From Synergistaceae bacterium (GTDB lineage Bacteria > Synergistota > Synergistia > Synergistales > Aminobacteriaceae): 64,000 bases of DNA. The stretch covers positions 1 to 64,000 of the forward strand of contig JAIRYN010000008.1 of assembly GCA_031267575.1 (NCBI GenBank), given 5' to 3'. Both the position numbers and the translations under genes were made by a program. This document shows positions 1 to 64,000 of this stretch, in pieces. How positions within the stretch are numbered: position 1 is the stretch's first letter; every line of letters begins with the position of its first letter. Below the pieces are notes generated by a model, which ran no database searches, had not been told where the DNA came from, and was given only the letters and a program-made list of their open reading frames with translations.

Positions 1-1997
1 TTGATGGCTACCTCAGTTAAGGTGTCGGAAGATGAGGCAATCGCTTCGATAGAAGCCAGTTGTTGTTCGATAGTGTCGCTTACCTCCGCGATGTTTTTTC
101 CGCTGATTTCCTCGATGTCACCGATGAGAGCGACAAGGTTCTGATTGTCGGAAGAAATTTTTTCGGCGGACGAAGATACTTCCTTTATCTGGCCAGACAA
201 AGAAAAGATCGATGAGACAATTCTAGAAAAAATTTTCCCCGCGGAATTGACGGCCTCAATGCTCGCCGTAACATCACTTTTTGCGGATTGCGCGGTTTCC
301 ACCGCCTGGGTCATTTTCTGTTCGTTGTTGGAAATGAGAAGCGCTATCTCTTGCACCGCTCGGCTTGAACTCTCCGCCAAACTACGAACCTCCTCAGCGA
401 CGACAGAAAAGCCTTTGCCGTACTGTCCGGCTCTAGCCGCTTCGATTGCGGCATTTAACGCCAGCAGGTTAGTCTGCCTGGCTATGGAGGAAATCAGGGT
501 CACGATTTCTCTTATCTCTTGATATCCCTCGGCAAGTTTCCTGACGGCGTCCTCCACAGCGGAGGAACCAGCGCTCACTTTCTGCACCTGGTCCATAGCT
601 TGCTTCACCACGTTCTGCCCCTCAGTCGCGCTTTCCGAAGTTTTCGACGCGATGGCGTGCACATCCAGGATCAGAGCCGTGACGCTTTGGGTAATGCCGG
701 ATATCTCGTTCGCGATGGAAAAGACGTTTTTCATCGAGTCGGCTTGTATTTTCGCGCGATCCGCGACCTCGACCATCGCCTGGCTCATTTTCTCGGCGTT
801 CTCGACGCAGTTTTGCGACTCAGCCTGAAATTCCACGCTGGAGGACGCCAATGTTTCGGCCTCGGACTTCACATTCGTTATGAGGTTGGACAAGTTCTTT
901 TTCATGACGGCAAACCCCTCTGCCAGTTCTCCTGCCTCGTCATTCGAATAGACGTTGAGCGGACGCTTTCTGAGGTCACCGTTTGCCATAGTGAGGCACT
1001 CGTCCCTGATCGTGGAAATGGGCCGAGTGACTTTCCTGCTGATAACGATGGTGCAAAAGAGAGCGAGGACGATAGACCCCATCGAGATAGCCGCCATAAC
1101 CTCAAAGAGCGTTACAACCTCCTTGTTGACTTCCGCGATCGGGGCCGCTATGCCTACAGCCCAGTGCTGCCCCCCCTGAAGATTGACGGGAACCAGCACG
1201 CAATCGTAATCAATACCGCGCAGGAAGTAATTTCCCCTTACCGCCTCAGTCCAGTTTAAAGAAACTTGCTTAAAGAGGGACAATAAATTGTCGTCAATCT
1301 CGTTGAAACCTAAGTTCATTGTCGGATCGACACGCTTCGAGCTGATGTTCAGCTTTCCGACAAATTCAGGAAACCGGGGATGGGAAATGATAAGCCCCGT
1401 TTTGTCCAGAATGCAGCCATAGCCGGTGTCTTTGAACTCGATATTCTCAATGAGCTTGTCCATCCTTTCCAAGTTATATGTTACTCCTAGCATTCCAGCA
1501 AACTCGTTGCCGTTCATAACGGGTTCACAAACGACGACCGATGTCTTCCCGGACGATCTCGCTACCAAAACGTCGGAAACGTAAGGTTTTTTTGTTTCCT
1601 TTACTTTATCGAAATATTCCCGTATGCCGGCATCGAATATCGTGTTGTTCGAGCGAAGCGCTTCACCGTCTGGCCAGGCGTAAAAAAGAACGTCGCACAG
1701 GGCTATTTTGTCGAACATTATGGACAGAATGGCTAGAATTTGTTCTTTATCCTTGCCCTCCTGTATGGGTTGCATGTTCGCTATGACTTTGAGATAGCCC
1801 GAAATCAAGTCCATATTGGCCTTGAGCTCTTCGGCGTAACGATAGCCAGTCGCGATAGCGGTTTCTATCGTGCTGGAGGTTAGAGCGTTTTTAGACAGTT
1901 TGTAACTCACGATCGACAGTACTAGAAAAGACACGATTACCATGGGAACAAGAGTAGCCAATAACTTCAATTGAATACTTTTTTTCTTGAATAACAT
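1..1997 (-). CDS. Methyl-accepting chemotaxis protein, 3' end cut by window
   Basis: This is a transmembrane chemoreceptor that would pass ligand binding to CheW/CheA. The start is the ATG at 1997, preceded by a GGTGAG ribosome site; 665 codons are visible and the reading frame is still open at base 1. A hydrophobic segment lies at about residues 12-31. A periplasmic region of about 250 residues follows, consistent with a dCache sensor. A second membrane segment lies near residue 295, then a HAMP region with the ATRPIS-like entry (here VTRPIS). The signalling tip is conserved, with the core [19 protein letters not shown] near residues 505-525 and the flank [13 protein letters not shown]. The ligand is unknown. 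The gene is divergent from the ABC-importer remnant at 2.2 kb, but nothing shows that they work together. Confidence 0.95.
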
Positions 1998-2208
1998 GAT
2001 CTCACCTTTTCTGTATAATTTTAGGTAGTAGTTCAACGTATTGACGCACTTTTGACGCGCTTTCCTGAAAACACCGACATCAACGGTTGAAATCTACTCA
2101 ACACGTTCGGCCCATTATCCATTTTCAACACATCAAAACTTGTCTTTATAATATTACCCCTTTTTCTTTCATTATTACCTTTTTTATAATTTTCTAAAAA
2201 GATTAAAA

Positions 2209-2953
2209 TCGTTTATTCTGCTTGGGTGGGAGTTCTTCGAGAAACTTCATGAGAACCAGGCCCGTATCGGTAAGGGCTCCGGGCAGGTGGTGGACGACAC
2301 AGCCTCCGGCGAGTTGGCGGCGTCTCTCGCTGTAGACTATATCACTAACGACAAGATCTCGAAAGGCGCCCACATCGCGTTGTACTACCCCCCGGAACTC
2401 CTGATGGCGCCTAGCCCCGTCGCTATCTTCAAAGCGAGCCCCAACCTCGAAGCCGCTAAAAAGTTTGTCGATTACCTCCTTTCTCAGGAGGCACAAATTC
2501 TGATTGCGGGAGAGGGAACTTTGTCTGTCCGCACCGACGTGAAGAACCCCGAAGGCTTCATGCTTCCCAATGCATCCGACGCCCTGAAGCGCGCGATCAA
2601 GATTGACTACCTTCAGATGATGTCCACAAAAGAAGAGACGATCAAAAAATTCACAGACACGTTGCAAGGCACCCGAAGGCTTCATGCTTCCCGACGCGAT
2701 CAACGCCCTGAAGCGCGCGATCAAGATCGGCCATCTGCAGATGATATTCACAAAAGAAGAGATGATCCAAGAAGAGACGATAAAAAAGGAAGAGATGATC
2801 AAAAAGACGAAAGAAGGGACGATCAGAGAAGAGATGATAAAAGAGGAGATGATCAAAAAAGAGATGAAAGAAGGGACGATCAGAGAAGAGACGGTGACGA
2901 TAAAAGAAGAAACGGTTAAAAAATTCACGGGTATGTTGCAGGGCAGAGGATAA
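2209..2953 (+). pseudogene. 3' remnant of Fe(III)-type ABC substrate-binding protein
   Basis: Only the C-terminal half of an FbpA-like periplasmic binding protein remains. The readable part begins abruptly after AT-rich DNA with GWEFFEKLHENQARIGKGSG and continues through VVDDTASGELAAS and the family-typical LEAAKKFVDYLLSQEAQ. About 170 N-terminal residues and the signal peptide are missing. At 2551 a 124-bp tandem duplication begins; because 124 is not a multiple of three, the frame shifts between the copies. The second copy (frame ending in the stop at 2951-2953) is invaded by AAGAAGAG-type repeats before the terminal residues KKFTGMLQGRG. The remnant lies directly upstream of the cognate ATPase and permease genes, which look intact. 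The importer must therefore use a binding protein encoded elsewhere, or be inactive. Confidence 0.8.
2551..2935 (+). repeat. 124-bp tandem duplication with purine-rich repeat expansion
   Basis: The segment starting with GAAGGCTTCATGCTTCCC at 2551 recurs at 2675 (offset 124 bp). The second copy then carries roughly 170 bp of imperfect reiterations of AAGAAGAGATGATCAAA and GAAGGGACGATCAGAGAAG. The duplication breaks the frame of the binding-protein remnant. Confidence 0.85.
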
Positions 2954-3027
2954 AGTAAAATTTGGGGTTTCCCTGCTTTCACGTTTCTATGCTTTCACGT
3001 TTCTATATAGTGTGTCCAGGGCCTAAA

Positions 3028-3081
3028 TAATGGGTCCAGGGCCTGATGGCCTTGGCGGGTTTGGGCAGAGCCCAAGGTTTT
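3028..3081. repeat. REP-like extragenic palindrome cluster
   Basis: Read on the minus strand this contains GGGCTCTGCCC, then AAACCCGCCAAGG, then a CCCTGGACCC motif. The same order of motifs occurs at 12643-12684. It looks like a repetitive extragenic palindrome. Because it covers the ATG at 3046, it argues that the ATPase starts at 3112 instead. Confidence 0.5.
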
Positions 3082-3111
3082 TGTTTTTTGAGAGGACAGC
3101 CGGACAATATC

Positions 3112-4254
3112 ATGGACATTATAAAAATTGAAAGTATCGCTAAAAGTTACGGCAAACATCAGGTTCATAAGAACCTCGACTTGTCGATCCGGCGCGGCGA
3201 GTGTTTCACTCTGTTGGGTCCCTCCGGGTGCGGTAAGACGGTTCTGCTCCGCCTAATCGCCGGCTTTGAGACGCCCGACTCCGGGAAGATAAGCATCGGC
3301 GAAACTGTGGTTTCGGATCCTGGAAAGAACATCCATATTTCCCCCGACAGTCGAGGAATCGGCATGGTTTTTCAGGACTACGCCGTGTGGCCGCACATGA
3401 CGGTCTTCGACAACGTCGCTTACCCTCTCAAGCTGGCCCAAACCCCGAAAGACGAGCTGACAAAGAGAGTCATGGAAACCATCGGCCTGACGGGCATGAG
3501 CGGCCTGGAAAAGCGCCTGCCCTCCGAGCTTTCGGGCGGTCAACAACAGCGTGTGGCCTTGGCCCGCGCACTCGTCGCGCGCCCATCGCTCATGCTCCTA
3601 GACGAGCCTCTGAGCAATCTGGACGCCAACCTGAGAGAAGAAATGCGCTTCGAAATTAAAGAATTGCAGCATAAGCTTGATATTACGGTACTCTACGTCA
3701 CGCATGATCAAGAAGTCGCGCTCGCCATCTCCGACCGGATCGCCATTATGGATGGCTCTGGCCGCGTCCGGCAGACTGGCGCTCCCTGGGAAATTTTCGA
3801 ACAGCCTGCGGATCCTTTCGTGTTCAACTTCATGGGCATCGCCAACTTCGTTCCAGTACACGTTTCAGCAGAGCGCGAGGGCATGAGCTACCGCGTGGGA
3901 AACGGTACGCAGGTTATGCCGTGGATTCCTCCGACGGACTCCACGCCCAATTCGGGAGGGGTTGCGTCGGGATGGGTTGCGGGTTTCCGCCCTTCGGACG
4001 TGGAGATTGCTCGTGAGGGGGTTTCTGGAGAACAGCGTTCCGAGGGCTTGCGCGGCGTGGTTCGGCGGGCCAGCTTTTTAGGAGCCATGATAGATTACCT
4101 CATCGAGGTTGACGGCGCGAGCCTACGGACCGCACTGGAAACCCACGAGGCGCTGTCTAGAGGGTTGATGTTCGATGAGGGCGAAAGCTGCGTGGTGAGC
4201 TTTCGGAACCTGCTCTGGTTCGACGCCGGGACTTTGTCGGAGGTGAAGTCATGA
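3112..4254 (+). CDS. ABC transporter ATP-binding protein, Fe(III)/FbpC-like
   Basis: This is the cytoplasmic ATPase of a CUT1/FbpC-like importer, 380 residues. The Walker A motif is GPSGCGKT, the signature is LSGGQQQRVALARAL, the Walker B is LMLLDEPLSNLD, and the switch histidine lies in YVTHDQ. A C-terminal TOBE-like region follows (about residues 260-380). The start is placed at the ATG at 3112; the upstream ATG at 3046 lies in an extragenic palindrome and adds a non-conserved leader. The gene overlaps the permease by 4 bp (ATGA at 4251), so the two are translationally coupled. The substrate is probably ferric iron or a small anion; this is family-level inference only. Confidence 0.9.
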   Translation: MDIIKIESIAKSYGKHQVHKNLDLSIRRGECFTLLGPSGCGKTVLLRLIAGFETPDSGKISIGETVVSDPGKNIHISPDSRGIGMVFQDYAVWPHMTVFDNVAYPLKLAQTPKDELTKRVMETIGLTGMSGLEKRLPSELSGGQQQRVALARALVARPSLMLLDEPLSNLDANLREEMRFEIKELQHKLDITVLYVTHDQEVALAISDRIAIMDGSGRVRQTGAPWEIFEQPADPFVFNFMGIANFVPVHVSAEREGMSYRVGNGTQVMPWIPPTDSTPNSGGVASGWVAGFRPSDVEIAREGVSGEQRSEGLRGVVRRASFLGAMIDYLIEVDGASLRTALETHEALSRGLMFDEGESCVVSFRNLLWFDAGTLSEVKS

Positions 4255-5942
4255 ACAGCATTGAGCGGCGCCGTGACTTCGGAACGGCACAGATTATTCT
4301 TTTCCTGTCCGTCGCTATACTGGTGGTGGTGGTGGCGGTTCCGGTTTTACTCATCTTTTTCAACGCCTTCTGGGTGAACGGGGAGTTCAACATCCGGGAC
4401 GTCGCCCGAATCATCCAGGAGCCGGATACATGGCAGGCTCTCGTCAACTCTCTGATCATTGCGACGGGAACGACCATCGGTAGCACGATTGTCGGAACTT
4501 TTTTCGCCTGGTTGGTGACGCGCACAGATCTTCCGTACAAACGTTTCATGAAAAGCATGTTTCTCGTGCCTTTCATGTTGCCGTCCTTCATCGGCGCGCT
4601 CGCGTGGAAAATGCTGCTCTCACCCAGAGCGGGCTTCATCAACCGTTTTTTCATGACTCAGTTGGGGTTCGACGGACCGATTTTCAACATTTACAGCTAT
4701 ATGGGGATTATTCTGGTCGAGGTCATGTATCTCTTCCCCTTCGTTTTCATTCAGGTCTGCGGCGCTCTCGAACGCATGGACCCGACACTGGAGGAATCGG
4801 CTCGTATCTCCGGAGCGGGGCTTTTCACCATCACGCGGAAGATCACGATCCCGCTGGTGATGCCCAGTATTCTTTCGGGGGCGCTTCTCATCATGCTCTA
4901 CTCGATGGCGCACTTCGGAACCGTTGCGGTGCTTGGAATCGAAAACGGCATTTTCAACATTCCGACGCTCATTTATCAGCGTATCCACCAGAGCGGGGGA
5001 AATTTCGCGTCCATCCGCACCGGGACGGTGCTCGCCACGGCGCTTGTCATTTCAGCTGCCCTCATCCTTTGGCTTCAGGGTAAAATCCTAAACCATGGCC
5101 ACTACCAGATCATCGCGGGCAAAAGTTTCCGCCCAATGGAACTCAAGCTTCGCGCTCTGCGTTTTCCCCTGCTTCTCTTTTGTGTCGTCTACATCGGTTT
5201 CACCATCGTGCTACCGACCGTGGTCATCTTCCTGGTGGGTGGGCTCAGGACCTACGGGCTGCCCTTCACGTGGGAAAACCTCTCGCTGGACAATTACAAG
5301 TTCGTCCTCTTCAATTACAAACTCACGAAGGACGCCATCTGGAACAGCGTGACACTGGGTTTCTCCGCGGCGGTCATCACCATGTTCGCGGGGGTTATGA
5401 TCTCCTACGTTATCGTGAAGATGAAGGTGCGCGGCAAGGGGATTCTGGAATTTTTGGGGATGCTGCCGTTCTCCGTGCCCGGCTCCGTCATCGCCTTGGG
5501 CGTTATCCTCGCCTGGAGCGGCAAATACGGCGTGAACCTCTACAACACCGTATGGATCATCCTCGTGGCCTACATTGCCCGCTACATGGCCTTCTCGCTC
5601 AGGGCGAACAGCGCGGCTCTCGAACAGGTGCACGATTCGCTGATGGAGGCCGCCCGCGTTTGCGGGGCAACGATGTGGCAAACGCTAAAGGACATCGTGC
5701 TGCCCCTCGTGCGGCCGGGCATGATCGCGGCCTTTTTCCTTATTTTTCTGCCGTCGTTGCGAGAACTTACGGTGTCCATCATGCTTTACGCGCCCACAAC
5801 GCGCACCATCGGAGTGGCCATCTACACGCTGAACGAAGATGGGGAGACCGTCCGGTCGGCGGCGCTGGCGGGCATTGCCCTGATCCTCATCGTTGTTGGT
5901 CAGACACTGATCAACCGTTTTGCCGAGAAAGGCAGGGAATAA
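4251..5942 (+). CDS. Fused two-domain ABC permease, FbpB-like
   Basis: This inner-membrane permease has 563 residues. Two homologous binding-protein-dependent transport (BPD) domains are joined in one chain, which is the usual FbpB/SfuB layout. About twelve hydrophobic segments are visible. The EAA-type coupling loops are recognisable as LEESARISGAGLFTITRKITIPL (first half, near residue 180) and LMEAARVCGATMWQTLKDIVLPL (second half, near residue 465). It lies between two ATPase genes, overlapping the first by 4 bp and ending 4 bp before the second. A single chain already supplies both transmembrane halves, so the two ATPases could form a heterodimer beneath it. Confidence 0.92.
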   Translation: MNSIERRRDFGTAQIILFLSVAILVVVVAVPVLLIFFNAFWVNGEFNIRDVARIIQEPDTWQALVNSLIIATGTTIGSTIVGTFFAWLVTRTDLPYKRFMKSMFLVPFMLPSFIGALAWKMLLSPRAGFINRFFMTQLGFDGPIFNIYSYMGIILVEVMYLFPFVFIQVCGALERMDPTLEESARISGAGLFTITRKITIPLVMPSILSGALLIMLYSMAHFGTVAVLGIENGIFNIPTLIYQRIHQSGGNFASIRTGTVLATALVISAALILWLQGKILNHGHYQIIAGKSFRPMELKLRALRFPLLLFCVVYIGFTIVLPTVVIFLVGGLRTYGLPFTWENLSLDNYKFVLFNYKLTKDAIWNSVTLGFSAAVITMFAGVMISYVIVKMKVRGKGILEFLGMLPFSVPGSVIALGVILAWSGKYGVNLYNTVWIILVAYIARYMAFSLRANSAALEQVHDSLMEAARVCGATMWQTLKDIVLPLVRPGMIAAFFLIFLPSLRELTVSIMLYAPTTRTIGVAIYTLNEDGETVRSAALAGIALILIVVGQTLINRFAEKGRE

Positions 5943-5946
5943 CCTT

Positions 5947-7029
5947 ATGTCCCATGTGCGACTGGTGAATGTGACGAAACGTTTCGGCTCTGTGACCGCC
6001 GTGGACTCGCTAAACATGGAAATCGAAAAGGGAGAGTGTTTTTCCATGCTGGGTCCCTCCGGCTGCGGTAAGACGACGACCCTGCGCATGGTGGCGGGCT
6101 TCGAAGATCTGAACGACGGAGAAATTCATGTCGGTGAACGCTTGATCTCCTCCCCAAAGAAAAACTACTACCTACCTCCAGAAAAACGCGATTTTGGCAT
6201 GGTGTTTCAGGCTTTCGCCGTGTGGCCGCACCTGTCGGTCTACGAGAACGTGGCTTTTCCGCTGCGTATTCGCAAACTTCCGACTTCGGAGATCGAAAAA
6301 CGCGCAAAGGATGCCCTCGCGTCAACCAACTTGACGGGGGCCGCGAGCGACAGCCCGGCGAACCTCTCCGGTGGCGGCAAGCAGCGCGTGGCTCTGGCCC
6401 GAGCTCTAGCGATCAACCCAGACGTAATGCTTCTGGATGAGCCTCTTTCGAGCCTCGACCCTCACTTGCGCGAGGAAATGCGCTTTGAAATCAAAGACTT
6501 GCAGCGCAAATACGGCTTTTCTATTATCTACGTAACCCATGATCAATCCGAGGCGATGGCCCTCTCCGACCGCATCCTCGTAATGAAGCTCGGCGTCGCG
6601 CAACAGATTGCCACGCCGCTGGAGGTCTACAACAACCCAGCAAACAAGTTCGTGTTCAGCTTCATCGGGCTCTCCAATTTTCTAGAGGTTGTCCGGTCCG
6701 GCGACAGCGTCGCTCTTCGCGAAGGTAGTGCCCTGCCATCGGAATTGGTTCCACCGAAACTGATCCCAGGCTGCGCGGATGAGAACGCAAAAACTTTCTT
6801 GCTGGCGAGCCGACCGTCGGAGATTGATTTCGTCGGTGAGGGTGGGTTGAGGGGGGTTGTCACCCGCAGGGCTTTCTTGGGGGAGATCGTCGATTATCGG
6901 GTTGAGATCGACGGTCAGGAGACGCGCGTCCAGAAGGGCCGCCGCGCTCCCGGACCGGAGGTGGGCGAGACTTGTGGCCTGCGACTGCTCCGTCCTTTCT
7001 GGTTTGCCGAAGACAAAGATTCAAGATAA
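5947..7029 (+). CDS. Second ABC transporter ATP-binding protein, FbpC-like
   Basis: This ATPase has 360 residues. The start is the ATG at 5947, four bases after the permease stop and preceded by GGCAGGGAA; the in-frame ATG at 5920 lies inside the permease gene. Walker A is GPSGCGKT, Walker B is VMLLDEPLSSLD and the switch region is YVTHDQSEA. The signature is unusual: it reads LSGGGKQRVALARAL, so the Gln of LSGGQ is replaced by Gly. The partner ATPase at 3112 keeps LSGGQ. It resembles that partner strongly in its N-terminal half, which suggests an old duplication. Heterodimer formation is inference. Confidence 0.9.
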   Translation: MSHVRLVNVTKRFGSVTAVDSLNMEIEKGECFSMLGPSGCGKTTTLRMVAGFEDLNDGEIHVGERLISSPKKNYYLPPEKRDFGMVFQAFAVWPHLSVYENVAFPLRIRKLPTSEIEKRAKDALASTNLTGAASDSPANLSGGGKQRVALARALAINPDVMLLDEPLSSLDPHLREEMRFEIKDLQRKYGFSIIYVTHDQSEAMALSDRILVMKLGVAQQIATPLEVYNNPANKFVFSFIGLSNFLEVVRSGDSVALREGSALPSELVPPKLIPGCADENAKTFLLASRPSEIDFVGEGGLRGVVTRRAFLGEIVDYRVEIDGQETRVQKGRRAPGPEVGETCGLRLLRPFWFAEDKDSR

Positions 7030-7215
7030 TCGTTCAGATAATCGTGCAAGATAATCGTGCAAGATAATCGTGCAATAATCATTCAAACCCCCAATGCTAA
7101 CGCCCTTCTGATAGGGTTTTTCGCTAGGGGGTTTCATCCCATGTTCCTTATATCCCTTCATCATATCCCTTTATCATATCCCTTTATCGCTAACAACATA
7201 TCCCTTCATCGCTAA
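7017..7215. repeat. Intergenic tandem repeats after the ABC operon
   Basis: A 15-bp unit, AAGATAATCGTGCAA, is repeated about four times from 7020 to 7075. From 7140 to 7205 there are repeats of ATATCCCTT(C/T)ATC. Between them, AAACCCCC near 7084 and GGGGGTTT near 7126 could form a long-range hairpin between the convergent ATPase and abrB-like genes. Confidence 0.7.
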
Positions 7216-8291
7216 GAACCCGCCAAAGGCAGGACAATCCACGGGTATAACGTAACGATACCAACAATACGGGCCGTGTGAAATACGGACGCGGTGAGCG
7301 GGTCAGCCCCAACCTCCTCGGCGAACGAGGCAATCTGGCTCAAGCCGGCCGGAGCGGCACAGAGAAGGCACGTCGTCAGGCTCCAATCCGACGTTTTATA
7401 AAGCAAAATGGCCAGCAGGGTACAACCGAGCAGCATAACAAAAGTTACAACAATAGCCGGGACGAACAGAGCGCCGAGCTGTTCGGCTATTTGCGGCGTT
7501 ATTCGCTCGCCGGTCACGAGGCCGAGCCCGATCTGCGCCATGAGGCGGATCCGATCATCAAATCGATACCGTTTGCCCCAGAGCAGAGCCAGCCCTCCTC
7601 CGACAAGCATTGCTCCCAACATGCCCCCCGTGGGAATTTTAAGCCACGCCGCGAACGCTCCCCCTACGAAGGCCAAGGGAACCAGCTTCAGATAATCCTG
7701 TTTCGCGAAAAACGCGAGAGACGTACCCTTCGCCGCATTATTCGAGCTACGCGACTCTTGGGAGATGCCCGTGATTTTTTCGGCTACGAGAGCGAGATAA
7801 GGGATCAACGCCACGAAGGTGACGACTCTGAAAAGCTGGACAAACGCTATAACAGAGATGGACGCGTCGATAGACATACCGAAGACAACCATTTCCGCGA
7901 TTCCTCCCGCTGCGCCGCTGATGAGCGAGGTCGCGAGGTCTAGGCCGCTCATGAGACGCATCGACAATCCGCATATCAGAGACAAAAGCAGCATCCCCAC
8001 TGTTTGAATCGCCACGGGCATGATCATGCGTAGCATCCGTTTGGCAACTGCCCTATCGATCTGACGCCCTATCGAGATGCCGATCAAAACGTTAGCGACG
8101 AACGAAACGGGTCTCGTATTCAATGGAGGATACAAGCCGGTTACGCTCAAAGCTCCTGTTGCCACCATGGAGCCCAACAACGCCGGATTGGGAACCCGCA
8201 AAAGCCGAAAGACAAAATAACCGACGGCACCCACCATAAACGCGACACAAAAAGCGACGACCTGTCCTCCTGGAAATCCCAATACTCTCAC
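7212..8291 (-). CDS. AbrB-family integral membrane protein
   Basis: This predicted membrane protein has 359 residues and about ten hydrophobic segments in two repeated halves. The repeats NPALLGSMVATGALSVTG (first half) and TGGMLGAMLVGGGLALLWG (second half) match the AbrB duplication family (PF05145, COG3180), once annotated as an ammonia-monooxygenase-like protein. Its biochemical role is not established. It is the last gene of the minus-strand cluster that starts with the GntR regulator at 18.5 kb, 73 bp after tctA. Members of this family often sit next to tripartite tricarboxylate transporters, which suggests an accessory role in transport. Confidence 0.85.
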   Translation of the reverse strand: MRVLGFPGGQVVAFCVAFMVGAVGYFVFRLLRVPNPALLGSMVATGALSVTGLYPPLNTRPVSFVANVLIGISIGRQIDRAVAKRMLRMIMPVAIQTVGMLLLSLICGLSMRLMSGLDLATSLISGAAGGIAEMVVFGMSIDASISVIAFVQLFRVVTFVALIPYLALVAEKITGISQESRSSNNAAKGTSLAFFAKQDYLKLVPLAFVGGAFAAWLKIPTGGMLGAMLVGGGLALLWGKRYRFDDRIRLMAQIGLGLVTGERITPQIAEQLGALFVPAIVVTFVMLLGCTLLAILLYKTSDWSLTTCLLCAAPAGLSQIASFAEEVGADPLTASVFHTARIVGIVTLYPWIVLPLAGS

Positions 8292-8328
8292 ACCCCCACG
8301 CTAATCTTACACCATCTCAATTAACACC

Positions 8329-8357
8329 GCAGCCCCCCGACTGAGCCGGAGGGCTGC
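8329..8357 (-). terminator. Hairpin between tctA and the abrB-like gene
   Basis: GCAGCCC (8329-8335) pairs with GGGCTGC (8351-8357), in the 73-bp gap after the tctA stop. There is no clear T-run on the minus strand, so it may only attenuate transcription or stabilise the upstream message. Confidence 0.4.
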
Positions 8358-8364
8358 AAGTAAT

Positions 8365-9864
8365 TCAATACGTTTTCGAGACCACGAATTTTTTGCGCAA
8401 CGGTTGTAAAAACGGTAAAAGAAGAGACAGCAGAGCGATCAATACGAGAACTATCGTAATTTTCGAGTTGGTAAAGACCCCCATGTAGCTACCGTTTGTC
8501 AGTATGAGAGCCCGCCTCAAGTTTGCCTCCATGATGAAACCCAGAACAAACCCCAAAACTGTTGCCGCGTGGGGCAGCTTGAATTTACGCATACATAATC
8601 CAAGAATGCCGCACAAAAGTGCGACTAGAACATCGAAACGCTCGGCGTTGAACGAATACGCCCCGGTGAACACCAGAGTGATGATGGCGGCGAAAAGAGC
8701 CGGCTTCGAGATACTCGTGAGCTTGATCGCGCCCTTGATACAGACGACGCCCACGAAAAACATCAAGATATTGGCGACGAGCAGGGACGAAAAGATGCCA
8801 TAGGGAATTTCGGGATGGTCAATGAAGAGCATGGGACCCGGCCTGACGTTGTGGATCATCAGCGCACCCAGCATGATGGCTGTGGAATTGGAACCAGGGA
8901 TACCCAAGGCCAGCAAAGGAACCATCGCGCCGCCCGTGACGGCGTTGTTGGCGGCTTCCGGAGCGGCCACTCCCACAGGATTGCCCTTGCCAAAGGAGTC
9001 GGGGTCTTTGCTTGTTTTTTTGAACCAACTGTAAGAGATGAACGACGCTACCGTAGCGCCAGCGCCCGGCATCGCGCCTACGATAACCCCTATGATCGAC
9101 GACAGGACATTGGTCTTGTCGTACTTTCTCAAGGTCTTCCACGTCGGCATGGAAGTGTCGCTTTTTTCGTCGAAAACATAGGTGTCCTTGATGTCAAAGT
9201 TCTGCGCCTGCTGCAAGACCTCCGATATGGCGAAAAGTCCCATCATGAGGGCGACCATCTCCAACCCGTCGGAAAGGTTCATGGAGCCAAAAGTAAATCT
9301 GGGCGAACCGGCAAACGGGTCGAATCCAATACATGAGAGCAGAATACCCAGAAGCCCGGCCCATATTCCTTTGAGAATGTTGTCCTCCCCCAAAGAACAA
9401 ATCAAGGTGAGCCCCACCAACGCCAGCATGAAGTACTCTGCCGGCCCGAAGGCCAGCGCTATCGAAGCCAGCGGTATCGCCAGCAGCATAAGGGAAATCG
9501 CGCCGAAGAGCCCGCCGAATACGGACGAGTAGAGCGACAGATAAAGAGCGAGTCCGGTTTCCCCCTTTTTGTGCATCTCGAATCCGTCGAACACCGTCGC
9601 GGCGGCGGCGTTTGTCCCCGGCGTTCCGATCAGGATAGCCGGTATTGAACCGCCATATTCGCCGCCGCAGTAAACACCGCCCAGCATCATCACCGCGATG
9701 TGAGGCTCCATTCCCCAGGTAAACGGTAGCAGAAGGGCCATAGCGATCGTGGCGTTGATGCCGGGAATGATCCCGCCGATGGTACCCCATATGACCCCCA
9801 CGAAGATGGCGAGGATAGCCTCCCAGGAGCAAAGCGCGTTTATGCTGATAAGAAAGTTTTCCAT
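8365..9864 (-). CDS. tctA: Tripartite tricarboxylate transporter, large permease TctA
   Basis: This is the large membrane subunit of a TTT-family uptake system, 499 residues, about 12 membrane segments. The family signature GGSIPAILIGTPGT lies near residue 70 and a second conserved glycine/proline-rich motif, PLLALGIPGSNSTA, near residue 320. It follows tctB by 15 bp and acts with TctB and the periplasmic TctC to import a tricarboxylate or related organic acid using an ion gradient. The position beside aconitase-family and flavoenzyme genes suggests that the substrate feeds those enzymes. Confidence 0.95.
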   Translation of the reverse strand: MENFLISINALCSWEAILAIFVGVIWGTIGGIIPGINATIAMALLLPFTWGMEPHIAVMMLGGVYCGGEYGGSIPAILIGTPGTNAAAATVFDGFEMHKKGETGLALYLSLYSSVFGGLFGAISLMLLAIPLASIALAFGPAEYFMLALVGLTLICSLGEDNILKGIWAGLLGILLSCIGFDPFAGSPRFTFGSMNLSDGLEMVALMMGLFAISEVLQQAQNFDIKDTYVFDEKSDTSMPTWKTLRKYDKTNVLSSIIGVIVGAMPGAGATVASFISYSWFKKTSKDPDSFGKGNPVGVAAPEAANNAVTGGAMVPLLALGIPGSNSTAIMLGALMIHNVRPGPMLFIDHPEIPYGIFSSLLVANILMFFVGVVCIKGAIKLTSISKPALFAAIITLVFTGAYSFNAERFDVLVALLCGILGLCMRKFKLPHAATVLGFVLGFIMEANLRRALILTNGSYMGVFTNSKITIVLVLIALLSLLLPFLQPLRKKFVVSKTY

Positions 9865-9879
9865 GACCTTACCCCGCTT

Positions 9880-10353
9880 TCAATTAAAAAACGGCTGCAA
9901 AATTCCAAGCGGCATGTTGACTTTGAGGAGAAAATAAAAGATACAAAACAGCACAGCCGTCGTGCCCAGCGACATTCCCAGTATTTTTTTAACGTCGCGC
10001 GAGCCGACGCTTGCCATAACGACGATCATCAGAAGGGGAGTCATCACGATATAACCGATGTCGTCGAGGAAAAAATAATAGACTAGGCAGGCGACGCAGA
10101 TGATAACGATCCTAGACATGCCGCTGTTTTCTTCCACTTCAGCCGCAGAGGGATTTTTTTTGATTATGTTCCAAGCTCCCCAAATGTGCACAGCGCCTAT
10201 CGCTACCATGATCCACGCGATGATGGTCGGCATGGCAGCCGGTCCGGCAGGGTCCAGCGACTGCACCAACGCGACATCGCGGGCAAAGTACAACGTCGCT
10301 GCTCCAAGTGCCAGAGATATCAAACCAAAAATCCAGTCATTTCGTTTGAACAA
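9880..10353 (-). CDS. tctB: Tripartite tricarboxylate transporter, small subunit TctB
   Basis: This small membrane subunit of the TTT system has 157 residues and four hydrophobic segments. A longer frame opens at 10404. I prefer the TTG at 10353 because it follows AAAGGGGAA with good spacing and the chain then begins at FKRNDWIFGL, a typical TctB N-terminus. The extra upstream residues would run into the tctC/tctB hairpin at 10396-10418. The middle gene of the tctC-tctB-tctA set. Confidence 0.85.
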   Translation of the reverse strand: MFKRNDWIFGLISLALGAATLYFARDVALVQSLDPAGPAAMPTIIAWIMVAIGAVHIWGAWNIIKKNPSAAEVEENSGMSRIVIICVACLVYYFFLDDIGYIVMTPLLMIVVMASVGSRDVKKILGMSLGTTAVLFCIFYFLLKVNMPLGILQPFFN

Positions 10354-10395
10354 GATAAATATTCCCCTTTCCAAACTAATCTGGAGCGGCGGCCG

Positions 10396-10418
10396 CGCGG
10401 TCAACGCGCGCGACCGCG
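10396..10418 (-). promoter_or_regulatory. GC-rich hairpin between tctC and tctB
   Basis: CGCGGTC (10396-10402) pairs with GACCGCG (10412-10418), with further CG pairs possible in the loop. It lies 14 bp after the tctC stop. Such a structure could protect or partly terminate the message, allowing more binding protein than permease to be made. Confidence 0.5.
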
Positions 10419-10431
10419 AAATTAAGATACG

Positions 10432-11379
10432 CTATTTACCGAGCGATGTACGGATCGCCGCGTCCTGCTCTTCCATCACCTTGTAGAATTCTTCCCCTGA
10501 AAGCCACGCGGGGACAAGGTGCGAGCTTTCGTAGTATTGTTTGAAATCCGGGTTGTCATAAGCCGCTTTGAAATATTCCCGCAATTTCTCCAGAACTTCC
10601 TTGGGAGTACCCTTTGAGACGATCAGTCCGCGGAATTTTTCTATTGTGACCTGCGGAAACCCCGCTTCCGCGACAGTTTGATAGTCGTAGCCGGGGATTT
10701 TGTTGAATGTGGCTAGAACACGAATCTTACCGCCCTCCACGGACGAGAGCATCTCCGCGAACTCCCCAACACCAGCCGTTATGTGTCCGCCAAGTACCGC
10801 GACCACGCCGTCTCCACCACCCTCGAAAGGCACGAGCGCAACATTGACCCCCGCCGCTTTCATCAGCTCGCGCGTGGCGACAAATTCGATATTACCAGCC
10901 GTGCCGCCGGTGATCTTCAGCTCGCCGGGGCGTTTTTTCGCGTCATCGAGGAAGTCATTCAATGTTTGGTACGGCGCATCAGCCGCCACGTAGATCGCGA
11001 CAGCGTCAATGAACATCCGCGCCACGGCGTCGAAGTCCTTGTAGCTCACTTTCATATTGTTAACGATAGGGCTTGCTATGAATGTCGATGATACCCCCTG
11101 AATGGTGTAACCGTCGGGTTTCGATCTGGCGACGTGTGTCCAGGAGTTCGCCCCAGACGCGCCCGTGATGTTGTTTACGATCACCGGCGTGGGAATCTTA
11201 GTGCTTACGGCCTTCGCGAGAGCTCTGAGGAAAATATCTCCACCCGACCCCGCCGAGTGCCAAATCATTTCGATTCTCTTCTCGGGCCACTCTGCCGCGT
11301 AAGCGACTCCGCATGAGGCCACCATTGCGATGACCACCAGCAACGCGATACGCCTGACTGCGCTTCCAACTTTCTTCAT
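10432..11379 (-). CDS. tctC: Tripartite tricarboxylate transporter, binding protein TctC
   Basis: This periplasmic solute receptor of the TTT system has 315 residues. The start ATG follows GGGAGG. A signal peptide of about 28 residues ends at VAYAAEWPEK. The Bug/TctC fold is visible from KRIEMIWHSAGSGGDIFLRAL, with the conserved GASGANSW loop (near residue 68) and PFEGGGDGVVAVLGGHITAG (near residue 185). The ligand-contact region differs from citrate receptors enough that I cannot name the ligand. It is co-directional with the secreted hydrolase upstream, and the two share a very similar ribosome site (GAGGGAGG). Confidence 0.93.
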   Translation of the reverse strand: MKKVGSAVRRIALLVVIAMVASCGVAYAAEWPEKRIEMIWHSAGSGGDIFLRALAKAVSTKIPTPVIVNNITGASGANSWTHVARSKPDGYTIQGVSSTFIASPIVNNMKVSYKDFDAVARMFIDAVAIYVAADAPYQTLNDFLDDAKKRPGELKITGGTAGNIEFVATRELMKAAGVNVALVPFEGGGDGVVAVLGGHITAGVGEFAEMLSSVEGGKIRVLATFNKIPGYDYQTVAEAGFPQVTIEKFRGLIVSKGTPKEVLEKLREYFKAAYDNPDFKQYYESSHLVPAWLSGEEFYKVMEEQDAAIRTSLGK

Positions 11380-11453
11380 AATACTGCCTCCCTCTTGTTG
11401 AGAAATATCACTTGAATGTTGAAATGAATGTTGAAAATCTCGCTACTTTATCG

Positions 11454-12605
11454 CTACTTTATATTGCCTTCGATCCAGGACTGCACGATTTTAGCGATGT
11501 CTAGACTGTTTTTCTCGACCATCATAAAGTGCGAGTTGCCTATTTGCCCCTCATCTTGAAGATGAGTGTACATGACGTTTTTCACCCCAGCCTGTTTTAG
11601 GTAAAGCGGCACGAGGTAGTCGTAATTCCAGTGATACGACGCGGATCCCGTGACCACCAAGATTGGAATATCTTTGAGATTCACCAGAACTCTCGCCGGT
11701 TCTTTTTGCAAATTGCCGGGCAATAGGGTTTTGTCTTTTGGGGTATGCAGCTCCGGAATCAGCTCTTTCTCCGGGTCGGTAACGGGAGGATCGTAAGTCA
11801 TAGGAATCTCCGTCAGTCCCCAAACAGCGTACTCCACGGAGCCACGACGAGGATTATTGTGGAACGGCTGGCCTTTGGGTTCGAGATTCACAATCCCCTT
11901 CACGAGATTGGGTCTCGCGTCCGCAATCAACCACGCGAACGGACCAGACTGCGAATGAGAAACGAGAATCGCGGGGCCAATCTTGTCCAACAGCAAAGCG
12001 CCCGCTTTCTGCGCGAAGGTTTCCATTTGTTTGTTATCGTTCAGAGCCGGAGCTACCGTGGCGTAAAAAGTATCAAATATGGGATCACCCATATCGGGCT
12101 TTCCAGGGAACTGGGTCGCTCCCTCGACCCCCTTGCCCGCGAACATCACTTCGCTCCTTTGCGCGGAGGACGTAGACAGATACTGCCCAGGCCGCGGCAA
12201 CGCCCCAGCTCGGCCGCGGTTCGGAACATCCGTGACGTACACAATATAACCTTGCTCCCAGAAATATTGGGCCCAGCCGTTTCTGCCATCCGGTGTGTTC
12301 AGCCACGCCAGGCTCGTGGAGTTGTTGCCGGAGAAAAATACCAGCGGGTAAGGTTTAGTGACTTCTTTGGGCACGAAGACCTCAATGAACATTTGCCCTC
12401 GCATCACCAATGATTCTGTCTCCCCCTTGAGCCCTTCCGCATGTTCCGGTTCCGGCTCATACTCGCCGCCGACGAAAAAATATCCCCACGACTGAAGAGA
12501 TGTGACGTCGCTCACGTGAATTCCTTGCGGAACGCTCGCCACAGGCGCCGCAGACGCTGACCCCGCCAACAACAGCGCTGTTAAAAACGCGAAGCACTTT
12601 CTCAT
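11454..12605 (-). CDS. Secreted alpha/beta hydrolase, esterase-713-like
   Basis: This exported hydrolase has 383 residues with a signal peptide of about 19 residues (LLLAGSASAAPV). The nucleophile motif is SHSQSG (near residue 218) in place of the usual GxSxG. This, the acidic residue in NLEPKG about 25 residues later and the histidine in GNSHFMM near residue 353 match the esterase 713 type of alpha/beta hydrolase. It lies between the aconitase small subunit and tctC in the same direction. A plausible role is to cleave an ester outside the cytoplasm so that the freed acid can be taken up by TctABC; this is inference. The substrate is unknown. Confidence 0.85.
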   Translation of the reverse strand: MRKCFAFLTALLLAGSASAAPVASVPQGIHVSDVTSLQSWGYFFVGGEYEPEPEHAEGLKGETESLVMRGQMFIEVFVPKEVTKPYPLVFFSGNNSTSLAWLNTPDGRNGWAQYFWEQGYIVYVTDVPNRGRAGALPRPGQYLSTSSAQRSEVMFAGKGVEGATQFPGKPDMGDPIFDTFYATVAPALNDNKQMETFAQKAGALLLDKIGPAILVSHSQSGPFAWLIADARPNLVKGIVNLEPKGQPFHNNPRRGSVEYAVWGLTEIPMTYDPPVTDPEKELIPELHTPKDKTLLPGNLQKEPARVLVNLKDIPILVVTGSASYHWNYDYLVPLYLKQAGVKNVMYTHLQDEGQIGNSHFMMVEKNSLDIAKIVQSWIEGNIK

Positions 12606-12642
12606 AACACTACCTCCCTCTTAAGTAATATTTGTAATATTT

Positions 12643-12684
12643 GGGGCTCTGCCCCATACCCCGCTCAAGGGTCCCAGACCCTTG
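12643..12684. repeat. REP-like double hairpin
   Basis: GGGGCTCTGCCCC (12643-12655) is followed by CAAGGGTCCCAGACCCTTG (12666-12684). The same motif series appears inverted at 3028-3081. It occupies the 144-bp gap between the small aconitase subunit and the hydrolase. A second short hairpin (AGTCCC/GGGACT, 12725-12741) lies closer to the aconitase stop. Confidence 0.6.
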
Positions 12685-12749
12685 ATAATCCCCATCATAA
12701 AAAACAAAAACAATAGACGCGTATAGTCCCACGAAGGGACTTACGACGT

Positions 12750-13232
12750 TCAGATATTTCGGCTCTGATTCAGTGTGTTGATGAGACCGCCGTTCAAGAG
12801 GTATTCCATAAGGAACGGCGGAAATGGCTCGAAGGTGAATTTTTTGCCGCTGTGGGTCTCTATCTTGCCGGCTGTGAGGTTCAGCGTTGCGGATTCGCCT
12901 TCCTCGATCTCCTCGCTCGCGGAGGGGCAAACCACCGCGGGTAAGCCTATGTTGACGCAATTCCTGAAAAAAATCCTCGCGTAGGATTTGGCTACGACCG
13001 CTCCAATTCCCGCTCCCTTCAGAGCCAGGGGCGCGTGCTCGCGGCTGGATCCGCAGCCGAAATTGGTTCCGCAGATCAGAATGTCGCCCGGTGAGAGCTT
13101 CGCCGCTAACCCAGGGCGGACGTTTTCGAGGATGTGAAGCCCCAACTCCGACGGTTTTGTCAGGGTCATGTACTGAAAGGGTAGCAGCTCGTCTGTCGCT
13201 ACGTTATCGCCCAGCTTCCAGCAGCGATTCAT
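12750..13232 (-). CDS. Aconitase-family hydro-lyase, small (swivel) subunit, LeuD-like
   Basis: This swivel-domain subunit has 160 residues, the usual LeuD/HacB length. The motif [21 protein letters not shown] (near residue 50) is the typical substrate-contact loop, and [21 protein letters not shown] follows. Its ATG overlaps the large-subunit stop by one base, so the two are coupled. With the large subunit it would dehydrate or isomerise a 2- or 3-hydroxy di- or tricarboxylate. No leucine biosynthesis genes are nearby, so a catabolic substrate, as with 2,3-dimethylmalate dehydratase, is more likely than isopropylmalate. Confidence 0.9.
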
Positions 13233-14461
13233 CAGTCATAACCTCCGTTGGAGTCGCTTTTGTACGCCGTCACGTAACCCGCCATTGCGGAGGCCGCCAC
13301 GGTCGCGGCGCTTCCAAGGTAGATCGCTCCCCCCGCGCCCATTCTTCCTTTCATGTTGCGGGGCGAGTTGGCGACGCAAACCTCGCCCTTCGCCAAGATG
13401 CCGACATCGTGCCCGCCACATGCCCCACACGCCGGAGAACCGATGATCGCTCCGGCGTCGTGTAACGCCTCGATATAACCCAGGGAAAGGGTTTCACCGT
13501 AAATTTTCTTACTGGCCGGAATCACGAGAAGTCTTACACCTTTCGCGACCTTCTTACCACGCAAAATCCCGGCGGCTTTTTCGATGTCGCTAAGTAAGCC
13601 GCCCGTGCAGGAGCCAATAAAAGCCTGGTTGATGCGTATTTTTTGCGTCTCTATCTCGGAAAGAGGCCAAGCGTTGGTTGGTGAAGACGGAACCGCGACG
13701 TTGGGCTCGATGCCATTCAAATCGAATCGCTCGGTTCTAACGTATTCCGCGTCCGGGTCGGGATGTTGGTCGGGATGTTGAACAAACATCGCGTTCTTCG
13801 CTCCCATCTCCATGCTCATGACACAACACATGATGCGGTCGTCAAAGGACAGAGCGTCAATGCCGTCTCCCTGAAACTCCACGGAGCGGTAATTCGCCCC
13901 CTCTGGCCCAAAGCGCGACAGAACGCAATTCATCAAGTCGCGTGCGCAGGTGTCTTTTGGCAAAGTTCCCTCGAAGATCACACAAATAGTCTCAGGAACC
14001 CGAAACCATATTCGTCCCGTCACTAGAACCGCCGCCATTTCCGTCGCGCCTATGCCCGTGGCGAACGCTCCCCTCGCTCCCTCGCCAGTGGTGTGGGAAT
14101 CCGTGCCCACGACGATTTCTCCCGAACGCGCCAAGTCTTCTTCCAGCATCGTGACATGGCTGATGCCGCAGCCACAATCGTGAAAGCGCTCTATACCATG
14201 CTCTTTAGTGAATCGCCTCATCAAATCGTGATGCAGGGTTGCCTTCACCGTGGTCGATGGACTGTGGTGGTCGATAAAAAACGCGGCCCTGTTCGGATGC
14301 TTTACGGAAGCCCCAGATATCCTGCCGAAGTTCTCGATGACAAGCGCCGCGTTGTTGTCATGAACCATAGCACGGTCAACCTCGACCTCGACGATTTCCC
14401 CCGCCTGAGTTCGCGCCCGTCCGCATCCCCTCGCCAGAATCTTTTCCGCTTCCGTGGGCAT
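13232..14461 (-). CDS. Aconitase-family hydro-lyase, large (Fe-S) subunit, LeuC-like
   Basis: This [4Fe-4S] hydro-lyase subunit has 409 residues from the ATG at 14461 (ribosome site TTGAGG); a TTG at 14473 overlapping the upstream stop is an alternative. The three cluster cysteines are seen in FIGSCTGG and in ACGACGG. The conserved VGTDSHTTGEGA loop and NSPRNMKGRMGAGG near the C-terminus also match LeuC and homoaconitase-type enzymes. In isopropylmalate isomerases the first motif usually reads GSCTNGR, so the change to GG marks a different substrate group. It is preceded by the flavoenzyme gene and followed by its small subunit. Confidence 0.92.
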   Translation of the reverse strand: MPTEAEKILARGCGRARTQAGEIVEVEVDRAMVHDNNAALVIENFGRISGASVKHPNRAAFFIDHHSPSTTVKATLHHDLMRRFTKEHGIERFHDCGCGISHVTMLEEDLARSGEIVVGTDSHTTGEGARGAFATGIGATEMAAVLVTGRIWFRVPETICVIFEGTLPKDTCARDLMNCVLSRFGPEGANYRSVEFQGDGIDALSFDDRIMCCVMSMEMGAKNAMFVQHPDQHPDPDAEYVRTERFDLNGIEPNVAVPSSPTNAWPLSEIETQKIRINQAFIGSCTGGLLSDIEKAAGILRGKKVAKGVRLLVIPASKKIYGETLSLGYIEALHDAGAIIGSPACGACGGHDVGILAKGEVCVANSPRNMKGRMGAGGAIYLGSAATVAASAMAGYVTAYKSDSNGGYD

Positions 14462-14469
14462 TTTGCGCC

Positions 14470-16392
14470 TCAAAAACTAACGGCAAGCGCCTTTTCAAAG
14501 GCGTCGTGTATCGCGTCCATAGCGTCGCCGGACTTTTCGGCATTGCCAACTATAATCATCTCAATTCCCTGAAACTTTTGAATATCCTCCGGCGTGGCTG
14601 GTTTGTAACCACACGCGAGAACGCACTCGAAGGAGCCATTGGGTTCATTAATGGCGACATGGCGCTCTGCTCCTTCCTTGTCTTTCACGGTGAGACCTGC
14701 CGCGTCGATACTCTGGACTGTGCTGTGCCGGATGAGCATGACGCCCTTTTCTGCGAAACGCTTCTCCATGAAGTGCCAGCGCGCCACACCCAGAGTGGCA
14801 ACCTGTTCCCGGGGGTCGTTGCCAATGATGATGGCCTTTTTGTCCTTTTCGATAATGGCGTCCGCAACTTCGTATCCAACGATTCCATCGCCCACGATGA
14901 CATAGCAGTCAGCGTTGAACGTTCCCCGTTCAATGAATTCAAGGGCGCTCCAGACTTTGATTTTTTTGTTGATCGCTATTGGAGGAACGATAGGGCTCCC
15001 TCCCGTCGCCAGGACGACGAGGTTCCAATTTCCCTGGGGTATGGCGTCGAGTTCTGAATTCAGGAGGATTTTAACCCCCTGGGAGGGAAGAAGTTTTTCG
15101 TAATAGTCGATGACATTGGTGTAGGGTGCTTTGCCCGGGGCTTTAGAGGCCCAGTAAAAGGTTCCGCCGAGTCTGTTTCCACGTTCGAATAACGTCACTC
15201 GAGCCCCGCGCTTCGATAAGATATTGGCGGCCTCAAGACCGGACACTCCACCGCCGACCACCGCTATGTCGAGGTTTTTATCCTTCAGGTCCTCGGTGAT
15301 GTGGATCAGCTCTTCACGCCCCAGTATGGGGTTTTGCAGGCAGGCGGCCATGGATTTGTTCTGCTCTCTGCGAGTGCGGCAACCTTGATTACAGCCGATG
15401 CACTTGCGTATGGGGTAAAGTTCACCCTTGGCCAGATGGGATATGGAGCCGGCCCAATCCGCTTCCGCCAAAGAGGTGCGGGCCACGGCGATGAAGTCGG
15501 CCTCGCCGTTCTCGATCATGCGCTCGCCCACCTCCCAATCTACCACGCGGCCCACGACAATGACAGGGACTTTCAGCCCTTCTTTCAAGGCCTTGCCCAT
15601 CCATCCGAGATGTCCCTGTTGAACCTCCGAGGGTGGGCATTCCCACTCCTCGCTTTCCGGCATTCCAGAGGAGACGTGAATGGCGTCCACTCCCGCGTCT
15701 TGCATGATTTTGCATATTTTCAGGGAAGCCGGCAGCTCACGCCCTCCAGGAATGCGCTCCTCGCCGCTGAGGCGTAATATGACAGGAAATTCTGGACCGC
15801 AAAGCTCTTTCATGCGCACGATCATCTCTTGTACGGATCGAGCGCAGTTCTCCAAACTTCCGCCGTATTGATCGGTTCGCGTGTTCAGAAGTTCCGAGAG
15901 CAGGAGAGCCACTTCGTGGCCGTGGGCGCCATGAATTTCCACTCCGTCGAACCCCGCTTTTTTCGCGCGCAATGCCCCAACCGCGTAAGACTCGATGATC
16001 TGTTGGAGTTCTTCAGTCGTTAACTCGAAAGGCGAGGCCTCGCTCTTAAATTCCTTACGGCCGAACTGGATGCCTGACGGATGTATCTGACAGAAAACCT
16101 TGGCGCCCGCGTTGTGCACGGCGTCTAGCAGCGGCTTCCACTGGGGGATGCGGGAATCGTCGGCCAGAGAGCCTCGCGCCCGCTTGTTGTCGCCATGAGG
16201 GTTGGCTGGAAGGATGAACGCGCCCATTCCGCTCTTGGCACGATTCTCGAAAAACGCGATCATTTTGTCCGTCACTTCCCCGTTCTTGCCTGAAAAGTAA
16301 AGACACATCGAGGAAGTGATGAGCCTGTTACGTATCTCTACCGGGCCGATTTTCGCTGGTGTCAAGATGAGGGGAGCCGAGGCGGCGCTCAT
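14470..16392 (-). CDS. OYE-family Fe-S flavoenzyme, 2,4-dienoyl-CoA-reductase-like
   Basis: This cytoplasmic enzyme has 640 residues. Residues 1-330 form an FMN-binding TIM barrel (VEIRNRLITSSM start, DGVEIHGAHGHEVALLLS). A 4Fe-4S motif CxxCxxxCx11C begins near residue 333 (CIGCNQGC). Residues 370-640 form FAD/NAD Rossmann domains (AVVGGGVSGLEAANILSKRG; VIVGDGIVGYEVADAI). The layout is that of 2,4-dienoyl-CoA reductase and trimethylamine dehydrogenase. At the position usually given as HGxxGY, the catalytic Tyr of dienoyl-CoA reductase, this protein has His (HGAHGH). It probably reduces or oxidises an unsaturated acid or CoA ester. It begins one base after the unknown Cys-protein gene. Confidence 0.9.
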   Translation of the reverse strand: MSAASAPLILTPAKIGPVEIRNRLITSSMCLYFSGKNGEVTDKMIAFFENRAKSGMGAFILPANPHGDNKRARGSLADDSRIPQWKPLLDAVHNAGAKVFCQIHPSGIQFGRKEFKSEASPFELTTEELQQIIESYAVGALRAKKAGFDGVEIHGAHGHEVALLLSELLNTRTDQYGGSLENCARSVQEMIVRMKELCGPEFPVILRLSGEERIPGGRELPASLKICKIMQDAGVDAIHVSSGMPESEEWECPPSEVQQGHLGWMGKALKEGLKVPVIVVGRVVDWEVGERMIENGEADFIAVARTSLAEADWAGSISHLAKGELYPIRKCIGCNQGCRTRREQNKSMAACLQNPILGREELIHITEDLKDKNLDIAVVGGGVSGLEAANILSKRGARVTLFERGNRLGGTFYWASKAPGKAPYTNVIDYYEKLLPSQGVKILLNSELDAIPQGNWNLVVLATGGSPIVPPIAINKKIKVWSALEFIERGTFNADCYVIVGDGIVGYEVADAIIEKDKKAIIIGNDPREQVATLGVARWHFMEKRFAEKGVMLIRHSTVQSIDAAGLTVKDKEGAERHVAINEPNGSFECVLACGYKPATPEDIQKFQGIEMIIVGNAEKSGDAMDAIHDAFEKALAVSF

Positions 16393-16393
16393 T

Positions 16394-17107
16394 TTACTTT
16401 GTCTCCTTTTTGACTTTATCTCCTTGGGCTGATCCGTCTCTGGCCAGGATTTCCTTGAGGCGCCTGGCGCAACGGGTCACGTTGAAGATTCCGCAGGTGC
16501 AGGGTTTGGCGATCACAATGGCCGCATCTTCCGGGGATAGCTTTCCTTTTCTGACCTTTTCGATCACATCCTTCACCAAATTGGAGGCGATCAATGAATG
16601 CCCGCACATGGTCACCATTTCGAGGACTTCGTTTTCTGGAGCCCCTTCCTCGTTCAGAGCGGGAGTGGTCACTTCTCCCGGCAGTTTTTCGGTCTTGCCG
16701 AAGACCCCCAGGGATAGGGAGGCCGTGTGAGGCTTGAGTCCACAATCGTGGGCAATTTGCACCACGTCGTCGATCAATCCGCTGACCACTATCGAAATAC
16801 CCACGTCGGCCTCTTTCGCTTTCTTGAGGACGCCTTTGACCTTCTCCGCGTCATCGAAATTGGCGATGATCCCGTAGGAGTTGTCGAGAGTTTGGGCATA
16901 TTCATCGGGTTTCAGCCCCGCTACAAAACTTTTCCCGGCGTGGCTGGAGCCGAAGTTATCCGGGTTTTCAGAGATGTAAATCGAGAGGATTTTACGCAAC
17001 TTGTCGCCGCAGTTGTCGCGATTGACGCCTTTGGCCGCGCGCGTGTAGATGCAGAAGTCGTTTTTGAGGCTTTCGGCGGAACCAAAGCGGTGTAAAGAGT
17101 GACTCAT
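16394..17107 (-). CDS. Unknown protein with CxCG...RC cysteine motif
   Basis: I do not recognise this 237-residue protein. It has no signal peptide and no membrane segment, so it is probably cytoplasmic. Cysteines lie at 19 and 33, in HDCGLKP, in MCGHSLIA, and in a C-terminal cluster KPCTCGIFNVTRCARRL (C203, C205, C213). The last could bind a metal or an Fe-S cluster. The middle reads like an alternating alpha/beta domain (VGISIVVSGLIDDVVQIAHDCG). It lies 18 bp after the ferredoxin gene and one base before the flavoenzyme gene, so it is very likely a partner or subunit of these. A redox or substrate-handling role is only an inference from the neighbours. Confidence 0.75.
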   Translation of the reverse strand: MSHSLHRFGSAESLKNDFCIYTRAAKGVNRDNCGDKLRKILSIYISENPDNFGSSHAGKSFVAGLKPDEYAQTLDNSYGIIANFDDAEKVKGVLKKAKEADVGISIVVSGLIDDVVQIAHDCGLKPHTASLSLGVFGKTEKLPGEVTTPALNEEGAPENEVLEMVTMCGHSLIASNLVKDVIEKVRKGKLSPEDAAIVIAKPCTCGIFNVTRCARRLKEILARDGSAQGDKVKKETK

Positions 17108-17125
17108 GTTCTTCGCGCCTCCTTA

Positions 17126-17851
17126 TTATCTGTCTACAATTGGACGTCCGAGACCGACGTTGATTTTGGCGTTTGGACGCACGGACAAGCCTATTTTTTT
17201 CAATCGGTCGATGACGGGAAGCGTGGCGTCGTCATCGAAGCGGCTCACAAGCCCAACGGACACCACGGTGTCCAGGTCTTTCAGGATGGGGAGAATGCGT
17301 CCCAAAATCTTTTCCAGATCCTCCGGTCTGTCGATGCGTATTTCGAGAATGCCGGAGAGGATTTTCTCGTTGACGTACTCAGGTTTGACCTTGCCCGACA
17401 TGTCTTCTTCCAGGAGACCGTAGAGTGGGTTATCTTCCAGTATCGATATGTTCATCTCGCGGACAATTTTTGCCACTTTCTCGATTTCCGTGAGCCTCGT
17501 CCCGGTTCCTGGGCGTCCGAACTCCAAAAGCAGACCGTATTCGCCGCGTCCGAATTTGCCCGTAACGTCGTTGGTCTTGGCCTCCTCGGTGCCGCGTCCC
17601 CACGCTTTGAGATTGGGATGCTGGACCCCAGGGTCGCTAAACTGCATTCGGATGGCCCTGGGATACTCGAAGGATTCTTTGGGCATGTAGATCGCCTTTT
17701 TGGGGCAGACATCGACCCGCAGGCACACACCACACTCGACGCACTCTTCTTCATCGATGCGCGCTTTTTCTTCTCCTATCGCGATGCTATGCACGGGGCA
17801 GTAGGGTAAGCAAGCGCGGCAACCAACGCACTTTTCCACGTCAATTCTCAT
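17126..17851 (-). CDS. Two-cluster ferredoxin with novel C-terminal domain
   Basis: This protein has 241 residues. The N-terminal 60 residues form a 2[4Fe-4S] ferredoxin: CxxCxxCxxxC at residues 8-18 and CxxCxxCx5C at 37-49, the second loop being two residues longer than usual. The remaining 180 residues form a soluble domain that I cannot name, with EYGLLLEFGRPGTGTRLTEI near residue 105 and repeated VSVGLVSRFDDD-like strands. It overlaps the GntR regulator by 4 bp (ATGA) and is followed by the unknown Cys protein. It probably carries electrons to or from the OYE-type flavoenzyme. Confidence 0.85.
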   Translation of the reverse strand: MRIDVEKCVGCRACLPYCPVHSIAIGEEKARIDEEECVECGVCLRVDVCPKKAIYMPKESFEYPRAIRMQFSDPGVQHPNLKAWGRGTEEAKTNDVTGKFGRGEYGLLLEFGRPGTGTRLTEIEKVAKIVREMNISILEDNPLYGLLEEDMSGKVKPEYVNEKILSGILEIRIDRPEDLEKILGRILPILKDLDTVVSVGLVSRFDDDATLPVIDRLKKIGLSVRPNAKINVGLGRPIVDR

Positions 17852-18573
17852 TTGAGATTCTTTTCCTCCTCGTCGTTGTCGAAAGTCTTCTCGACCAAAG
17901 CTATATTGTTCAGGATTGCTTTCTTGCGCGTTTGTTCAGCGGCGGCGGCGTTTCCAACCTCTATCGATCGGATGAGGGCATCGTGGTTCTTGAGGGATTC
18001 TTCGAGGCGACCTTCGTTGCAGAGAATCCTCAGCCTGTACCTCATAGTCTGCTTGTCGAAGCGTTCGAGCATATCCGCGAGGATGTCGTTGCCGCAGGCG
18101 GCTATGAGGGTTTGGTGGAACTGAGCGTTGTATCGCTGGTATTCGTCGAGATTTTGAGCGGTTACGGACTGTTTCATTTTCTCGTGGAGGGGGCGAAGGT
18201 CTTCGGCCAGCTTGGGGCCATTTTTCTCCACCGCGAGAAAAGTAGCGAGGCTTTCGAGGTTCGCTCGTATAACGTAAATATCGATGGCGTCCTTGCGGTT
18301 GAGCTTCGCCACAAAAACTCCCTTACGTGCCTTGTTCTCCAAGAACCCCTGATTTTCGAGAATGCGAAACGCCTCTCTCAGAGGAGACCGGCTGACCTCA
18401 AGAAGCTCACACATACTCTGTTCCGTAAGCCGTTCTCCCGGTAGAAGCTCTCCACAGAGAATGCGATCCTCGATATTCTCGACAATCGTCTGTACGAGGC
18501 TCTTATGCAAAAGTCCTAGGCTCTGGCTTTTAGGGTTGTTTCGTTCATTTTTGGCATCTGGGACGAACATCAT
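17848..18573 (-). CDS. GntR-family regulator, FadR/FCD subgroup
   Basis: This DNA-binding regulator has 241 residues. The N-terminal winged helix is clear (RILCGELLPGERLTEQSMCELLEVSRSPLREAFRILENQGFL, residues 37-78). A C-terminal all-helical FCD ligand domain follows, with the metal-binding histidines plausible in QFHQTLIAACGN. It is the first gene of the minus-strand cluster and overlaps the ferredoxin gene, so it probably controls the locus in response to an organic-acid ligand. A perfect 12-bp palindrome at 18608-18619 in its promoter is a likely autoregulatory site. Confidence 0.92.
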   Translation of the reverse strand: MMFVPDAKNERNNPKSQSLGLLHKSLVQTIVENIEDRILCGELLPGERLTEQSMCELLEVSRSPLREAFRILENQGFLENKARKGVFVAKLNRKDAIDIYVIRANLESLATFLAVEKNGPKLAEDLRPLHEKMKQSVTAQNLDEYQRYNAQFHQTLIAACGNDILADMLERFDKQTMRYRLRILCNEGRLEESLKNHDALIRSIEVGNAAAAEQTRKKAILNNIALVEKTFDNDEEEKNLK

Positions 18574-18597
18574 TGCACACTCGCTTCATAATTTTTA

Positions 18598-18626
18598 TTA
18601 TTATCATATTGTATACAATGCTACAA
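18598..18626 (-). promoter_or_regulatory. GntR promoter with ATTGTATACAAT operator
   Basis: The perfect palindrome ATTGTATACAAT (18608-18619) lies between a minus-strand -35-like TTGTAG (18626-18621) and a -10-like TAATAA (18603-18598), spaced 17 bp. TTGTATACAA-type palindromes are typical for FCD-type GntR repressors. Binding there would block the promoter of the catabolic locus. Confidence 0.65.
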
Positions 18627-18713
18627 TAGGATTATCGAGCATATTAATCTAGAATCTTTTGGTTGTCAAGGGGGAACTATTCTTTCAATAAAGGCTTGAG
18701 TTATAATCATTTC

Positions 18714-19661
18714 ATGATGCGACAAAAAACGTTACGCGAAAAAAAGAAGCCAGTAATTCGTTTCGATCTGTTGTGGAAAGAACTCTTGGAGTCTTTTTTC
18801 TATGCGGCGCTTGAGGTGTTTTATCCGACTCTTTATCAGGCATGTGACCACAGTCAAAAACCTGTTTTTCTGAACAAGGAGCTGCGTATACCCGGCGTGC
18901 GTAGAGGACAGAAAATCCTGGATCTTCTAGTGGATGTGCCCTTGAAGACAGGAAAGAAGATCTGCGTGCTCCTTCACGTGGAACTCCAAGGCGAAATTCG
19001 CGGCGAAACTTTTCATGTGAGGATGTATAAGTACTCCTGTCTGATCGTGCTCCGTATGGGACGTCCTTTTACGGCATTGGCGATACGTACCACGCCCAAA
19101 GGAAAATCCGAAGAGTTGCGGTATGAATCCCAATGCTTCGAGTCTCGGAACACCTATGATTATCGTACTGTTTTTATCGATCAGATGGACGAAGAACATC
19201 TTTTGAAAATGACGGACAACCCGATAGCGTTAGCGGTGCTAGCGGCCTCGCGGATGCTGAAGGCTGGGAAGAGTGAAAAGAGGCGTTTTGAGTACGCTAG
19301 AGAAATGTTGCGTCTCTTGAAGAGCCGAGGGTATTCTCTAGAAGTGCGTCATAAGGTGAGTCAGTTTATTGAAGGAGTAAGCAGCCTGAGCGCGAAAAAA
19401 CTTCTAGAGGATTTCGAGAAGGAAATAGATGAAGTGTTCGAGGAGGTGAAATCCATGCCGATAAAAACGCCTATAGTGGAAAAAGTTCTAAAACGAAAAT
19501 CTTATGAATGGGGAGTGGTTGAAGGAAAACTTGAAGGAAGACTTGAAAGTAAAAAGGAGACGGCGCTTTCGATGTTGGCCGAGGGAATGATTCCCGACTT
19601 GATTTCCAAAATTACGGGATTGACTGTGAGGGAAATTCAAAATTTGCGTAGCCAAAATTGA
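18714..19661 (+). CDS. Rpn/YhgA-like PD-(D/E)XK nuclease family protein
   Basis: This protein has 315 residues from the ATG at 18714; a TTG 51 bases earlier only adds a poorly conserved leader. The N-terminal PD-(D/E)XK core is visible: an acidic residue in QKILDLLVDVPL and the ExQ pair in LLHVELQGE, as in recombination-promoting nucleases (Rpn). The C-terminal GKLEGRLESKKETALSMLAEGM and ISKITGLTVREIQNLR tail is typical for the family. These proteins are usually spread as multi-copy genes and can cut DNA; a transposase-like origin has been proposed. It has no operon partner here and is divergent from the GntR gene. Confidence 0.85.
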   Translation: MMRQKTLREKKKPVIRFDLLWKELLESFFYAALEVFYPTLYQACDHSQKPVFLNKELRIPGVRRGQKILDLLVDVPLKTGKKICVLLHVELQGEIRGETFHVRMYKYSCLIVLRMGRPFTALAIRTTPKGKSEELRYESQCFESRNTYDYRTVFIDQMDEEHLLKMTDNPIALAVLAASRMLKAGKSEKRRFEYAREMLRLLKSRGYSLEVRHKVSQFIEGVSSLSAKKLLEDFEKEIDEVFEEVKSMPIKTPIVEKVLKRKSYEWGVVEGKLEGRLESKKETALSMLAEGMIPDLISKITGLTVREIQNLRSQN

Positions 19662-19787
19662 GCCTGCGAATTTTATCGAGTCAAAATTAGGAAAAGAGCA
19701 TCCTCAAAAGCGGATTCAAGATAAGCTCCTAACGTTTCGGTATACCCCGTAACGACAATGAGCTCCTTCTTTCCTACTAAACATCGT

Positions 19788-19857
19788 CTATAATCCATTA
19801 TAGATTCGATATCATAGATTCGATATCACGATTATTGAATTGATAGGAGGGAAGATT
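19788..19857 (+). promoter_or_regulatory. Putative promoter and ribosome site of the macroglobulin gene
   Basis: A -10-like TATAAT lies at 19789-19794 inside the palindrome CTATAATCCATTATAG (19788-19803). The -35 region is weak. ATAGATTCGATATC is directly repeated just downstream. The ribosome site AGGAGGGAAG precedes the ATG at 19858 and fixes that start over the TTG at 19840. Confidence 0.45.
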
Positions 19858-22800
19858 ATGGATGATAAACCGACGCGAAACGCTCCACTGAGGAGCAGGT
19901 GGCTCTCTTCGATCTTGTGGGGGCTTTGCTTTGGCCTCGTTTTCACCTTGGGCGCGGAGGCGTCGTCTATGAGGCTGTGGCCTTTAGGTCAAGTAAAGAC
20001 AAAAGCGGTCTCTTTCGCTCCTATGGGGAGAGTTTCCAATAGCGTCACGTTCGACATCGACTTTCAAGACAAGATGGTCGAGGAAAGAGAAGTGGGTAAA
20101 ACCTTGGGTATCGCTGATTTTCCCTTCACTGTAACCCCCGCGATTCAGGCCGAGGGTAAGTGGATGGATCAACAGCGCTTCTCAGCGTCGCTCTTGGCCC
20201 CCTTGGAAATGGCCACGTCCTATACCGCCAAAATCAAAGAGGGACTAAAAACCTCAAGAGGTAACGAGATCAAGGGAGAGGAATACGTTTTCCAGACCGA
20301 CCCCTTAAAACTTCTGTCTGTCCGCGCGGTCGGGACGCGCAACGGAGAGGCGGACATCCAGTTTGACTTTAATATACCCGTTTCCCCCACTCGCCTGCGC
20401 GGTTTTCTCTCCATCAACAGCTTTTATTCCAATAGTCCCCCTCCTCAGGACATACGCGGCAGCAACATACGCTATCACCTTTCTGGAACAGCGTCAGAAA
20501 CTCTCCATGCTATGGCTTATATTGGCAACTCTGACGAAATGGTTTTTCTGAATGTAGGCGTGATCAAAGGACTCACCGGCGAAGTAGGGGATTTAGGATT
20601 GACGGAATCATCAACTTACCAATTTAAGCTCAGTCCCACTCTGAGGATCGAGAGCCTCAATGGCAGAAACTCTTACGAGGGACCCCACGTGCAAGTCAGA
20701 ACAAGTCGCAGCGTCCGTTTCGACGAGAGTGTGAAGAGCTTTATCAAAGTAGAACCGGAAATTCCTTTTTCCATCGATTCCTATTACGCGGGGTCCTTCA
20801 ACATTCGCGGCGACTTCAAGCCGCGGGAGCGATTTACTTTCACTTTCAAAAAAGGGCTGCCTTCCCAAAATGGCTCCGTTCTGCAGGAAGACCACACTCA
20901 AGCCGTCATCATGCCGGACCTGGAGCCATCCATCGAGCTCCCCGCTCCGGGGATGTTTCTCTCGCCTGTGGCGGGTGGCCTAGTTCCAGTGGAGTTGGTC
21001 AATATCTCAAAGTTGAAAATCGATCTCTGGCGGCTCTACGAAAACAACATTCCCTACCTCATGCGGGGCGAGTACACGTATTTTCAGCGAGACTTGGCCA
21101 GACGCGTGGCCAGCAAAGAGTTTCAACTCTCCCTTCCTTTCAACGAAAAAACGCGCCGCGGCATTTCCCTGGATGACCTCTTGAGTAATGATCAAGGCGG
21201 AAACGAGAACCGCGGGCTCTTTTTGCTGTCGCTTTCGATCCCCGGCACCTATTGGAACGAACGTGACCAGATCGTGAACCTGAGCGATTTGGGCGCGGTG
21301 GCTCGCCTGTGGGAGGATGGAATCCTGATGTGGGTCAATACCCTTTCGGGACTCGAACCCGTGGAGAGGGCTGAGGTTCGCGTCTACAGCAACGCGAACC
21401 AGTTATTGGCCGAAGGCAAGACTGGACCGGACGGCGTGTGGCATCTGCAACGCGATACCCTTTGGGAGAAGGATCAGAGCAGAAGCCCCTACCTCGCCAC
21501 GATTTCCAAAGGGCAGGACGTCACTTTCGTGAAGCTGACCCGGGGGCTTTTATCCCAGGAGACTTTCGACACCTCTGGTCGTCCCTGGCTGAGGGAGGGT
21601 TATGACGCCGCGATTTTTTCCGCCAGAGACATCTACCGCACGGGCGAAGAAGCTTCTTTCAAAGCTGTTGTCCGGCACCACGACCTGTCTACTCCCGATG
21701 CCTTCCCCGTTCTGTTCGTCGTCCATGATCCTCTGGGCCGCGCGGCAAAGCGAGGAATCGAGCTTCTGAGCGAAGAGGGCGGAGCGCTTTTCAATCTGGA
21801 ATTGCCAAGCAACGCCATCACTGGCGCGTGGAACGTCGCGCTTTTCATCCCTGGCAACGAGGACCGACCTCTGGCGAGCATGAGCTTCAGTGTAGAGGAC
21901 TTCGCTCCACCCCGCATTGAGGTTCACCTAAACACAGACGTCAAAAGCCTGTTCCCCGACCAGGAGGCGAGCTTTGATATCTCCGCTCGCTACCTCTTCG
22001 GTGCGGACGGCACGGGGTTGAGGTGGGAGTCGACCTGGAGCGCCAGGGAAGGTGTTTTCACGCCCAAACAGAGCAAATGGGCTCCCTATGTTTTCAAGGA
22101 CGAGGCGCGGCAATTTACTCGCATCACCGACGAGGCAGGAAGCGATAACCTGCATGAAAAGGGAGAGGGAGGATTTTCGCTGACTCTGCCTGACAACTGG
22201 AACGTTCCCGTGGTGGACGTGTCGATAACGGGGCGCGTTATGGAGGAAGGGGGACGCTGGGTTTCCGATGGAATGGTCCTGCCCTTCTATCCCTTGCCTT
22301 GGATTTTGGGTCTGGCCGCGCCCGAGGAGAACTTGTTGGTAGGTAAAAACCTGACATTCCGAGTGGCGGCGCTCACACCGAAGGAGGAGCCTGCCGACCC
22401 CGGCAAACTCACCGCGACCCTTTATCATGTGAGGTGGAACTACAACCTGGTGGAACTGGATGGCTACACTCGATGGCAGAGCAGTGAGGAGTTCAACAAG
22501 ATCGAAAGTAAAACCGTCTCCTTGACGGAGGGAGTAGGAACGGTCTCCTTCAAACCGCCGCGGTGGGGTACTTACGTGGTCCGGGTCCAGGATGGCAAGG
22601 ATAAGGTCAGCGCTTCCATCCGCTTCTACACTAACGATCCCTCCTACGCGGATAGAGGTTCTCAACTGCTGGACCGGGTTGAGATCGACTTGGACAAAGA
22701 ACTTTACAAAGTAGGCGATGTAGCGAAGGCCACGTTACGAGCGCCCTTTAAAGGGCTCTTGCTCTTCGGCGTGGAGGGCATGGGACCCATTGAACGCAAA

Positions 22801-25392
22801 ATTCTGAGCGTGGATAGTGCGGACACCGTGGTAGAGTTCCCGGTCACCGCGAAAATGACCCCCAACGCTTGGTGTACTGTTTGGCTGATTCGTCCCGTGA
22901 CGGAAAGTGAGACCTGGAGTTCTCATCGGGCTGTCGGGGTCAAGGTGCTGAAAGTGGATACCAGCACGTTTCGCTTGAACGTGGAACTAACGGCTTCCGA
23001 TAAGGTCGATCCGGCGACCAAACTTCCCATAACCCTGACTTTGACCGATGTTCAAGGGATGCCAGCGAAAGGTGAAGTGGCCTTGGCTTTGGTGGACGAT
23101 GCTGTGCTGCGGCTGACGGACTTCAAAGTACCGGACCTGCTGGATCATTTCTTGGGCAAGCGGCAGATCAACTCGGAAGGTTATGACATCTACGATCTCT
23201 TGATGCCGCTGGAGTCCCGAAACACGGAGCTGCTGCATCCATCAGGAGGTATGGCACTGGATGCTTTTGCTGGCGCGGCCGTCAAGGCTAGAAGATTCAA
23301 GATCCTCTCCCTGTTTGACGGGCTGCTTTCGGCGGACGTCAGCGGTGTCGTCAAAGTGGAGCTGGACCTGCCGGAGTTCAGCGGGCGTGGCCGCCTGTTC
23401 GCTGTCGCCACGTCCGGGCCTCGCTTTGGAGTGACCCAGCAGACGGTGCAAATCGCCAGAGATATTGTCGCAGAGGCGGATCTTCCCCGTTTCGCTGCGC
23501 CGGGCGATGCTTTTACCGTTCCCCTGACGGTGTTCAACTCCAGCGAGGAGCCGAAGGACATCACGGTCGAGCTTTCGACGGAAGGAGAGCTTTTGTTAGA
23601 AGCTTCCGATAAACCTAACGAAACCAATACCGGCCAACCCTATAAGCTGACGGGAACAGTTCTCGCAGGGGAATCCCGTAAATGGGCCGTGACCCTGAAA
23701 GCTCTGGAGCCGGGAGAGGCTGTCTACGTTGTGAAAACCTTGTGGCAAGAAGGCGGACAGGATAAGGTCTACGAACAGCGCATCGACATGCCGGTGCGTT
23801 CTCCTTACCCGGTGATCACTTTGTCCGGTTCAGGTTCTTTTGCAAGCGGCGACGCGCGAATCCAGGTGAGAGAAGATTCTTTTCTTGGGGCAACCACGGG
23901 AAAACTGGTCTTTTCTGACACGCCTTTGGTGGACCTGACGAAAGCCACCAGTTTTCTCGCGAGTTATCCCTATGGGTGCCTGGAGCAGACCCTCTCCTCG
24001 GCGTGGCCTTTCTTGGTTTTGCCCGACGCTATTGCCGAGATTGACCCGCTTTTGGTCAACAGCACTGCCGTCAAGCTCAAGACGGACTACGCTCTTACCC
24101 GCCTTCAGTCGATGCAGCTCTATGACGGCTCCTTCGCCAAATGGCCGGGAGACGCCACCCCCTACAACTGGGGCGGAGTCTACGCGACGCATTTTCTGGT
24201 CGAGGCTCGAAAAGCCGGTGTGGATTACCCGGAGGGAATGTTGGTCAGCGCGGTTAACTGGCTGAAGCAATTCCTGGCCTCCATGCCTGGTAGTGGCGGG
24301 TACAAATATCGGGAGAGAGACGATTTCACCACCAAGGCCTATGCCGTTTACGTGCTGGCTTTGAATGGAGAGAAGCCTTTGGGCTGGATGCAGTACCTGG
24401 GAGAAAACAAAGAATTCATGTGGCCTTCTGGACGGATTTGGCTAGCCGGCGCTTATGCTCTCACCGAGGGCAAGGCGGACGTTCTGCGGGAATTGGGGAA
24501 TTGGAACGGCGACCTCCTGGAGCCGGAAGCCCTGTACGAAACCCTGGAGTCCAACGTGCGCAACGCGGCGCAGTTGCTTTCGATCTGGGCGGAGATTGAG
24601 CCCAAGTCTCCCGAAGCGGTGAAGCTCGTTCAAACGCTTCTGAACTGGGGAAAGCAGAACCAATGGTATAGTACCCAGGAAAACGCGACCGTGACCATGG
24701 CGCTGGCGCGTTATGTGACTCGGGCAGGCTACGAGAAAAGCCAGCTCGAAGGTGTCTTAAAATATGGGGAAGAAGAAGGAGAAGAGAAAGGAAAAGAGAA
24801 AGAAGAAGAGAAAAAAGAAGAGAAAAAAATCGCCTCGTTCCGTAGCGGTGAAAAAACTTCGCTGGAGGTGGCGGATTTGCCTGCCTCTCCTTTGACATTG
24901 AGCGTCATGGGGACTGGAAGAGGGTACTATGCCTGGAGCGTCACGGGGATGCCATCGAAGGCCCCGTCTCCAGAGCGCAAGGGGTTGATTCTGGAATGTC
25001 ACTGGGCGAACCGCAAGGGAGAGACTTTGCCCTTGTCCGCGCCATTGGAGCAGGGAACAGAGATTTTGGCAACCTTGACTCTCAGCCCTTCTTTACCCCT
25101 TAACGACGTGGTGATTTCCTATCTTCTGCCGGGAGGCCTGGAACTGGAGAACCCGCGCCTGCGAGGCGACGAAGAGGAAGAGGAACAAGAAACTCAAGGT
25201 GTCCATTATGATGCGCGCGATGACCGCCTGTTGATCTTCATCGACCATTTGACCCAGGCGACCGAGTACAAGTTTACGATGCGAGCCGTCACGCGAGGGA
25301 ACTTCGCTGTTCCCCCTCTGGCGGCTGAGGGCATGTACGACCCCGATATCCGTTTCGTAGGTTCCGTAGGCGAGAACCTGGAGATCCGATAA
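19858..25392 (+). CDS. Bacterial alpha-2-macroglobulin family protein with thioester
   Basis: This large exported protein has 1844 residues, close to the usual bacterial alpha-2-macroglobulin size. A signal peptide precedes GAEASSMRLWPL (residues 25-37). I see no convincing lipobox, so membrane anchoring by lipid is uncertain. The thioester motif GCLEQ is intact (Cys near residue 1374), followed by an alpha-helical thioester domain with YALTRLQSMQLYDGSFAKW. The family traps attacking proteases in the periplasm. The pbpC gene that often accompanies it is absent here. A low-complexity E/K insertion (GEEKGKEKEEEKKEEKK) interrupts the protein near residue 1640 and comes from a purine-rich DNA repeat. 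A terminator follows. Confidence 0.93.
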   Translation: MDDKPTRNAPLRSRWLSSILWGLCFGLVFTLGAEASSMRLWPLGQVKTKAVSFAPMGRVSNSVTFDIDFQDKMVEEREVGKTLGIADFPFTVTPAIQAEGKWMDQQRFSASLLAPLEMATSYTAKIKEGLKTSRGNEIKGEEYVFQTDPLKLLSVRAVGTRNGEADIQFDFNIPVSPTRLRGFLSINSFYSNSPPPQDIRGSNIRYHLSGTASETLHAMAYIGNSDEMVFLNVGVIKGLTGEVGDLGLTESSTYQFKLSPTLRIESLNGRNSYEGPHVQVRTSRSVRFDESVKSFIKVEPEIPFSIDSYYAGSFNIRGDFKPRERFTFTFKKGLPSQNGSVLQEDHTQAVIMPDLEPSIELPAPGMFLSPVAGGLVPVELVNISKLKIDLWRLYENNIPYLMRGEYTYFQRDLARRVASKEFQLSLPFNEKTRRGISLDDLLSNDQGGNENRGLFLLSLSIPGTYWNERDQIVNLSDLGAVARLWEDGILMWVNTLSGLEPVERAEVRVYSNANQLLAEGKTGPDGVWHLQRDTLWEKDQSRSPYLATISKGQDVTFVKLTRGLLSQETFDTSGRPWLREGYDAAIFSARDIYRTGEEASFKAVVRHHDLSTPDAFPVLFVVHDPLGRAAKRGIELLSEEGGALFNLELPSNAITGAWNVALFIPGNEDRPLASMSFSVEDFAPPRIEVHLNTDVKSLFPDQEASFDISARYLFGADGTGLRWESTWSAREGVFTPKQSKWAPYVFKDEARQFTRITDEAGSDNLHEKGEGGFSLTLPDNWNVPVVDVSITGRVMEEGGRWVSDGMVLPFYPLPWILGLAAPEENLLVGKNLTFRVAALTPKEEPADPGKLTATLYHVRWNYNLVELDGYTRWQSSEEFNKIESKTVSLTEGVGTVSFKPPRWGTYVVRVQDGKDKVSASIRFYTNDPSYADRGSQLLDRVEIDLDKELYKVGDVAKATLRAPFKGLLLFGVEGMGPIERKILSVDSADTVVEFPVTAKMTPNAWCTVWLIRPVTESETWSSHRAVGVKVLKVDTSTFRLNVELTASDKVDPATKLPITLTLTDVQGMPAKGEVALALVDDAVLRLTDFKVPDLLDHFLGKRQINSEGYDIYDLLMPLESRNTELLHPSGGMALDAFAGAAVKARRFKILSLFDGLLSADVSGVVKVELDLPEFSGRGRLFAVATSGPRFGVTQQTVQIARDIVAEADLPRFAAPGDAFTVPLTVFNSSEEPKDITVELSTEGELLLEASDKPNETNTGQPYKLTGTVLAGESRKWAVTLKALEPGEAVYVVKTLWQEGGQDKVYEQRIDMPVRSPYPVITLSGSGSFASGDARIQVREDSFLGATTGKLVFSDTPLVDLTKATSFLASYPYGCLEQTLSSAWPFLVLPDAIAEIDPLLVNSTAVKLKTDYALTRLQSMQLYDGSFAKWPGDATPYNWGGVYATHFLVEARKAGVDYPEGMLVSAVNWLKQFLASMPGSGGYKYRERDDFTTKAYAVYVLALNGEKPLGWMQYLGENKEFMWPSGRIWLAGAYALTEGKADVLRELGNWNGDLLEPEALYETLESNVRNAAQLLSIWAEIEPKSPEAVKLVQTLLNWGKQNQWYSTQENATVTMALARYVTRAGYEKSQLEGVLKYGEEEGEEKGKEKEEEKKEEKKIASFRSGEKTSLEVADLPASPLTLSVMGTGRGYYAWSVTGMPSKAPSPERKGLILECHWANRKGETLPLSAPLEQGTEILATLTLSPSLPLNDVVISYLLPGGLELENPRLRGDEEEEEQETQGVHYDARDDRLLIFIDHLTQATEYKFTMRAVTRGNFAVPPLAAEGMYDPDIRFVGSVGENLEIR

Positions 25393-25421
25393 GGAGTCCG
25401 GTATAATAATGACGTGACAAT

Positions 25422-25459
25422 AAACGGGAACCCTTTCTTTTTTGAGGGGTTCCCGTTTT
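25422..25459 (+). terminator. Rho-independent terminator of the macroglobulin gene
   Basis: AAACGGGAACCC (25422-25433) pairs over 12 bp with GGGTTCCCGTTT (25447-25458), and the right arm runs into a short T-run. It lies 30 bp after the stop codon. Confidence 0.9.
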
Positions 25460-25461
25460 GG

Positions 25462-25541
25462 TTGCGTTTATTGGTCGCGTTTATTAGTTGCGTTCAGTTT
25501 ATTTTATTAGTTGCATTCAGTTTATTTTATTAGTTGCAATA
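25462..25541. repeat. Tandem repeat between convergent genes
   Basis: Units of TTTATTAGTTGC(G/A)TTCAG occur about three times, with a degenerate first copy. No gene is visible. Confidence 0.75.
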
Positions 25542-25545
25542 GAGG

Positions 25546-26802
25546 CTAACGACCGTTCACAGACCCAGACCGTACGTTTTGGATATTCCGCATTCTTTGT
25601 AGCAACGTTGGGTGAGAGTAAGACCAGAAAACGACAAACGGATGAGGTGTGAGGTTGCTCAACGCTTTTGAAGAGATTTTTTTGAGTCCCGTAATGAGCG
25701 CGTCACCCATTCCATAAACGTCGGCGAAATTATCGGCCGCGTATTCGTGTTTGCGAGATAGAAAATGCGTCGCGAAGTCCAGTATATTGGACAGCGGCGT
25801 GTACAACAGGGAAAAACCGACCAAACCCAAATGGAACGACGGAACCGCTCCTCCTAACGCATACGCTATCTCCGGATTCTCCAGGAACATCGACAGCGCC
25901 CAAAGCATAAACCCCGTGACACCCAAGGAAATCGTCATCATGAAGATCACATGCCGCATTTTGTAATGGCCGATCTCGTGCGCGAGCACGGCAACAATTT
26001 CCTCCACCGCCAGGTCGTTAATCAGCGTATCGTACAAAACGATTCGCTTCTTCTTCCCAAAACCCGTAAAGTAGGCGTTGGATTTTGCGCTCCGCTTGGA
26101 GCCGTCTATAACGTAGATATTTCGAATGGGGAAAGCCGTCTTTTGGGCGAAAGCCTCGATTGCGGAACGAAGCTCGCCTTCTTCAAGCGGTGTTTGCTTG
26201 TTGAAGATCGGGACAATCCACTCGGAGTAAAAAAACGTGATCGTAAGCGTCAAAATGGCGATGGCAGCCCACGCCAGCAGCCAGAACCAATCTCCAGCAT
26301 ATTGGTAAACAATCACGATGATCGCTATTAGCACGCTCTGCAGAACCAACGCGAGCGCAAGCGCTTTTAGTTGGTCCGCCACGAACGTCCGAGGCGTCGT
26401 CTTGTTGAAGCCGAATTTCTCCTCTATGACGAAAGTGTCGTACCAATTGAATGGGATGCCCATAATCCACACCCCAATGGATATTGTTCCCAAAAACACC
26501 AGAGGCAGCAAAATAGTGTTGCCGGTATACCCTCGAAGAAACGTGTCAAGCCATCCCGCGCCTCCATACCACAGGATCAGCAGACCGACCACAAACGAGA
26601 ATCCACCGGAAATCATCTCAAAGCGGTCGTTCTCCTTTTGGTATTTCTGCTGTCTGGCGTATTCCACAGAATCGTATATCCCCTCCAGCTCCTTCGGCAT
26701 GGTTGGGCTCATTCGCGTCCGGTTCAGGTACGACAGTACCTCCTCCCAAATAAAGTCCGCGACATAAAAAATGACGATAAGGTAAAAGTAGATATTACGC
26801 AT
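25546..26802 (-). CDS. M48 zinc metalloprotease, Ste24/CAAX-protease-1-like
   Basis: This membrane metalloprotease has 418 residues. The zinc motif HEIGH is in VAVLAHEIGHYKMRH (near residue 278), and the third ligand is expected in the later EYAADNFADVYG segment. Several membrane helices flank it, as in Ste24-type enzymes. The bacterial substrates are not known; quality control of membrane proteins is a common suggestion. The gene stands alone. The start ATG at 26802 is taken from the long hydrophobic N-terminus; only repeat-like sequence lies upstream. Confidence 0.92.
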   Translation of the reverse strand: MRNIYFYLIVIFYVADFIWEEVLSYLNRTRMSPTMPKELEGIYDSVEYARQQKYQKENDRFEMISGGFSFVVGLLILWYGGAGWLDTFLRGYTGNTILLPLVFLGTISIGVWIMGIPFNWYDTFVIEEKFGFNKTTPRTFVADQLKALALALVLQSVLIAIIVIVYQYAGDWFWLLAWAAIAILTLTITFFYSEWIVPIFNKQTPLEEGELRSAIEAFAQKTAFPIRNIYVIDGSKRSAKSNAYFTGFGKKKRIVLYDTLINDLAVEEIVAVLAHEIGHYKMRHVIFMMTISLGVTGFMLWALSMFLENPEIAYALGGAVPSFHLGLVGFSLLYTPLSNILDFATHFLSRKHEYAADNFADVYGMGDALITGLKKISSKALSNLTPHPFVVFWSYSHPTLLQRMRNIQNVRSGSVNGR

Positions 26803-27292
26803 CTTTTTCTTTCACTTTCTTTCATTTTTTTTACTTTATTTCACTTTTTTTACTTTCTTTCACTTTCTCTCACATTGCCTATTTTTTATCTCATCGCTCA
26901 ATCCGTTCAACTGTATTTCAGTGTATTTTAGCCGAAAAATTCGAAAAATTAGGGTGTGAAACCTTCAAATAAGGGACGCTTTTCCTCTGAGACGTCAGGG
27001 CAAAAGGTCTCACGGCTCCGGTATAATGCCTGCCGCATTTGGATATCGAGAATAATATTAAGGATGATATTAAGGATGATATCAAGCAGTGCACCGCCCA
27101 TATGAAATCGAGGTAGAAAAGAGGTAGAAAAGCTGTCGAATTGATATATTGGAAACAGTATAGCCGGCCTTGAGGTTGGTTTGAAGTCGGCTGTGTCTGT
27201 CGCCTTTGGCTTCCGTCGCAGGAGATCGGAGGCAGGAGATCGAGGAAGGAAAAGGAGGCGGTTATTCTAGGGCCCCAAGTTAAATACTCTCT
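26803..27292. other. 490-bp intergenic region without a recognisable gene
   Basis: The first 75 bp consist of pyrimidine-rich repeats of TTTCACTTTCTTTCA/TTTTTTTACTT. Further on are a duplicated AATATTAAGGATGATATTAAGGATGATATC (about 27051-27083), a repeated GAGGTAGAAAAG (about 27109-27131) and a repeated GGAGATCGGAGGCAGGAGATCG (about 27221-27242). I see no tRNA, no conserved reading frame and no terminator with a T-run. Confidence 0.6.
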
Positions 27293-28222
27293 TTATCTTT
27301 TCTTTGAGCCCGATACTGAAGCGACGAGGATAAGCACCAGAAAAGCACCCTGAAGCAGCCTTTGAGTGCCTGGCAAAATCTTGGCCACGTTCAAAAAAGT
27401 CGACATGAATGACATCATGAGCGCTCCAAAGCAGACGCCCATTACACTGGATCTGCCTCCAGCGGCAGATGTTCCTCCGACAAACGTGGCCGCGATCGAC
27501 GGTAGGAAGTAGGTGGAGCCCATGTCCTGAAAGGCTCCGCCAATAAAGGCACCGCACAGTGCCCCGGCGATCCCCGATATGGAGCCTGCGATGACGAACG
27601 CCGTTACAACGACGCGATTGACCGCTATTCCGGCGTAGTGAGCCGCCGTCTTGTTCTGCCCGACTGCGTGAAGACGTTTGCCATAGGGCGTTTTGTAAAG
27701 CGCTACGGAGAGCAAAAGAGCCAGGGCGATCGCAATCAGAGTAAGCATGGAAATATCCGCCGGATTTTTATTGATAAAGGCCACCAAAGCCGGATCTGGT
27801 AGCGCCTTCATATGGGGTGCTCCCACGAGTATAATGGAAAATATGATATATCCGGTGGCGAGCGTCGCAATCATAGCGGGGACTTTGAGGTATACATTGA
27901 TTAAGCCGTTTGCCAATCCGCAAACCGCACCTACTATCGTCGCCGCGAGAAAGCCGGTCAAGGGAGCAGTGTTTGTAAGCGTACAGGAAATATACGCGCT
28001 GAGCGTCAGGATGTAAGTCTGCGACAAATCTATGGCGCCATCGCCACTGGTGACCACTACCGTTTGTGCCAGACCCAGTAGTAGGGCGAAAGTTGATAAT
28101 TTCGCGCTGGTATACAGCAGGGCGAAATTGAGCCTACCGGAGACGGCGCCGATCAAACCCCAAAGAATGACGGAGCCCAACATGGGCCAGATAAACGGGT
28201 GTCCCTGGAGAAATTTTCTCAT
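27293..28222 (-). CDS. Ribose-type ABC transporter permease
   Basis: This inner-membrane permease has 309 residues from the ATG at 28222, which overlaps the upstream stop by 4 bp (ATGA). A longer frame extends into the upstream gene and is not meaningful. About eight to ten hydrophobic segments are visible, with the family motifs VTSGDGAIDLSQTYILTLSAY (substrate-exit loop), NAGLINVYLKVPAMIATLATGYI-like helix and the coupling segment GKRLHAVGQNKTAAHYAGI. It is the second transmembrane subunit of the importer, partner of the permease half fused to the ATPase gene upstream. Confidence 0.9.
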   Translation of the reverse strand: MRKFLQGHPFIWPMLGSVILWGLIGAVSGRLNFALLYTSAKLSTFALLLGLAQTVVVTSGDGAIDLSQTYILTLSAYISCTLTNTAPLTGFLAATIVGAVCGLANGLINVYLKVPAMIATLATGYIIFSIILVGAPHMKALPDPALVAFINKNPADISMLTLIAIALALLLSVALYKTPYGKRLHAVGQNKTAAHYAGIAVNRVVVTAFVIAGSISGIAGALCGAFIGGAFQDMGSTYFLPSIAATFVGGTSAAGGRSSVMGVCFGALMMSFMSTFLNVAKILPGTQRLLQGAFLVLILVASVSGSKKR

Positions 28223-30663
28223 GCGACTACTCTCCATCGAGTGGTAACCAGCTTGACTGTTAAAACCAGTATTAAAATCAACCCCATAACGGCAGTTTGA
28301 TAATTCGACGCCACTTTCAAAAACGCCAGCAGAGTTGTGATGAACGACATGGCTATCGCGCCAGCCACTACACCTACGGGTTCCACGATTCCTCCCGACA
28401 TTTCGCACCCGCCGAGAATGATCGTCGCTATGCTCATCATACAGTAAGACGCGGCGCTGTTTGCGTCGGCGCTCAGACAAACAGCGGTAAATGTGGTTCC
28501 TGCCAATACGACCATCAAAGCCGATAGACCGTAGTTAGTCATTTTTGCGGCTAAATGGGACCACCCGGAGCGCTCAACAGCTTCTGGATTGTTGCCTATA
28601 CCACGTAGGATCATTCCATATTGGGATCTATAAAGCAGATAATAACAGGACAGGGCTGCCAGCAGGCACAGGATGACCGGCATGGGCACAAATGAGATCC
28701 TTTGTCTATAGAAGGCCGCCAGCCATTCTGGGCAGTGGCCGCCCGGAGTAGGGCTGAAGATCAGAGCGACTCCGAGCCAGATAAATTGAGCTCCCAGTGT
28801 AACGACTATGGCTGGGATCTTCCGCAGATGGATTAACGCGCCCATAAAAATGTAGGCTGATATGAACACTGCAATGGAGATGACGCCGAATAGGGGATTC
28901 TCAGTCAAGACGACTGCCACCAGGACGTTTACCAGTCCTATGGAGTATCCGTTGCCCATGTCAATATCACCGGCCAGAACAATGAACATCTGTCCGAGGC
29001 TCGCGAAAACCAGTGGAACCGCCGTGCCGACCAGCATACGGATGCTGACATAGCTGAGTATCTTCGGATTCAGGTACACATTTGCCAATATCATCAACAA
29101 CATGGTTGCAACGGGCAGTGCGGCTCTTGACGACAGTATGCCCTCTCGTCTGTTTTTTTCCGATGTACTGGATTTGACCTTGCCGTCTGTATCCTCGAAT
29201 GAGGCATGCACAATATTCGCTGCAGTGATTTCCTCCTCGGAGAGGTGGGCGACAACCATCCCGCCGCGCATGACGTAAGCGCGGTCGCATATCTCCATCT
29301 CAGCATCCTCGGTACTGTATAGGATCATAGATTTGCCCTCTGCTTTGGCATTTCGTAAGAGTTCGTATATCTCTTGCTTGGTTCCAACATCGACGCCAGC
29401 CGTTGGGTCATTCAACAATATCAGATTCGCTCCGGACGCTATGCCTCGTGCAAGTAGCGCTTTCTGCTGGTTGCCGCCGCTTAGGGAGGCGATAGGGCTG
29501 TGAATGCCCTCAGCCTTGAATTTGAGTTTGTCATACCAATGTTGAACTAGTGTTTCGGATCTCTTTCTAGCTATGAGGAAACTGTTTTTCACTCTGTCCA
29601 GGCTCGTGATAAGGATATTGTCGAAGATGCTCCACAGGTGGAATATCCCCTCTCCAGTCCTGTCTCCGCTTATGTAGGAGACGCTTCCGAAAACCGACAC
29701 GCTGTTTCTGTTTCTCCGTGACATCCGCTGTGTGCCAGCATCAAAGATCGCGGAGAGAATCTCCTTTTGCCCCGATCCGGCGAGTCCTGAAACACCAACG
29801 ATCTCGCCACCCTCTACGTACATGTTCACATTCGAAAGCGTCCGGTTGGACAATCCCTTAATATCGACCACGCGCTGCCCGCTCTTCTTCATCTTTTCCT
29901 CGACCACGCGTCGCGTCACTTCACCGCCCATAAGATGTACCAGTTCATCCTTGGTAGTGTCGTTCGCGTTGAATTCCCCCTCCACTCTGCCGTTGCGCAT
30001 CAGAATGATACGGTCGCTGACCATCTTTATCTCGTCCAATTTGTGCGATATGTATATTACAGCCGCTCCGCAAGCGCGCAGTTCGCGCACAACCTTGTGC
30101 AGTTGCATCGCTCTATCAGTTGAGAGCGCGGAGGTGGGCTCATCTAAAATTAAAACTTTCAGTCCCTCCGCCACAAAAGCCTTGCAGTTTTCGACGATCT
30201 GACGGTCTGCCAGTGCGAGGATCCCCACCGATTTTGTGACATCGATGCTGCTTCCAGGGAAAAATCGCTCCAGTAAATCGCTAGTTTCCTTCCTCTTCTG
30301 CCTGCGCCAGCCGACTTTTCCCAGAAGGTTGCGCGACATATTGAGGATAGCGAAATTCTCGTACACGGCCAGGTTGGTACATAAGGACATGTCCTGATAA
30401 GCACAGGAGATACCAGAGTCTTTTGCCTCTTTCGCCGTGTACCGCGACATTTGAACACCGTTTGAAAAAATATGCCCAGATGTCGGAGGTAAAACACCCG
30501 TTAGTACCTTTATGAGTGTTGACTTGCCCGCTCCGTTGGGCCCGACGAGACCAATAACCTCTCCCTTGTAAATCCGAAAATCCACCTGGCTGAGAGCCTT
30601 GGTGATACCAAAAAACCTGTCAATACCTTTCAATTCAATGTATGGGGACGATTGAGCATGCAT
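28219..30663 (-). CDS. Fused ribose-type ABC ATPase (RbsA-like) and permease (RbsC-like)
   Basis: This protein has 814 residues. Residues 1-495 are an RbsA-like double ATPase. The first half has an intact Walker A (GPNGAGKST) and Walker B (VLILDEPTSALS), but a weak signature (LALADRQIVENCKAF). The second half has a strong signature (LSGGNQQKALLARGI) and an altered Walker B, LILLNDPTAGVDVGTK. Residues 510-814 are a complete RbsC-like permease (LAGDIDMGNGYSIGLVNVLVA; GMILRGIGNNPEAVERSGW). The two parts are joined without a stop or frameshift. The start ATG follows GAGG and lies 10 bp after the cyclase stop. Fusion would fix one ATPase to one permease chain, while the downstream gene supplies the second permease. 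Confidence 0.9.
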   Translation of the reverse strand: MHAQSSPYIELKGIDRFFGITKALSQVDFRIYKGEVIGLVGPNGAGKSTLIKVLTGVLPPTSGHIFSNGVQMSRYTAKEAKDSGISCAYQDMSLCTNLAVYENFAILNMSRNLLGKVGWRRQKRKETSDLLERFFPGSSIDVTKSVGILALADRQIVENCKAFVAEGLKVLILDEPTSALSTDRAMQLHKVVRELRACGAAVIYISHKLDEIKMVSDRIILMRNGRVEGEFNANDTTKDELVHLMGGEVTRRVVEEKMKKSGQRVVDIKGLSNRTLSNVNMYVEGGEIVGVSGLAGSGQKEILSAIFDAGTQRMSRRNRNSVSVFGSVSYISGDRTGEGIFHLWSIFDNILITSLDRVKNSFLIARKRSETLVQHWYDKLKFKAEGIHSPIASLSGGNQQKALLARGIASGANLILLNDPTAGVDVGTKQEIYELLRNAKAEGKSMILYSTEDAEMEICDRAYVMRGGMVVAHLSEEEITAANIVHASFEDTDGKVKSSTSEKNRREGILSSRAALPVATMLLMILANVYLNPKILSYVSIRMLVGTAVPLVFASLGQMFIVLAGDIDMGNGYSIGLVNVLVAVVLTENPLFGVISIAVFISAYIFMGALIHLRKIPAIVVTLGAQFIWLGVALIFSPTPGGHCPEWLAAFYRQRISFVPMPVILCLLAALSCYYLLYRSQYGMILRGIGNNPEAVERSGWSHLAAKMTNYGLSALMVVLAGTTFTAVCLSADANSAASYCMMSIATIILGGCEMSGGIVEPVGVVAGAIAMSFITTLLAFLKVASNYQTAVMGLILILVLTVKLVTTRWRVVA

Positions 30664-30673
30664 TCTCGAAACC

Positions 30674-31402
30674 TCACTCTGCCGCCGAGTTGAACTCTTC
30701 CGAGAAGGCGACGATGCGAATCGGAGACCCGGAACCGCCCTTGAACTTGTTCGGCAGGCCGATGAGGTAGGTAAAAACAGGTATTAGCGACAGAGCGCAC
30801 AGGTTCTCTATGATCGGAATATTTTTGCCCAACAACGTATGATGACACGGGCTTCCGGACAGGCCGTAGGCGTCCAAAGAAAGCGTGTCGCAACCCACGG
30901 CTGCCACGTTTCGTCCGGCTAGGTATTCGGCTGCCCTTTGATCCAAACCCGGCCAATCCCGAAGGTAACCAGCACAGTTCGGCTGCAGCCCGTATTTTTC
31001 GTCCCAGCCAAAACGCAACATCACGATATCCCCAGGCTTAATCTCGCCGTTTAGCGCCTCGAAATGCCGAATTTCCTCCAGGGAAAATAATCCTTTTTCA
31101 GGCGTACTCATGGCGTCTATCTTAACCCCGCGTCCCATGATCGCGGAGACCGGCATTTCGTCTATGGGACATCCGCCACGCATGAAATGTTTGGGTGCGT
31201 CAATGTGTGTGCCGGTGTGCTCTGACATGACGATTCTTGAATGCAACCCTTCATCGCCGTAATCGTAAGATTCGTACAACGTCCCGCCGTAACGGGCCTG
31301 AGTTGGCCACACAGGCATCCCCTCTTCTAGCGTATAAGAGAGGTCCACGATCCGTGCACTAGCCTTCAAGTTCTCGAACATCTTTATGTACGATTCACGC
31401 AT
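30674..31402 (-). CDS. Cyclase/kynurenine-formamidase-like metal hydrolase
   Basis: This cytoplasmic enzyme has 242 residues and belongs to the cyclase family (PF04199), which includes kynurenine formamidase and isatin hydrolase. The metal-binding motif HxGTHxDxPxHF is intact as HTGTHIDAPKHF, near residue 62. The start ATG follows AAGGAGAG. It lies between the binding-protein gene (101 bp upstream) and the fused ABC gene (10 bp downstream) in the same direction. It therefore probably hydrolyses the imported compound, a lactone, formamide or cyclic amide, rather than being a tryptophan-pathway enzyme. The exact substrate cannot be read from sequence. Confidence 0.88.
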   Translation of the reverse strand: MRESYIKMFENLKASARIVDLSYTLEEGMPVWPTQARYGGTLYESYDYGDEGLHSRIVMSEHTGTHIDAPKHFMRGGCPIDEMPVSAIMGRGVKIDAMSTPEKGLFSLEEIRHFEALNGEIKPGDIVMLRFGWDEKYGLQPNCAGYLRDWPGLDQRAAEYLAGRNVAAVGCDTLSLDAYGLSGSPCHHTLLGKNIPIIENLCALSLIPVFTYLIGLPNKFKGGSGSPIRIVAFSEEFNSAAE

Positions 31403-31503
31403 GGCAATCTCTCCTTATTCGAGAAAAAGTACGAGAAAAAATATAATAGGCCGCCGTGATTACGCGACGACAGCCTACCTAATTCAAATGGCTCAGGGTA
31501 TTT

Positions 31504-32544
31504 CTACTTTTTGTAAAGATTGGCGCGCACCCATTCGCGGTCGTAGGTGGGGCAGGCAATCACTTCATCCGGCACATTTGCAAAATCCTTGATCTCGTCT
31601 TTGGTGACGATACCGAAGGGGTGCGTCATCTCCTTTGGAACGTCCATTCCATTTAAGATGTCCACCGTGACATAGACCGCCGAAGCGCCGTCCCAAGGGT
31701 TGGACGAGACGGAAATAGTGTCGTAGCCCTCTGGCGCTTCATTGGCCCACCACTTCAGGAAATAACCGCGATTGTCGCCGCCGATTATAGGTAGAGCAAG
31801 CCTTGCCGAGTGAAATGCCTGAACCGCTGCGTAGGAGTCTCCTCCCTGAGTCACGATAGCATCTATCTTGTCGAGGGTCGGAAGAACTGAAGCTAGCTCC
31901 GCCTGGGCCTTTGAGCCAGTCCAGTCAGTGTAAATTTCCGCCAATACCTTAATATCAGGGTATTTGGCGAGTGCTTTCAGGACACCTTCGTGGGCTATAT
32001 GGTCAAATTCACTGCCGGCTGTACCGCGAAGCTCAATGATATTGCCTTTGCCGCCGATGGCTTTACAGACGTACTCCGTCAATTCGCCCATCTGGGCGAT
32101 GGTGTCAAAGTTGATCTGATAGCACAGCTCCGCTTTCGACGTCACAGGCCCATCGTTAACGATAATACATGGAATTCCTGCATCCGACGCTTCCTGTATG
32201 GCGCCCGTCAACGCCGTGGCAGAACCGGGGTCAATGATTATCGCATCCACACCTTGAACTATGAAATTCTGAATCTGTTGCACCTGTACGCTGTTGTTCT
32301 GATTTGATTCGGCGAAGATCAGTTCACGGAGTTCGCCTGACGCGATCAATACGTCAGCGGCTTCTCTGGCATAACGTTCCATTGCTTGACGATATGTGTT
32401 ACCGTTATAAGAGTTTGAAAAGCCTATCACATAGCCTTTGCTGGAAGATGCGGCGAACGCCATGCTTGAAGCGTAATTCGAGGTCAGAACCAATGCAAAA
32501 ATCAACAGAAGAAACATTGCGCGTAATAAGATAGCCCTTCTCAT
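31504..32544 (-). CDS. Ribose-type ABC periplasmic binding protein
   Basis: This exported receptor has 346 residues. A signal peptide of about 32 residues ends near SSMAFAASSSKGYV. The type I periplasmic fold of the RbsB/LacI class is seen in VIGFSNSYNGNTYRQAMERYA, GVDAIIIDPGSATALTGAIQEA and IDAIVTQGGDSYAAVQAF. It is the first gene of the operon that continues with the cyclase, the fused ATPase-permease and the second permease. The ligand is probably a small cyclic or sugar-like compound acted on by the cyclase. Confidence 0.92.
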   Translation of the reverse strand: MRRAILLRAMFLLLIFALVLTSNYASSMAFAASSSKGYVIGFSNSYNGNTYRQAMERYAREAADVLIASGELRELIFAESNQNNSVQVQQIQNFIVQGVDAIIIDPGSATALTGAIQEASDAGIPCIIVNDGPVTSKAELCYQINFDTIAQMGELTEYVCKAIGGKGNIIELRGTAGSEFDHIAHEGVLKALAKYPDIKVLAEIYTDWTGSKAQAELASVLPTLDKIDAIVTQGGDSYAAVQAFHSARLALPIIGGDNRGYFLKWWANEAPEGYDTISVSSNPWDGASAVYVTVDILNGMDVPKEMTHPFGIVTKDEIKDFANVPDEVIACPTYDREWVRANLYKK

Positions 32545-32582
32545 ATTAGCAACTCCTCTGATTAGAATAAAATAACTTATAA

Positions 32583-32638
32583 ATCACAGATAAACCACAG
32601 ATTTATGACATTTTATCGGCTTTTTATACGCTTGTCAA
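32583..32638 (-). promoter_or_regulatory. Strong promoter and repeat operator of the rbs-type operon
   Basis: On the minus strand TTGACA (32638-32633) and TAAAAT (32615-32610) are spaced by exactly 17 bp. Just downstream of the -10, ATAAATCTGTGG and TTTATCTGTGATTTAT form two similar half-sites that could bind a repressor. Confidence 0.7.
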
Positions 32639-32752
32639 TTTGTGAGAAATCCACATGAGAATCCGCGAGGAAACATGAATAAGCCATAGCTCTTTAAGCC
32701 TAATATACTATAGGGATTATGCACTAGAGTTTTTGATGTGTTTGGAAGTGTG

Positions 32753-32780
32753 AAGGCGGTCCGTTAGCAAACCGCCTTTT
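32753..32780. terminator. Hairpin terminator in the 32.5-32.9 kb intergenic region
   Basis: AAGGCGGT (32753-32760) pairs with ACCGCCTT (32771-32778), followed by TT on the plus strand and preceded by AA-poor sequence on the other. It separates the 32.9-kb gene from the rbs-type operon promoter. Confidence 0.6.
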
Positions 32781-32810
32781 CAGTTCCCTGTATTCCCTAA
32801 CGAAAACTTT

Positions 32811-32833
32811 TTCCCATCTGAGTCAGATGGGAA
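32811..32833. promoter_or_regulatory. 23-bp near-perfect palindrome
   Basis: TTCCCATCTGA (32811-32821) and TCAGATGGGAA (32823-32833) are exact inverted copies around one base. It lies 30 bp after the stop of the unknown minus-strand gene. It could be a terminator stem, but there is no T-run on the minus strand, so an operator is also possible. Confidence 0.5.
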
Positions 32834-32862
32834 TTGGATGGGTGAGGTTTGAATGATTGCGT

Positions 32863-33324
32863 TCAGTTGTATTCTGGAAGATTAGCGTAATCAATTGCCT
32901 TACCAAGAGCGAAATGGATGAAGAAATCTGGATAGCCATCTATTGGCAGCCAATAAGTAACGATTTCTTTACCTTCGTATTTTATTTTCCTGAATATCGG
33001 CTGTTGCGTACTCATCGCCTGATTGGCTAAACAGCCTTTGTGATCTTCCGGCTTCCCGCGGGCGGAACACTTCGTTCCCGTCGAACGCCCTAATTTTTTG
33101 CTGACGTCGTTCAAGGCAATGACCTCTCGATTTTTGTAAGTCAATTGAACCGCTTCTGGGAATTTTCCCCACATGAGTTGGAAGGCTTTTTCCAACGCGT
33201 CCAGTTCACTTTGTCGAATATTCAATACACTGCCGCCAACCGAATGACAAATCCCTGCTTCTTGCGAAAAATCCAATTTTTCTTTCAATCTTTCTTCCAG
33301 TCTTTCTTCCAATCTTTCTTCCAT
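32863..33324 (-). CDS. Unknown small protein divergent from HxlR regulator
   Basis: I do not recognise this 153-residue protein. The ATG at 33324 is chosen because AAAGGAG lies ten bases upstream; an in-frame TTG at 33345 would include the ribosome site itself. The N-terminus EERLEERLEERLKEKL is a DNA-repeat-derived coiled-coil segment. After it come an unremarkable helical stretch and a region with three cysteines (GICHSVGG, TKCSARGK, KGCLANQ) and a hydrophobic end YWLPIDGYPDFFIHFALGKAIDY. It has no signal peptide. Divergence from an HxlR gene with repeated operators between them suggests that the regulator controls it. Confidence 0.7.
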   Translation of the reverse strand: MEERLEERLEERLKEKLDFSQEAGICHSVGGSVLNIRQSELDALEKAFQLMWGKFPEAVQLTYKNREVIALNDVSKKLGRSTGTKCSARGKPEDHKGCLANQAMSTQQPIFRKIKYEGKEIVTYWLPIDGYPDFFIHFALGKAIDYANLPEYN

Positions 33325-33368
33325 CGCTGATACGCTCCTTTTCAAAAAACTTGATTTGGCCTATAGTA

Positions 33369-33399
33369 TGATCATAAGTATTGATCATAAGTATGATCA
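33369..33399. promoter_or_regulatory. Triple TGATCA operator between unknown gene and HxlR gene
   Basis: TGATCA occurs at 33369, 33382 and 33394, within repeats of TGATCATAAGTAT. Spacings of 13 and 12 bp place the copies roughly on one face of the helix. HxlR regulators bind such short repeats in divergent promoters, so this is a likely site for the adjacent regulator. Confidence 0.65.
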
Positions 33400-33482
33400 T
33401 AGTACAAAATGAATTTTTTATAAGAACGCAGTATTTACTGATAAAGTATCCAAATACATACTATGAAAGGCGACGGCCAATA

Positions 33483-33875
33483 GTGAGCACAGCCAAGAGA
33501 ATTGTAGACAGGCTGCAAGCAGCGGACTTGACGTGTCCTATCCGTTATACGCTGAATGTGATTGGCGGCAAGTGGAAGTTGCCCATCATCTGCATGCTGG
33601 AAAAGGGCAACCCTACGCGGTACAGCACCCTCAAGCGCAAACTGGGCGATATAACCAACATGATGCTGGCGCAGTCGTTAAAGGAACTTGAAGCGTCGGG
33701 GATTGTCCATCGTGAGCAATACAACGAAGTGCCGCCGCGGGTGGAATATACTCTGACCGAAAAAGGGAAAACTCTGTTGCCGTCTGTCACATTACTTTGG
33801 CAATGGGCGCGGGACAGTATGGAGCAGGAAACAATCTGCGGGAAAGACTGCGACAAGTGCCTTTCGGAGATATAG
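33483..33875 (+). CDS. HxlR-family winged-helix regulator
   Basis: This regulator has 130 residues. The start is taken as the GTG at 33483; the longer frame to 33381 runs through the operator repeats. The family core is clear: DLTCPIRYTLNVIGGKWKLPIICML, KRKLGDITNMMLAQSLKELEASGIVHR and VPPRVEYTLTEKG. The Cys in TCPI corresponds to the sensing cysteine in some HxlR members that respond to aldehydes, quinones or disulfide stress. Three further cysteines end the protein (CGKDCDKC). It probably controls the divergent unknown gene and itself. Confidence 0.92.
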   Translation: MSTAKRIVDRLQAADLTCPIRYTLNVIGGKWKLPIICMLEKGNPTRYSTLKRKLGDITNMMLAQSLKELEASGIVHREQYNEVPPRVEYTLTEKGKTLLPSVTLLWQWARDSMEQETICGKDCDKCLSEI

Positions 33876-34032
33876 ATAATGTTCTTCACGGGTCATCGGT
33901 GAGGATTCGTATGCGTCTGACATCTTCGTTCCTCTTGTGTTTTACGATAAGTTGCAGCACCATTTCATCGGCGGTAGTTTCGTCGCTCAGGATAATCCAT
34001 ATAATCCATACATAAACGATCTCTTAAAATTT

Positions 34033-34060
34033 ATCCCCCCTCCGCAACAGGAGAGGGGAT
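34033..34060. terminator. Hairpin between convergent HxlR and cobT genes
   Basis: ATCCCCCCTCC (34033-34043) pairs with GGAGAGGGGAT (34050-34060) with one mismatch, followed by TGTTATT. It can serve both convergent genes. Confidence 0.65.
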
Positions 34061-34073
34061 TGTTATTGTGAAA

Positions 34074-35168
34074 TTACGCCTTCAAACCCTTTCGATACTC
34101 CGACTCCAGCGAGACGCCGTCAAAGGTGTTCATAGAGTTCATCAGGGCCAAAGCGTCGTCCACCACCTGCATGGCGATAGGACATCCGCTGCCCTCTCCC
34201 AGGCGCATACCTAGGTTTAAAAGGGGCGTCAAGCCCAGATGGCGCATGGCCAGGCCATAACCGGGTTCCTGAGATAAATGAGAGGGGATCATGAAACCTT
34301 TGGTCAAAGGTGAAGCCAGGATGGCGAGAAGCGCGGCGGCAATGGAAATGACCCCATCGATAACAACGGGGAGCCTGTAGCGTGCGGCTCCAAGAAAAAC
34401 ACCCATCATTCCGGCGATGTCGAGTCCCCCCACCTTGGAGAGAATGTCCAGAGGGTCGGCTGGGTTGGGCTTGTGCTCTCGCAGCGCGCGAAGAATAACA
34501 CGTTTTTTTGTCTCAAAGGCCTCGTCGGTGAGGCCGCCTCCACGTCCTACAGCAAGGTCGGGATCATCGACCCCCAAGGCTGCCATAATACAGGCCGCGG
34601 CCGGCGTTGTGTTTGCCATGCCGACCTCGCCCGTTCCCACAATTTTATAACCTTTCTCTTTGGCTTCGCTCGCCAGTTGGATTCCCGCCTCCACTGCTTT
34701 TTCCGCGACCTCCCTAGACATCGCGAGGACATTTCCCCGAACGAAGTTATCCGTTCCCTCCGACATCAGGCGAAAACGCCTGTCGATAGCGGGATGGGGC
34801 GCCAGGTCCTTGACTCCCATATCGATCAGCTTTAAATCGACTCCGGCGTGTTCGCACAGCACCGTGATGCCGCACCCTTCGTTTCTTGCATAGAACTCCA
34901 TTAACACGCGAGTGAAATTCTGAGGCGAGGCGGAAACACCTTCCTCGTACACTCCGTGGTCGGCGCCAAAGAGGAAATGAACCTTACGATCGACGCGATT
35001 GTGTAATTGTCCTGTGATGCCCGCAATCTGAATGGCAAGAGCTTCCAACTGTCCCAAACTGCCGGCCGGCTTCAACAACCTGTTCTGATACGCGGTAGCC
35101 TCTTCTACGCTTCGGCCGTCAAGAGGCTCGATATCCGCCCTTAAGGCGTCAATCGTCGAAGTTTCCAT
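34074..35168 (-). CDS. cobT: Nicotinate-nucleotide-dimethylbenzimidazole phosphoribosyltransferase
   Basis: CobT activates the lower base of cobamides by transferring a phosphoribosyl group from nicotinate mononucleotide. From the ATG at 35168 it has 364 residues, the usual length. Family motifs are seen in SLGQLEALAIQIAGITGQ, FGADHGVYEEGVSASPQNFT, GTGEVGMANTTPAAA and the catalytic-glutamate region LGEGSGCPIAMQVV near the C-terminus. A longer frame runs backward into the aldolase gene and is rejected. It overlaps the aldolase homologue by about 20 bp. No other cobalamin gene is next to it, apart from the distant CbiA-like protein at 43.3 kb. Confidence 0.95.
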   Translation of the reverse strand: METSTIDALRADIEPLDGRSVEEATAYQNRLLKPAGSLGQLEALAIQIAGITGQLHNRVDRKVHFLFGADHGVYEEGVSASPQNFTRVLMEFYARNEGCGITVLCEHAGVDLKLIDMGVKDLAPHPAIDRRFRLMSEGTDNFVRGNVLAMSREVAEKAVEAGIQLASEAKEKGYKIVGTGEVGMANTTPAAACIMAALGVDDPDLAVGRGGGLTDEAFETKKRVILRALREHKPNPADPLDILSKVGGLDIAGMMGVFLGAARYRLPVVIDGVISIAAALLAILASPLTKGFMIPSHLSQEPGYGLAMRHLGLTPLLNLGMRLGEGSGCPIAMQVVDDALALMNSMNTFDGVSLESEYRKGLKA

Positions 35169-36408
35169 CATTCTTTTTCTTGTTGGGCGCTTTATCGAGC
35201 GTGTAATCGGACCGAGGGCGCAATGGCTTGCGCTCAGGCGCGGCGTTGTGATCGAGGCGGCGGTTGATGACCTCCAAAACCTTATCGGCACTTCCCTCTC
35301 CTTTCATAGCCTTGATGAAACGGGACGCCCATTCTTCGGTCTCTCCAACAATGCGCTCCACCACCTCCGGTGTCTCGCGCAAAATCGCCTCTCCGAAGGG
35401 GAGATTTGCCTTTTTATAATCGCCTCCCTTGCGGCTGATTTTATTGCCGTCCGCCCAGGCTATAATTTTGCTCCATAAGGCGTCACTAACGCCGCGCTCG
35501 GATTCCTTCACGTAAGCGCCTGTAGAGGTGTCCGCGTTGCCGGTTTCTGGATCCATCTTCAAGCCGAAGGCCACGTTCTGAAAGAGCGTCGCTACGTTGC
35601 CTTTATTGATACGATAGTTATGGAACTCTTCCACTTTGTGAAGCGGCGTTCCAGAAATACCGTGCTGGGCGATGGAGACGCCATAGGGGGCGATTGCTTC
35701 GGCGATTTCGAGGGTGCGGTTCAGATCAATCCCCTCCTGCTGGCCGCTGGACGCGTCGTAAGTGCCATGCAACGAACCGTTGGAGATGGCCAGAAGATCC
35801 GGGTAAACGCCCCAAGAGTTCAAGCCGCCGATGAAGAAAAGAGCCTCCTCCACCGTGGACAGTTCCCCGGCGCCCTTGATTTCCCCGACTTCCACCTCAA
35901 GGCCCAGGTAAGGAGGGATGCTCATGGTCACGTCTCGGGTAGCGCAAAGATTATCGTAATCTTGTAGATGCGAAGCATCCACAGCCAGGGAAGTCCAGCT
36001 CTGAGCCACTAGAGCCGGTAAATGGGACACGGCTTTGTTGATGTCGGCCGCTCCTTTGATACCATAGTGGTCCACATGCATCGCGAAAATGACCCCGTCG
36101 CCCAGTTCTCTGGAGTACTTCGCCGCGTAGGTCGGAAGGTTATCGAAGTTGCCAAGGCAATAGCCCGTCTCGGACTTGGCGATCTCCAGCACAACGGCGG
36201 CGTTCAGTTTTTTGGCCGCTCGCAGGACACCCTTCGCCGTCAACGGACAGCGGCAGTTGGCCGCCAGGACGACACAACCCAACTCTTTGGCCGCGGTGTA
36301 AATATCCCGTCCGCTCACCAGACCGACGCTTTCGTTTTCCCATAATGCCCTGACATTCAAAGGTCTTCGTTCCAGCATTACCTTGTATGCCTTATCGTCG
36401 ATATTCAT
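35149..36408 (-). CDS. Class II fructose-bisphosphate-aldolase-like protein
   Basis: This protein has 419 residues, longer than standard class II aldolases (about 285-360). Zinc and phosphate-site motifs are recognisable: FAMHVDHYG for the HxDH pair, YLGLEVEVGEIKG for the glutamate strand, LHGTYD for a second histidine, and QHGISGTPLHKVEEF for the HGxSG loop. The substrate could be a ketose bisphosphate or another aldol. The C-terminal 30 residues are charged and low-complexity (NKKKNDGNFDD) and overlap cobT. The coupling with cobT is odd, because no shared pathway is known to me. Confidence 0.82.
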   Translation of the reverse strand: MNIDDKAYKVMLERRPLNVRALWENESVGLVSGRDIYTAAKELGCVVLAANCRCPLTAKGVLRAAKKLNAAVVLEIAKSETGYCLGNFDNLPTYAAKYSRELGDGVIFAMHVDHYGIKGAADINKAVSHLPALVAQSWTSLAVDASHLQDYDNLCATRDVTMSIPPYLGLEVEVGEIKGAGELSTVEEALFFIGGLNSWGVYPDLLAISNGSLHGTYDASSGQQEGIDLNRTLEIAEAIAPYGVSIAQHGISGTPLHKVEEFHNYRINKGNVATLFQNVAFGLKMDPETGNADTSTGAYVKESERGVSDALWSKIIAWADGNKISRKGGDYKKANLPFGEAILRETPEVVERIVGETEEWASRFIKAMKGEGSADKVLEVINRRLDHNAAPERKPLRPRSDYTLDKAPNKKKNDGNFDD

Positions 36409-36469
36409 CCCTCAAACACCCTCCCCTGTTTAAATTACGTAACATATCTTTCCTCTGATAGAAATTCGC

Positions 36470-36844
36470 TTGACATACTCCCACGACTAAAACTAAAGTT
36501 GTGGGATTCTAAGATCGACAAAGACAGCCGACTGAAACCGGTCTTACGTCTTCTCCTTTCGTCTTTTTCTTTCGTCTTCTCCTTTAAGAGTGGATGCCCC
36601 CACTCTGAGAATATTTACAGCCGCCTTGATATCCCGATTTATATCCCGATTGATGTCCCGGTCGTGTTCCGCTCCGCATCTCGCGTTGATAAGCCATAAA
36701 AGGAGTTTAACATGAAAGTAGACATATGGCAAGAAACCAAATACAAAACAAACGTCACCGTTGGCGGCGTTGCGATTCTCATCCAATCTCATCCAATCTC
36801 AGCTAATCTTATCCAATCTCAGCCAATGGCTGAAGCCGTTGGCT
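36470..36844 (-). mobile_element. Decayed IS200/IS605-family element, about 375 bp
   Basis: The right-end motif TTGACATACTCCCACGACT starts at 36470 and folds back on AGTTGTGGGA, as at the ends of IS200/IS605 elements. The C-terminal piece of tnpB follows on the minus strand. A hairpin AGCCAATGGCT/AGCCGTTGGCT at 36821-36844 may be the left-end structure. Repeats of ATCCAATCTC fill 36775-36820. The body of the element is deleted. Confidence 0.7.
36544..36696 (-). pseudogene. tnpB: C-terminal fragment of TnpB (IS200/IS605)
   Basis: The fragment reads NARCGAEHDRDIN...AAVNILRVGASTLKGE, the zinc-finger end of TnpB, normally CGxxHDRDINAAxNI. A six-residue in-frame expansion RDINRD (a DNA repeat of ATATCCCGATTGATGTCCCG type) separates HDRDIN from AAVN. 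The RuvC domain is gone, so no RNA-guided nuclease function remains. Confidence 0.75.
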
Positions 36845-36992
36845 TTCTCATCGCTTTATCGTAAAATATTAACACAAAACGAAAGCTAAGATCATCGCCG
36901 CCTTTTCGACTTTAGCTTCGACTTTAGTTTTAGCTTCAGCTTAGACTTGGCTTCGACAAAAAGCGCGCGAGGATTTAGGAGGTTGAAGGTTT

Positions 36993-38207
36993 ATGACGAT
37001 TTACCCTTTAAACATTCGGTCCGAACAGGAACTTCGGGCCGCCATCGTCCGCGTCGGAGCAGACGAGCGATCGGAGGTTTATTTTCAGCCCAAGAGGCGC
37101 AAGCGGCACTTTTTTATCAGCCAGGTGGACTTTCGGGCCGCCGCGTACATGAAACAAGAGCTTTTGGCGCGGGGAGGAGACGCTGTCGTCTCCCGGCATG
37201 TGATCGATGGATCCGCTGATCACAGCGACGCGCTCCTGATCGGAACGGACGGCCAACTAGAGGCGTTGTCGTGCAAGATGGGGGCCATGAACTGCTGGGG
37301 ACTGGAAGAGCTGCGTAACGAGCTGCGCGCCGTTTTGCTGAACACGAAAGCAGCTTCCTGGACCTTATCTCTGCCCAGAGGACGCAAACTTGTGTTGGAC
37401 TCCCGCACGAAGGTCATGGGGATACTGAACCTGACCGAGGACTCTTTTCACGCCCAGAGCCGCGTCAAAAATCTGGACGACTTGTTGACGCGGGCCGCTT
37501 CTCTGTTACAGGACGGCGCTCACGTGTTGGATCTGGGGGCGGAATCTACTCGTCCCGGCTCCTCTCCACTTCCTGAGTCGGACGAACTGACCCGCTTGAT
37601 CCCCGCGTTGAAAGCGCTTCGAGAGTCCTTTCCCAACGCTATTTTATCTGTGGATACCTATAAGGGCAAGGTCGCTTTAGCGGCGGCAGAGGCTGGGGCC
37701 GATATCATCAACGATGTTGGCGGGTTCGGCTTGGATCCTCACATGCTGAGTTGCGCTGCGGAGACCGGTCTGCCTTACGTTTTATCCCACATTAAAGGAA
37801 CACCCGCGGACATGCGAAATGTTCCTCCTTACGAAGACCTTTTGGGCGTACTCAACGTCTATTTTAGGGAGAAGATCGAGGAAGCGGAACGTGCGGGGTT
37901 GCCGAGAAAACGGCTGATTCTCGATCCAGGGCTGGGTTTCGGCAAAAAAATGGAGGATAACCTTTTGATTCTCAGGGAGGTGGAGAGCCTGAGCGTTTTC
38001 GGACTACCCACGCTTGTGGGGTATTCCCGCAAAAGGTTCACGGGGACCGTCACGGGCGCGGCGGATGCGGATACGGATGACCGCCTGACAGGAACCGTGG
38101 CTCTCTCGGCGCTTTTAGAGGGCCGTGTCCAGATGACGCGAGTACATGACGTTAAGGAAAACCTTCGCGCTCTTCTGATGGCGCGAGCCGTTCGAGAACC
38201 GCTGTGA
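36993..38207 (+). CDS. folP: Dihydropteroate synthase
   Basis: FolP joins p-aminobenzoate to the pterin pyrophosphate in folate synthesis. The protein has 404 residues: a 125-residue N-terminal extension, as in several clostridial and related FolP proteins, then the TIM-barrel core. Core motifs are KVMGILNLTEDSFH (usually NVTPDSFSDGG), LDLGAESTRPGS, SVDTYKGKVA, INDVGGFG, LDPGLGFGKK and VGYSRKRF. The start ATG follows AGGAGG. The stop overlaps folK by one base. The intergenic leader holds repeats of CTTTAGCTTCGA. Confidence 0.95.
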   Translation: MTIYPLNIRSEQELRAAIVRVGADERSEVYFQPKRRKRHFFISQVDFRAAAYMKQELLARGGDAVVSRHVIDGSADHSDALLIGTDGQLEALSCKMGAMNCWGLEELRNELRAVLLNTKAASWTLSLPRGRKLVLDSRTKVMGILNLTEDSFHAQSRVKNLDDLLTRAASLLQDGAHVLDLGAESTRPGSSPLPESDELTRLIPALKALRESFPNAILSVDTYKGKVALAAAEAGADIINDVGGFGLDPHMLSCAAETGLPYVLSHIKGTPADMRNVPPYEDLLGVLNVYFREKIEEAERAGLPRKRLILDPGLGFGKKMEDNLLILREVESLSVFGLPTLVGYSRKRFTGTVTGAADADTDDRLTGTVALSALLEGRVQMTRVHDVKENLRALLMARAVREPL

Positions 38208-38785
38208 TGGAGGTCATCGCGGCGGTGGGGCTAGGCTCCAACCTGGGCAACAGGCTTTTGAATTTACGCGCCGCTTTAAAATATATGGACTTGAAGCGCG
38301 TGAAGGCGGAACACGCCGGGACGTTCGAGGTTCTTCAGACCAGCGACGTCTTCGAGACCCCTCCTTGGGGTGTGACGGACCAGCCGCATTTTTTGAACGC
38401 CTGCTTGACAGCGAAGTGTACTTTGCCACCGGAGGAATTATTGACCCTGTTGAAGAACATCGAAGCCCGGATGGGACGTCAAGAAACGCGGCGTTGGGGC
38501 GAGCGGGTGATCGACTTGGATATTCTGGCGATGGGTCCTTTGATCTGGAACTCCCCTACCCTGCGTGTCCCGCACATGGACATGCGCCGACGGGGCTTTG
38601 TGTTGATCCCCTTAGCCCAAATCCTTCCCGACTGGGTTGACCCGGTCACCCATCGCTCTGTGGCTGAAATGACGGAGAGTTTCAAAAAGGAACACTATAA
38701 AGAGGGAAATTATAAAGAGGAATATTATAAAGAAGAAAATTCTAACTCTAAAGAAAAAGGGTTTGTTCGGATTTGCCGACTTTGA
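38207..38785 (+). CDS. folK: 2-amino-4-hydroxy-6-hydroxymethyldihydropteridine pyrophosphokinase
   Basis: HPPK makes the pterin pyrophosphate used by FolP, so the two overlapping genes encode consecutive steps. The protein has 192 residues, against about 160 for the standalone enzyme. GLGSNLGNRLLNLRAAL starts the fold, and RWGERVIDLDILAMG and VPHMDMRRRGFVLIPLAQI carry the metal and substrate contacts. The extra C-terminal tail (KKEHYKEGNYKEEYYKEEN) is a low-complexity expansion from AAAGAGGAA-type DNA repeats and is unlikely to matter for catalysis. Confidence 0.94.
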   Translation: MEVIAAVGLGSNLGNRLLNLRAALKYMDLKRVKAEHAGTFEVLQTSDVFETPPWGVTDQPHFLNACLTAKCTLPPEELLTLLKNIEARMGRQETRRWGERVIDLDILAMGPLIWNSPTLRVPHMDMRRRGFVLIPLAQILPDWVDPVTHRSVAEMTESFKKEHYKEGNYKEEYYKEENSNSKEKGFVRICRL

Positions 38786-38868
38786 GGACGCTACGGACTT
38801 GACCGCGGGCGGGTCTTTGACTATTATGAGTAGGAAATCGGTGTTCAAAATAAGGGAGGCGAGGTCAC

Positions 38869-39030
38869 GTGGCGAAGTTTCGTTGTATTGAGTGTAAGGC
38901 CGAGGTGGACATGGACGCTGACGAGCCAACAAAACGGTGTCCTAAGTGCTTCAGTCGTTATATGGAACTTGTTTCGGGCGAAATCAAACGGGGCAAGTCT
39001 TGGAGCGCTAAAAGTTTCAGCGTGAAGTAG
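38869..39030 (+). CDS. 53-residue zinc-ribbon protein
   Basis: A GTG start at 38869, preceded by GGGAGGCGAGG, opens a 53-residue frame, MAKFRCIECKAEVD and so on. Two CxxC knuckles (CIEC and CPKC, 19 residues apart) form a rubredoxin-like or zinc-ribbon fold. It has basic, serine-rich ends (KRGKSWSAKSFSVK) and no membrane segment. It follows folK by 83 bp and precedes a terminator. Its function is unknown; RNA or protein binding is possible. Confidence 0.75.
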   Translation: MAKFRCIECKAEVDMDADEPTKRCPKCFSRYMELVSGEIKRGKSWSAKSFSVK

Positions 39031-39085
39031 CGAAAGTAATGAAGTAGCGAAAGTAAGAAAGAAAGTAAGAAAGAAAGTAAGAAAG
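39020..39085. repeat. Short tandem repeats after the zinc-ribbon gene
   Basis: GAAGTAGCGAAAGTAAT is duplicated, including the stop codon region, and is followed by repeats of AAGAAAGAAAGT. Confidence 0.75.
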
Positions 39086-39176
39086 TAATAAGGCAAAAAA
39101 AGCAATAACCCCTTTACGCGTATAGTTTTATTATGGATTTATTATGGTTCTATTATGATTTTATGCCTTATCACAG

Positions 39177-39210
39177 TATATCAGGGGGACAAGCCCCCTG
39201 ATATATTTTT
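39177..39210 (+). terminator. Rho-independent terminator, folP-folK-zinc-ribbon operon
   Basis: TATATCAGGGGG (39177-39188) pairs over 12 bp with CCCCCTGATATA (39194-39205), followed by TTTTT. It lies between convergent operons and may also serve dctP from the other side. Confidence 0.9.
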
Positions 39211-39219
39211 GATAGCGTA

Positions 39220-40206
39220 TTATTTTGTTTCCACGATCTTCTTGTAAAGCTCCAGGACATCGGCGGGCTTAGTACCCAAAAACTCCTCCACAGCGGGTCC
39301 CGCCAGAGTGGCGAAGGCGGCCTTGTCAACGGTAACGAACTCCATTCCCTTTTCCTTCAAGAACTGTTCGTTGGCGGCGACGTCAGCTAGGAAGAGTTCA
39401 CGCTCGTAAGTCTCGGCGGTCTTACCCGCGTCGACGACGGCCTTTTGAAGGTCCTCAGGCAGCTTCTGGAAAAAGTCCTCGCCGATTACCAAGTAGATCC
39501 ACCCATACACGTGTTCCGTCAGGTCGACGTACTTCTGCACCTCGTAGAGCGAGCCGCTACGAATGAGATCCAAAGGGTTCTCCTGCCCATCGATGACGTG
39601 TTGCTGCAAAGAGGTGAAAACCTCGGAAAACGCCATGGGGGTGGGTTTAGCGCCGAATGCCTCCCACACCTTCACGAAGAGGGGCACGTTCGGGATACGG
39701 ATCTTAAAGCCGTTCAGCTCATCGGGCTTCGTGACGGGGCGATTGCTGGTCAAGTTGCGCGGAGCGCGGACGAAGGAGGAAACGGGACGCAGTTTCACCT
39801 TATCGATGATATCTTTCTCGATTTCCTTACCGATATCGCTCGTAAGAACTTTCGTCAGGTGATCCATGTCACGGATCATGTAAGGAACGGCGATCAAAGC
39901 GCACTTGGGAGCCCAGTTTTGCATGGACTCTCCCGTGATGACCATGTGGGCTATGCCCGTATGAATGGCTTGGATTGTGTCCACCTCGTTGCCCAACTGC
40001 TCGTTGGCGAAGACCTGACACACGATACGCCCGCCAGAAAGCCTCTCAACCTCTTCCGCGAACTTGAGAGACGCCTTGTGCCACGAATGCTCCTCGTTGC
40101 TCAAATGCCCCAGCTTCAACGTGTACTCCGGCGCCGCCAGCGCAGGCGTCGCCAAAACCGACAGAACAGACACCATCAACACGGCAACAAAAACTTTCCA
40201 TTTCAT
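39220..40206 (-). CDS. dctP: TRAP transporter periplasmic binding protein DctP
   Basis: This solute receptor of a TRAP transporter has 328 residues. The ATG at 40206 is chosen because AAGGAGG lies just upstream; a longer frame to 40257 is not supported. A signal peptide ends at LATPALAAPEY. Family features are YTLKLGHLSNEEHSWHKAS, QAIHTGIAHMVI and the carboxylate-binding Arg in LNGFKIRIPNVPLFVKVWEAFGA, followed by PMAFSEVFTSLQQHVIDGQENP. The ligand is a monoacid or sugar acid. It is the last gene of the ADH-dctQ-dctM-dctP operon. Confidence 0.94.
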   Translation of the reverse strand: MKWKVFVAVLMVSVLSVLATPALAAPEYTLKLGHLSNEEHSWHKASLKFAEEVERLSGGRIVCQVFANEQLGNEVDTIQAIHTGIAHMVITGESMQNWAPKCALIAVPYMIRDMDHLTKVLTSDIGKEIEKDIIDKVKLRPVSSFVRAPRNLTSNRPVTKPDELNGFKIRIPNVPLFVKVWEAFGAKPTPMAFSEVFTSLQQHVIDGQENPLDLIRSGSLYEVQKYVDLTEHVYGWIYLVIGEDFFQKLPEDLQKAVVDAGKTAETYERELFLADVAANEQFLKEKGMEFVTVDKAAFATLAGPAVEEFLGTKPADVLELYKKIVETK

Positions 40207-40269
40207 ACAAAACGCCTCCTTATAAGATATTGGAACCCGTATACAAACAAACCCCAAAAACTCGCGAAA

Positions 40270-41544
40270 TCACTTCATCAAAAAGTTCGGCAGCCAGGTC
40301 GAGAGCGCCGGAATATAGGACACCAGAACCAGGACGAAAAGGCAGATGAGGAGGTAGGGCATATTGGCCTTGATGATACGGCTGATGGAGATCTTTCCGA
40401 TGCTGGCGGCTACGAAGAGACACACTCCCACTGGAGGAGTGATGAGACCGATCACCAAGTTCAGGACGCAGATCATAGCGGCCTGGATTGGGTCTACACC
40501 CACCTGGCTCAGCACGGCCAAAAGCGTGGGGAAAAGCGTCATCAGGGCCGCGATCGTCTCCATGAACATGCCTACGAACAGAAGAAATATATTGACGATC
40601 AGGATAATCAGAAACTTGTTTTGGGTGAAGGAGAGCATCGTTTTGGCAATCAACTGCGGAATTTGTTCGCTGGTCATGATCCAGCCGAAGACGTTGGCAA
40701 AGGCCACTAGGGTGATGATCGACGCCGACATGATGGCGGATTCCTTCAAAACTTTGGGAATGTCCTGAACACGAAGGTCTTTGTAGATGACAACCCCCAC
40801 GAACAGGGCGTAGATACAAGCCACCACCGAGGCTTCTGTGGGGCTGAACCAGCCGCTCAAGATCCCCACAAAAATGATGGCCACCATCAGCAGCGCCCAG
40901 ATGCCTCCGTAAAATTCCTGCCAGAAGATTGCCCACGTCGGTCTGGGTTGTCTGGGATACCCACGTTTAATTGCCAGCCAGTAGGTCACCACTAGCATAA
41001 TGCCTCCCGTCAAAAGCCCCGGTATGGCCCCCGCCAGGAAAAGCTTGCCCACGGAGAGACCCGTTAGGGTCCCCGCGATGATCATCGGCATAGACGGCGG
41101 GATAATGGGACCCAGACACGCGGTGGATGCCGTTATGGCGCAGGAAAAGCCCATGTCATACCCCTGCTTGTGCATGGCGGGGATCATGATGGTCCCCAGG
41201 CTCGCCACGTCCGCCACAGCCGTGCCGGACACGCCGGCGAAGACCATGGAGTCCACTACGTTGGCCAAGGCAAGCCCTCCACGGATATGACCCACTAAGA
41301 CATTGGCGAATCGGACGATGCGGTCGGAGATCCCTCCCTGGTTCATCAAGTTCCCCGCCAGGATGAAGCCCGGCACACACAGAAGCGTGAAGGAATTGAT
41401 CCCAGAGAACATACGCTGGGGAATCACCGACAGCGGAATACCCGCCCCCACCAGGTAGATCAAGGACGAGAGGCCCAACGAGAAGGCGATGGGAACACCC
41501 GCGAAAAGAAAAACGACGAAACTAAGAAACAGCAGTGTTACCAT
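40270..41544 (-). CDS. dctM: TRAP transporter large permease DctM
   Basis: This is the large ion-coupled membrane subunit, 424 residues and about 12 to 13 membrane helices. Conserved motifs include FSLGLSSLIYLV, GVSGTAVADVASLGTIMIPAM and LTPPVGVCLFVAASIGKI. It overlaps dctQ by 23 bp. Uptake would use a sodium or proton gradient. Confidence 0.95.
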   Translation of the reverse strand: MVTLLFLSFVVFLFAGVPIAFSLGLSSLIYLVGAGIPLSVIPQRMFSGINSFTLLCVPGFILAGNLMNQGGISDRIVRFANVLVGHIRGGLALANVVDSMVFAGVSGTAVADVASLGTIMIPAMHKQGYDMGFSCAITASTACLGPIIPPSMPMIIAGTLTGLSVGKLFLAGAIPGLLTGGIMLVVTYWLAIKRGYPRQPRPTWAIFWQEFYGGIWALLMVAIIFVGILSGWFSPTEASVVACIYALFVGVVIYKDLRVQDIPKVLKESAIMSASIITLVAFANVFGWIMTSEQIPQLIAKTMLSFTQNKFLIILIVNIFLLFVGMFMETIAALMTLFPTLLAVLSQVGVDPIQAAMICVLNLVIGLITPPVGVCLFVAASIGKISISRIIKANMPYLLICLFVLVLVSYIPALSTWLPNFLMK

Positions 41545-42025
41545 AGTTCACCTCTCCAGTCACAAGAGCTTTAAAGTCTTCGAAGACGAGAGCGACCGTG
41601 TAGAGCAGGGCACTTCCGGCGTGCAGCACCATGCTGCCGTAGATGAGGTGCATGGGGATCCCCAGGGATGCCGAGGTCTGGATACGCCCGACGGCGGCGC
41701 TTTGCCAGCCATACCACGCCGTGGCTCCCATAAGCACGATGACCAGTATGTCGATGAGCAACTGCATGAACGCGCGAGAGCGTCCCGAAAGAAGATTCAC
41801 AAAAACATCGACGTTAACGTAAGCGCGTTCCTTGGCCGCTAGGCCGGCGGAAAAAGCCACCATGTAAAGCATCAGGAAACGAGACGCCTCCTCAGTCCAA
41901 TGGGGAGGCGCGTAAGGCCATAACGATGTCCTCGCGAAAACCTGCAGCAGCACCACAAGGACCAGCCCCACAAAACATAATGAGGACGTCCACCCCAGAA
42001 ATCGTTCTAACTGCTTTTTCCACAC
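41522..42025 (-). CDS. dctQ: TRAP transporter small permease DctQ
   Basis: This small membrane subunit has 167 residues and four hydrophobic helices. The GTG at 42025 is chosen because GAGGAGG lies nine bases upstream; the longer frame from 42112 overlaps the ADH stop and adds a polar leader. Typical family residues are SLCFVGLVLVVLLQVFAR near the start and WTEEASRFLMLYMVAFSAGLAAKERAYVNVDVF in the middle. It follows the dehydrogenase by 83 bp. Confidence 0.9.
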   Translation of the reverse strand: MWKKQLERFLGWTSSLCFVGLVLVVLLQVFARTSLWPYAPPHWTEEASRFLMLYMVAFSAGLAAKERAYVNVDVFVNLLSGRSRAFMQLLIDILVIVLMGATAWYGWQSAAVGRIQTSASLGIPMHLIYGSMVLHAGSALLYTVALVFEDFKALVTGEVNYGNTAVS

Positions 42026-42108
42026 ATTCCTAACCTCCTCGCGTATAAAATAGCGGCGACCGGAAATATACTCAAAAAAACGGTCGCCGCAGAAATTTGC
42101 TTCGTGTT

Positions 42109-43128
42109 TCAAAAAGTCAGAAGAACTTTGCAGGTTTCGAGGGGTTTTGTCTCGATAAGGTCGAAGGCGTTCCGAGTTTCCATAAATGGAAATTTGTGAG
42201 AAATCAATTTTTCCGGATCAAGGCCCTTTTTGAACCATTCGATGACCTGGGGAAACATGTTGCAATTGAGTCGAGAGCCGATAATGGAGAGTTCTTTTTT
42301 TGTGATCTCCAGGGGAATGATCTCCGCCGGGCGCTCGGAAAAGCCTAGGTGAGCGACGCGCCCCGCCGGCGACGCCATTTTGAGGAGAGAGGAGAAAAGC
42401 GCGGGAATACACACCGCGTCCACGATCAGAGGAACGCCCTCTTTCGCCCACTTGAGCGTCTCGTCTTCCAGGTTTTGGCAGCTGCTGTTGATCGTCAGCT
42501 CTGCGCCCAGTTTTCGCGCGGTTTCCAAGCGGGAATCCAGCACGTCCGCCACGGCCACCCGCGCCCCCATAAGAACCGCCCCCATAAGGACGGTCAAGCC
42601 GATGGGACCGGCGCCCATGACCAACACTCGATCCGACGCGACACACTCGGTACGCGATAAAACGTTCGCGGCGATAGAAAAAGGCTCGATCATCGCGGCC
42701 TTCTCCCAGGACCATTCAGGGGGTACCACGTGAGCGTTAGCAGCAGGAACCGCGACGTACTCGGCCATTCCTCCGTCCTGATGCACACCAAAAACCTTCA
42801 ACCGCGAACAGACGTTACGACGTCCAATGGAACAGGGATAACAAACGCCGCAGCTCGTCACTGGATCTACCGCGACATGATCCCCCACCGCAAGACCCTG
42901 CTTTTCGGAGGGAAGGTCTTCGCCCAAGGCCACAACCTCGCCCGCGAACTCATGGCCGATAACGCGCGGATACTCTGCCAAAGGGTTCGTCCCATGGTAA
43001 ATGTGCATATCCGAGCCGCATATTCCGGCCGCGCGTACGTGCACCAGCACCTCGCCTTTATTGGCCTGGGGAATGGGGAGTTCCGCGATCTCTAAACTTT
43101 TCGGTTCTTTGACATAAACGGCTTTCAT
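42109..43128 (-). CDS. Zinc-dependent medium-chain alcohol dehydrogenase
   Basis: This NAD(P)-linked dehydrogenase has 339 residues from the ATG at 43128 (AGGAG ten bases upstream). It resembles sorbitol, threonine and sugar-acid dehydrogenases. Catalytic zinc ligands are seen in GICGSDMHIYHG and GHEFAGEVV; the structural zinc loop is CxxCxxCx7C (CGVCYPCSIGRRNVC). The nucleotide fold is VLVMGAGPIGLTVLMGAVLMGA. It is the first gene of the TRAP operon and probably oxidises the imported hydroxy or sugar acid. Confidence 0.92.
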   Translation of the reverse strand: MKAVYVKEPKSLEIAELPIPQANKGEVLVHVRAAGICGSDMHIYHGTNPLAEYPRVIGHEFAGEVVALGEDLPSEKQGLAVGDHVAVDPVTSCGVCYPCSIGRRNVCSRLKVFGVHQDGGMAEYVAVPAANAHVVPPEWSWEKAAMIEPFSIAANVLSRTECVASDRVLVMGAGPIGLTVLMGAVLMGARVAVADVLDSRLETARKLGAELTINSSCQNLEDETLKWAKEGVPLIVDAVCIPALFSSLLKMASPAGRVAHLGFSERPAEIIPLEITKKELSIIGSRLNCNMFPQVIEWFKKGLDPEKLISHKFPFMETRNAFDLIETKPLETCKVLLTF

Positions 43129-43234
43129 AGACACCATTCTCCTTTTTATGCTTCTCTTTATGCTTCTCATTTCTTCACGCTATTTTTTTAACTATTTTTC
43201 TGACTATTGATCATATATCTTATTATATCGTTAA

Positions 43235-43297
43235 TTGTATCATCTAATTCTATACAAAAGCAACATATCGACATGTATCAACATAATATATCGACAT
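43235..43297 (-). promoter_or_regulatory. Candidate operators upstream of the TRAP operon
   Basis: TTGTAT (43235-43240) and ATACAA (43252-43257) form an inverted repeat with an 11-bp spacer. ATATCGACAT is directly repeated at 43265 and 43288. The area is AT-rich and lies 100-170 bp upstream of the dehydrogenase start. No regulator gene is adjacent, so the assignment is tentative. Confidence 0.35.
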
Positions 43298-43329
43298 ATG
43301 AAAACTATAAGACCTTCGTCAACAGGAAA

Positions 43330-44718
43330 TCAACGTTTGCGCAGGGAAAGCCATCGGTTGACGACGTCAATGTTGCTCCAGAGCTCAAGGTTCAGGTCTG
43401 TAACGAAACAATACCCCTTGACCCATCCAGAGGTCCCCAGCTCCGCGTCCTTGTAGGTATCGCGATAAGCCCAAACGGGCGGAACGACATTGCCAGGATT
43501 GCTGATATGGAGACCATCCAAAGCGTACCCCCGCATTTTTTCCTCTTTTTTGGTAAAAATCGAGTCCACTGTGGCACGTACCTCTATCCTGCGAGACACG
43601 TCTCCCTTTTTCACGGAGGTATAACTTCCCCAAAAAGGAAAAATCTTCAGTGCCTCGTGTTTGACCCTATTCGAGGTGGTCAAGTGTTGGCCAAACAAAA
43701 GGGAGGAGGCGCCGTTCGCGAAAATGAGCTTGTTCGCGATGAGGCTCTGCTTTATGCCGTAGACGAAGGGCCTGTGAGCCATGAGCTTGTCCACGTAGAC
43801 GCCCACCATGGAATGGGGAAAATAGAAGGCTTCCGCGTCCAGGGGAAAAGGGTCTTGCCATGGGTTGTAATCCGCGACCTCACATTTCAAAAACTGAAAA
43901 AGTTCCCTACTGTTATTGTCTTCCAGAGAAAAATCTCGGTCTCCCACAATGGCGATTTTGAAATTTTTCTCGATATACCCGGTCTCCTGAGGGGGAGTCC
44001 AATCTCGTTTCAGGTAGCCGAAAGCGTCAAGGATTTCCCAATCGACTTGACGGGTGACAGAAATCAACTGTAGAACCGCGCTCTTGATTTGCATGATCCG
44101 TGTGGCTGCCCCTGTATCGTAAAGGTCTTGCAATGTGGGCGAGGGACGTTCGATTTCTTTGGGAATATACCCTAGGGTCAAAAGGGCGCTTTTTCTACCG
44201 TAGTCCTGCTCTAAAAGCTGATATTCCCGCGGATTCTTGACCGACGCGAAAAGGATTCCCAGCACGGGATTGTCCTCTGCTCCATCAAAGGTCGACACGA
44301 CAGCGGACGCGGTATTGGCGGTCAAAACGGCGGAAGTCGACGCAGCAAGCACAAGAACAATGCCGCAGGAAAGAGCTTTGGCCAGATCAGCGGGTTCGGG
44401 GTGAACCTGCACAAAATTTTCCTCAGGACGCGTCCCCAAGGGGACGAGGATCACGTTCAAAGCGTCGGAATCCGCCGTTTTCTGGAACAGCGTTTTTAGG
44501 TTCTTGACAGTACCGCAGGTGTACAAATCCAAAGAAATAACGGGTTCTTCCAGAAGAAGTTTCAGCAAACGCAGGTCCGTTTCACTACGTGCACAGGTAA
44601 AAACCTTGATTTTCACGCCCGTGCGTTTTAAAGCGTAAACCAGAAACACTCCCGGAGAAACCGTTCCCTCGTTAATTTCATCGGCAATGATTAGACGGGG
44701 TAAATTCAATGATACCAT
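43330..44718 (-). CDS. CbiA/CobB-like protein lacking P-loop and glutaminase Cys
   Basis: This protein has 462 residues. Its overall plan follows cobyrinate a,c-diamide synthase: an N-terminal dethiobiotin-synthetase-like half, with LNVILVPLG, GIVLVLAAST and NPVLGILFASVKNPREYQLLEQDYG, and a C-terminal GATase-like half with FKIAIVGDRDFSLEDNNSRELFQFLKCEVADYNPW. The usual P-loop (SGVGKTT) is replaced by DEINEGTVSPGVF without GK[ST], and the usual CGG nucleophile region by ANGASSLLFG without Cys. It should therefore neither use ATP in the normal way nor split glutamine. The role is unknown; a binding or regulatory paralogue is possible. The family link is my reading of sparse motifs. Confidence 0.6.
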   Translation of the reverse strand: MVSLNLPRLIIADEINEGTVSPGVFLVYALKRTGVKIKVFTCARSETDLRLLKLLLEEPVISLDLYTCGTVKNLKTLFQKTADSDALNVILVPLGTRPEENFVQVHPEPADLAKALSCGIVLVLAASTSAVLTANTASAVVSTFDGAEDNPVLGILFASVKNPREYQLLEQDYGRKSALLTLGYIPKEIERPSPTLQDLYDTGAATRIMQIKSAVLQLISVTRQVDWEILDAFGYLKRDWTPPQETGYIEKNFKIAIVGDRDFSLEDNNSRELFQFLKCEVADYNPWQDPFPLDAEAFYFPHSMVGVYVDKLMAHRPFVYGIKQSLIANKLIFANGASSLLFGQHLTTSNRVKHEALKIFPFWGSYTSVKKGDVSRRIEVRATVDSIFTKKEEKMRGYALDGLHISNPGNVVPPVWAYRDTYKDAELGTSGWVKGYCFVTDLNLELWSNIDVVNRWLSLRKR

Positions 44719-44789
44719 CCTTCCATGAGCTAAATTAAAGCTCGTGATTTCAGGGTCAGTTTACCATAGGGAGGTTAATTTGCCATAGG

Positions 44790-46112
44790 TTAAAAAGTCT
44801 CGCCCTGTCCGGCTACGTAACCGGTGCTCCAACATACCTGTAAATTGAACCCTCCTGTTGGGCCGTTGAGGTCTAAAATTTCGCCCGCGAAGTAAAGGTT
44901 TTCACACAGCTTCGAGCGCAATGTCGCGGGGTCTACCTCCGTAAGACAAACCCCTCCCTTGGTCACGATGGCGTAGTCGAAGCTCCAAAGACCATTCACG
45001 GTCAAGACAATATTTTTAAGCAGACTCGCCAGTTCTTCCTTCTCCTCCGGTGAGATGTAGGACACGGGTTTGTCTTCGGGGATGTCTGACAGCTCCAGAA
45101 TCATAGGAATCAGAGCGCTCGGCAGAAGGTCCACCAGCGCGCGCCCAAACACTCGGTCCTCGTACTTCTCGAAATCCCGTTCGACGCGCGAAAGCAGTGC
45201 CGGCAAAGGAAGAGCGGGTTTCAAGTCCAGGATCAAGTTCACCGTCGGTAGATCTGTCGATAGAGCTGTTGGTAAAGCTGTTGTTGGTAAAGCTGAGCAA
45301 GAACGCCCTTCACTCGGTTTCATCCAGTCCGAGACGTAAGAACTCAGGTCCATAACGATGGGTCCGCTGACACCGAAGTTCGTGAACTCCATTTCCCCGA
45401 AGCGCTCGTCTACCTTTTGCCCGTCTACCGTGGCCGTGAGGCGGACGTTACGCAGGTTGAAATTTCGGGCCAGTTTCACCCAGGTTTCTCTGGTCTTGAT
45501 GGGTACGATCGCGGGAGTCGGCTCAATGATTTTATGCCCCACTTGGGCCGCTAACCGATACCCGTCACCGGTGGAGCCCGTCTTAGGGTAAGATTGCCCC
45601 CCCGTCGCCAGGATATAGCGGTCGGCAGTAAGCTCCTCGACGGCGGTGACAAGACGATCCACGCGGCCGTTTTTCAATTTCATCGCCTGAACTGGCGACT
45701 TGCGCAGGATACGAACCTTTCCTTTCTTACAATAAAGCAAAAGGCAATTCAGGACTTTCTGAGCTCCTTGCGTCGCCTCCTCCGGCGGCAGATCGGGGAA
45801 CACCCGGTTACCCCGCTCCACCTTGGTTCGGATTCCCTGCCGGTCGAAAAAAGCCCGAATCTCGCGAGGCTCAAAGCGGCTAAAGGCCCCGTGAAGAAAA
45901 CGCCCGTTCTTTCCGTAACGCGACAAAAACGTCTCCATATCCGGTTCCGCGTTCGTGAGGTTACAACGGCGCTTTCCCGCCAGAAGCAACTTGACACCTA
46001 GGGAATCGTTCTTTTCCACTAGAAGTACCCGTTCTCCTATCTCCGCAGCCCGGCCCGCCGCCATCAATCCCGCTGGGCCGCCCCCGATCACGATTGTGTC
46101 GAAACGCTCCAT
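44790..46112 (-). CDS. BaiN/HI0933-family FAD-dependent oxidoreductase
   Basis: This flavoprotein has 440 residues. The ATG at 46112 is chosen, preceded by GGAGGAGGAG; the frame continues upstream to 46271 through unrelated sequence inside tex. The dinucleotide motif is DTIVIGGGPAGLMAAGRAAE. RRCNLTNAEP, YILATGGQSYPKTGSTGDGY and the C-terminal YFAGEILDLNGPTGGFNLQVCWSTGYVAG are typical for the family. The reaction is not generally known; one member, BaiN, acts on bile-acid intermediates. An in-frame expansion ALPTTALPTALSTDLPT near residue 280 comes from a DNA repeat. It follows tex by 25 bp. Confidence 0.9.
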   Translation of the reverse strand: MERFDTIVIGGGPAGLMAAGRAAEIGERVLLVEKNDSLGVKLLLAGKRRCNLTNAEPDMETFLSRYGKNGRFLHGAFSRFEPREIRAFFDRQGIRTKVERGNRVFPDLPPEEATQGAQKVLNCLLLYCKKGKVRILRKSPVQAMKLKNGRVDRLVTAVEELTADRYILATGGQSYPKTGSTGDGYRLAAQVGHKIIEPTPAIVPIKTRETWVKLARNFNLRNVRLTATVDGQKVDERFGEMEFTNFGVSGPIVMDLSSYVSDWMKPSEGRSCSALPTTALPTALSTDLPTVNLILDLKPALPLPALLSRVERDFEKYEDRVFGRALVDLLPSALIPMILELSDIPEDKPVSYISPEEKEELASLLKNIVLTVNGLWSFDYAIVTKGGVCLTEVDPATLRSKLCENLYFAGEILDLNGPTGGFNLQVCWSTGYVAGQGETF

Positions 46113-46137
46113 CTCCTCCTCCAGTCCTCCAGTCGGG

Positions 46138-48591
46138 CTAGCGTTTCCCGCGACCTTTGGATAGGTCAGCGTCCGCCAGTTGTTGCTTGAAAAGAGAGCC
46201 CAGAGATAGGTCGATTGTTTCCTCATTTTTTTTATTCTTCTCTTCACCCTGTTTTTTATTCTGCTCTCCACCCTGGCGTCGCTGGTTGCCTTGCGCTTTT
46301 TCCATGGATTCCATGGAGTGGGAGAAAATGGAGTGAGAGAAAATGGGGCGAGGGAAATCTGAAGCCGTCCTCGAAGCCGTTTCGGAAGGGTCAGCCTCTA
46401 GATCCCGTTTTCTCATGGAGAGAGAAACACGCTTTCGCTGTTCGTCCACCTCCAGCACGGCAACCTTCACCTTCTGACCTGGCTTCAAGAACGCCTGGGG
46501 GTTTTCCACAAAACTATCGGACAGGCGGCTGACGTGTACCAATCCGTCCTGGTGGACGCCCAGATCCACGAAAGCCCCGAAGGCCGTGACGTTGGTCACG
46601 ATTCCCGGCAGAACCATACCCACCCGTAGGTCTCCGATCTCTCGGACGTCAGGGTCGAAGGCAAAGGCCTCAAAGGCCACCCGCGGGTCGCGTCCCGGTT
46701 TCGCCAGCTCCTGAACAATATCCTTCAAGGTCGGCAATCCCGCTTTCTCGGAGACAAACCGCTCCAAATCGATTTTCGATCTCAGCTCGGAGGAGGCCAT
46801 CAAATCGGCAACGGTGCACTTCAATTCTTTCGCCATCCGCTCTACGGTGGAGTAGTTTTCAGGGTGAACCGCCGACGCATCCAAGGGATTCTTCCCTCCG
46901 TGGATGCGCAAGAACCCCGCCGCCTGCTCGAAGGTCTTCGGTCCCAGACGAGGGACTTTCTTCAGTGTATCTCGGGATGCGAAAGGGCCGTTGGTCTCCC
47001 GATATTTGATCAATTGCCCCGCCACCTGCTTGCTCAGGCCGGAAATGTAGGACAGGATCTCCAAACTGGCGGTGTTGACCTCGACGCCCACGGCGTTGAC
47101 GCAGGACATCACCACGTCGTCCAGGGACTGTTTCAGCTCTTTTTGATCCACGTCGTGCTGGTATTGCCCCACTCCAATGGATTTGGGGTCGATCTTGACC
47201 AGCTCAGCCATGGGGTCCATAAGGCGGCGACCGATAGAGACAGCGCCCCTCACCGTCACGTCTTGGTCGGGAAACTCCCTACGGGCCACTTCCGAAGCAG
47301 AGTAGATCGAAGCGCCGCTTTCGTTGACCGAGGCGACGATCACCTCAGGAGGCAAGCCCAACCCCCGAACGAAGGCTTCCGTTTCACGCCCGGCGGTTCC
47401 ATTTCCAATAGCGATAGCCTGAATCCGGTACTTTTTGACAAGTTCTACAATCTTTCGCACGGCCTCGCTCCTCTGCCGTTCGCCCGTGTGAGGGAAAATC
47501 ACGTCGTTGTGGAGAAAGTTTCCTTGAGCGTCCAGGCAAACCACCTTGCAACCCGTGCGGAGACCTGGGTCGATGCCCAGAGTTGCCTTCTGCCCCATGG
47601 GAGCCGCCATCAGGACCTCCTTCACGTTGCCGGCGAAGACGCGGATTGCCTCCGCGTCCGCCCGTTTTTTGAGAGCGTTGCGCAGCTCGTTTTCCATGGA
47701 CGGCTTCAGGAGGCGCTTGTAACCATCCAAGACGGCCTCAGCCACCAGACGAGACGCTGGATTCACGCCCCTGACGAACATTCGCTTTAGCAGGGAAAGG
47801 CACTCTTCCTCCGGCGGCTCCACCGATATGGAGAGAAACCCCTCCCGCTCACCGCGAAAAATGGCCAGCACCCGATGGGAGGGCATGGAGACCACCGGCT
47901 CGCTCCACTCGAAATAATCCCGGTAGTTGTCGCTCTTGGAGTCTTCTTTGGAAGTGGCTTTAGCGCCCTCTTTCAAATCCTCTTTCAAATCCTCTTTGGA
48001 GCTGCCGGCCTTGGCGCGGGCACTGGCGAGCATGGCCTTACGAGCGAAGACTTTCCGCGTTTGCTGACGGACCTCCGTATCCTCACTGAACCGCTCGGCC
48101 AGAATATCCTGGGCCCCGGCCAAAGCATCTTCTACCGAAGCCACGCCTTTTTCTTCCGACAAGAAAAGGACGGCTTCCTTTTCGGGGTCGAAAGCGTCAA
48201 GCTGTTCGAGCAACTTTTCCGCCAAGGGTTTCAATCCTTTTTCGATCGCCACGGAGGCACGGGTTTTGCGCTTGGGGCGATAGGGAAGATAAGCGTCCTC
48301 CAAGGCTGTCATGGTCTGAGCTCCATCGATCGTCACCTTGAGTTCGTCAGTCAGAAGCTCCCGTTCCACCAGGGATTCCAGTATGGCGGTTCTCCGCTTC
48401 TCTATCTCCTGTATTTTTTCGTTGCGGTCGCGTATGGCCGTGACGACCGTCTCATCCAGGGAACCCGTAGCCTCCTTGCGGTAGCGAGCGATGAAAGGGA
48501 CTGTACACCCCTCCTCAAAGAGTTCGAGAACAGCGGATACCTGAGCTTCCGTCAACCGCAATTCTTTTGCGACCGCTACCGTTACGTTCAT
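46138..48591 (-). CDS. tex: Transcription accessory protein Tex, S1 RNA-binding
   Basis: Tex is a cytoplasmic nucleic-acid-binding protein linked to transcription and found in most bacteria. From the ATG at 48591 (GGGAGG upstream) it has 817 residues. The N-terminal Tex domain has VPFIARYRKEATGSLDE, the YqgF-like core has LGIDPGLRTGCKVVCLDAQG, a helix-hairpin-helix region has SRDTLKKVPRLGPKTFEQAAGFLRI, and the S1 domain has GIVTNVTAFGAFVDLGVHQDGLVHVS. Two low-complexity insertions are present: KEDLKEDLKEGAKATSKEDSK near residue 205 and a C-terminal FSHSIFSHSMES/NKKQGEEKNKK tail. The downstream flavoprotein gene probably shares its message. Confidence 0.95.
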   Translation of the reverse strand: MNVTVAVAKELRLTEAQVSAVLELFEEGCTVPFIARYRKEATGSLDETVVTAIRDRNEKIQEIEKRRTAILESLVERELLTDELKVTIDGAQTMTALEDAYLPYRPKRKTRASVAIEKGLKPLAEKLLEQLDAFDPEKEAVLFLSEEKGVASVEDALAGAQDILAERFSEDTEVRQQTRKVFARKAMLASARAKAGSSKEDLKEDLKEGAKATSKEDSKSDNYRDYFEWSEPVVSMPSHRVLAIFRGEREGFLSISVEPPEEECLSLLKRMFVRGVNPASRLVAEAVLDGYKRLLKPSMENELRNALKKRADAEAIRVFAGNVKEVLMAAPMGQKATLGIDPGLRTGCKVVCLDAQGNFLHNDVIFPHTGERQRSEAVRKIVELVKKYRIQAIAIGNGTAGRETEAFVRGLGLPPEVIVASVNESGASIYSASEVARREFPDQDVTVRGAVSIGRRLMDPMAELVKIDPKSIGVGQYQHDVDQKELKQSLDDVVMSCVNAVGVEVNTASLEILSYISGLSKQVAGQLIKYRETNGPFASRDTLKKVPRLGPKTFEQAAGFLRIHGGKNPLDASAVHPENYSTVERMAKELKCTVADLMASSELRSKIDLERFVSEKAGLPTLKDIVQELAKPGRDPRVAFEAFAFDPDVREIGDLRVGMVLPGIVTNVTAFGAFVDLGVHQDGLVHVSRLSDSFVENPQAFLKPGQKVKVAVLEVDEQRKRVSLSMRKRDLEADPSETASRTASDFPRPIFSHSIFSHSMESMEKAQGNQRRQGGEQNKKQGEEKNKKNEETIDLSLGSLFKQQLADADLSKGRGKR

Positions 48592-48613
48592 GAAAAAACC
48601 TCCCTCAATACAA

Positions 48614-48793
48614 CCTTTAATCTTCAATACAACCTTTAATCTTCAATATAACCTTTAATCTTCAATATAACCTTTAATCTTCAATATAACCTTTAATCTT
48701 CAATATAACCTTTAATCTTCAATATAACCTTTAATCTTCAATATAACCTTTAGGCTTTTATACAACCTTTAGGCTTTTATATAATCTTTAATA
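48614..48793. repeat. 19-bp minisatellite upstream of tex
   Basis: Seven near-identical 19-bp units (AACCTTTAATCTTCAATAT/C) run head to tail from 48612, then two or three degenerate AACCTTTAGGCTTTTATAC units. It fills the gap between tex and the downstream-stop of the dehydratase gene. There are no spacers, so it is not a CRISPR array. Confidence 0.9.
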
Positions 48794-48806
48794 CACCTTT
48801 AGGTTT

Positions 48807-50690
48807 TTAATCTTGATTCACTATAGAACCGGCGTACTCTGGAACGGCTTCGTGGAGTAGGGAGAGCGCGCTATCGGATTTGTGCAAGCTCTGCCGCAAA
48901 AGCAACGCAAGGCCGCGTGTTTCGGCGTTTTCGCTGATCGTATCCAAAGTCGAGGCGAATACTTTGGGATGCGCCGTAGGGTGAACGGTGTCCGGGTCGT
49001 AAAAAAGCTCTTCAAACAGCTTTTCTCCAGGGCGCATCCCCGTGTAGGTGATGGCGATATCCCTTCCTGGCTCATACCCGTGCAGGCGAATCAAGATCTC
49101 TGCCATTTCGGCGATGGAGATGGGATCTCCCATGTCCAACGCGAATAGCTCGCCTCCTTGGCCGATGGCTCCCGCCTGGATCACGAGACTGACGGCCTCT
49201 GGAATTAACATGAAATAACGTTTCATCGCGGGGTCTGTGACGGTCACAGGGCCACCGCTGGCGATCTGTTCCTCGAACTTCGGTACAACGCTGCCACGGC
49301 TGCCCAAAACATTACCGAACCGCACCGCCATGTAGATCGTCTCAGGAAAGCGCTTCTGTGTCTCCCCCAACAGCAGTTCCGCCACCCGCTTGCTGGCTCC
49401 CATGACGCTCGACGGATTGACAGCCTTGTCGGTAGAGATCAAGACCATCCTTTCGGCGCGAAACTCTCCCGCCAATTCCGCTATTGTCAAGGTTCCCAGG
49501 GCGTTGACGCGGAGAGCCTCACGAGGATTGTCTTCCATTAAAGGAACGTGTTTGTGAGCGGCGGCGTGAAAAACCACTTGGGGTTGCCAGCGCTGGAAGG
49601 CGGCTCTCATGGCGATCTCGTCCGCCACGTCGGCGACAATGGGACGCAGGGGAACGCGAACCGGCAATTTGCGGAAAGATTCAAGAAGAAGATAAATGGA
49701 CTGTTCGCCGTGACCTAAAAGGATCACTTCTTTGGGGTCATTCCGTAAGATCTGTTGAACGATTTCGCTGCCGATGGAACCACCGGCGCCGGTGACCATG
49801 ACGCTGCGTCCCCTCAAATAAGCGGCGACTTTCTGGATGTCGATCTGCACGGGTTCGCGCCCCAAAAGGTCCTCCAGGCGGATTTGTCGCAGACGATTGA
49901 CGGAGATCTCGCCGTCCGCCAGTTCTCGGAGGCTGGGAAGCACCCGCACACTGACCCCCAAGGGCGCCAATCTGTCGTAAATGGCGCGTATTTTTCGGCC
50001 GGTCGCCGAGGGCATAGCCACCAATACCACCTTGACACGGTATTCTCGTATCAAGGTGGGAAGGTCTTTAGTCTCTCCCAGTACCTCGAGCCCGGATATG
50101 CGTTTACCGTCTTTTTGTGGGTCGTCATCGACAAACCCCCGGAGGCGTAAATTTCCTGAGTGTCTCAGCAAGTCTCGCGCCAATAGGGTCCCTGTTTCCC
50201 CCGCCCCCACAATCAGGGTCTCCAACTGTTCCTGTCCAGGATAGGAGGTCTGTCCAGGATAGGAGGAAGGAGTTGTCAACCGCCAGGAGACACGGAGCCC
50301 CCCACAAAAAATTATTCCCGCGAAAAGCATGATGGCTAACGATGTGCGAGGCAGAAAAGCGAAGCGTGTCGAGAAGTTGAAAGCCGTGAAGACAAGCGCA
50401 CCGGCGAAGTAAAGACGGGCGAAGCGGACGTAATCCTCCAACCCGGCCTGAGTCCAGAGAGTCCAATATTGCCCACCCAGAAAAAAAACGAAAACCATCA
50501 AAGAGGAGAAAACAAACACCACACGCGCCAAGTCCACCAGGCTGACGTGAGGGATGAAAAGCGTCAGGCGAATGGCGTAACCTAAGTAAGCGGCAAAAGC
50601 GAGGAACACAAAATCTAACAGTGCCACGATAAACCCGTGTCCCGCCAAATTTTTCCATATATCAAACACTTCGTTCAACGTGTCGCGCAT
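48807..50690 (-). CDS. Membrane-bound UDP-GlcNAc 4,6-dehydratase, PglF/WbpM/CapD-like
   Basis: This enzyme has 627 residues. Four N-terminal membrane helices (residues 15-150) precede a first Rossmann region (TLIVGAGETGTLLARDLLRH) and the SDR catalytic domain (RSVMVTGAGGSIGSEIVQQIL, near residue 293). The active-site segment LISTDKAVNPSSVMGASKR has Met in place of the usual SDR Tyr, which is the normal state for this membrane dehydratase class. It makes a 4-keto-6-deoxy UDP-sugar for surface polysaccharide or glycoprotein synthesis. No other sugar gene is next to it. Confidence 0.93.
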   Translation of the reverse strand: MRDTLNEVFDIWKNLAGHGFIVALLDFVFLAFAAYLGYAIRLTLFIPHVSLVDLARVVFVFSSLMVFVFFLGGQYWTLWTQAGLEDYVRFARLYFAGALVFTAFNFSTRFAFLPRTSLAIMLFAGIIFCGGLRVSWRLTTPSSYPGQTSYPGQEQLETLIVGAGETGTLLARDLLRHSGNLRLRGFVDDDPQKDGKRISGLEVLGETKDLPTLIREYRVKVVLVAMPSATGRKIRAIYDRLAPLGVSVRVLPSLRELADGEISVNRLRQIRLEDLLGREPVQIDIQKVAAYLRGRSVMVTGAGGSIGSEIVQQILRNDPKEVILLGHGEQSIYLLLESFRKLPVRVPLRPIVADVADEIAMRAAFQRWQPQVVFHAAAHKHVPLMEDNPREALRVNALGTLTIAELAGEFRAERMVLISTDKAVNPSSVMGASKRVAELLLGETQKRFPETIYMAVRFGNVLGSRGSVVPKFEEQIASGGPVTVTDPAMKRYFMLIPEAVSLVIQAGAIGQGGELFALDMGDPISIAEMAEILIRLHGYEPGRDIAITYTGMRPGEKLFEELFYDPDTVHPTAHPKVFASTLDTISENAETRGLALLLRQSLHKSDSALSLLHEAVPEYAGSIVNQD

Positions 50691-50699
50691 GAAAGACTC

Positions 50700-50892
50700 T
50701 TTTTCACATTGAAACTCTCTTCTGCATTTTAACTCTTTTCTGTATTTAAACTCTTTTCTATATTAAAACTCTTTTTCACACTGGCACGCTCTTCTATCTG
50801 AAACTCTTTTTCACACTGAAACGCTCTTCCATAAAAATCGGCGTCAAGAGGTTAGCATTAGAAGTTGACATTAGAAGTTGGCATTAGAAGTT
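50700..50892. repeat. Two repeat families upstream of the dehydratase gene
   Basis: About seven imperfect units of AACTCTTTTTCACACTG / AACTCTTTTCTGTATTTA fill 50700-50830. Four units of TTAGCATTAGAAG fill 50851-50895. No gene is visible. Confidence 0.75.
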
Positions 50893-50896
50893 AGCA

Positions 50897-51328
50897 TTAA
50901 AGGATGAGCTTTTTCCCGCCTTGCTGTTGCCCACCCATTCGGTCGAGCTGGTTCAGAACTGCCGCCGGGGCTACGTCGATCCGTGGCTTTTGTTGCTTGT
51001 TCATAGTGTTGGACGCGCGTTTCTGGTAATCTTCCATTGTTTTTTTAATGGCCTTCGCGTCGCCCTTGAGCCAGAGCAGCAGGCTCTGGGTGACGTTTTC
51101 CAATGCCTCCGGAGCGGGCATCTCCTCGATCATACCCAAATCTTTCAGGATTCGATACTCTTCCTTTACAGAGTCGAAAACGTCCTCGTCCGTAATCAGT
51201 CCCTTTTTATAGAGAACGCGGAACATGATATTGAAACGGTTTTTCTGGTTTTCGGCATCCAAAACGATTCCGTCCACGCGAGCTAAAAGTACGGAAAGCA
51301 ATTCATCGAGACCTATTTGCATAGGCAT
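50897..51328 (-). CDS. Unknown 143-residue protein
   Basis: I do not recognise this protein. It is mainly helical and soluble: the first half (QIGLDELLSVLLARVDGIVLDAENQKNRFNIMFRVLYKKGLITDEDV) resembles a small helical scaffold, and the C-terminal 45 residues are basic and glutamine/glycine-rich (NTMNKQQKPRID, GGQQQGGKK). There is no signal peptide or membrane segment. The codon use looks coding throughout. It stands between the dehydratase and the prophage-like repressor and could belong to either or to neither. Confidence 0.65.
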   Translation of the reverse strand: MPMQIGLDELLSVLLARVDGIVLDAENQKNRFNIMFRVLYKKGLITDEDVFDSVKEEYRILKDLGMIEEMPAPEALENVTQSLLLWLKGDAKAIKKTMEDYQKRASNTMNKQQKPRIDVAPAAVLNQLDRMGGQQQGGKKLIL

Positions 51329-51472
51329 GGCGCGATTCCTCCTTAAGTTAGCGACAGTTAGCGACCTGTAACAACTTTTTTATTTTAACATAGAAGCGGA
51401 AAACAAGCTCTGAGAGAGGTCATCGACCGGTTGCGCTACTTTGCGCGCGCGCCTCTTCTTCATCTCCTTCGT

Positions 51473-51928
51473 TTAAACCGTTCGAAATTTATTCATTTCT
51501 TCTTCCAGAGCGTAAGCCTTCCCGAATAGAGATATACGCCGCTTCATATCTAACGATTCAAAGATACGCGTCAACTCCATAATTTCCTCGGTTATCGCGC
51601 GTTCATTCTCTCTGTTGACGAAGACGGTATTATCATTCCCTGCCTGGATAAAGGCGTTGTTCCGAACATCACCAGATATCACATTCGATAAATGTTGGGA
51701 TTTCTCTTTTTTTATGGTCCTAAACATTTCTCCCTCTCCAGTCAGAAGCCAAGAAGGAGATACATCATATTGCACAATAAGCTTAAGAAGGAAGGTAGAT
51801 TGTGGATCCCCCTCTTCTTTTTCATAGCGCCAATATGTTCTATTGGGCAAGCCTAAAATCTTCGCAAAATCTTTTTGACTGTATTTCAAATATTTTCGCA
51901 AAATATAGAGCTGATCTTTTATTGCCAT
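51473..51928 (-). CDS. XRE-family repressor, prophage CI-like
   Basis: This protein has 151 residues. The N-terminal helix-turn-helix is clear (LRKYLKYSQKDFAKILGLPNRTYWRYEKEEGDP, residues 10-42), followed by the FLLKLIVQYDVSPSWLLTGEGEMF linker typical of phage repressors. The C-terminal half is polar and lacks the S24 peptidase Ser/Lys pair, so SOS-type self-cleavage is not expected. It is divergent from a phage replication-like gene with a palindromic operator between them, as in an immunity region. Confidence 0.88.
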   Translation of the reverse strand: MAIKDQLYILRKYLKYSQKDFAKILGLPNRTYWRYEKEEGDPQSTFLLKLIVQYDVSPSWLLTGEGEMFRTIKKEKSQHLSNVISGDVRNNAFIQAGNDNTVFVNRENERAITEEIMELTRIFESLDMKRRISLFGKAYALEEEMNKFRTV

Positions 51929-51945
51929 TTTTACGGTTCATCCCC

Positions 51946-52036
51946 TTGACGTATTCGCCAATATGGCGAATAATGTTTTCTATCGGAAGGTCTCTTTAGA
52001 TATCATACCTCGGAAGGTATCTTTAGATATCATACC
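51946..52036 (+). promoter_or_regulatory. Divergent switch: promoter with palindromic operator and 27-bp repeats
   Basis: The plus-strand -35 TTGACG (51946-51951) and -10 AATAAT (51969-51974) are spaced by 17 bp. The spacer is filled by the inverted repeat TATTCGCCA-ATA-TGGCGAATA (51952-51972), so a bound repressor would cover the promoter. Two 27-bp direct repeats differing at one base follow (51983-52009 and 52010-52036); each ends in GATATCATACC, and copy 2 has the inverted ends GGTAT/ATACC. Confidence 0.75.
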
Positions 52037-52099
52037 AAAGTGTTTGTAAGTTGAGAAGGCTGTTCACAAGGACGGCCCTAGAGAGCTCGGAGTGTGATC

Positions 52100-53518
52100 A
52101 TGAATACCGATATTAGAATATCCGTTGAATTTTGGCGACATCCCAAAACAGTGAAACTTGAACGTTGCGTTGGACTCGAAGGCGTCAAGTCTTTGTTGAT
52201 CCTTTGGGCGTGGGTTGCCTGTAATCGTCCTGATGGGGATTTGCGGGGACTGGATACCGAGGACATCGAAATTGCCGCCGAGTGGAAAGGTGAACCGGGA
52301 ACGCTGATAAAATTCCTGGTTGCCTTAGGATGGATCGATGAAGAAAACGGGCGTTACGCAATACACGATTGGATAGAACATAATCCGTGGGCCGCCAGAG
52401 CCGATGATCGAAGCAACGCTTCTCGTCTAGGAAAATTGAAGCAAGTCAATAGAGCGGCTTATGAAGAACTTCAACAGCTTAAAGTAACTTCTCTTTCCAA
52501 AGAAGAATATCAACAATGGAAAGACTATGTTCCATTTGACATACTCCCACGACTAAATAAAAAGTATGCTTCGGAGTATGCTCTAGATTATGCTTCGGAG
52601 TATGCTCTAGATTATGCTTCAGAGTATGCTCTAGATTATGCTTCATGGAAGGACTCTGTTCTATGGAAGGACTCTGTTCTGGCGACGCAAAACGAGAACG
52701 TAGAAACGCGTGACCATACGTTTGTGCCATCGATAGCGAACGCTAACAAACCAACCCCTGAACCAACTCTTGAACTAACCTTTGAACTAACCCTCCAGGA
52801 GCTCGCCGGGGTCAACGCTGGCGCGCGCGCGGCGAACGCTGGCGACTCGCCGGCGACGGCCCCGGCTTCTTCTCTTGCTCTTGCTCTTGTTCCTACTCTT
52901 GCTCCTACGCAAAAAGAATATGCGCAACCTGCGGTTGCGCGCCCCCCAGCCGAGGACCTTTTAAAGTCAATAAAATCCAATAAGCCGACAAAAGCCAGTA
53001 AGCCAGTGGAACTGGCGAACTATCCTGACCCGCGCAAGGTGGACAAGGTGAGCAAGCAGCGGGCTTTCGAGGTATGGCAGTGTATACGGGCTCCTGCGTT
53101 CCCGAGCGCGTTCCCGACCAACGCCCCATCGTCAAGCGCGTTAAGCGCGTCGTCACGGCGGCGCTACCCTACGCTCCGCAGCGGAGACGCGACGCTTGGG
53201 GGCAGAGGCGCAGTTTATCCGGCACCCAAAGACATCATCGCCGGGTATTTCACGCGCACGCGCACGCGCAACGCTCCATCCGCGAGATCAAATCAGGGCA
53301 AACGCGCGCTTAAGGGATGTGTGTACCTTGCGGCTATTCAGTATATAATAGTTTTCGAGAGTTCACAGCCAATTGCCAGGGAATTTCAAACGCTCGAAAT
53401 CGCTTTGACTATTCTAACTTTAAGTCTTTTATTTCAATTTGCTTTGAAGCGGGTTCGAGGCGGGTTCGAAGCGGAGGGAGGTGGATTTTTTGAAGCTGTT
53501 CGAGATCGTTTCACCTGA
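52100..53518 (+). CDS. Prophage replication-like protein with repeat- and IS-derived tail
   Basis: The ATG at 52100 follows GGAG and opens a 472-residue frame. Residues 1-135 (RISVEFWRHPKTVKLERCVG; FLVALGWIDEENGRYAIHDWIEHNPW) resemble N-terminal winged-helix domains of phage replication or replisome-organiser proteins. At residue 146 the frame runs through an IS200/IS605 end fragment (52536-52554), then three copies of YASEYALD and two of WKDSVL. The rest is low-complexity (PTPEPTLELTFELTLQEL; ALALVPTLAPTQK) and its last 60 residues look non-coding. Probably a decaying gene kept open by in-frame repeats; only the first 145 residues are convincing. Confidence 0.6.
   Translation: MNTDIRISVEFWRHPKTVKLERCVGLEGVKSLLILWAWVACNRPDGDLRGLDTEDIEIAAEWKGEPGTLIKFLVALGWIDEENGRYAIHDWIEHNPWAARADDRSNASRLGKLKQVNRAAYEELQQLKVTSLSKEEYQQWKDYVPFDILPRLNKKYASEYALDYASEYALDYASEYALDYASWKDSVLWKDSVLATQNENVETRDHTFVPSIANANKPTPEPTLELTFELTLQELAGVNAGARAANAGDSPATAPASSLALALVPTLAPTQKEYAQPAVARPPAEDLLKSIKSNKPTKASKPVELANYPDPRKVDKVSKQRAFEVWQCIRAPAFPSAFPTNAPSSSALSASSRRRYPTLRSGDATLGGRGAVYPAPKDIIAGYFTRTRTRNAPSARSNQGKRALKGCVYLAAIQYIIVFESSQPIAREFQTLEIALTILTLSLLFQFALKRVRGGFEAEGGGFFEAVRDRFT
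52536..52554 (-). mobile_element. IS200/IS605 right-end fragment inside a coding frame
   Basis: TTGACATACTCCCACGACT is identical to the ends at 36470 and 60308. Here the return arm of the hairpin is missing and the 24-bp repeat array starts ten bases later. It is translated as FDILPRL within the prophage-like protein. Confidence 0.75.
52564..52680 (+). repeat. In-frame 24-bp and 18-bp tandem repeats
   Basis: Three copies of a 24-bp unit that begins TATGCTTCGGAG (52564-52635, encoding YASEYALD) are followed by two copies of TGGAAGGACTCTGTTCT(A/G) (52645-52680). Both unit lengths are multiples of three, so the frame stays open. Confidence 0.92.
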
Positions 53519-54707
53519 TCTGTTGCAGGAGATTCAAGACTGCTTTGCCTCTGCTACTGGGTTTGCCGCCATTACGGTCGACTTTCAAGGAAAACCGCTT
53601 CTAAAATATAGCAATTTTTCACAATTTTGTCTGAAATTAAGAGAGGACGAGTTTTTCCACTATTATTGTTGTCAGTCCGACGCCCACTCAGGGCTCGAAG
53701 CCGTGCGCAAGGGTTCTCTGTGCATCCACCGATGTCACGCGGGCCTGATCGACTTCGCGGTTCCCATTATCGTCGATGGCGAGTACATGGCCTCCGTCAT
53801 GTGCGGCCAGGTGAAAGCCGACGACGATACGGCGCTTAAGACCCGCCTCCTTGAACAGAGCGACGACATTTTTACTGACAGGCCGGAACTACGCGCCCTG
53901 CACGACAAAATACCCGTGCTACCGGTGCGGCGCATCAAAGAAACAGCCGAGTTGCTCAATAGGATCGTCAACTTCATCGTGGAACAATTTTACTCCCAAA
54001 GACGCGACACCCGCTTTTTGGAGGACAGAAAGCGACAGGAAGAACTCACCCGCCAACGTGACGAAATGGAGATGATGTTGCTCCACGCGCGAATATCGCC
54101 TCATTTTCTTTTCAACGCGCTCAACGTCGCGGGGCGTCAGGCACACATGGAGGGCGCGCGGAAGGCGGAAGACGTCATTTACGCGCTAGCTGACATGTGC
54201 CGTTACTTCATGCGAAATGACGAACCCCGCGTGACGGTGGAACGAGAACTGCAAAATGTGAAAAACTATTTCTTCATCCAGAAAGTGCGTTTTGGTGACC
54301 TACTCTCGTTTACTTTCGACGTCCAGCCCGATATACGGGATTGCCTCATACCCTCCATGTCCCTTCAGGCGTTGGTAGAGAACTCCATGCATCACGGGCT
54401 GGAGAAAAAAAACGGCCTTGGCTATGTTAATGTTAGATTGCGTGGTTTCAAGGAGAACGGCATGGTTTGTTTCGAGGTGAGCGACAACGGGGCGGGCGCC
54501 TCCAAAGATCGATTGACATTATTGAACGGCATGGGGGACCTGAATACCCTGCCCACGAATTTTTCAGCCGATGGGATCTATAATTTGCGTAAAAGGCTGC
54601 GGTATTTCTGGGAGAATGGTTTCAAACTTCAATTTTCCGAAAACACGGAGGGCGGCGTGACAGCCCGGCTGGAAATAGCCGCGCGTAAGCCGGCTCAGGT
54701 CGAGTGA
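53490..54707 (+). CDS. PocR-domain sensor histidine kinase, LytS/YpdA-type
   Basis: This cytoplasmic sensor kinase has 405 residues. I prefer the TTG at 53490, nine bases after GGAGGGAGG; a GTG at 53481 overlaps that ribosome site. Residues 1-165 form a PocR sensory domain, with conserved cysteines in YYCCQSDAHSG and LCIHRCHAGLIDFAVPI. After a coiled-coil segment (EELTRQRDEMEMMLLHARI) the His_kinase domain has the phospho-acceptor in ISPHFLFNALN, and the ATPase has the N-box ALVENSMHHGLE and the G-box VSDNGAGA. It is co-transcribed with the regulator 7 bp downstream. PocR domains sense small organic ligands; the ligand here is unknown. Confidence 0.93.
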   Translation: MKLFEIVSPDLLQEIQDCFASATGFAAITVDFQGKPLLKYSNFSQFCLKLREDEFFHYYCCQSDAHSGLEAVRKGSLCIHRCHAGLIDFAVPIIVDGEYMASVMCGQVKADDDTALKTRLLEQSDDIFTDRPELRALHDKIPVLPVRRIKETAELLNRIVNFIVEQFYSQRRDTRFLEDRKRQEELTRQRDEMEMMLLHARISPHFLFNALNVAGRQAHMEGARKAEDVIYALADMCRYFMRNDEPRVTVERELQNVKNYFFIQKVRFGDLLSFTFDVQPDIRDCLIPSMSLQALVENSMHHGLEKKNGLGYVNVRLRGFKENGMVCFEVSDNGAGASKDRLTLLNGMGDLNTLPTNFSADGIYNLRKRLRYFWENGFKLQFSENTEGGVTARLEIAARKPAQVE

Positions 54708-54714
54708 GGCAAAA

Positions 54715-55524
54715 ATGTGCCGTATTGTGGTAGTCGATGATGAATATCTAGAGCGGGAATTTATCAAAAAAGTTCTCCGCAGCATCGAAAATACAGAGGT
54801 AGTCGGTGAGGGAGGCAACGGAGATATGGCTGTCGAGCTTTGTTCTGTGCTGAAGCCAGACATCGTTTTCCTCAATTGCGGCATGGGGGCCTTCGGAGGA
54901 TTAGAAGCCGCCGCGCGGATCCGCCTGAAAGACAGAGACGTCGTCATCGTTCTGACGAGCGCAGATGAAGATAACTTTCAGGACAAGGACGAACGTCACA
55001 CGCCGCTGAACATCGCCGAGTACCTTTTGAAGCCAATACGAGCGGAGACGATCAGGGAAATCGTTCTGAAACGCGGCGGACGCGGCAAGTCGAGTGCGCG
55101 CATACCCGCGAAGATGAAAAAACACCTCAAGTTTTACCCCCTCAATATCATGTCGCGGGAAATCACTCTGGCGTTGGCCTATATCGACGCCCACTATGGC
55201 GAGGACATCAGTTTGGACTCCGTGGCAGATGTGGTTTCTCTCAGCAGTTACTATTTCAGCAGACTCTTCAAGAAAGAGGTTGGGGTCAACTTCTCGCGGT
55301 ATGTCCTCCATAAACGGCTCGAAGCGGCCAAGCGGACGCTGGAGGAGACAGAAGACCCCATAACGGATATCGCAACCTCGGTGGGTTTCCACGAAGGCCA
55401 TTACTTCGGCAAGAAATTCAAAAAATTCACGGGTTCGACACCGTCGGAATACCGAAAAAAGCTCGCCCTTCTCGAAGAAGAACGAAAGAACGTGCGGGGA
55501 AAATATCAAGAAGAACTATCCTGA
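54715..55524 (+). CDS. AraC-type response regulator with Asn at the phospho-acceptor site
   Basis: This regulator has 269 residues. Residues 1-125 form a receiver domain (IVVVDDEYLERE; the Lys in EYLLKPIRAE). The usual phospho-acceptor, FLDxxMP, reads FLNCGMG: residue 54 is Asn (AAT at 54874-54876), and the following Pro is also lost. Residues 150-255 form an AraC double helix-turn-helix (ISLDSVADVVSLSSYYFSRLFKKEVG; DPITDIATSVGFHEGHYFGKKFKKFTGSTPSEYR). Standard phosphotransfer from the intact kinase is therefore not expected. It faces the DUF1177/OPT/DUF917 genes, its likely targets. Confidence 0.93.
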   Translation: MCRIVVVDDEYLEREFIKKVLRSIENTEVVGEGGNGDMAVELCSVLKPDIVFLNCGMGAFGGLEAAARIRLKDRDVVIVLTSADEDNFQDKDERHTPLNIAEYLLKPIRAETIREIVLKRGGRGKSSARIPAKMKKHLKFYPLNIMSREITLALAYIDAHYGEDISLDSVADVVSLSSYYFSRLFKKEVGVNFSRYVLHKRLEAAKRTLEETEDPITDIATSVGFHEGHYFGKKFKKFTGSTPSEYRKKLALLEEERKNVRGKYQEELS

Positions 55525-55586
55525 CCGATCTTTTAATGAATTTTAATGAATATTAATATATTATAGCTTATTCAGATACTATATGT

Positions 55587-55609
55587 AGTCCCCAGAAGAT
55601 CCGGGGACT
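55587..55609. terminator. Hairpin between convergent genes, shared repeat type
   Basis: AGTCCCC (55587-55593) pairs with GGGGACT (55603-55609), followed by TTTC. The 3' part (from GAAGATCCGGGG onward, 21 bp) is identical to the hairpin at 60593-60615. Confidence 0.7.
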
Positions 55610-55627
55610 TTCATCAAAAAATATTAA

Positions 55628-56590
55628 TCACGTTTTGTTCACATTTTGTTTTCCGGTACCCATGGTCTGGAGATGGGCCATTGAGCCGTATAAATTGACG
55701 ATGCGCTGAAACTCCTTTTTATCGTAAAACGCAATCTTGCCCTCACCGAAGGCTTTGGCGACCTCGATGGAAAAACGGACCACAAGCTCAATGTCCACGA
55801 CCTGAGAGGAACCCGTAGCACAACCGGGCACCGCCGACTCCGCGGTCAAGGCCACGCCAACCACCGGGGCCTTTGTCGCGGTACAGGGTTGAAGAATGCT
55901 GTTAAGGTGATAGAGGTCGTTGCCGTAGGGTGTGATGTCCTGGGTTGTGAGGGCGAAGACCACGGGGTCCCGGCCCGTGACGTAGCTCATCAGCGTCAAC
56001 AGGTCCTCGCTGATTCTCAAGATGTAGCCTTCCTTTACCGTAGGAGATAGAGCGAAACCACGGTGATTGATTATACGGTTTCCGCGGGTCGTGTCGATGG
56101 AAAGCACGGCGTCCAGATCGTCGGTTATCTCCTCAGCGTTGGCAATGGACATGTTGATAGGGGAGTCCATGAAGGGAACGGGATCGTGAGGGCACGTTGG
56201 AGCGTTGGGACAGATGTGAGTGGAGATGAAAACGTCTCCTTTCAGTGCGTCGCCCATCTGAGCCATTTTTCCCAGTTTCATGGCCGTAGCCAAGGCCGCG
56301 ATCGCTCCGTCACCGTCCGAAACAATCCCCACCCGCTCCGGTCGCGCTCCGATTCCGCCCAGACGCCCCACAATCCCCAAAGTTGGGGCCTTGCCGCCGT
56401 TTTTCTTCCCTTCCGAGCCTTTTAGCCAGATCTTAACGAAATCCGTGCGGCCCTTGGGGCCTTGAACAGTTTTGACCGTCACGGCGTTTTTGTCCACTCC
56501 GGCGACGACGAGGGATTCTTTGACGCTTTCCCCGGAGACGGAACGGCTATCCAGCAATTCATATGCTTCAATCGTGTATTTCATGGACAT
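55628..56590 (-). CDS. DUF1177 family protein
   Basis: This cytoplasmic protein has 320 residues from the ATG at 56590 (AGAAGAAAA upstream); the frame continues further upstream into tnpB-remnant DNA and is rejected there. It appears to belong to DUF1177, with the typical NMSIANAEEITDDLDAVLSIDTTRGN segment, GRLGGIGARPERVGIVSDGDGAIAALA near residue 110 and HICPNAP motif. Its reaction is not known. Relatives occur beside OPT transporters and DUF917 proteins, as here, which suggests a role in breaking down an imported peptide-like or hydantoin-like compound. Family assignment is from memory of the motifs. Confidence 0.72.
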   Translation of the reverse strand: MSMKYTIEAYELLDSRSVSGESVKESLVVAGVDKNAVTVKTVQGPKGRTDFVKIWLKGSEGKKNGGKAPTLGIVGRLGGIGARPERVGIVSDGDGAIAALATAMKLGKMAQMGDALKGDVFISTHICPNAPTCPHDPVPFMDSPINMSIANAEEITDDLDAVLSIDTTRGNRIINHRGFALSPTVKEGYILRISEDLLTLMSYVTGRDPVVFALTTQDITPYGNDLYHLNSILQPCTATKAPVVGVALTAESAVPGCATGSSQVVDIELVVRFSIEVAKAFGEGKIAFYDKKEFQRIVNLYGSMAHLQTMGTGKQNVNKT

Positions 56591-56761
56591 ATTTTCTTCT
56601 GCTACTGAAAACCTATGCAAATGTGTAATAGTCCAGATTTTTCCTTCTTCATCCTTATTTTTCCTTATCCTTATTTTTCCTGCTTCATCCTTCCCTCTTT
56701 CGCCAAAGCTACTCAAGTTTATACGGAAGTCCAAAAGCTTAAATTTCCGTGTAGCCCACGG

Positions 56762-57048
56762 TACATAACATTACACTATAGGTTTATAGCCGCGTTCAAA
56801 TCGCGGTTCGCAAATTTTACAGTAGCAGGTTTCACCTTCTTTCTATTTTTTATCAACAGATTTCGATCAACAGCCGTCAAGAATTAATTTTTCGAAAAAA
56901 TTTACGTTGCTCTCGTTTAAGCCCGCGTTTTAATTTCTTAACTCTGGATGCTTTGTTTGTATTGCTATATATTGCTAAAAATCTGATGCTTAGAAACCGT
57001 AGCTGTTTCCTTAATTCCTACATCAACACCTATTCCATGCCTTTCCAT
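56762..57048 (-). pseudogene. tnpB: Frameshifted tnpB remnant (IS200/IS605)
   Basis: From 57048 downward the minus strand reads MERHGIGVDVGIKETATVSK, then FSNI and a stop; one frame over, SNTNKASRVKKLKRGLKREQRK follows. These are consecutive TnpB motifs (GIDxGIK...S and the KLxRxLKREQR helix) split by a frameshift near 56968. KFANRDLNAAINL near 56800 is what is left of the zinc-finger end. It separates the OPT gene from the DUF1177 gene. The 56600-56700 segment holds only pyrimidine-rich repeats (CTTATTTTTCC). Confidence 0.75.
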
Positions 57049-57148
57049 CGGATAGCCCAATCGGATAGCCCAACAGGTATATACCTATACTCCTATATCT
57101 CTACTATATCAGCGTTGGGTTACCGCAAGTCAAAATGCGGTGTGCGGA

Positions 57149-58837
57149 CTACGAAAAGCTACGGATGAGGGCGTTGATGAAGCCATAGATGCCATCTCCC
57201 GCCACAAAACCGCCGCCGTAAAGTTCCAGCCCTGCCTTGTACTTTTTCTCCAGCGGCCAACGAATCAAAAGAGCGACGAGCAATCCGATGCCGTAAACGG
57301 GATTATTGATCAAGAGACCCGTTGCGAAAAGGATGCCCAGCGCTTTCTTGGCGCCTCCGATAAATTGGAGCAATGCCCCGAAAACGGCGCCCCCGATCAG
57401 TTGAGGCAATATGCTTGGTTGGATCCCCGCCTGGATAGTGGTCGCGAAAACTTTGCTGACAGGAGGGATCATATCCAGTTTAAAGTGCATATTCATAAAA
57501 AGAGCCGTAATGACGATGGCCAAAACGCCACCCATCAGCTCGGCGATGGCCTGTTGACGACGCCCGTCCAACTCGTAAGCCACGTTGGTTCCCTTGCCAC
57601 GGAGAAGCCAACCCGTTTTGAGATCATAACCCATATCCGCAAAACAGGGTCCCGTACTGGTCACATAGCCGGTGAGCAGAATCAGGGCGCTTGGGGGAAA
57701 CCCCATGAATATCCCGAAGATCACAAAAATGACGCTGACGGCAAACCCCGGAAACCAGCCCGAGTGCATCGCGGACAGTCCCACCAAAATAGGAGCCACC
57801 GCCGCGGAAAAAGTACACCAGACAACCCACAAAACCAGCTGACCGGTTTCCATCTCCGACGTGATACCGCTCCATAGGGCCAAAGTTAACGCGCCGACGG
57901 CGAAAAAAATGAAATGGGTAGCAAGCGCCTTTTTCACACTAGCGGTCGAAACCGTATAATGGTCCTCCGCTAAAAACGCCTCCGGGTTCTTTTGTTTGAA
58001 GATAATGAACAGAGCTTGTACAAGCGACACCATTCCCGCGCCGATCATGACTCCCTGGGGAATATAGGTGGTTCCCAAGTTAATGGGCAGCTCGAAACCT
58101 ATCCCCGAAGCGATGGGGGCGAGAGCTCTCGCTATGTACGGAAAGTAGCCTCGAATGATAAGCCCTAGGGCCAAAGCAAGCATGGCGAAGACATTGGCTA
58201 TGAAAGCGATCCCCATGCCGGCCATAGGCAATCCGCTGACGCCGAGGGAAGGAAACGCGAACAACTTGCTACTCCCTATGGCTCCCAGCAGGATACCGTA
58301 GACCAGGTTACGCGCTTTTTTGCCTCCTTCGTCGCCCGCGTTGATTGCCTGCGCCGTTGCCACACCGGGAGGCCAGGAGCCGGCGGCGGGAAACAGTTCG
58401 GAGTCATAGAGGGAGTACACCATGTGGATTCCGATCAACGTCGCGGCTCCCGATCCGATGAGCATGGGGACGACGAGGGTCATGTCGCCATAGGCGTAAA
58501 GAATGGCGACGGCCAACAGCGTACAGTTAGCCGCGCCGAAGCCCGCGGCGGAGGCCATTGTCTGTACCAAATTCTGGCGGTCGATTGAGCGAAATTTCTT
58601 CATTGTCGTGAAAGGCAGTCTGCCCACAGCCATTGCGAGCAACGCCCCGATGATGGAGGTGTTAGGTGTAAAACCAAGGCGTGAGATGATCTGCATACAA
58701 ATGATCGCGGATCCCGCCGACACCAAAAGACTGAAAAACAGAGTTTCCATTTCCAGCGCTTTTACATGCGAAGCGGGTGTCGCGTGGGGCGAGTTTCGAG
58801 AAGTACCGTTCATGTTCTCCATTTCAATATTCTCCAT
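57149..58837 (-). CDS. OPT-family oligopeptide transporter
   Basis: This inner-membrane protein has 562 residues and about 14 hydrophobic helices, consistent with the OPT superfamily (proton-coupled peptide or metal-chelate uptake). Typical features are LTPNTSIIGALLAMAVGRLP-like first repeat, ATAQAINAGDEGGKKARNLVYGILLGAIGSSKLF and GVMIGAGMVSLVQALFIIF. The start ATG at 58837 follows GAGGAAAA. It lies 170 bp after the DUF917 gene in the same direction and probably brings in the compound processed by the DUF917 and DUF1177 proteins. Confidence 0.9.
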   Translation of the reverse strand: MENIEMENMNGTSRNSPHATPASHVKALEMETLFFSLLVSAGSAIICMQIISRLGFTPNTSIIGALLAMAVGRLPFTTMKKFRSIDRQNLVQTMASAAGFGAANCTLLAVAILYAYGDMTLVVPMLIGSGAATLIGIHMVYSLYDSELFPAAGSWPPGVATAQAINAGDEGGKKARNLVYGILLGAIGSSKLFAFPSLGVSGLPMAGMGIAFIANVFAMLALALGLIIRGYFPYIARALAPIASGIGFELPINLGTTYIPQGVMIGAGMVSLVQALFIIFKQKNPEAFLAEDHYTVSTASVKKALATHFIFFAVGALTLALWSGITSEMETGQLVLWVVWCTFSAAVAPILVGLSAMHSGWFPGFAVSVIFVIFGIFMGFPPSALILLTGYVTSTGPCFADMGYDLKTGWLLRGKGTNVAYELDGRRQQAIAELMGGVLAIVITALFMNMHFKLDMIPPVSKVFATTIQAGIQPSILPQLIGGAVFGALLQFIGGAKKALGILFATGLLINNPVYGIGLLVALLIRWPLEKKYKAGLELYGGGFVAGDGIYGFINALIRSFS

Positions 58838-58920
58838 TTCATTTTCCTCACTTATACGTAAGATATTTATATAAGTATATAAAATATTGAGATAAAATAA
58901 GATTTGAAACTCCAGGAATA

Positions 58921-59000
58921 AGCGACTTCAAGAACATGTCCCTAATACTAATGTCCCTAATACTAATAACTAATAAATAAATGATAAATAATAACTAATG
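58921..59000. repeat. Short repeats between DUF917 and OPT genes
   Basis: ATGTCCCTAATACTA is tandemly duplicated (58935-58965), then ACTAATAA/ATAAATAA repeats follow. No hairpin with T-run is seen, so co-transcription is possible. Confidence 0.65.
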
Positions 59001-59007
59001 AAAGATT

Positions 59008-60099
59008 TCACGGACGCGTCAAATCAAGATATTTAAGCATTTCTTTGCCTATCACCTCTTCAACTTCTCTGATTAAGTCCGGCTCATACATCGTGCTGGA
59101 TAAGCGCAAATTTTTCATTGCGGTACATATTATGAATACATCACGATCATTTTCTATCATGGCGGTTGTCAGGGGAGTTCCTGTCTTTGCGTCAAAAGTC
59201 ATGATCAATTCCGGGAAAGTGGCCACACGCATATCTCCATCGTCCCAAGTCATATACTCATTCCAAAACGTAAGTTCCATATCGTTGACATGGAACTTAC
59301 CAATGTCGTATCCGCCAACGGTCTCAAGAGAAAAATTATTTACAATGCCTCTCGCGATTCTTCTACCGTCTAAAAATTGCGTTACTCTTTGTATGGCTTC
59401 GGCTGGATTAGCGACATCAAGCCCTAGGGTGTAGGTTCTGCCTGTTTCTATCGCGTGAGAAATCCCTCCAATGGCGCAATTTTCTTTTGCGTAAGCTACG
59501 GTTATCGGGTTACGGGCGACACTGACAACTCCCCCCGCTTCTATAGAGGCGGCACGAACCAACCTTGATGTATGGTTAATGGAACCTTGCGCAAAACATT
59601 CTATTTCATCGTTTGTTGCGGGATTGCCTCCTGTTGCCCCTTGTACCGTCACATAATCTGGTATTTTATGCAGATTCAGGCTTCCCATCACCCCAGTTGG
59701 GTGAGCGCGCCCATTGCAAGGCGCGTCCAGTAAAGGGATTCCTAAAATAGCCGCTTGATACCAACCATTGACGGTAGCGCCACCGCCTTGTTCATTAGTA
59801 ATGATTCCCCCGATATTCAGTTCTTTGTTTCGCAAAATCAACTGAATTGGTCGGAGAGTTTGTTCCGCGGTAAGGTATCGATTTAGGGCAGCCGGAGCGC
59901 CCACATTAGACACAGTAAGAATAATCGCGTCGTCCGGGATCTCATGAATATCTGTAAGGTATAAATCACCATGTTGTAGCGCGAGTTCGGCAAATTCACG
60001 TCCCATGTCTGGATTTCCGCCTCCGCCGCCGCCCAAAATTGTTCCCCCTGTAATCGCGTATCGCAGAAGTTCAAAATCCAATTGGGTTCTTTTACTCAC
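59008..60099 (-). CDS. DUF917 / S-methyl-thiohydantoin-desulfurase-like protein
   Basis: This protein has 363 residues from a GTG at 60099, preceded by GAGGAGG. It belongs to the DUF917 family, now linked to S-methyl thiohydantoin desulfurases and related to hydantoinase/oxoprolinase folds. The hallmark is LLRYAITGGTILGGGGGGNPDMGRE near the N-terminus, followed by ILTVSNVGAPAA and NEQGGGATVNGWYQAAILGIPLLDAPCNGRAHPTG. The natural substrate is unknown; a hydantoin-like or cyclic dipeptide compound fits the OPT neighbour. It is probably the first gene of the DUF917-OPT(-DUF1177) unit. Confidence 0.88.
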   Translation of the reverse strand: MSKRTQLDFELLRYAITGGTILGGGGGGNPDMGREFAELALQHGDLYLTDIHEIPDDAIILTVSNVGAPAALNRYLTAEQTLRPIQLILRNKELNIGGIITNEQGGGATVNGWYQAAILGIPLLDAPCNGRAHPTGVMGSLNLHKIPDYVTVQGATGGNPATNDEIECFAQGSINHTSRLVRAASIEAGGVVSVARNPITVAYAKENCAIGGISHAIETGRTYTLGLDVANPAEAIQRVTQFLDGRRIARGIVNNFSLETVGGYDIGKFHVNDMELTFWNEYMTWDDGDMRVATFPELIMTFDAKTGTPLTTAMIENDRDVFIICTAMKNLRLSSTMYEPDLIREVEEVIGKEMLKYLDLTRP

Positions 60100-60307
60100 C
60101 GTTTACCTCCTCCTCATTTTAAAATTTGGGACACTTCACTTTTACAAATTCTTTTACAAATTCTTTTACAAATTAGAGTCATATTTACGAATTAGAGTCA
60201 TACAGCGTTTCTGGCAAGATTACGCACATCTCAACTGCACCCGAATAAATATTTGATTCGCGGTTCAAAGAGACTCCTGGCAATGGCTTTTGAATACGGT
60301 TCTCTGA
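60100..60307. other. Leader of the DUF917 gene with short repeats
   Basis: CTTTTACAAATT is repeated three times (60138-60174), and ATTAGAGTCATA twice just after. No operator palindrome or gene is visible. Confidence 0.5.
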
Positions 60308-60340
60308 TTGACATACTCCCACGACTCAAGTCGTGGGATT
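60308..60340 (-). mobile_element. IS200/IS605 right-end hairpin remnant
   Basis: TTGACATACTCCCACGACT (60308-60326) folds on AGTCGTGGG (60329-60337) in a perfect 9-bp stem. No tnpB is left; the sequence after it (60370-60430) is a duplicated TTTCTGCGGCTTTGACCCGCG. It matches the ends at 36470 and 52536. Confidence 0.75.
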
Positions 60341-60592
60341 GTAAATTTTCATACTTCGCGAGTATCACAAAGCTTTCAAATTTCTGCGGCTTTGACCCGC
60401 GTTTTTCTGCGGCTTTGACCCGCGTTGGATATCAAGATTCGAGATAGCTATGATTGTATTCCTGTTTTGAATATATTATCAAATTTTTTATTGCTTGCCA
60501 AGAGCTTCCATAAAACAGTCTATGGCGTCTAAAAGAGGTATCTAGAAGAGGCGTGAGGTGTCTAGAAGAGACGTGTAGAAGAAACGTAAAGC

Positions 60593-60615
60593 CCCCGGAA
60601 GATCCGGGGACTTTC
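60593..60615 (-). terminator. Hairpin downstream of the RND pump gene
   Basis: CCCCGGA (60593-60599) pairs with TCCGGGG (60603-60609). It lies about 105 bp after the RND stop and shares 21 identical bases with the hairpin at 55587. The gap between holds repeats of GAAGAATC and of (A/G)CTTGGAGATTTGAA. Confidence 0.6.
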
Positions 60616-60716
60616 ATCGAAGAATCGAAGAATCGAAGACTTGGAGATTTGAAGGCTTGGAGATTTGAAAACTTGGAGACTTGAATATTATTGGCGCTCG
60701 TTTGAACGGGTGCCGT

Positions 60717-63700
60717 TTACGCCGTCTGCGCGGTTGCGGCGCTTTCTTTCCCGCCTCCCAAACGAAACCGGAGTGACCAATAAATTTTATAGGCTGCCGG
60801 GATCGCCAGCAGAGCCAGGAAGCCTCCCGCGATCAGACCGCCGATAGCGACAACCGCGATGGGAGCGCGCATTGCCGATCCGTTGCCTGTAGACATCGCC
60901 AGGGGAAGTAGAGATACAACCGAGGTCGCGATAGCCATGACCAAAGCCTTAAAACGCACCTCGGAGGCTTGCTCAATGGCTTGGTACGGATGGACGTTCT
61001 CGTCCCTGCGCAGCGTTTCCGCGTAATCCACAACGACGATAGCGTTGTTGACCACCATGCCGATCAACATGACCGCGCCGATGAGCGCGAAAAGAGATAT
61101 GGACGTTCCCGAAAGCAACATCGCGGGAACCACACCAATCAAGGCCATGGGGACCGTCAGCAGGATGATGAAAGCGTAAGCCCACGACTCCATGATGGCC
61201 GCCACAATGATGTAGGTGATCAGAATGGCGATGGCGATGGCGCGGAAAAGTTCCGCGAAGTCCTCCGCCATGTCTTCGGCCTCGCCACCCAAGGTGAAGG
61301 AGTACCCCTCAGGTAAGGTAAACGTGGACAGGAGTTCTCTTATTTTATCGTTGCCCTCACCCGCCGTGATGTAGCGCACGTTACCCGTAACCACCACCGC
61401 GCGCTCGCGCTCGACGCGGCGAATCTCCGTTGGGGCGTCTCTCCAAGCCACGTTCGCCATTTCCTTCAAAGGAACCAGCCCATAGGGGGTCATAATCGGC
61501 AAATCCTCCACCGTGTAGATGTCGCCCGCCTTCTGACGATCCAACCGGGCTTTGATGTCGTACTCGAACCCGCCGCTGCGGAATTTTCCAGACGCGTTGC
61601 CGATCAGGTATCCCTTTACGATGTTCGCCAGGTCCGACAGATTCAAACCCAGAGGCGAAAGGCGCCAGCGAATGGGGGTGATCTGAAGTTCGGGTTTACC
61701 CATCTCGGTTTGAATGGTCAGGTCGCGCACGCCGGGAATCGAACGGCCCTTAGCGCGCACCTCCTCCGCGATGGAGTAAAGGACGTTCATGTCCTCACCG
61801 TTAATCCGTACCTCGATGGGGTCGCTGAAGCCTCTGCGGGTATCGGTGATAGCGTATTCCACACCCTCCAACGTCGCCAGAAACGGACGGATTCTATCCG
61901 CTATATCCTGCGTCGATGGGCGACGCGGGTCCTCTTTCAGGTAGACAGAGATCAACGACTTGTAGATGGAGCTGTTCCGCCTCGAAGCCCCGATTGTCGC
62001 GACAATGTCACGAACGTACCGCTTTTCAGGGAGAGATTCGATAAAACTTTCCACGGCGCGGGTCTTTTCCTCGGTCTCCGAGATCGAGGCGCTGTTGGCG
62101 AGGGTCAGGTCGATGCTGATCGTCCCATCATCGGTGACGGGGATAAACTCAGTTCCAATCAGGGCTCCCAACCTCAGAGAACCATACATCAACCCCATGA
62201 AAATCAGCATGGTAATAACGGGATGTCGCGTTGAGCGTCGGAGAAAGAACATGAACGTGTCCTTGAATCCCTCATAGAGCCAGTCCCACCAACCGGTCAG
62301 GATGCGCCCCATCAGGGAGATCTCTCCGCTCGATTTGATGCGCGCCGCCATGCAGGGCGTTACAGACATGGTCACCCAGAGGGAGAGGATCGTCGCGTAG
62401 AGAATTGTGACGGCGTAGGGAGCCAGAAATTGTCCCGCGATTCCTTGCATCAAAGCCACGGGCAAAAAAACCCCCAGGTTGGTCAGAACCCCGGCCAAAA
62501 CGGAAATGGAAATTTCTTCCGTCCCTTTTTCGGCGGCCTCGAAGGGGTCGTAGCCCAGGTCACGATAACGGTAGATGTTCTGAATGATCAAGATCGCGTT
62601 CATGACCAGGGTGCCCATGGAAAGCGCCAGTCCCAGCGTGCTCATGAGGTTCAGCGTGTAACCGAGCCCCTGCATGGGAACGAAGGTGCCCATGAATGCC
62701 ACGGGCATCGACACGGCGACGATAAACGTCGCCGAAAGACGTCCTAAAAAAAGGTAGATGACAAGAGCCGTCAGCACGATGCCGACGGCCGTATCACGCA
62801 TGACGTTTTTGACCGAGGTTTCGATGAAAGGCGTATCGTCGTGGGTGTAGGTCACGCTGAACTCAGGAAGACTCTTCAAGATCTCCGCCAGCTCTTTCTT
62901 GACTTCTTTGCCCGCGGTGACCACGTCGGCGTTAGCGCGAGGGCTGACTTGGAGCTGAACCACCGACTCTCCGTTGGCCCGCGCGATGGAACGCACATCT
63001 TCCTCACCATCTACCACTTTTCCCAGAAGCGAAAGAGGTATGGGGTCGCCGGCAGCCGTGGGGATGATAATATTCTCGAGCTGCTCCACCTCGTTGAACT
63101 CACCCACCAGGCGCAGGGATATTTCATCGATCTTCTGCGTGATATAGCCGGAGGGGTTCGTGATGTTATTCGCCGCCACGACGGCGCAAATACGCTGGTA
63201 CGTGACGTTGTAGTCGGAGAGGGCCACGGGATCCAGGATGATCTGGATCTCTCGGTCCCTGCCACCCGATACCTGAACCTGCCCGACTCCCCCGACGCGA
63301 GCGACCAAGGGTTTGATACGGTCTTCGATGTACTTCTTCGCGTCCTTTTCCGGCAAGGTCGAGGTGAAAGAGGCGGTCAGGAAGGGCTGTGAGTTGATGT
63401 CGAATTTCGTGCAGATCGGCTCCTCGACGTCGTCAGGGAGGGTCTGCCGCGCCGCCTTGACTTTGTTGTTGACGTCCACCAACGCTAGGTCGGGGTTAGA
63501 ACCCGCTTGCATCTCGACAGCCACCATAGAAACGCCGTCTTGGGAGTAACTGGTGAGGGTTTTTAGGCCCTCCAAGTCGGCTAAAGCGTCTTCGATGGGT
63601 TTCGAGACCAATTGTTCGATTTCGTTAGGACTGGCGCCTGTGTACTCCGTCATAACCAACACAAAAGGAAACTCTACATCGGGGTAAAGAGTCACACCCA

Positions 63701-63797
63701 ATGTCGCGTAGCTGCTCCATCCAAGGAGCACGAAAATAATCACCCCGCACCAGGTGAAGACCGGGCGGCGGATGCAGAAGCGTATAAAACCTCCCAT
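60717..63797 (-). CDS. RND-family efflux pump, inner-membrane subunit
   Basis: This protein has 1026 residues, the normal size for hydrophobe/amphiphile RND pumps. It has the N-terminal helix, two periplasmic loops (GASPNEIEQLVSKPIEDAL; DPVALSDYNVT) and twelve membrane segments. TM4 reads LSMGTLVMNAILIIQNI where proton-driven pumps have VDDAIVV: the two aspartates are Met399 and Asn400. TM10 reads GMVVNNAIVVVDYAE without the AcrB-type Lys. Proton coupling by the standard relay is thus doubtful. It follows the membrane-fusion gene by 9 bp; an outer-membrane channel gene is not in the window. Confidence 0.93.
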   Translation of the reverse strand: MGGFIRFCIRRPVFTWCGVIIFVLLGWSSYATLGVTLYPDVEFPFVLVMTEYTGASPNEIEQLVSKPIEDALADLEGLKTLTSYSQDGVSMVAVEMQAGSNPDLALVDVNNKVKAARQTLPDDVEEPICTKFDINSQPFLTASFTSTLPEKDAKKYIEDRIKPLVARVGGVGQVQVSGGRDREIQIILDPVALSDYNVTYQRICAVVAANNITNPSGYITQKIDEISLRLVGEFNEVEQLENIIIPTAAGDPIPLSLLGKVVDGEEDVRSIARANGESVVQLQVSPRANADVVTAGKEVKKELAEILKSLPEFSVTYTHDDTPFIETSVKNVMRDTAVGIVLTALVIYLFLGRLSATFIVAVSMPVAFMGTFVPMQGLGYTLNLMSTLGLALSMGTLVMNAILIIQNIYRYRDLGYDPFEAAEKGTEEISISVLAGVLTNLGVFLPVALMQGIAGQFLAPYAVTILYATILSLWVTMSVTPCMAARIKSSGEISLMGRILTGWWDWLYEGFKDTFMFFLRRSTRHPVITMLIFMGLMYGSLRLGALIGTEFIPVTDDGTISIDLTLANSASISETEEKTRAVESFIESLPEKRYVRDIVATIGASRRNSSIYKSLISVYLKEDPRRPSTQDIADRIRPFLATLEGVEYAITDTRRGFSDPIEVRINGEDMNVLYSIAEEVRAKGRSIPGVRDLTIQTEMGKPELQITPIRWRLSPLGLNLSDLANIVKGYLIGNASGKFRSGGFEYDIKARLDRQKAGDIYTVEDLPIMTPYGLVPLKEMANVAWRDAPTEIRRVERERAVVVTGNVRYITAGEGNDKIRELLSTFTLPEGYSFTLGGEAEDMAEDFAELFRAIAIAILITYIIVAAIMESWAYAFIILLTVPMALIGVVPAMLLSGTSISLFALIGAVMLIGMVVNNAIVVVDYAETLRRDENVHPYQAIEQASEVRFKALVMAIATSVVSLLPLAMSTGNGSAMRAPIAVVAIGGLIAGGFLALLAIPAAYKIYWSLRFRLGGGKESAATAQTA

Positions 63798-63806
63798 AAT
63801 CGTTAC

Positions 63807-64000
63807 TCAACGGTCTTTCTGGAATGCAAGCAGCGCTCCGTCGAAAAGTGATCGGTTACCACTGATGATTAATTGATCCCCCGCTTTAAGTCCTGATATG
63901 ACGATAACCTGTCCGTTCCGACCTTCGTTCGTGCGAATCTCGACTAATTTGGCTTTTGAAATCCCATCCGCGTCGTCGCCGGCGATATAGACAAACTTTT
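63807..64000 (-). CDS. RND membrane-fusion protein, 3' end only
   Basis: The last 64 codons of an HlyD/AcrA-type adaptor are visible and the gene continues beyond the window. The frame reads KFVYIAGDDADGISKAK, then VIVISGLKAGDQLIISGNRSL near the C-terminus, matching the beta-barrel and membrane-proximal end of these adaptors. It would link the RND pump to an outer-membrane channel. The stop at 63807-63809 is 9 bp from the pump start, so the two form an operon. Confidence 0.85.
   Translation of the reverse strand, partial: KFVYIAGDDADGISKAKLVEIRTNEGRNGQVIVISGLKAGDQLIISGNRSLFDGALLAFQKDR

Follow-up and report, generated by a model that had tools for sequence, protein, structure and literature searches.

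The PocR-domain sensor kinase and the AraC-type response regulator encoded side by side in the window (the whole stretch of 64,000 nucleotides analysed here, from the Synergistaceae bacterium assembly GCA_031267575.1) form a pair in which the receiver carries asparagine in place of the phospho-acceptor aspartate. Pairs of this type ordinarily activate diol-degrading microcompartments by handing on a phosphate. With a probability that we put at slightly above one half (about 0.52), this pair would be a divergent two-component system of the PocR-domain type that controls the Pdu (1,2-propanediol/glycerol) microcompartment operon, has given up signalling through Asp phosphorylation and couples kinase and regulator by contact.

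The kinase and regulator pair

The regulator gene (54715..55524, forward strand) encodes a protein of 269 amino acids, in which a receiver (residues 1-120; Response_reg, E 8e-15, 55.4 bits) is followed by an AraC-type HTH domain (about residues 150-250; HTH_18, E 2e-23), as assigned with Pfam and AlphaFold2. The AAT codon at 54874..54876 places Asn54 in the motif FLNCGMG, at the position of the phospho-acceptor Asp. This was re-read from the sequence and checked by alignment, and it confirms the starting observation of an earlier note on this DNA. Sequence and alignment likewise show that the remainder of the active site has been kept, namely the acidic pocket D8-D9-E10 (54736..54744), the conserved Thr/Ser of receivers as Thr81 (54955..54957) and the conserved Lys as Lys106 (55030..55032), all on the forward strand. 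Asn54 is flanked by Leu53 and Cys55, so that no Ser or Thr is adjacent to it. The AlphaFold2 model, calculated without templates from 8 sequences and used for the fold only, contains the (beta-alpha)5 elements of a receiver with a mean pLDDT of 79.2 and a pTM of 0.48, and the local confidence of the receiver is good except around helix 4. A PF00072 receiver fold without the phospho-acceptor Asp defines a pseudo-receiver, and the window regulator is of this type.

The kinase gene (53481..54707, forward strand, with an uncertain GTG start) ends 7 bp before the regulator gene on the same strand. It encodes a PocR-domain LytS-type sensor histidine kinase of 408 amino acids, identified with Pfam and by orthologues of 55-62% identity, with clear matches to PocR (E 1e-44, 152.6 bits) and His_kinase (E 6e-22, 78.2 bits). 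HATPase_c scores 21.0 bits, under the Pfam cut-off of 26.4, and passes the cut-off in two of the three orthologous kinases. From sequence and alignment, the predicted phospho-donor is His208 in RISPHFLFN (CAT codon 54102..54104, forward strand) and the predicted ATP site includes Asn301 of the N-box VENSMHHG (AAC codon 54381..54383, forward strand); the G box reads DNGAG. The kinase had been described as intact, which holds for the His and for the N and G boxes but not for the residues around the His, which have drifted to RISPHF, QIPAHF and DVRPHF from the canonical QxNPHF. In composition the pair is a PocR-type two-component system, a kinase with PocR and His_kinase domains next to a REC-AraC regulator. 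Of the two residues that define canonical His-to-Asp transfer, the H-box His is present as His208 in all four members of the clade formed by the window pair and its close orthologues, and the acceptor Asp is replaced by Asn54 in all four.

These orthologues are found in three Synergistota MAGs, G020 (JAISQE010000029, locus L039), G167 (JAISFV010000155, L040) and G166 (JAIRNC010000019, L041), with 59-64% identity. The earlier note had proposed to align orthologues and held that Asp54 among them would point to a recent mutation or a sequencing error. However, FLNCGMG was read in 3/3 close orthologues, and Asp appears at this position in relatives of 35-42% identity only. The four Asn54 codons are AAT, AAT, AAC and AAC; since both Asn codons occur in the clade, the silent third base has varied while the one-step reversion to Asp is absent. 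A sequencing error or a recent mutation is ruled out by Asn in the three orthologues and by the use of both synonymous codons. Furthermore, D8, D9, E10, T81 and K106 are invariant in 4/4 clade members, and the HTH domains score high in Pfam (82-86 bits).

Between the window gene and L039 the silent sites are saturated (pS 0.79-0.84), implying that Asn has outlasted many silent changes. One clade pair, L040/L041, is close enough for dN/dS, with omega values of about 0.13 for the kinase, 0.18 for the receiver and 0.08 for the HTH domain, all omega values being approximate because dS is saturated in most comparisons. The L040/L041 pair is under purifying selection. The Asn clade, a group of gut bacteria, is at present known from four genomes. 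Within the window genome (97% complete, 76 contigs), the acceptor column was read in all 29 receiver domains and contains 28 Asp and one Asn, that of the window regulator, which rules out a genome-wide erosion of receivers. With Asp in 28/28 other receivers and Asn in three diverged orthologues, Asn54 is beyond chance.

Phosphotransfer residues in related pairs

A kinase profile search of 188 Synergistota genomes, together with clostridial loci, yielded 35 pairs for which the His and Asp positions were tabulated. Both residues are intact in 25/35 pairs, and four groups show degeneration. In the window clade (a), the kinase His is kept and the receiver Asp is replaced by Asn. In its sister clade (b), consisting of L042, L043 and L091, the kinase His has become Tyr (PYFYFN) and the receiver Asp is kept; the L091 receiver has lost the acidic pair as well. 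The Tyr-type kinases of L042 (G166, contig C52), L043 (G157) and L118 (G165) lie beside a glycyl-radical diol dehydratase compartment, and G166 harbors both a Tyr-type and an Asn-type pair. The Paraclostridium ghonii pair (c; L045) has Asn for the kinase His and Met for the receiver Thr. Finally, in the pairs of G148 (L116, 8689-11097) and G177 (L117, 8310-10690) (d), both ends are dead: the kinases have Asp for His and lack the G box, and the receivers have Asn for Asp and DS for DD. No HATPase_c match was found in the G148 kinase with Pfam.

Four state changes are required on the kinase tree as well as on the receiver tree of the 35 pairs, a count that may be off given the moderate deep support and the long branches of some degenerate rows. 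The degenerate groups all fall in one part of the kinase tree, the pdu-type branch, with a moderate support of 89/89. The window pair excepted, every degenerate group has microcompartment genes as neighbours, of either the pdu or the glycyl-radical diol dehydratase type. The both-dead kinases and regulators of G148 and G177 are still adjacent to each other and still beside pduA-B-C, and with dN/dS values of about 0.08 and 0.10 the pair is under purifying selection. The sensory domain has retained its score, with 152-163 bits for PocR in degenerate Synergistota pairs compared to 146-179 in intact ones, whereas His_kinase scores 44-78 bits in degenerate Synergistota pairs compared to 96-103 in intact ones. 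The Paraclostridium kinase stays at 90 bits for His_kinase. One further pair, from Rahnella, was examined after a plasmid search; it is intact and adjoins GRE/pduF genes.

Linkage to pdu genes and genomic surroundings

The pduU, pduV, pduA, pduB and pduC genes stand next to the pair in G020, G166 and G167, in divergent orientation. Residence in a pdu/BMC locus was seen in these three orthologous genomes and is absent in the window genome, where the pair stands by itself on contig C8; the pdu operon is located on contig C9, and the 4.2 kb preceding pduU there contain no regulator. A block of ~80 bp is common to the region upstream of pduU in the window genome and the intergenic region between kinase and pduU in G020. 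The pattern CAARAAACTRTCAYM, taken from this block, matches exactly at C9:53333 and in the G020 intergenic region, in both cases by construction. The pattern also matches exactly in the intergenic region of G167 and at one place within the G167 pduG gene, and one-mismatch matches elsewhere are about as frequent as for a reversed control pattern. The motif is represented by few sites, two of its matches being located inside pduG coding sequence. As firm proof of a promoter element it is weakened by these two internal matches and by the matches of the reversed pattern, and the shared block and motif would constitute a fair lead for control of pdu in trans.

The DUF917 and OPT genes had been suggested as targets. 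The three orthologous loci have neither these genes nor DUF1177 next to the pair, and C8 contains no exact or one-mismatch match to CAARAAACTRTCAYM, so that the DUF1177, OPT and DUF917 promoters lack the motif. All three genes were rejected as targets on these grounds, and the closeness of DUF917 and OPT to the pair is probably positional.

Several mobile or repeated elements surround the pair. Phage-like remnants directly precede it (window 51473-53480), comprising a gene for a small HTH protein (51473-51928, reverse strand) and an ORF whose N-terminus resembles phage replication-initiation proteins (52094-53518). These remnants may hint at how the pair became separated from the pdu operon. 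Upstream of DUF1177, at about 56600-57040, stretches of 42-158 bp are 85-100% identical to stretches of C9 at about 31.4-32.1 kb, with a copy near 37.7 kb; they resemble the 3' end of an IS605-type TnpB gene and represent a dispersed repeat or IS remnant. In addition, hairpin-like sequences close to AAAGTCCCCGGATCTTCYGGGG at about 55592-55616 and about 60595 flank the DUF1177/OPT/DUF917 block and are possibly a repeated terminator-like element. A second microcompartment locus (L081; G000 C47:68137-81899) contains three BMC shell genes next to adenine-deaminase-like, UbiD-like, permease, dihydropyrimidinase-like and isochorismatase-like genes; read by eye, it looks like a compartment for purine/pyrimidine breakdown and not like a Pdu compartment.

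Signal transfer in the pair and its alternatives

In the proposed mechanism, the PocR domain would sense a diol or a related small molecule, as is expected from its family, and the kinase dimer would convey the ligand state to the receiver by direct, non-covalent contact. The receiver would retain its fold and acidic pocket, acting as a pseudo-receiver owing to Asn54, and the AraC domain may recognise a site of the CAARAAACTRTCAYM type within the pdu promoter, both the binding to DNA and the direction of control being predictions. As the pdu promoter of the window genome is on C9, regulation there would take place in trans.

Contact signalling is favoured by the four separate losses; it is the simplest account of the facts, and under it donor as well as acceptor would be dispensable. 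The pairs of G148 and G177 provide the key control: they have no donor, no ATP site and no acceptor, yet are adjacent, pdu-linked and under selection. A point against this mechanism is that the His and the ATP boxes of the kinase are kept in 4/4 clade members, which is unexpected if kinase activity were useless; the kinase may undergo a conformational step driven by ATP, or phosphorylation may occur at another place. A broader interpretation, which we hold tentatively and at a little below even odds, is that phosphotransfer is dispensable in several lineages and that the pair is a split one-component system, whose kinase senses the ligand and serves its regulator as a non-covalently coupled allosteric subunit. 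The G148 and G177 pairs could then be its extreme form and the window pair one that has lost the acceptor only, an assignment to be regarded with the same reserve. The earlier note had considered a non-phosphorylated mode of control, or else a kinase that serves another regulator, with the DUF917 and OPT promoters as targets. The first of these gains support from the conservation of Asn54, from relatives that have lost the His or both residues, and from the persistence of the pairs beside pdu operons; the others find no such backing.

The main rival holds that the regulator is constitutively active and controlled by its abundance, with the kinase having no direct role or only titrating the regulator. 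Many characterised Asp-less regulators work without phosphorylation and the constitutively active ones are controlled indirectly (PMC12632262), and the drift of the residues near the kinase His in the Asn clade would fit an idle kinase. However, the kinase gene adjoins the regulator gene in every case, purifying selection on it (omega about 0.13) resembles that on the regulator, and its PocR domain scores in full; the kinase of the both-dead G148 and G177 pairs is also selected. The selection on the kinase weakens this rival, which appears rather unlikely, and the three remaining alternatives are less likely still.

It is improbable that the kinase phosphorylates another residue of the window regulator, or a different regulator, even though it retains His208, the N-box and DNGxG. 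Leu53 and Cys55 leave no Ser/Thr acceptor adjacent to Asn54, and the genome offers no other REC-AraC or LytTR partner. The window genome encodes one PF06580 kinase, one PocR domain and three AraC-type HTH proteins, with a receiver on the window regulator only. No LytTR protein, second REC-AraC protein or second PF06580 kinase was found in this 97%-complete genome. A kinase serving another regulator, as had been proposed, is unlikely in the absence of a candidate partner.

Deamidation of Asn54 to Asp in the cell would allow a fraction of the regulator to be phosphorylated normally, and this is consistent with the retention of the remaining pocket and of the kinase His, and with the reported reversion to Asp of a receiver Asn at the same position (PMC4395418). 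It is nevertheless a very improbable explanation, as the Asn codon has been kept by selection although Asp is one base away, and lineages without the kinase His would be left unexplained. In addition, Asn54 is followed by Cys, not Gly, and a residue other than Gly at the next position usually slows Asn deamidation. Equally improbable is a decaying system with Asn54 as the mark of a relaxed, non-functional regulator, which could draw on the separation of the pair from the pdu operon and on the adjacent phage-like and IS-like remnants, but which is at odds with the lack of any frameshift or stop, an active-site pocket that is invariant in four genomes, HTH scores of 82-86 bits and an omega well below 1 in the one measured pair.

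Neither Asp-less receivers nor pdu-locus two-component systems with a PocR domain are new. In PDU1D microcompartment loci, Axen and colleagues described a PocR-domain kinase accompanied by a regulator, together with a comparable pair at the 1,3-propanediol operon of C. butyricum (PMC4207490). In EMSA, the regulator of the homologous Acetobacterium woodii pdu pair, Awo_c25930/25920, binds DNA upstream of pduA and upstream of the kinase gene (PMC7593272). As in these systems, a PocR and LytS-type kinase precedes a REC-AraC regulator and is pdu-adjacent in the orthologous genomes, but the window clade has Asn for Asp and the window pair lies away from the pdu operon; the comparison with the pairs of A. 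woodii and C. butyricum used their published descriptions, not protein sequences. The PocR proteins of Salmonella and Lactobacillus reuteri also link PocR sensing to an AraC-type output for diol use (PMC11264322, PMC3162504), though within one protein, whereas the window system has two, which are linked through kinase and receiver, perhaps without phosphate exchange.

About 2% of receivers lack the phosphorylation site, with Asn among the commoner replacements (PMC12632262, PMC4395418). Like the window regulator, RitR (Asn53) combines a DNA-binding domain with a PF00072 receiver that has Asn at the acceptor position (PMC4395418; PMC12632262), but it is redox-controlled via a linker Cys, while the window regulator has a single LytS-type kinase with its His and keeps D/D/T/K around the Asn. 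The atypical regulator CmrT of Clostridioides difficile shares an operon with a kinase in CmrRST (PMC12632262); this operon also includes the normal regulator CmrR, whereas no second regulator accompanies the window pair. Of 20 reviewed atypical regulators, 18 are orphans (PMC12632262). The literature searched, which was thin on subscription journals and preprints, yielded no account of PocR pdu systems that have lost phosphotransfer residues repeatedly.

According to a 2025 review, how bacterial pseudo-receivers are controlled is "a mystery", nearly all characterised ones being kinase-less orphans (PMC12632262). The window pseudo-receiver has one obvious partner, a predicted ligand class and a predicted target operon. 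Taken together with its relatives, which form a natural series with donor, acceptor or both lost, it makes phosphate-free signalling from kinase to regulator directly testable, and it bears on how Synergistota control their diol microcompartments.
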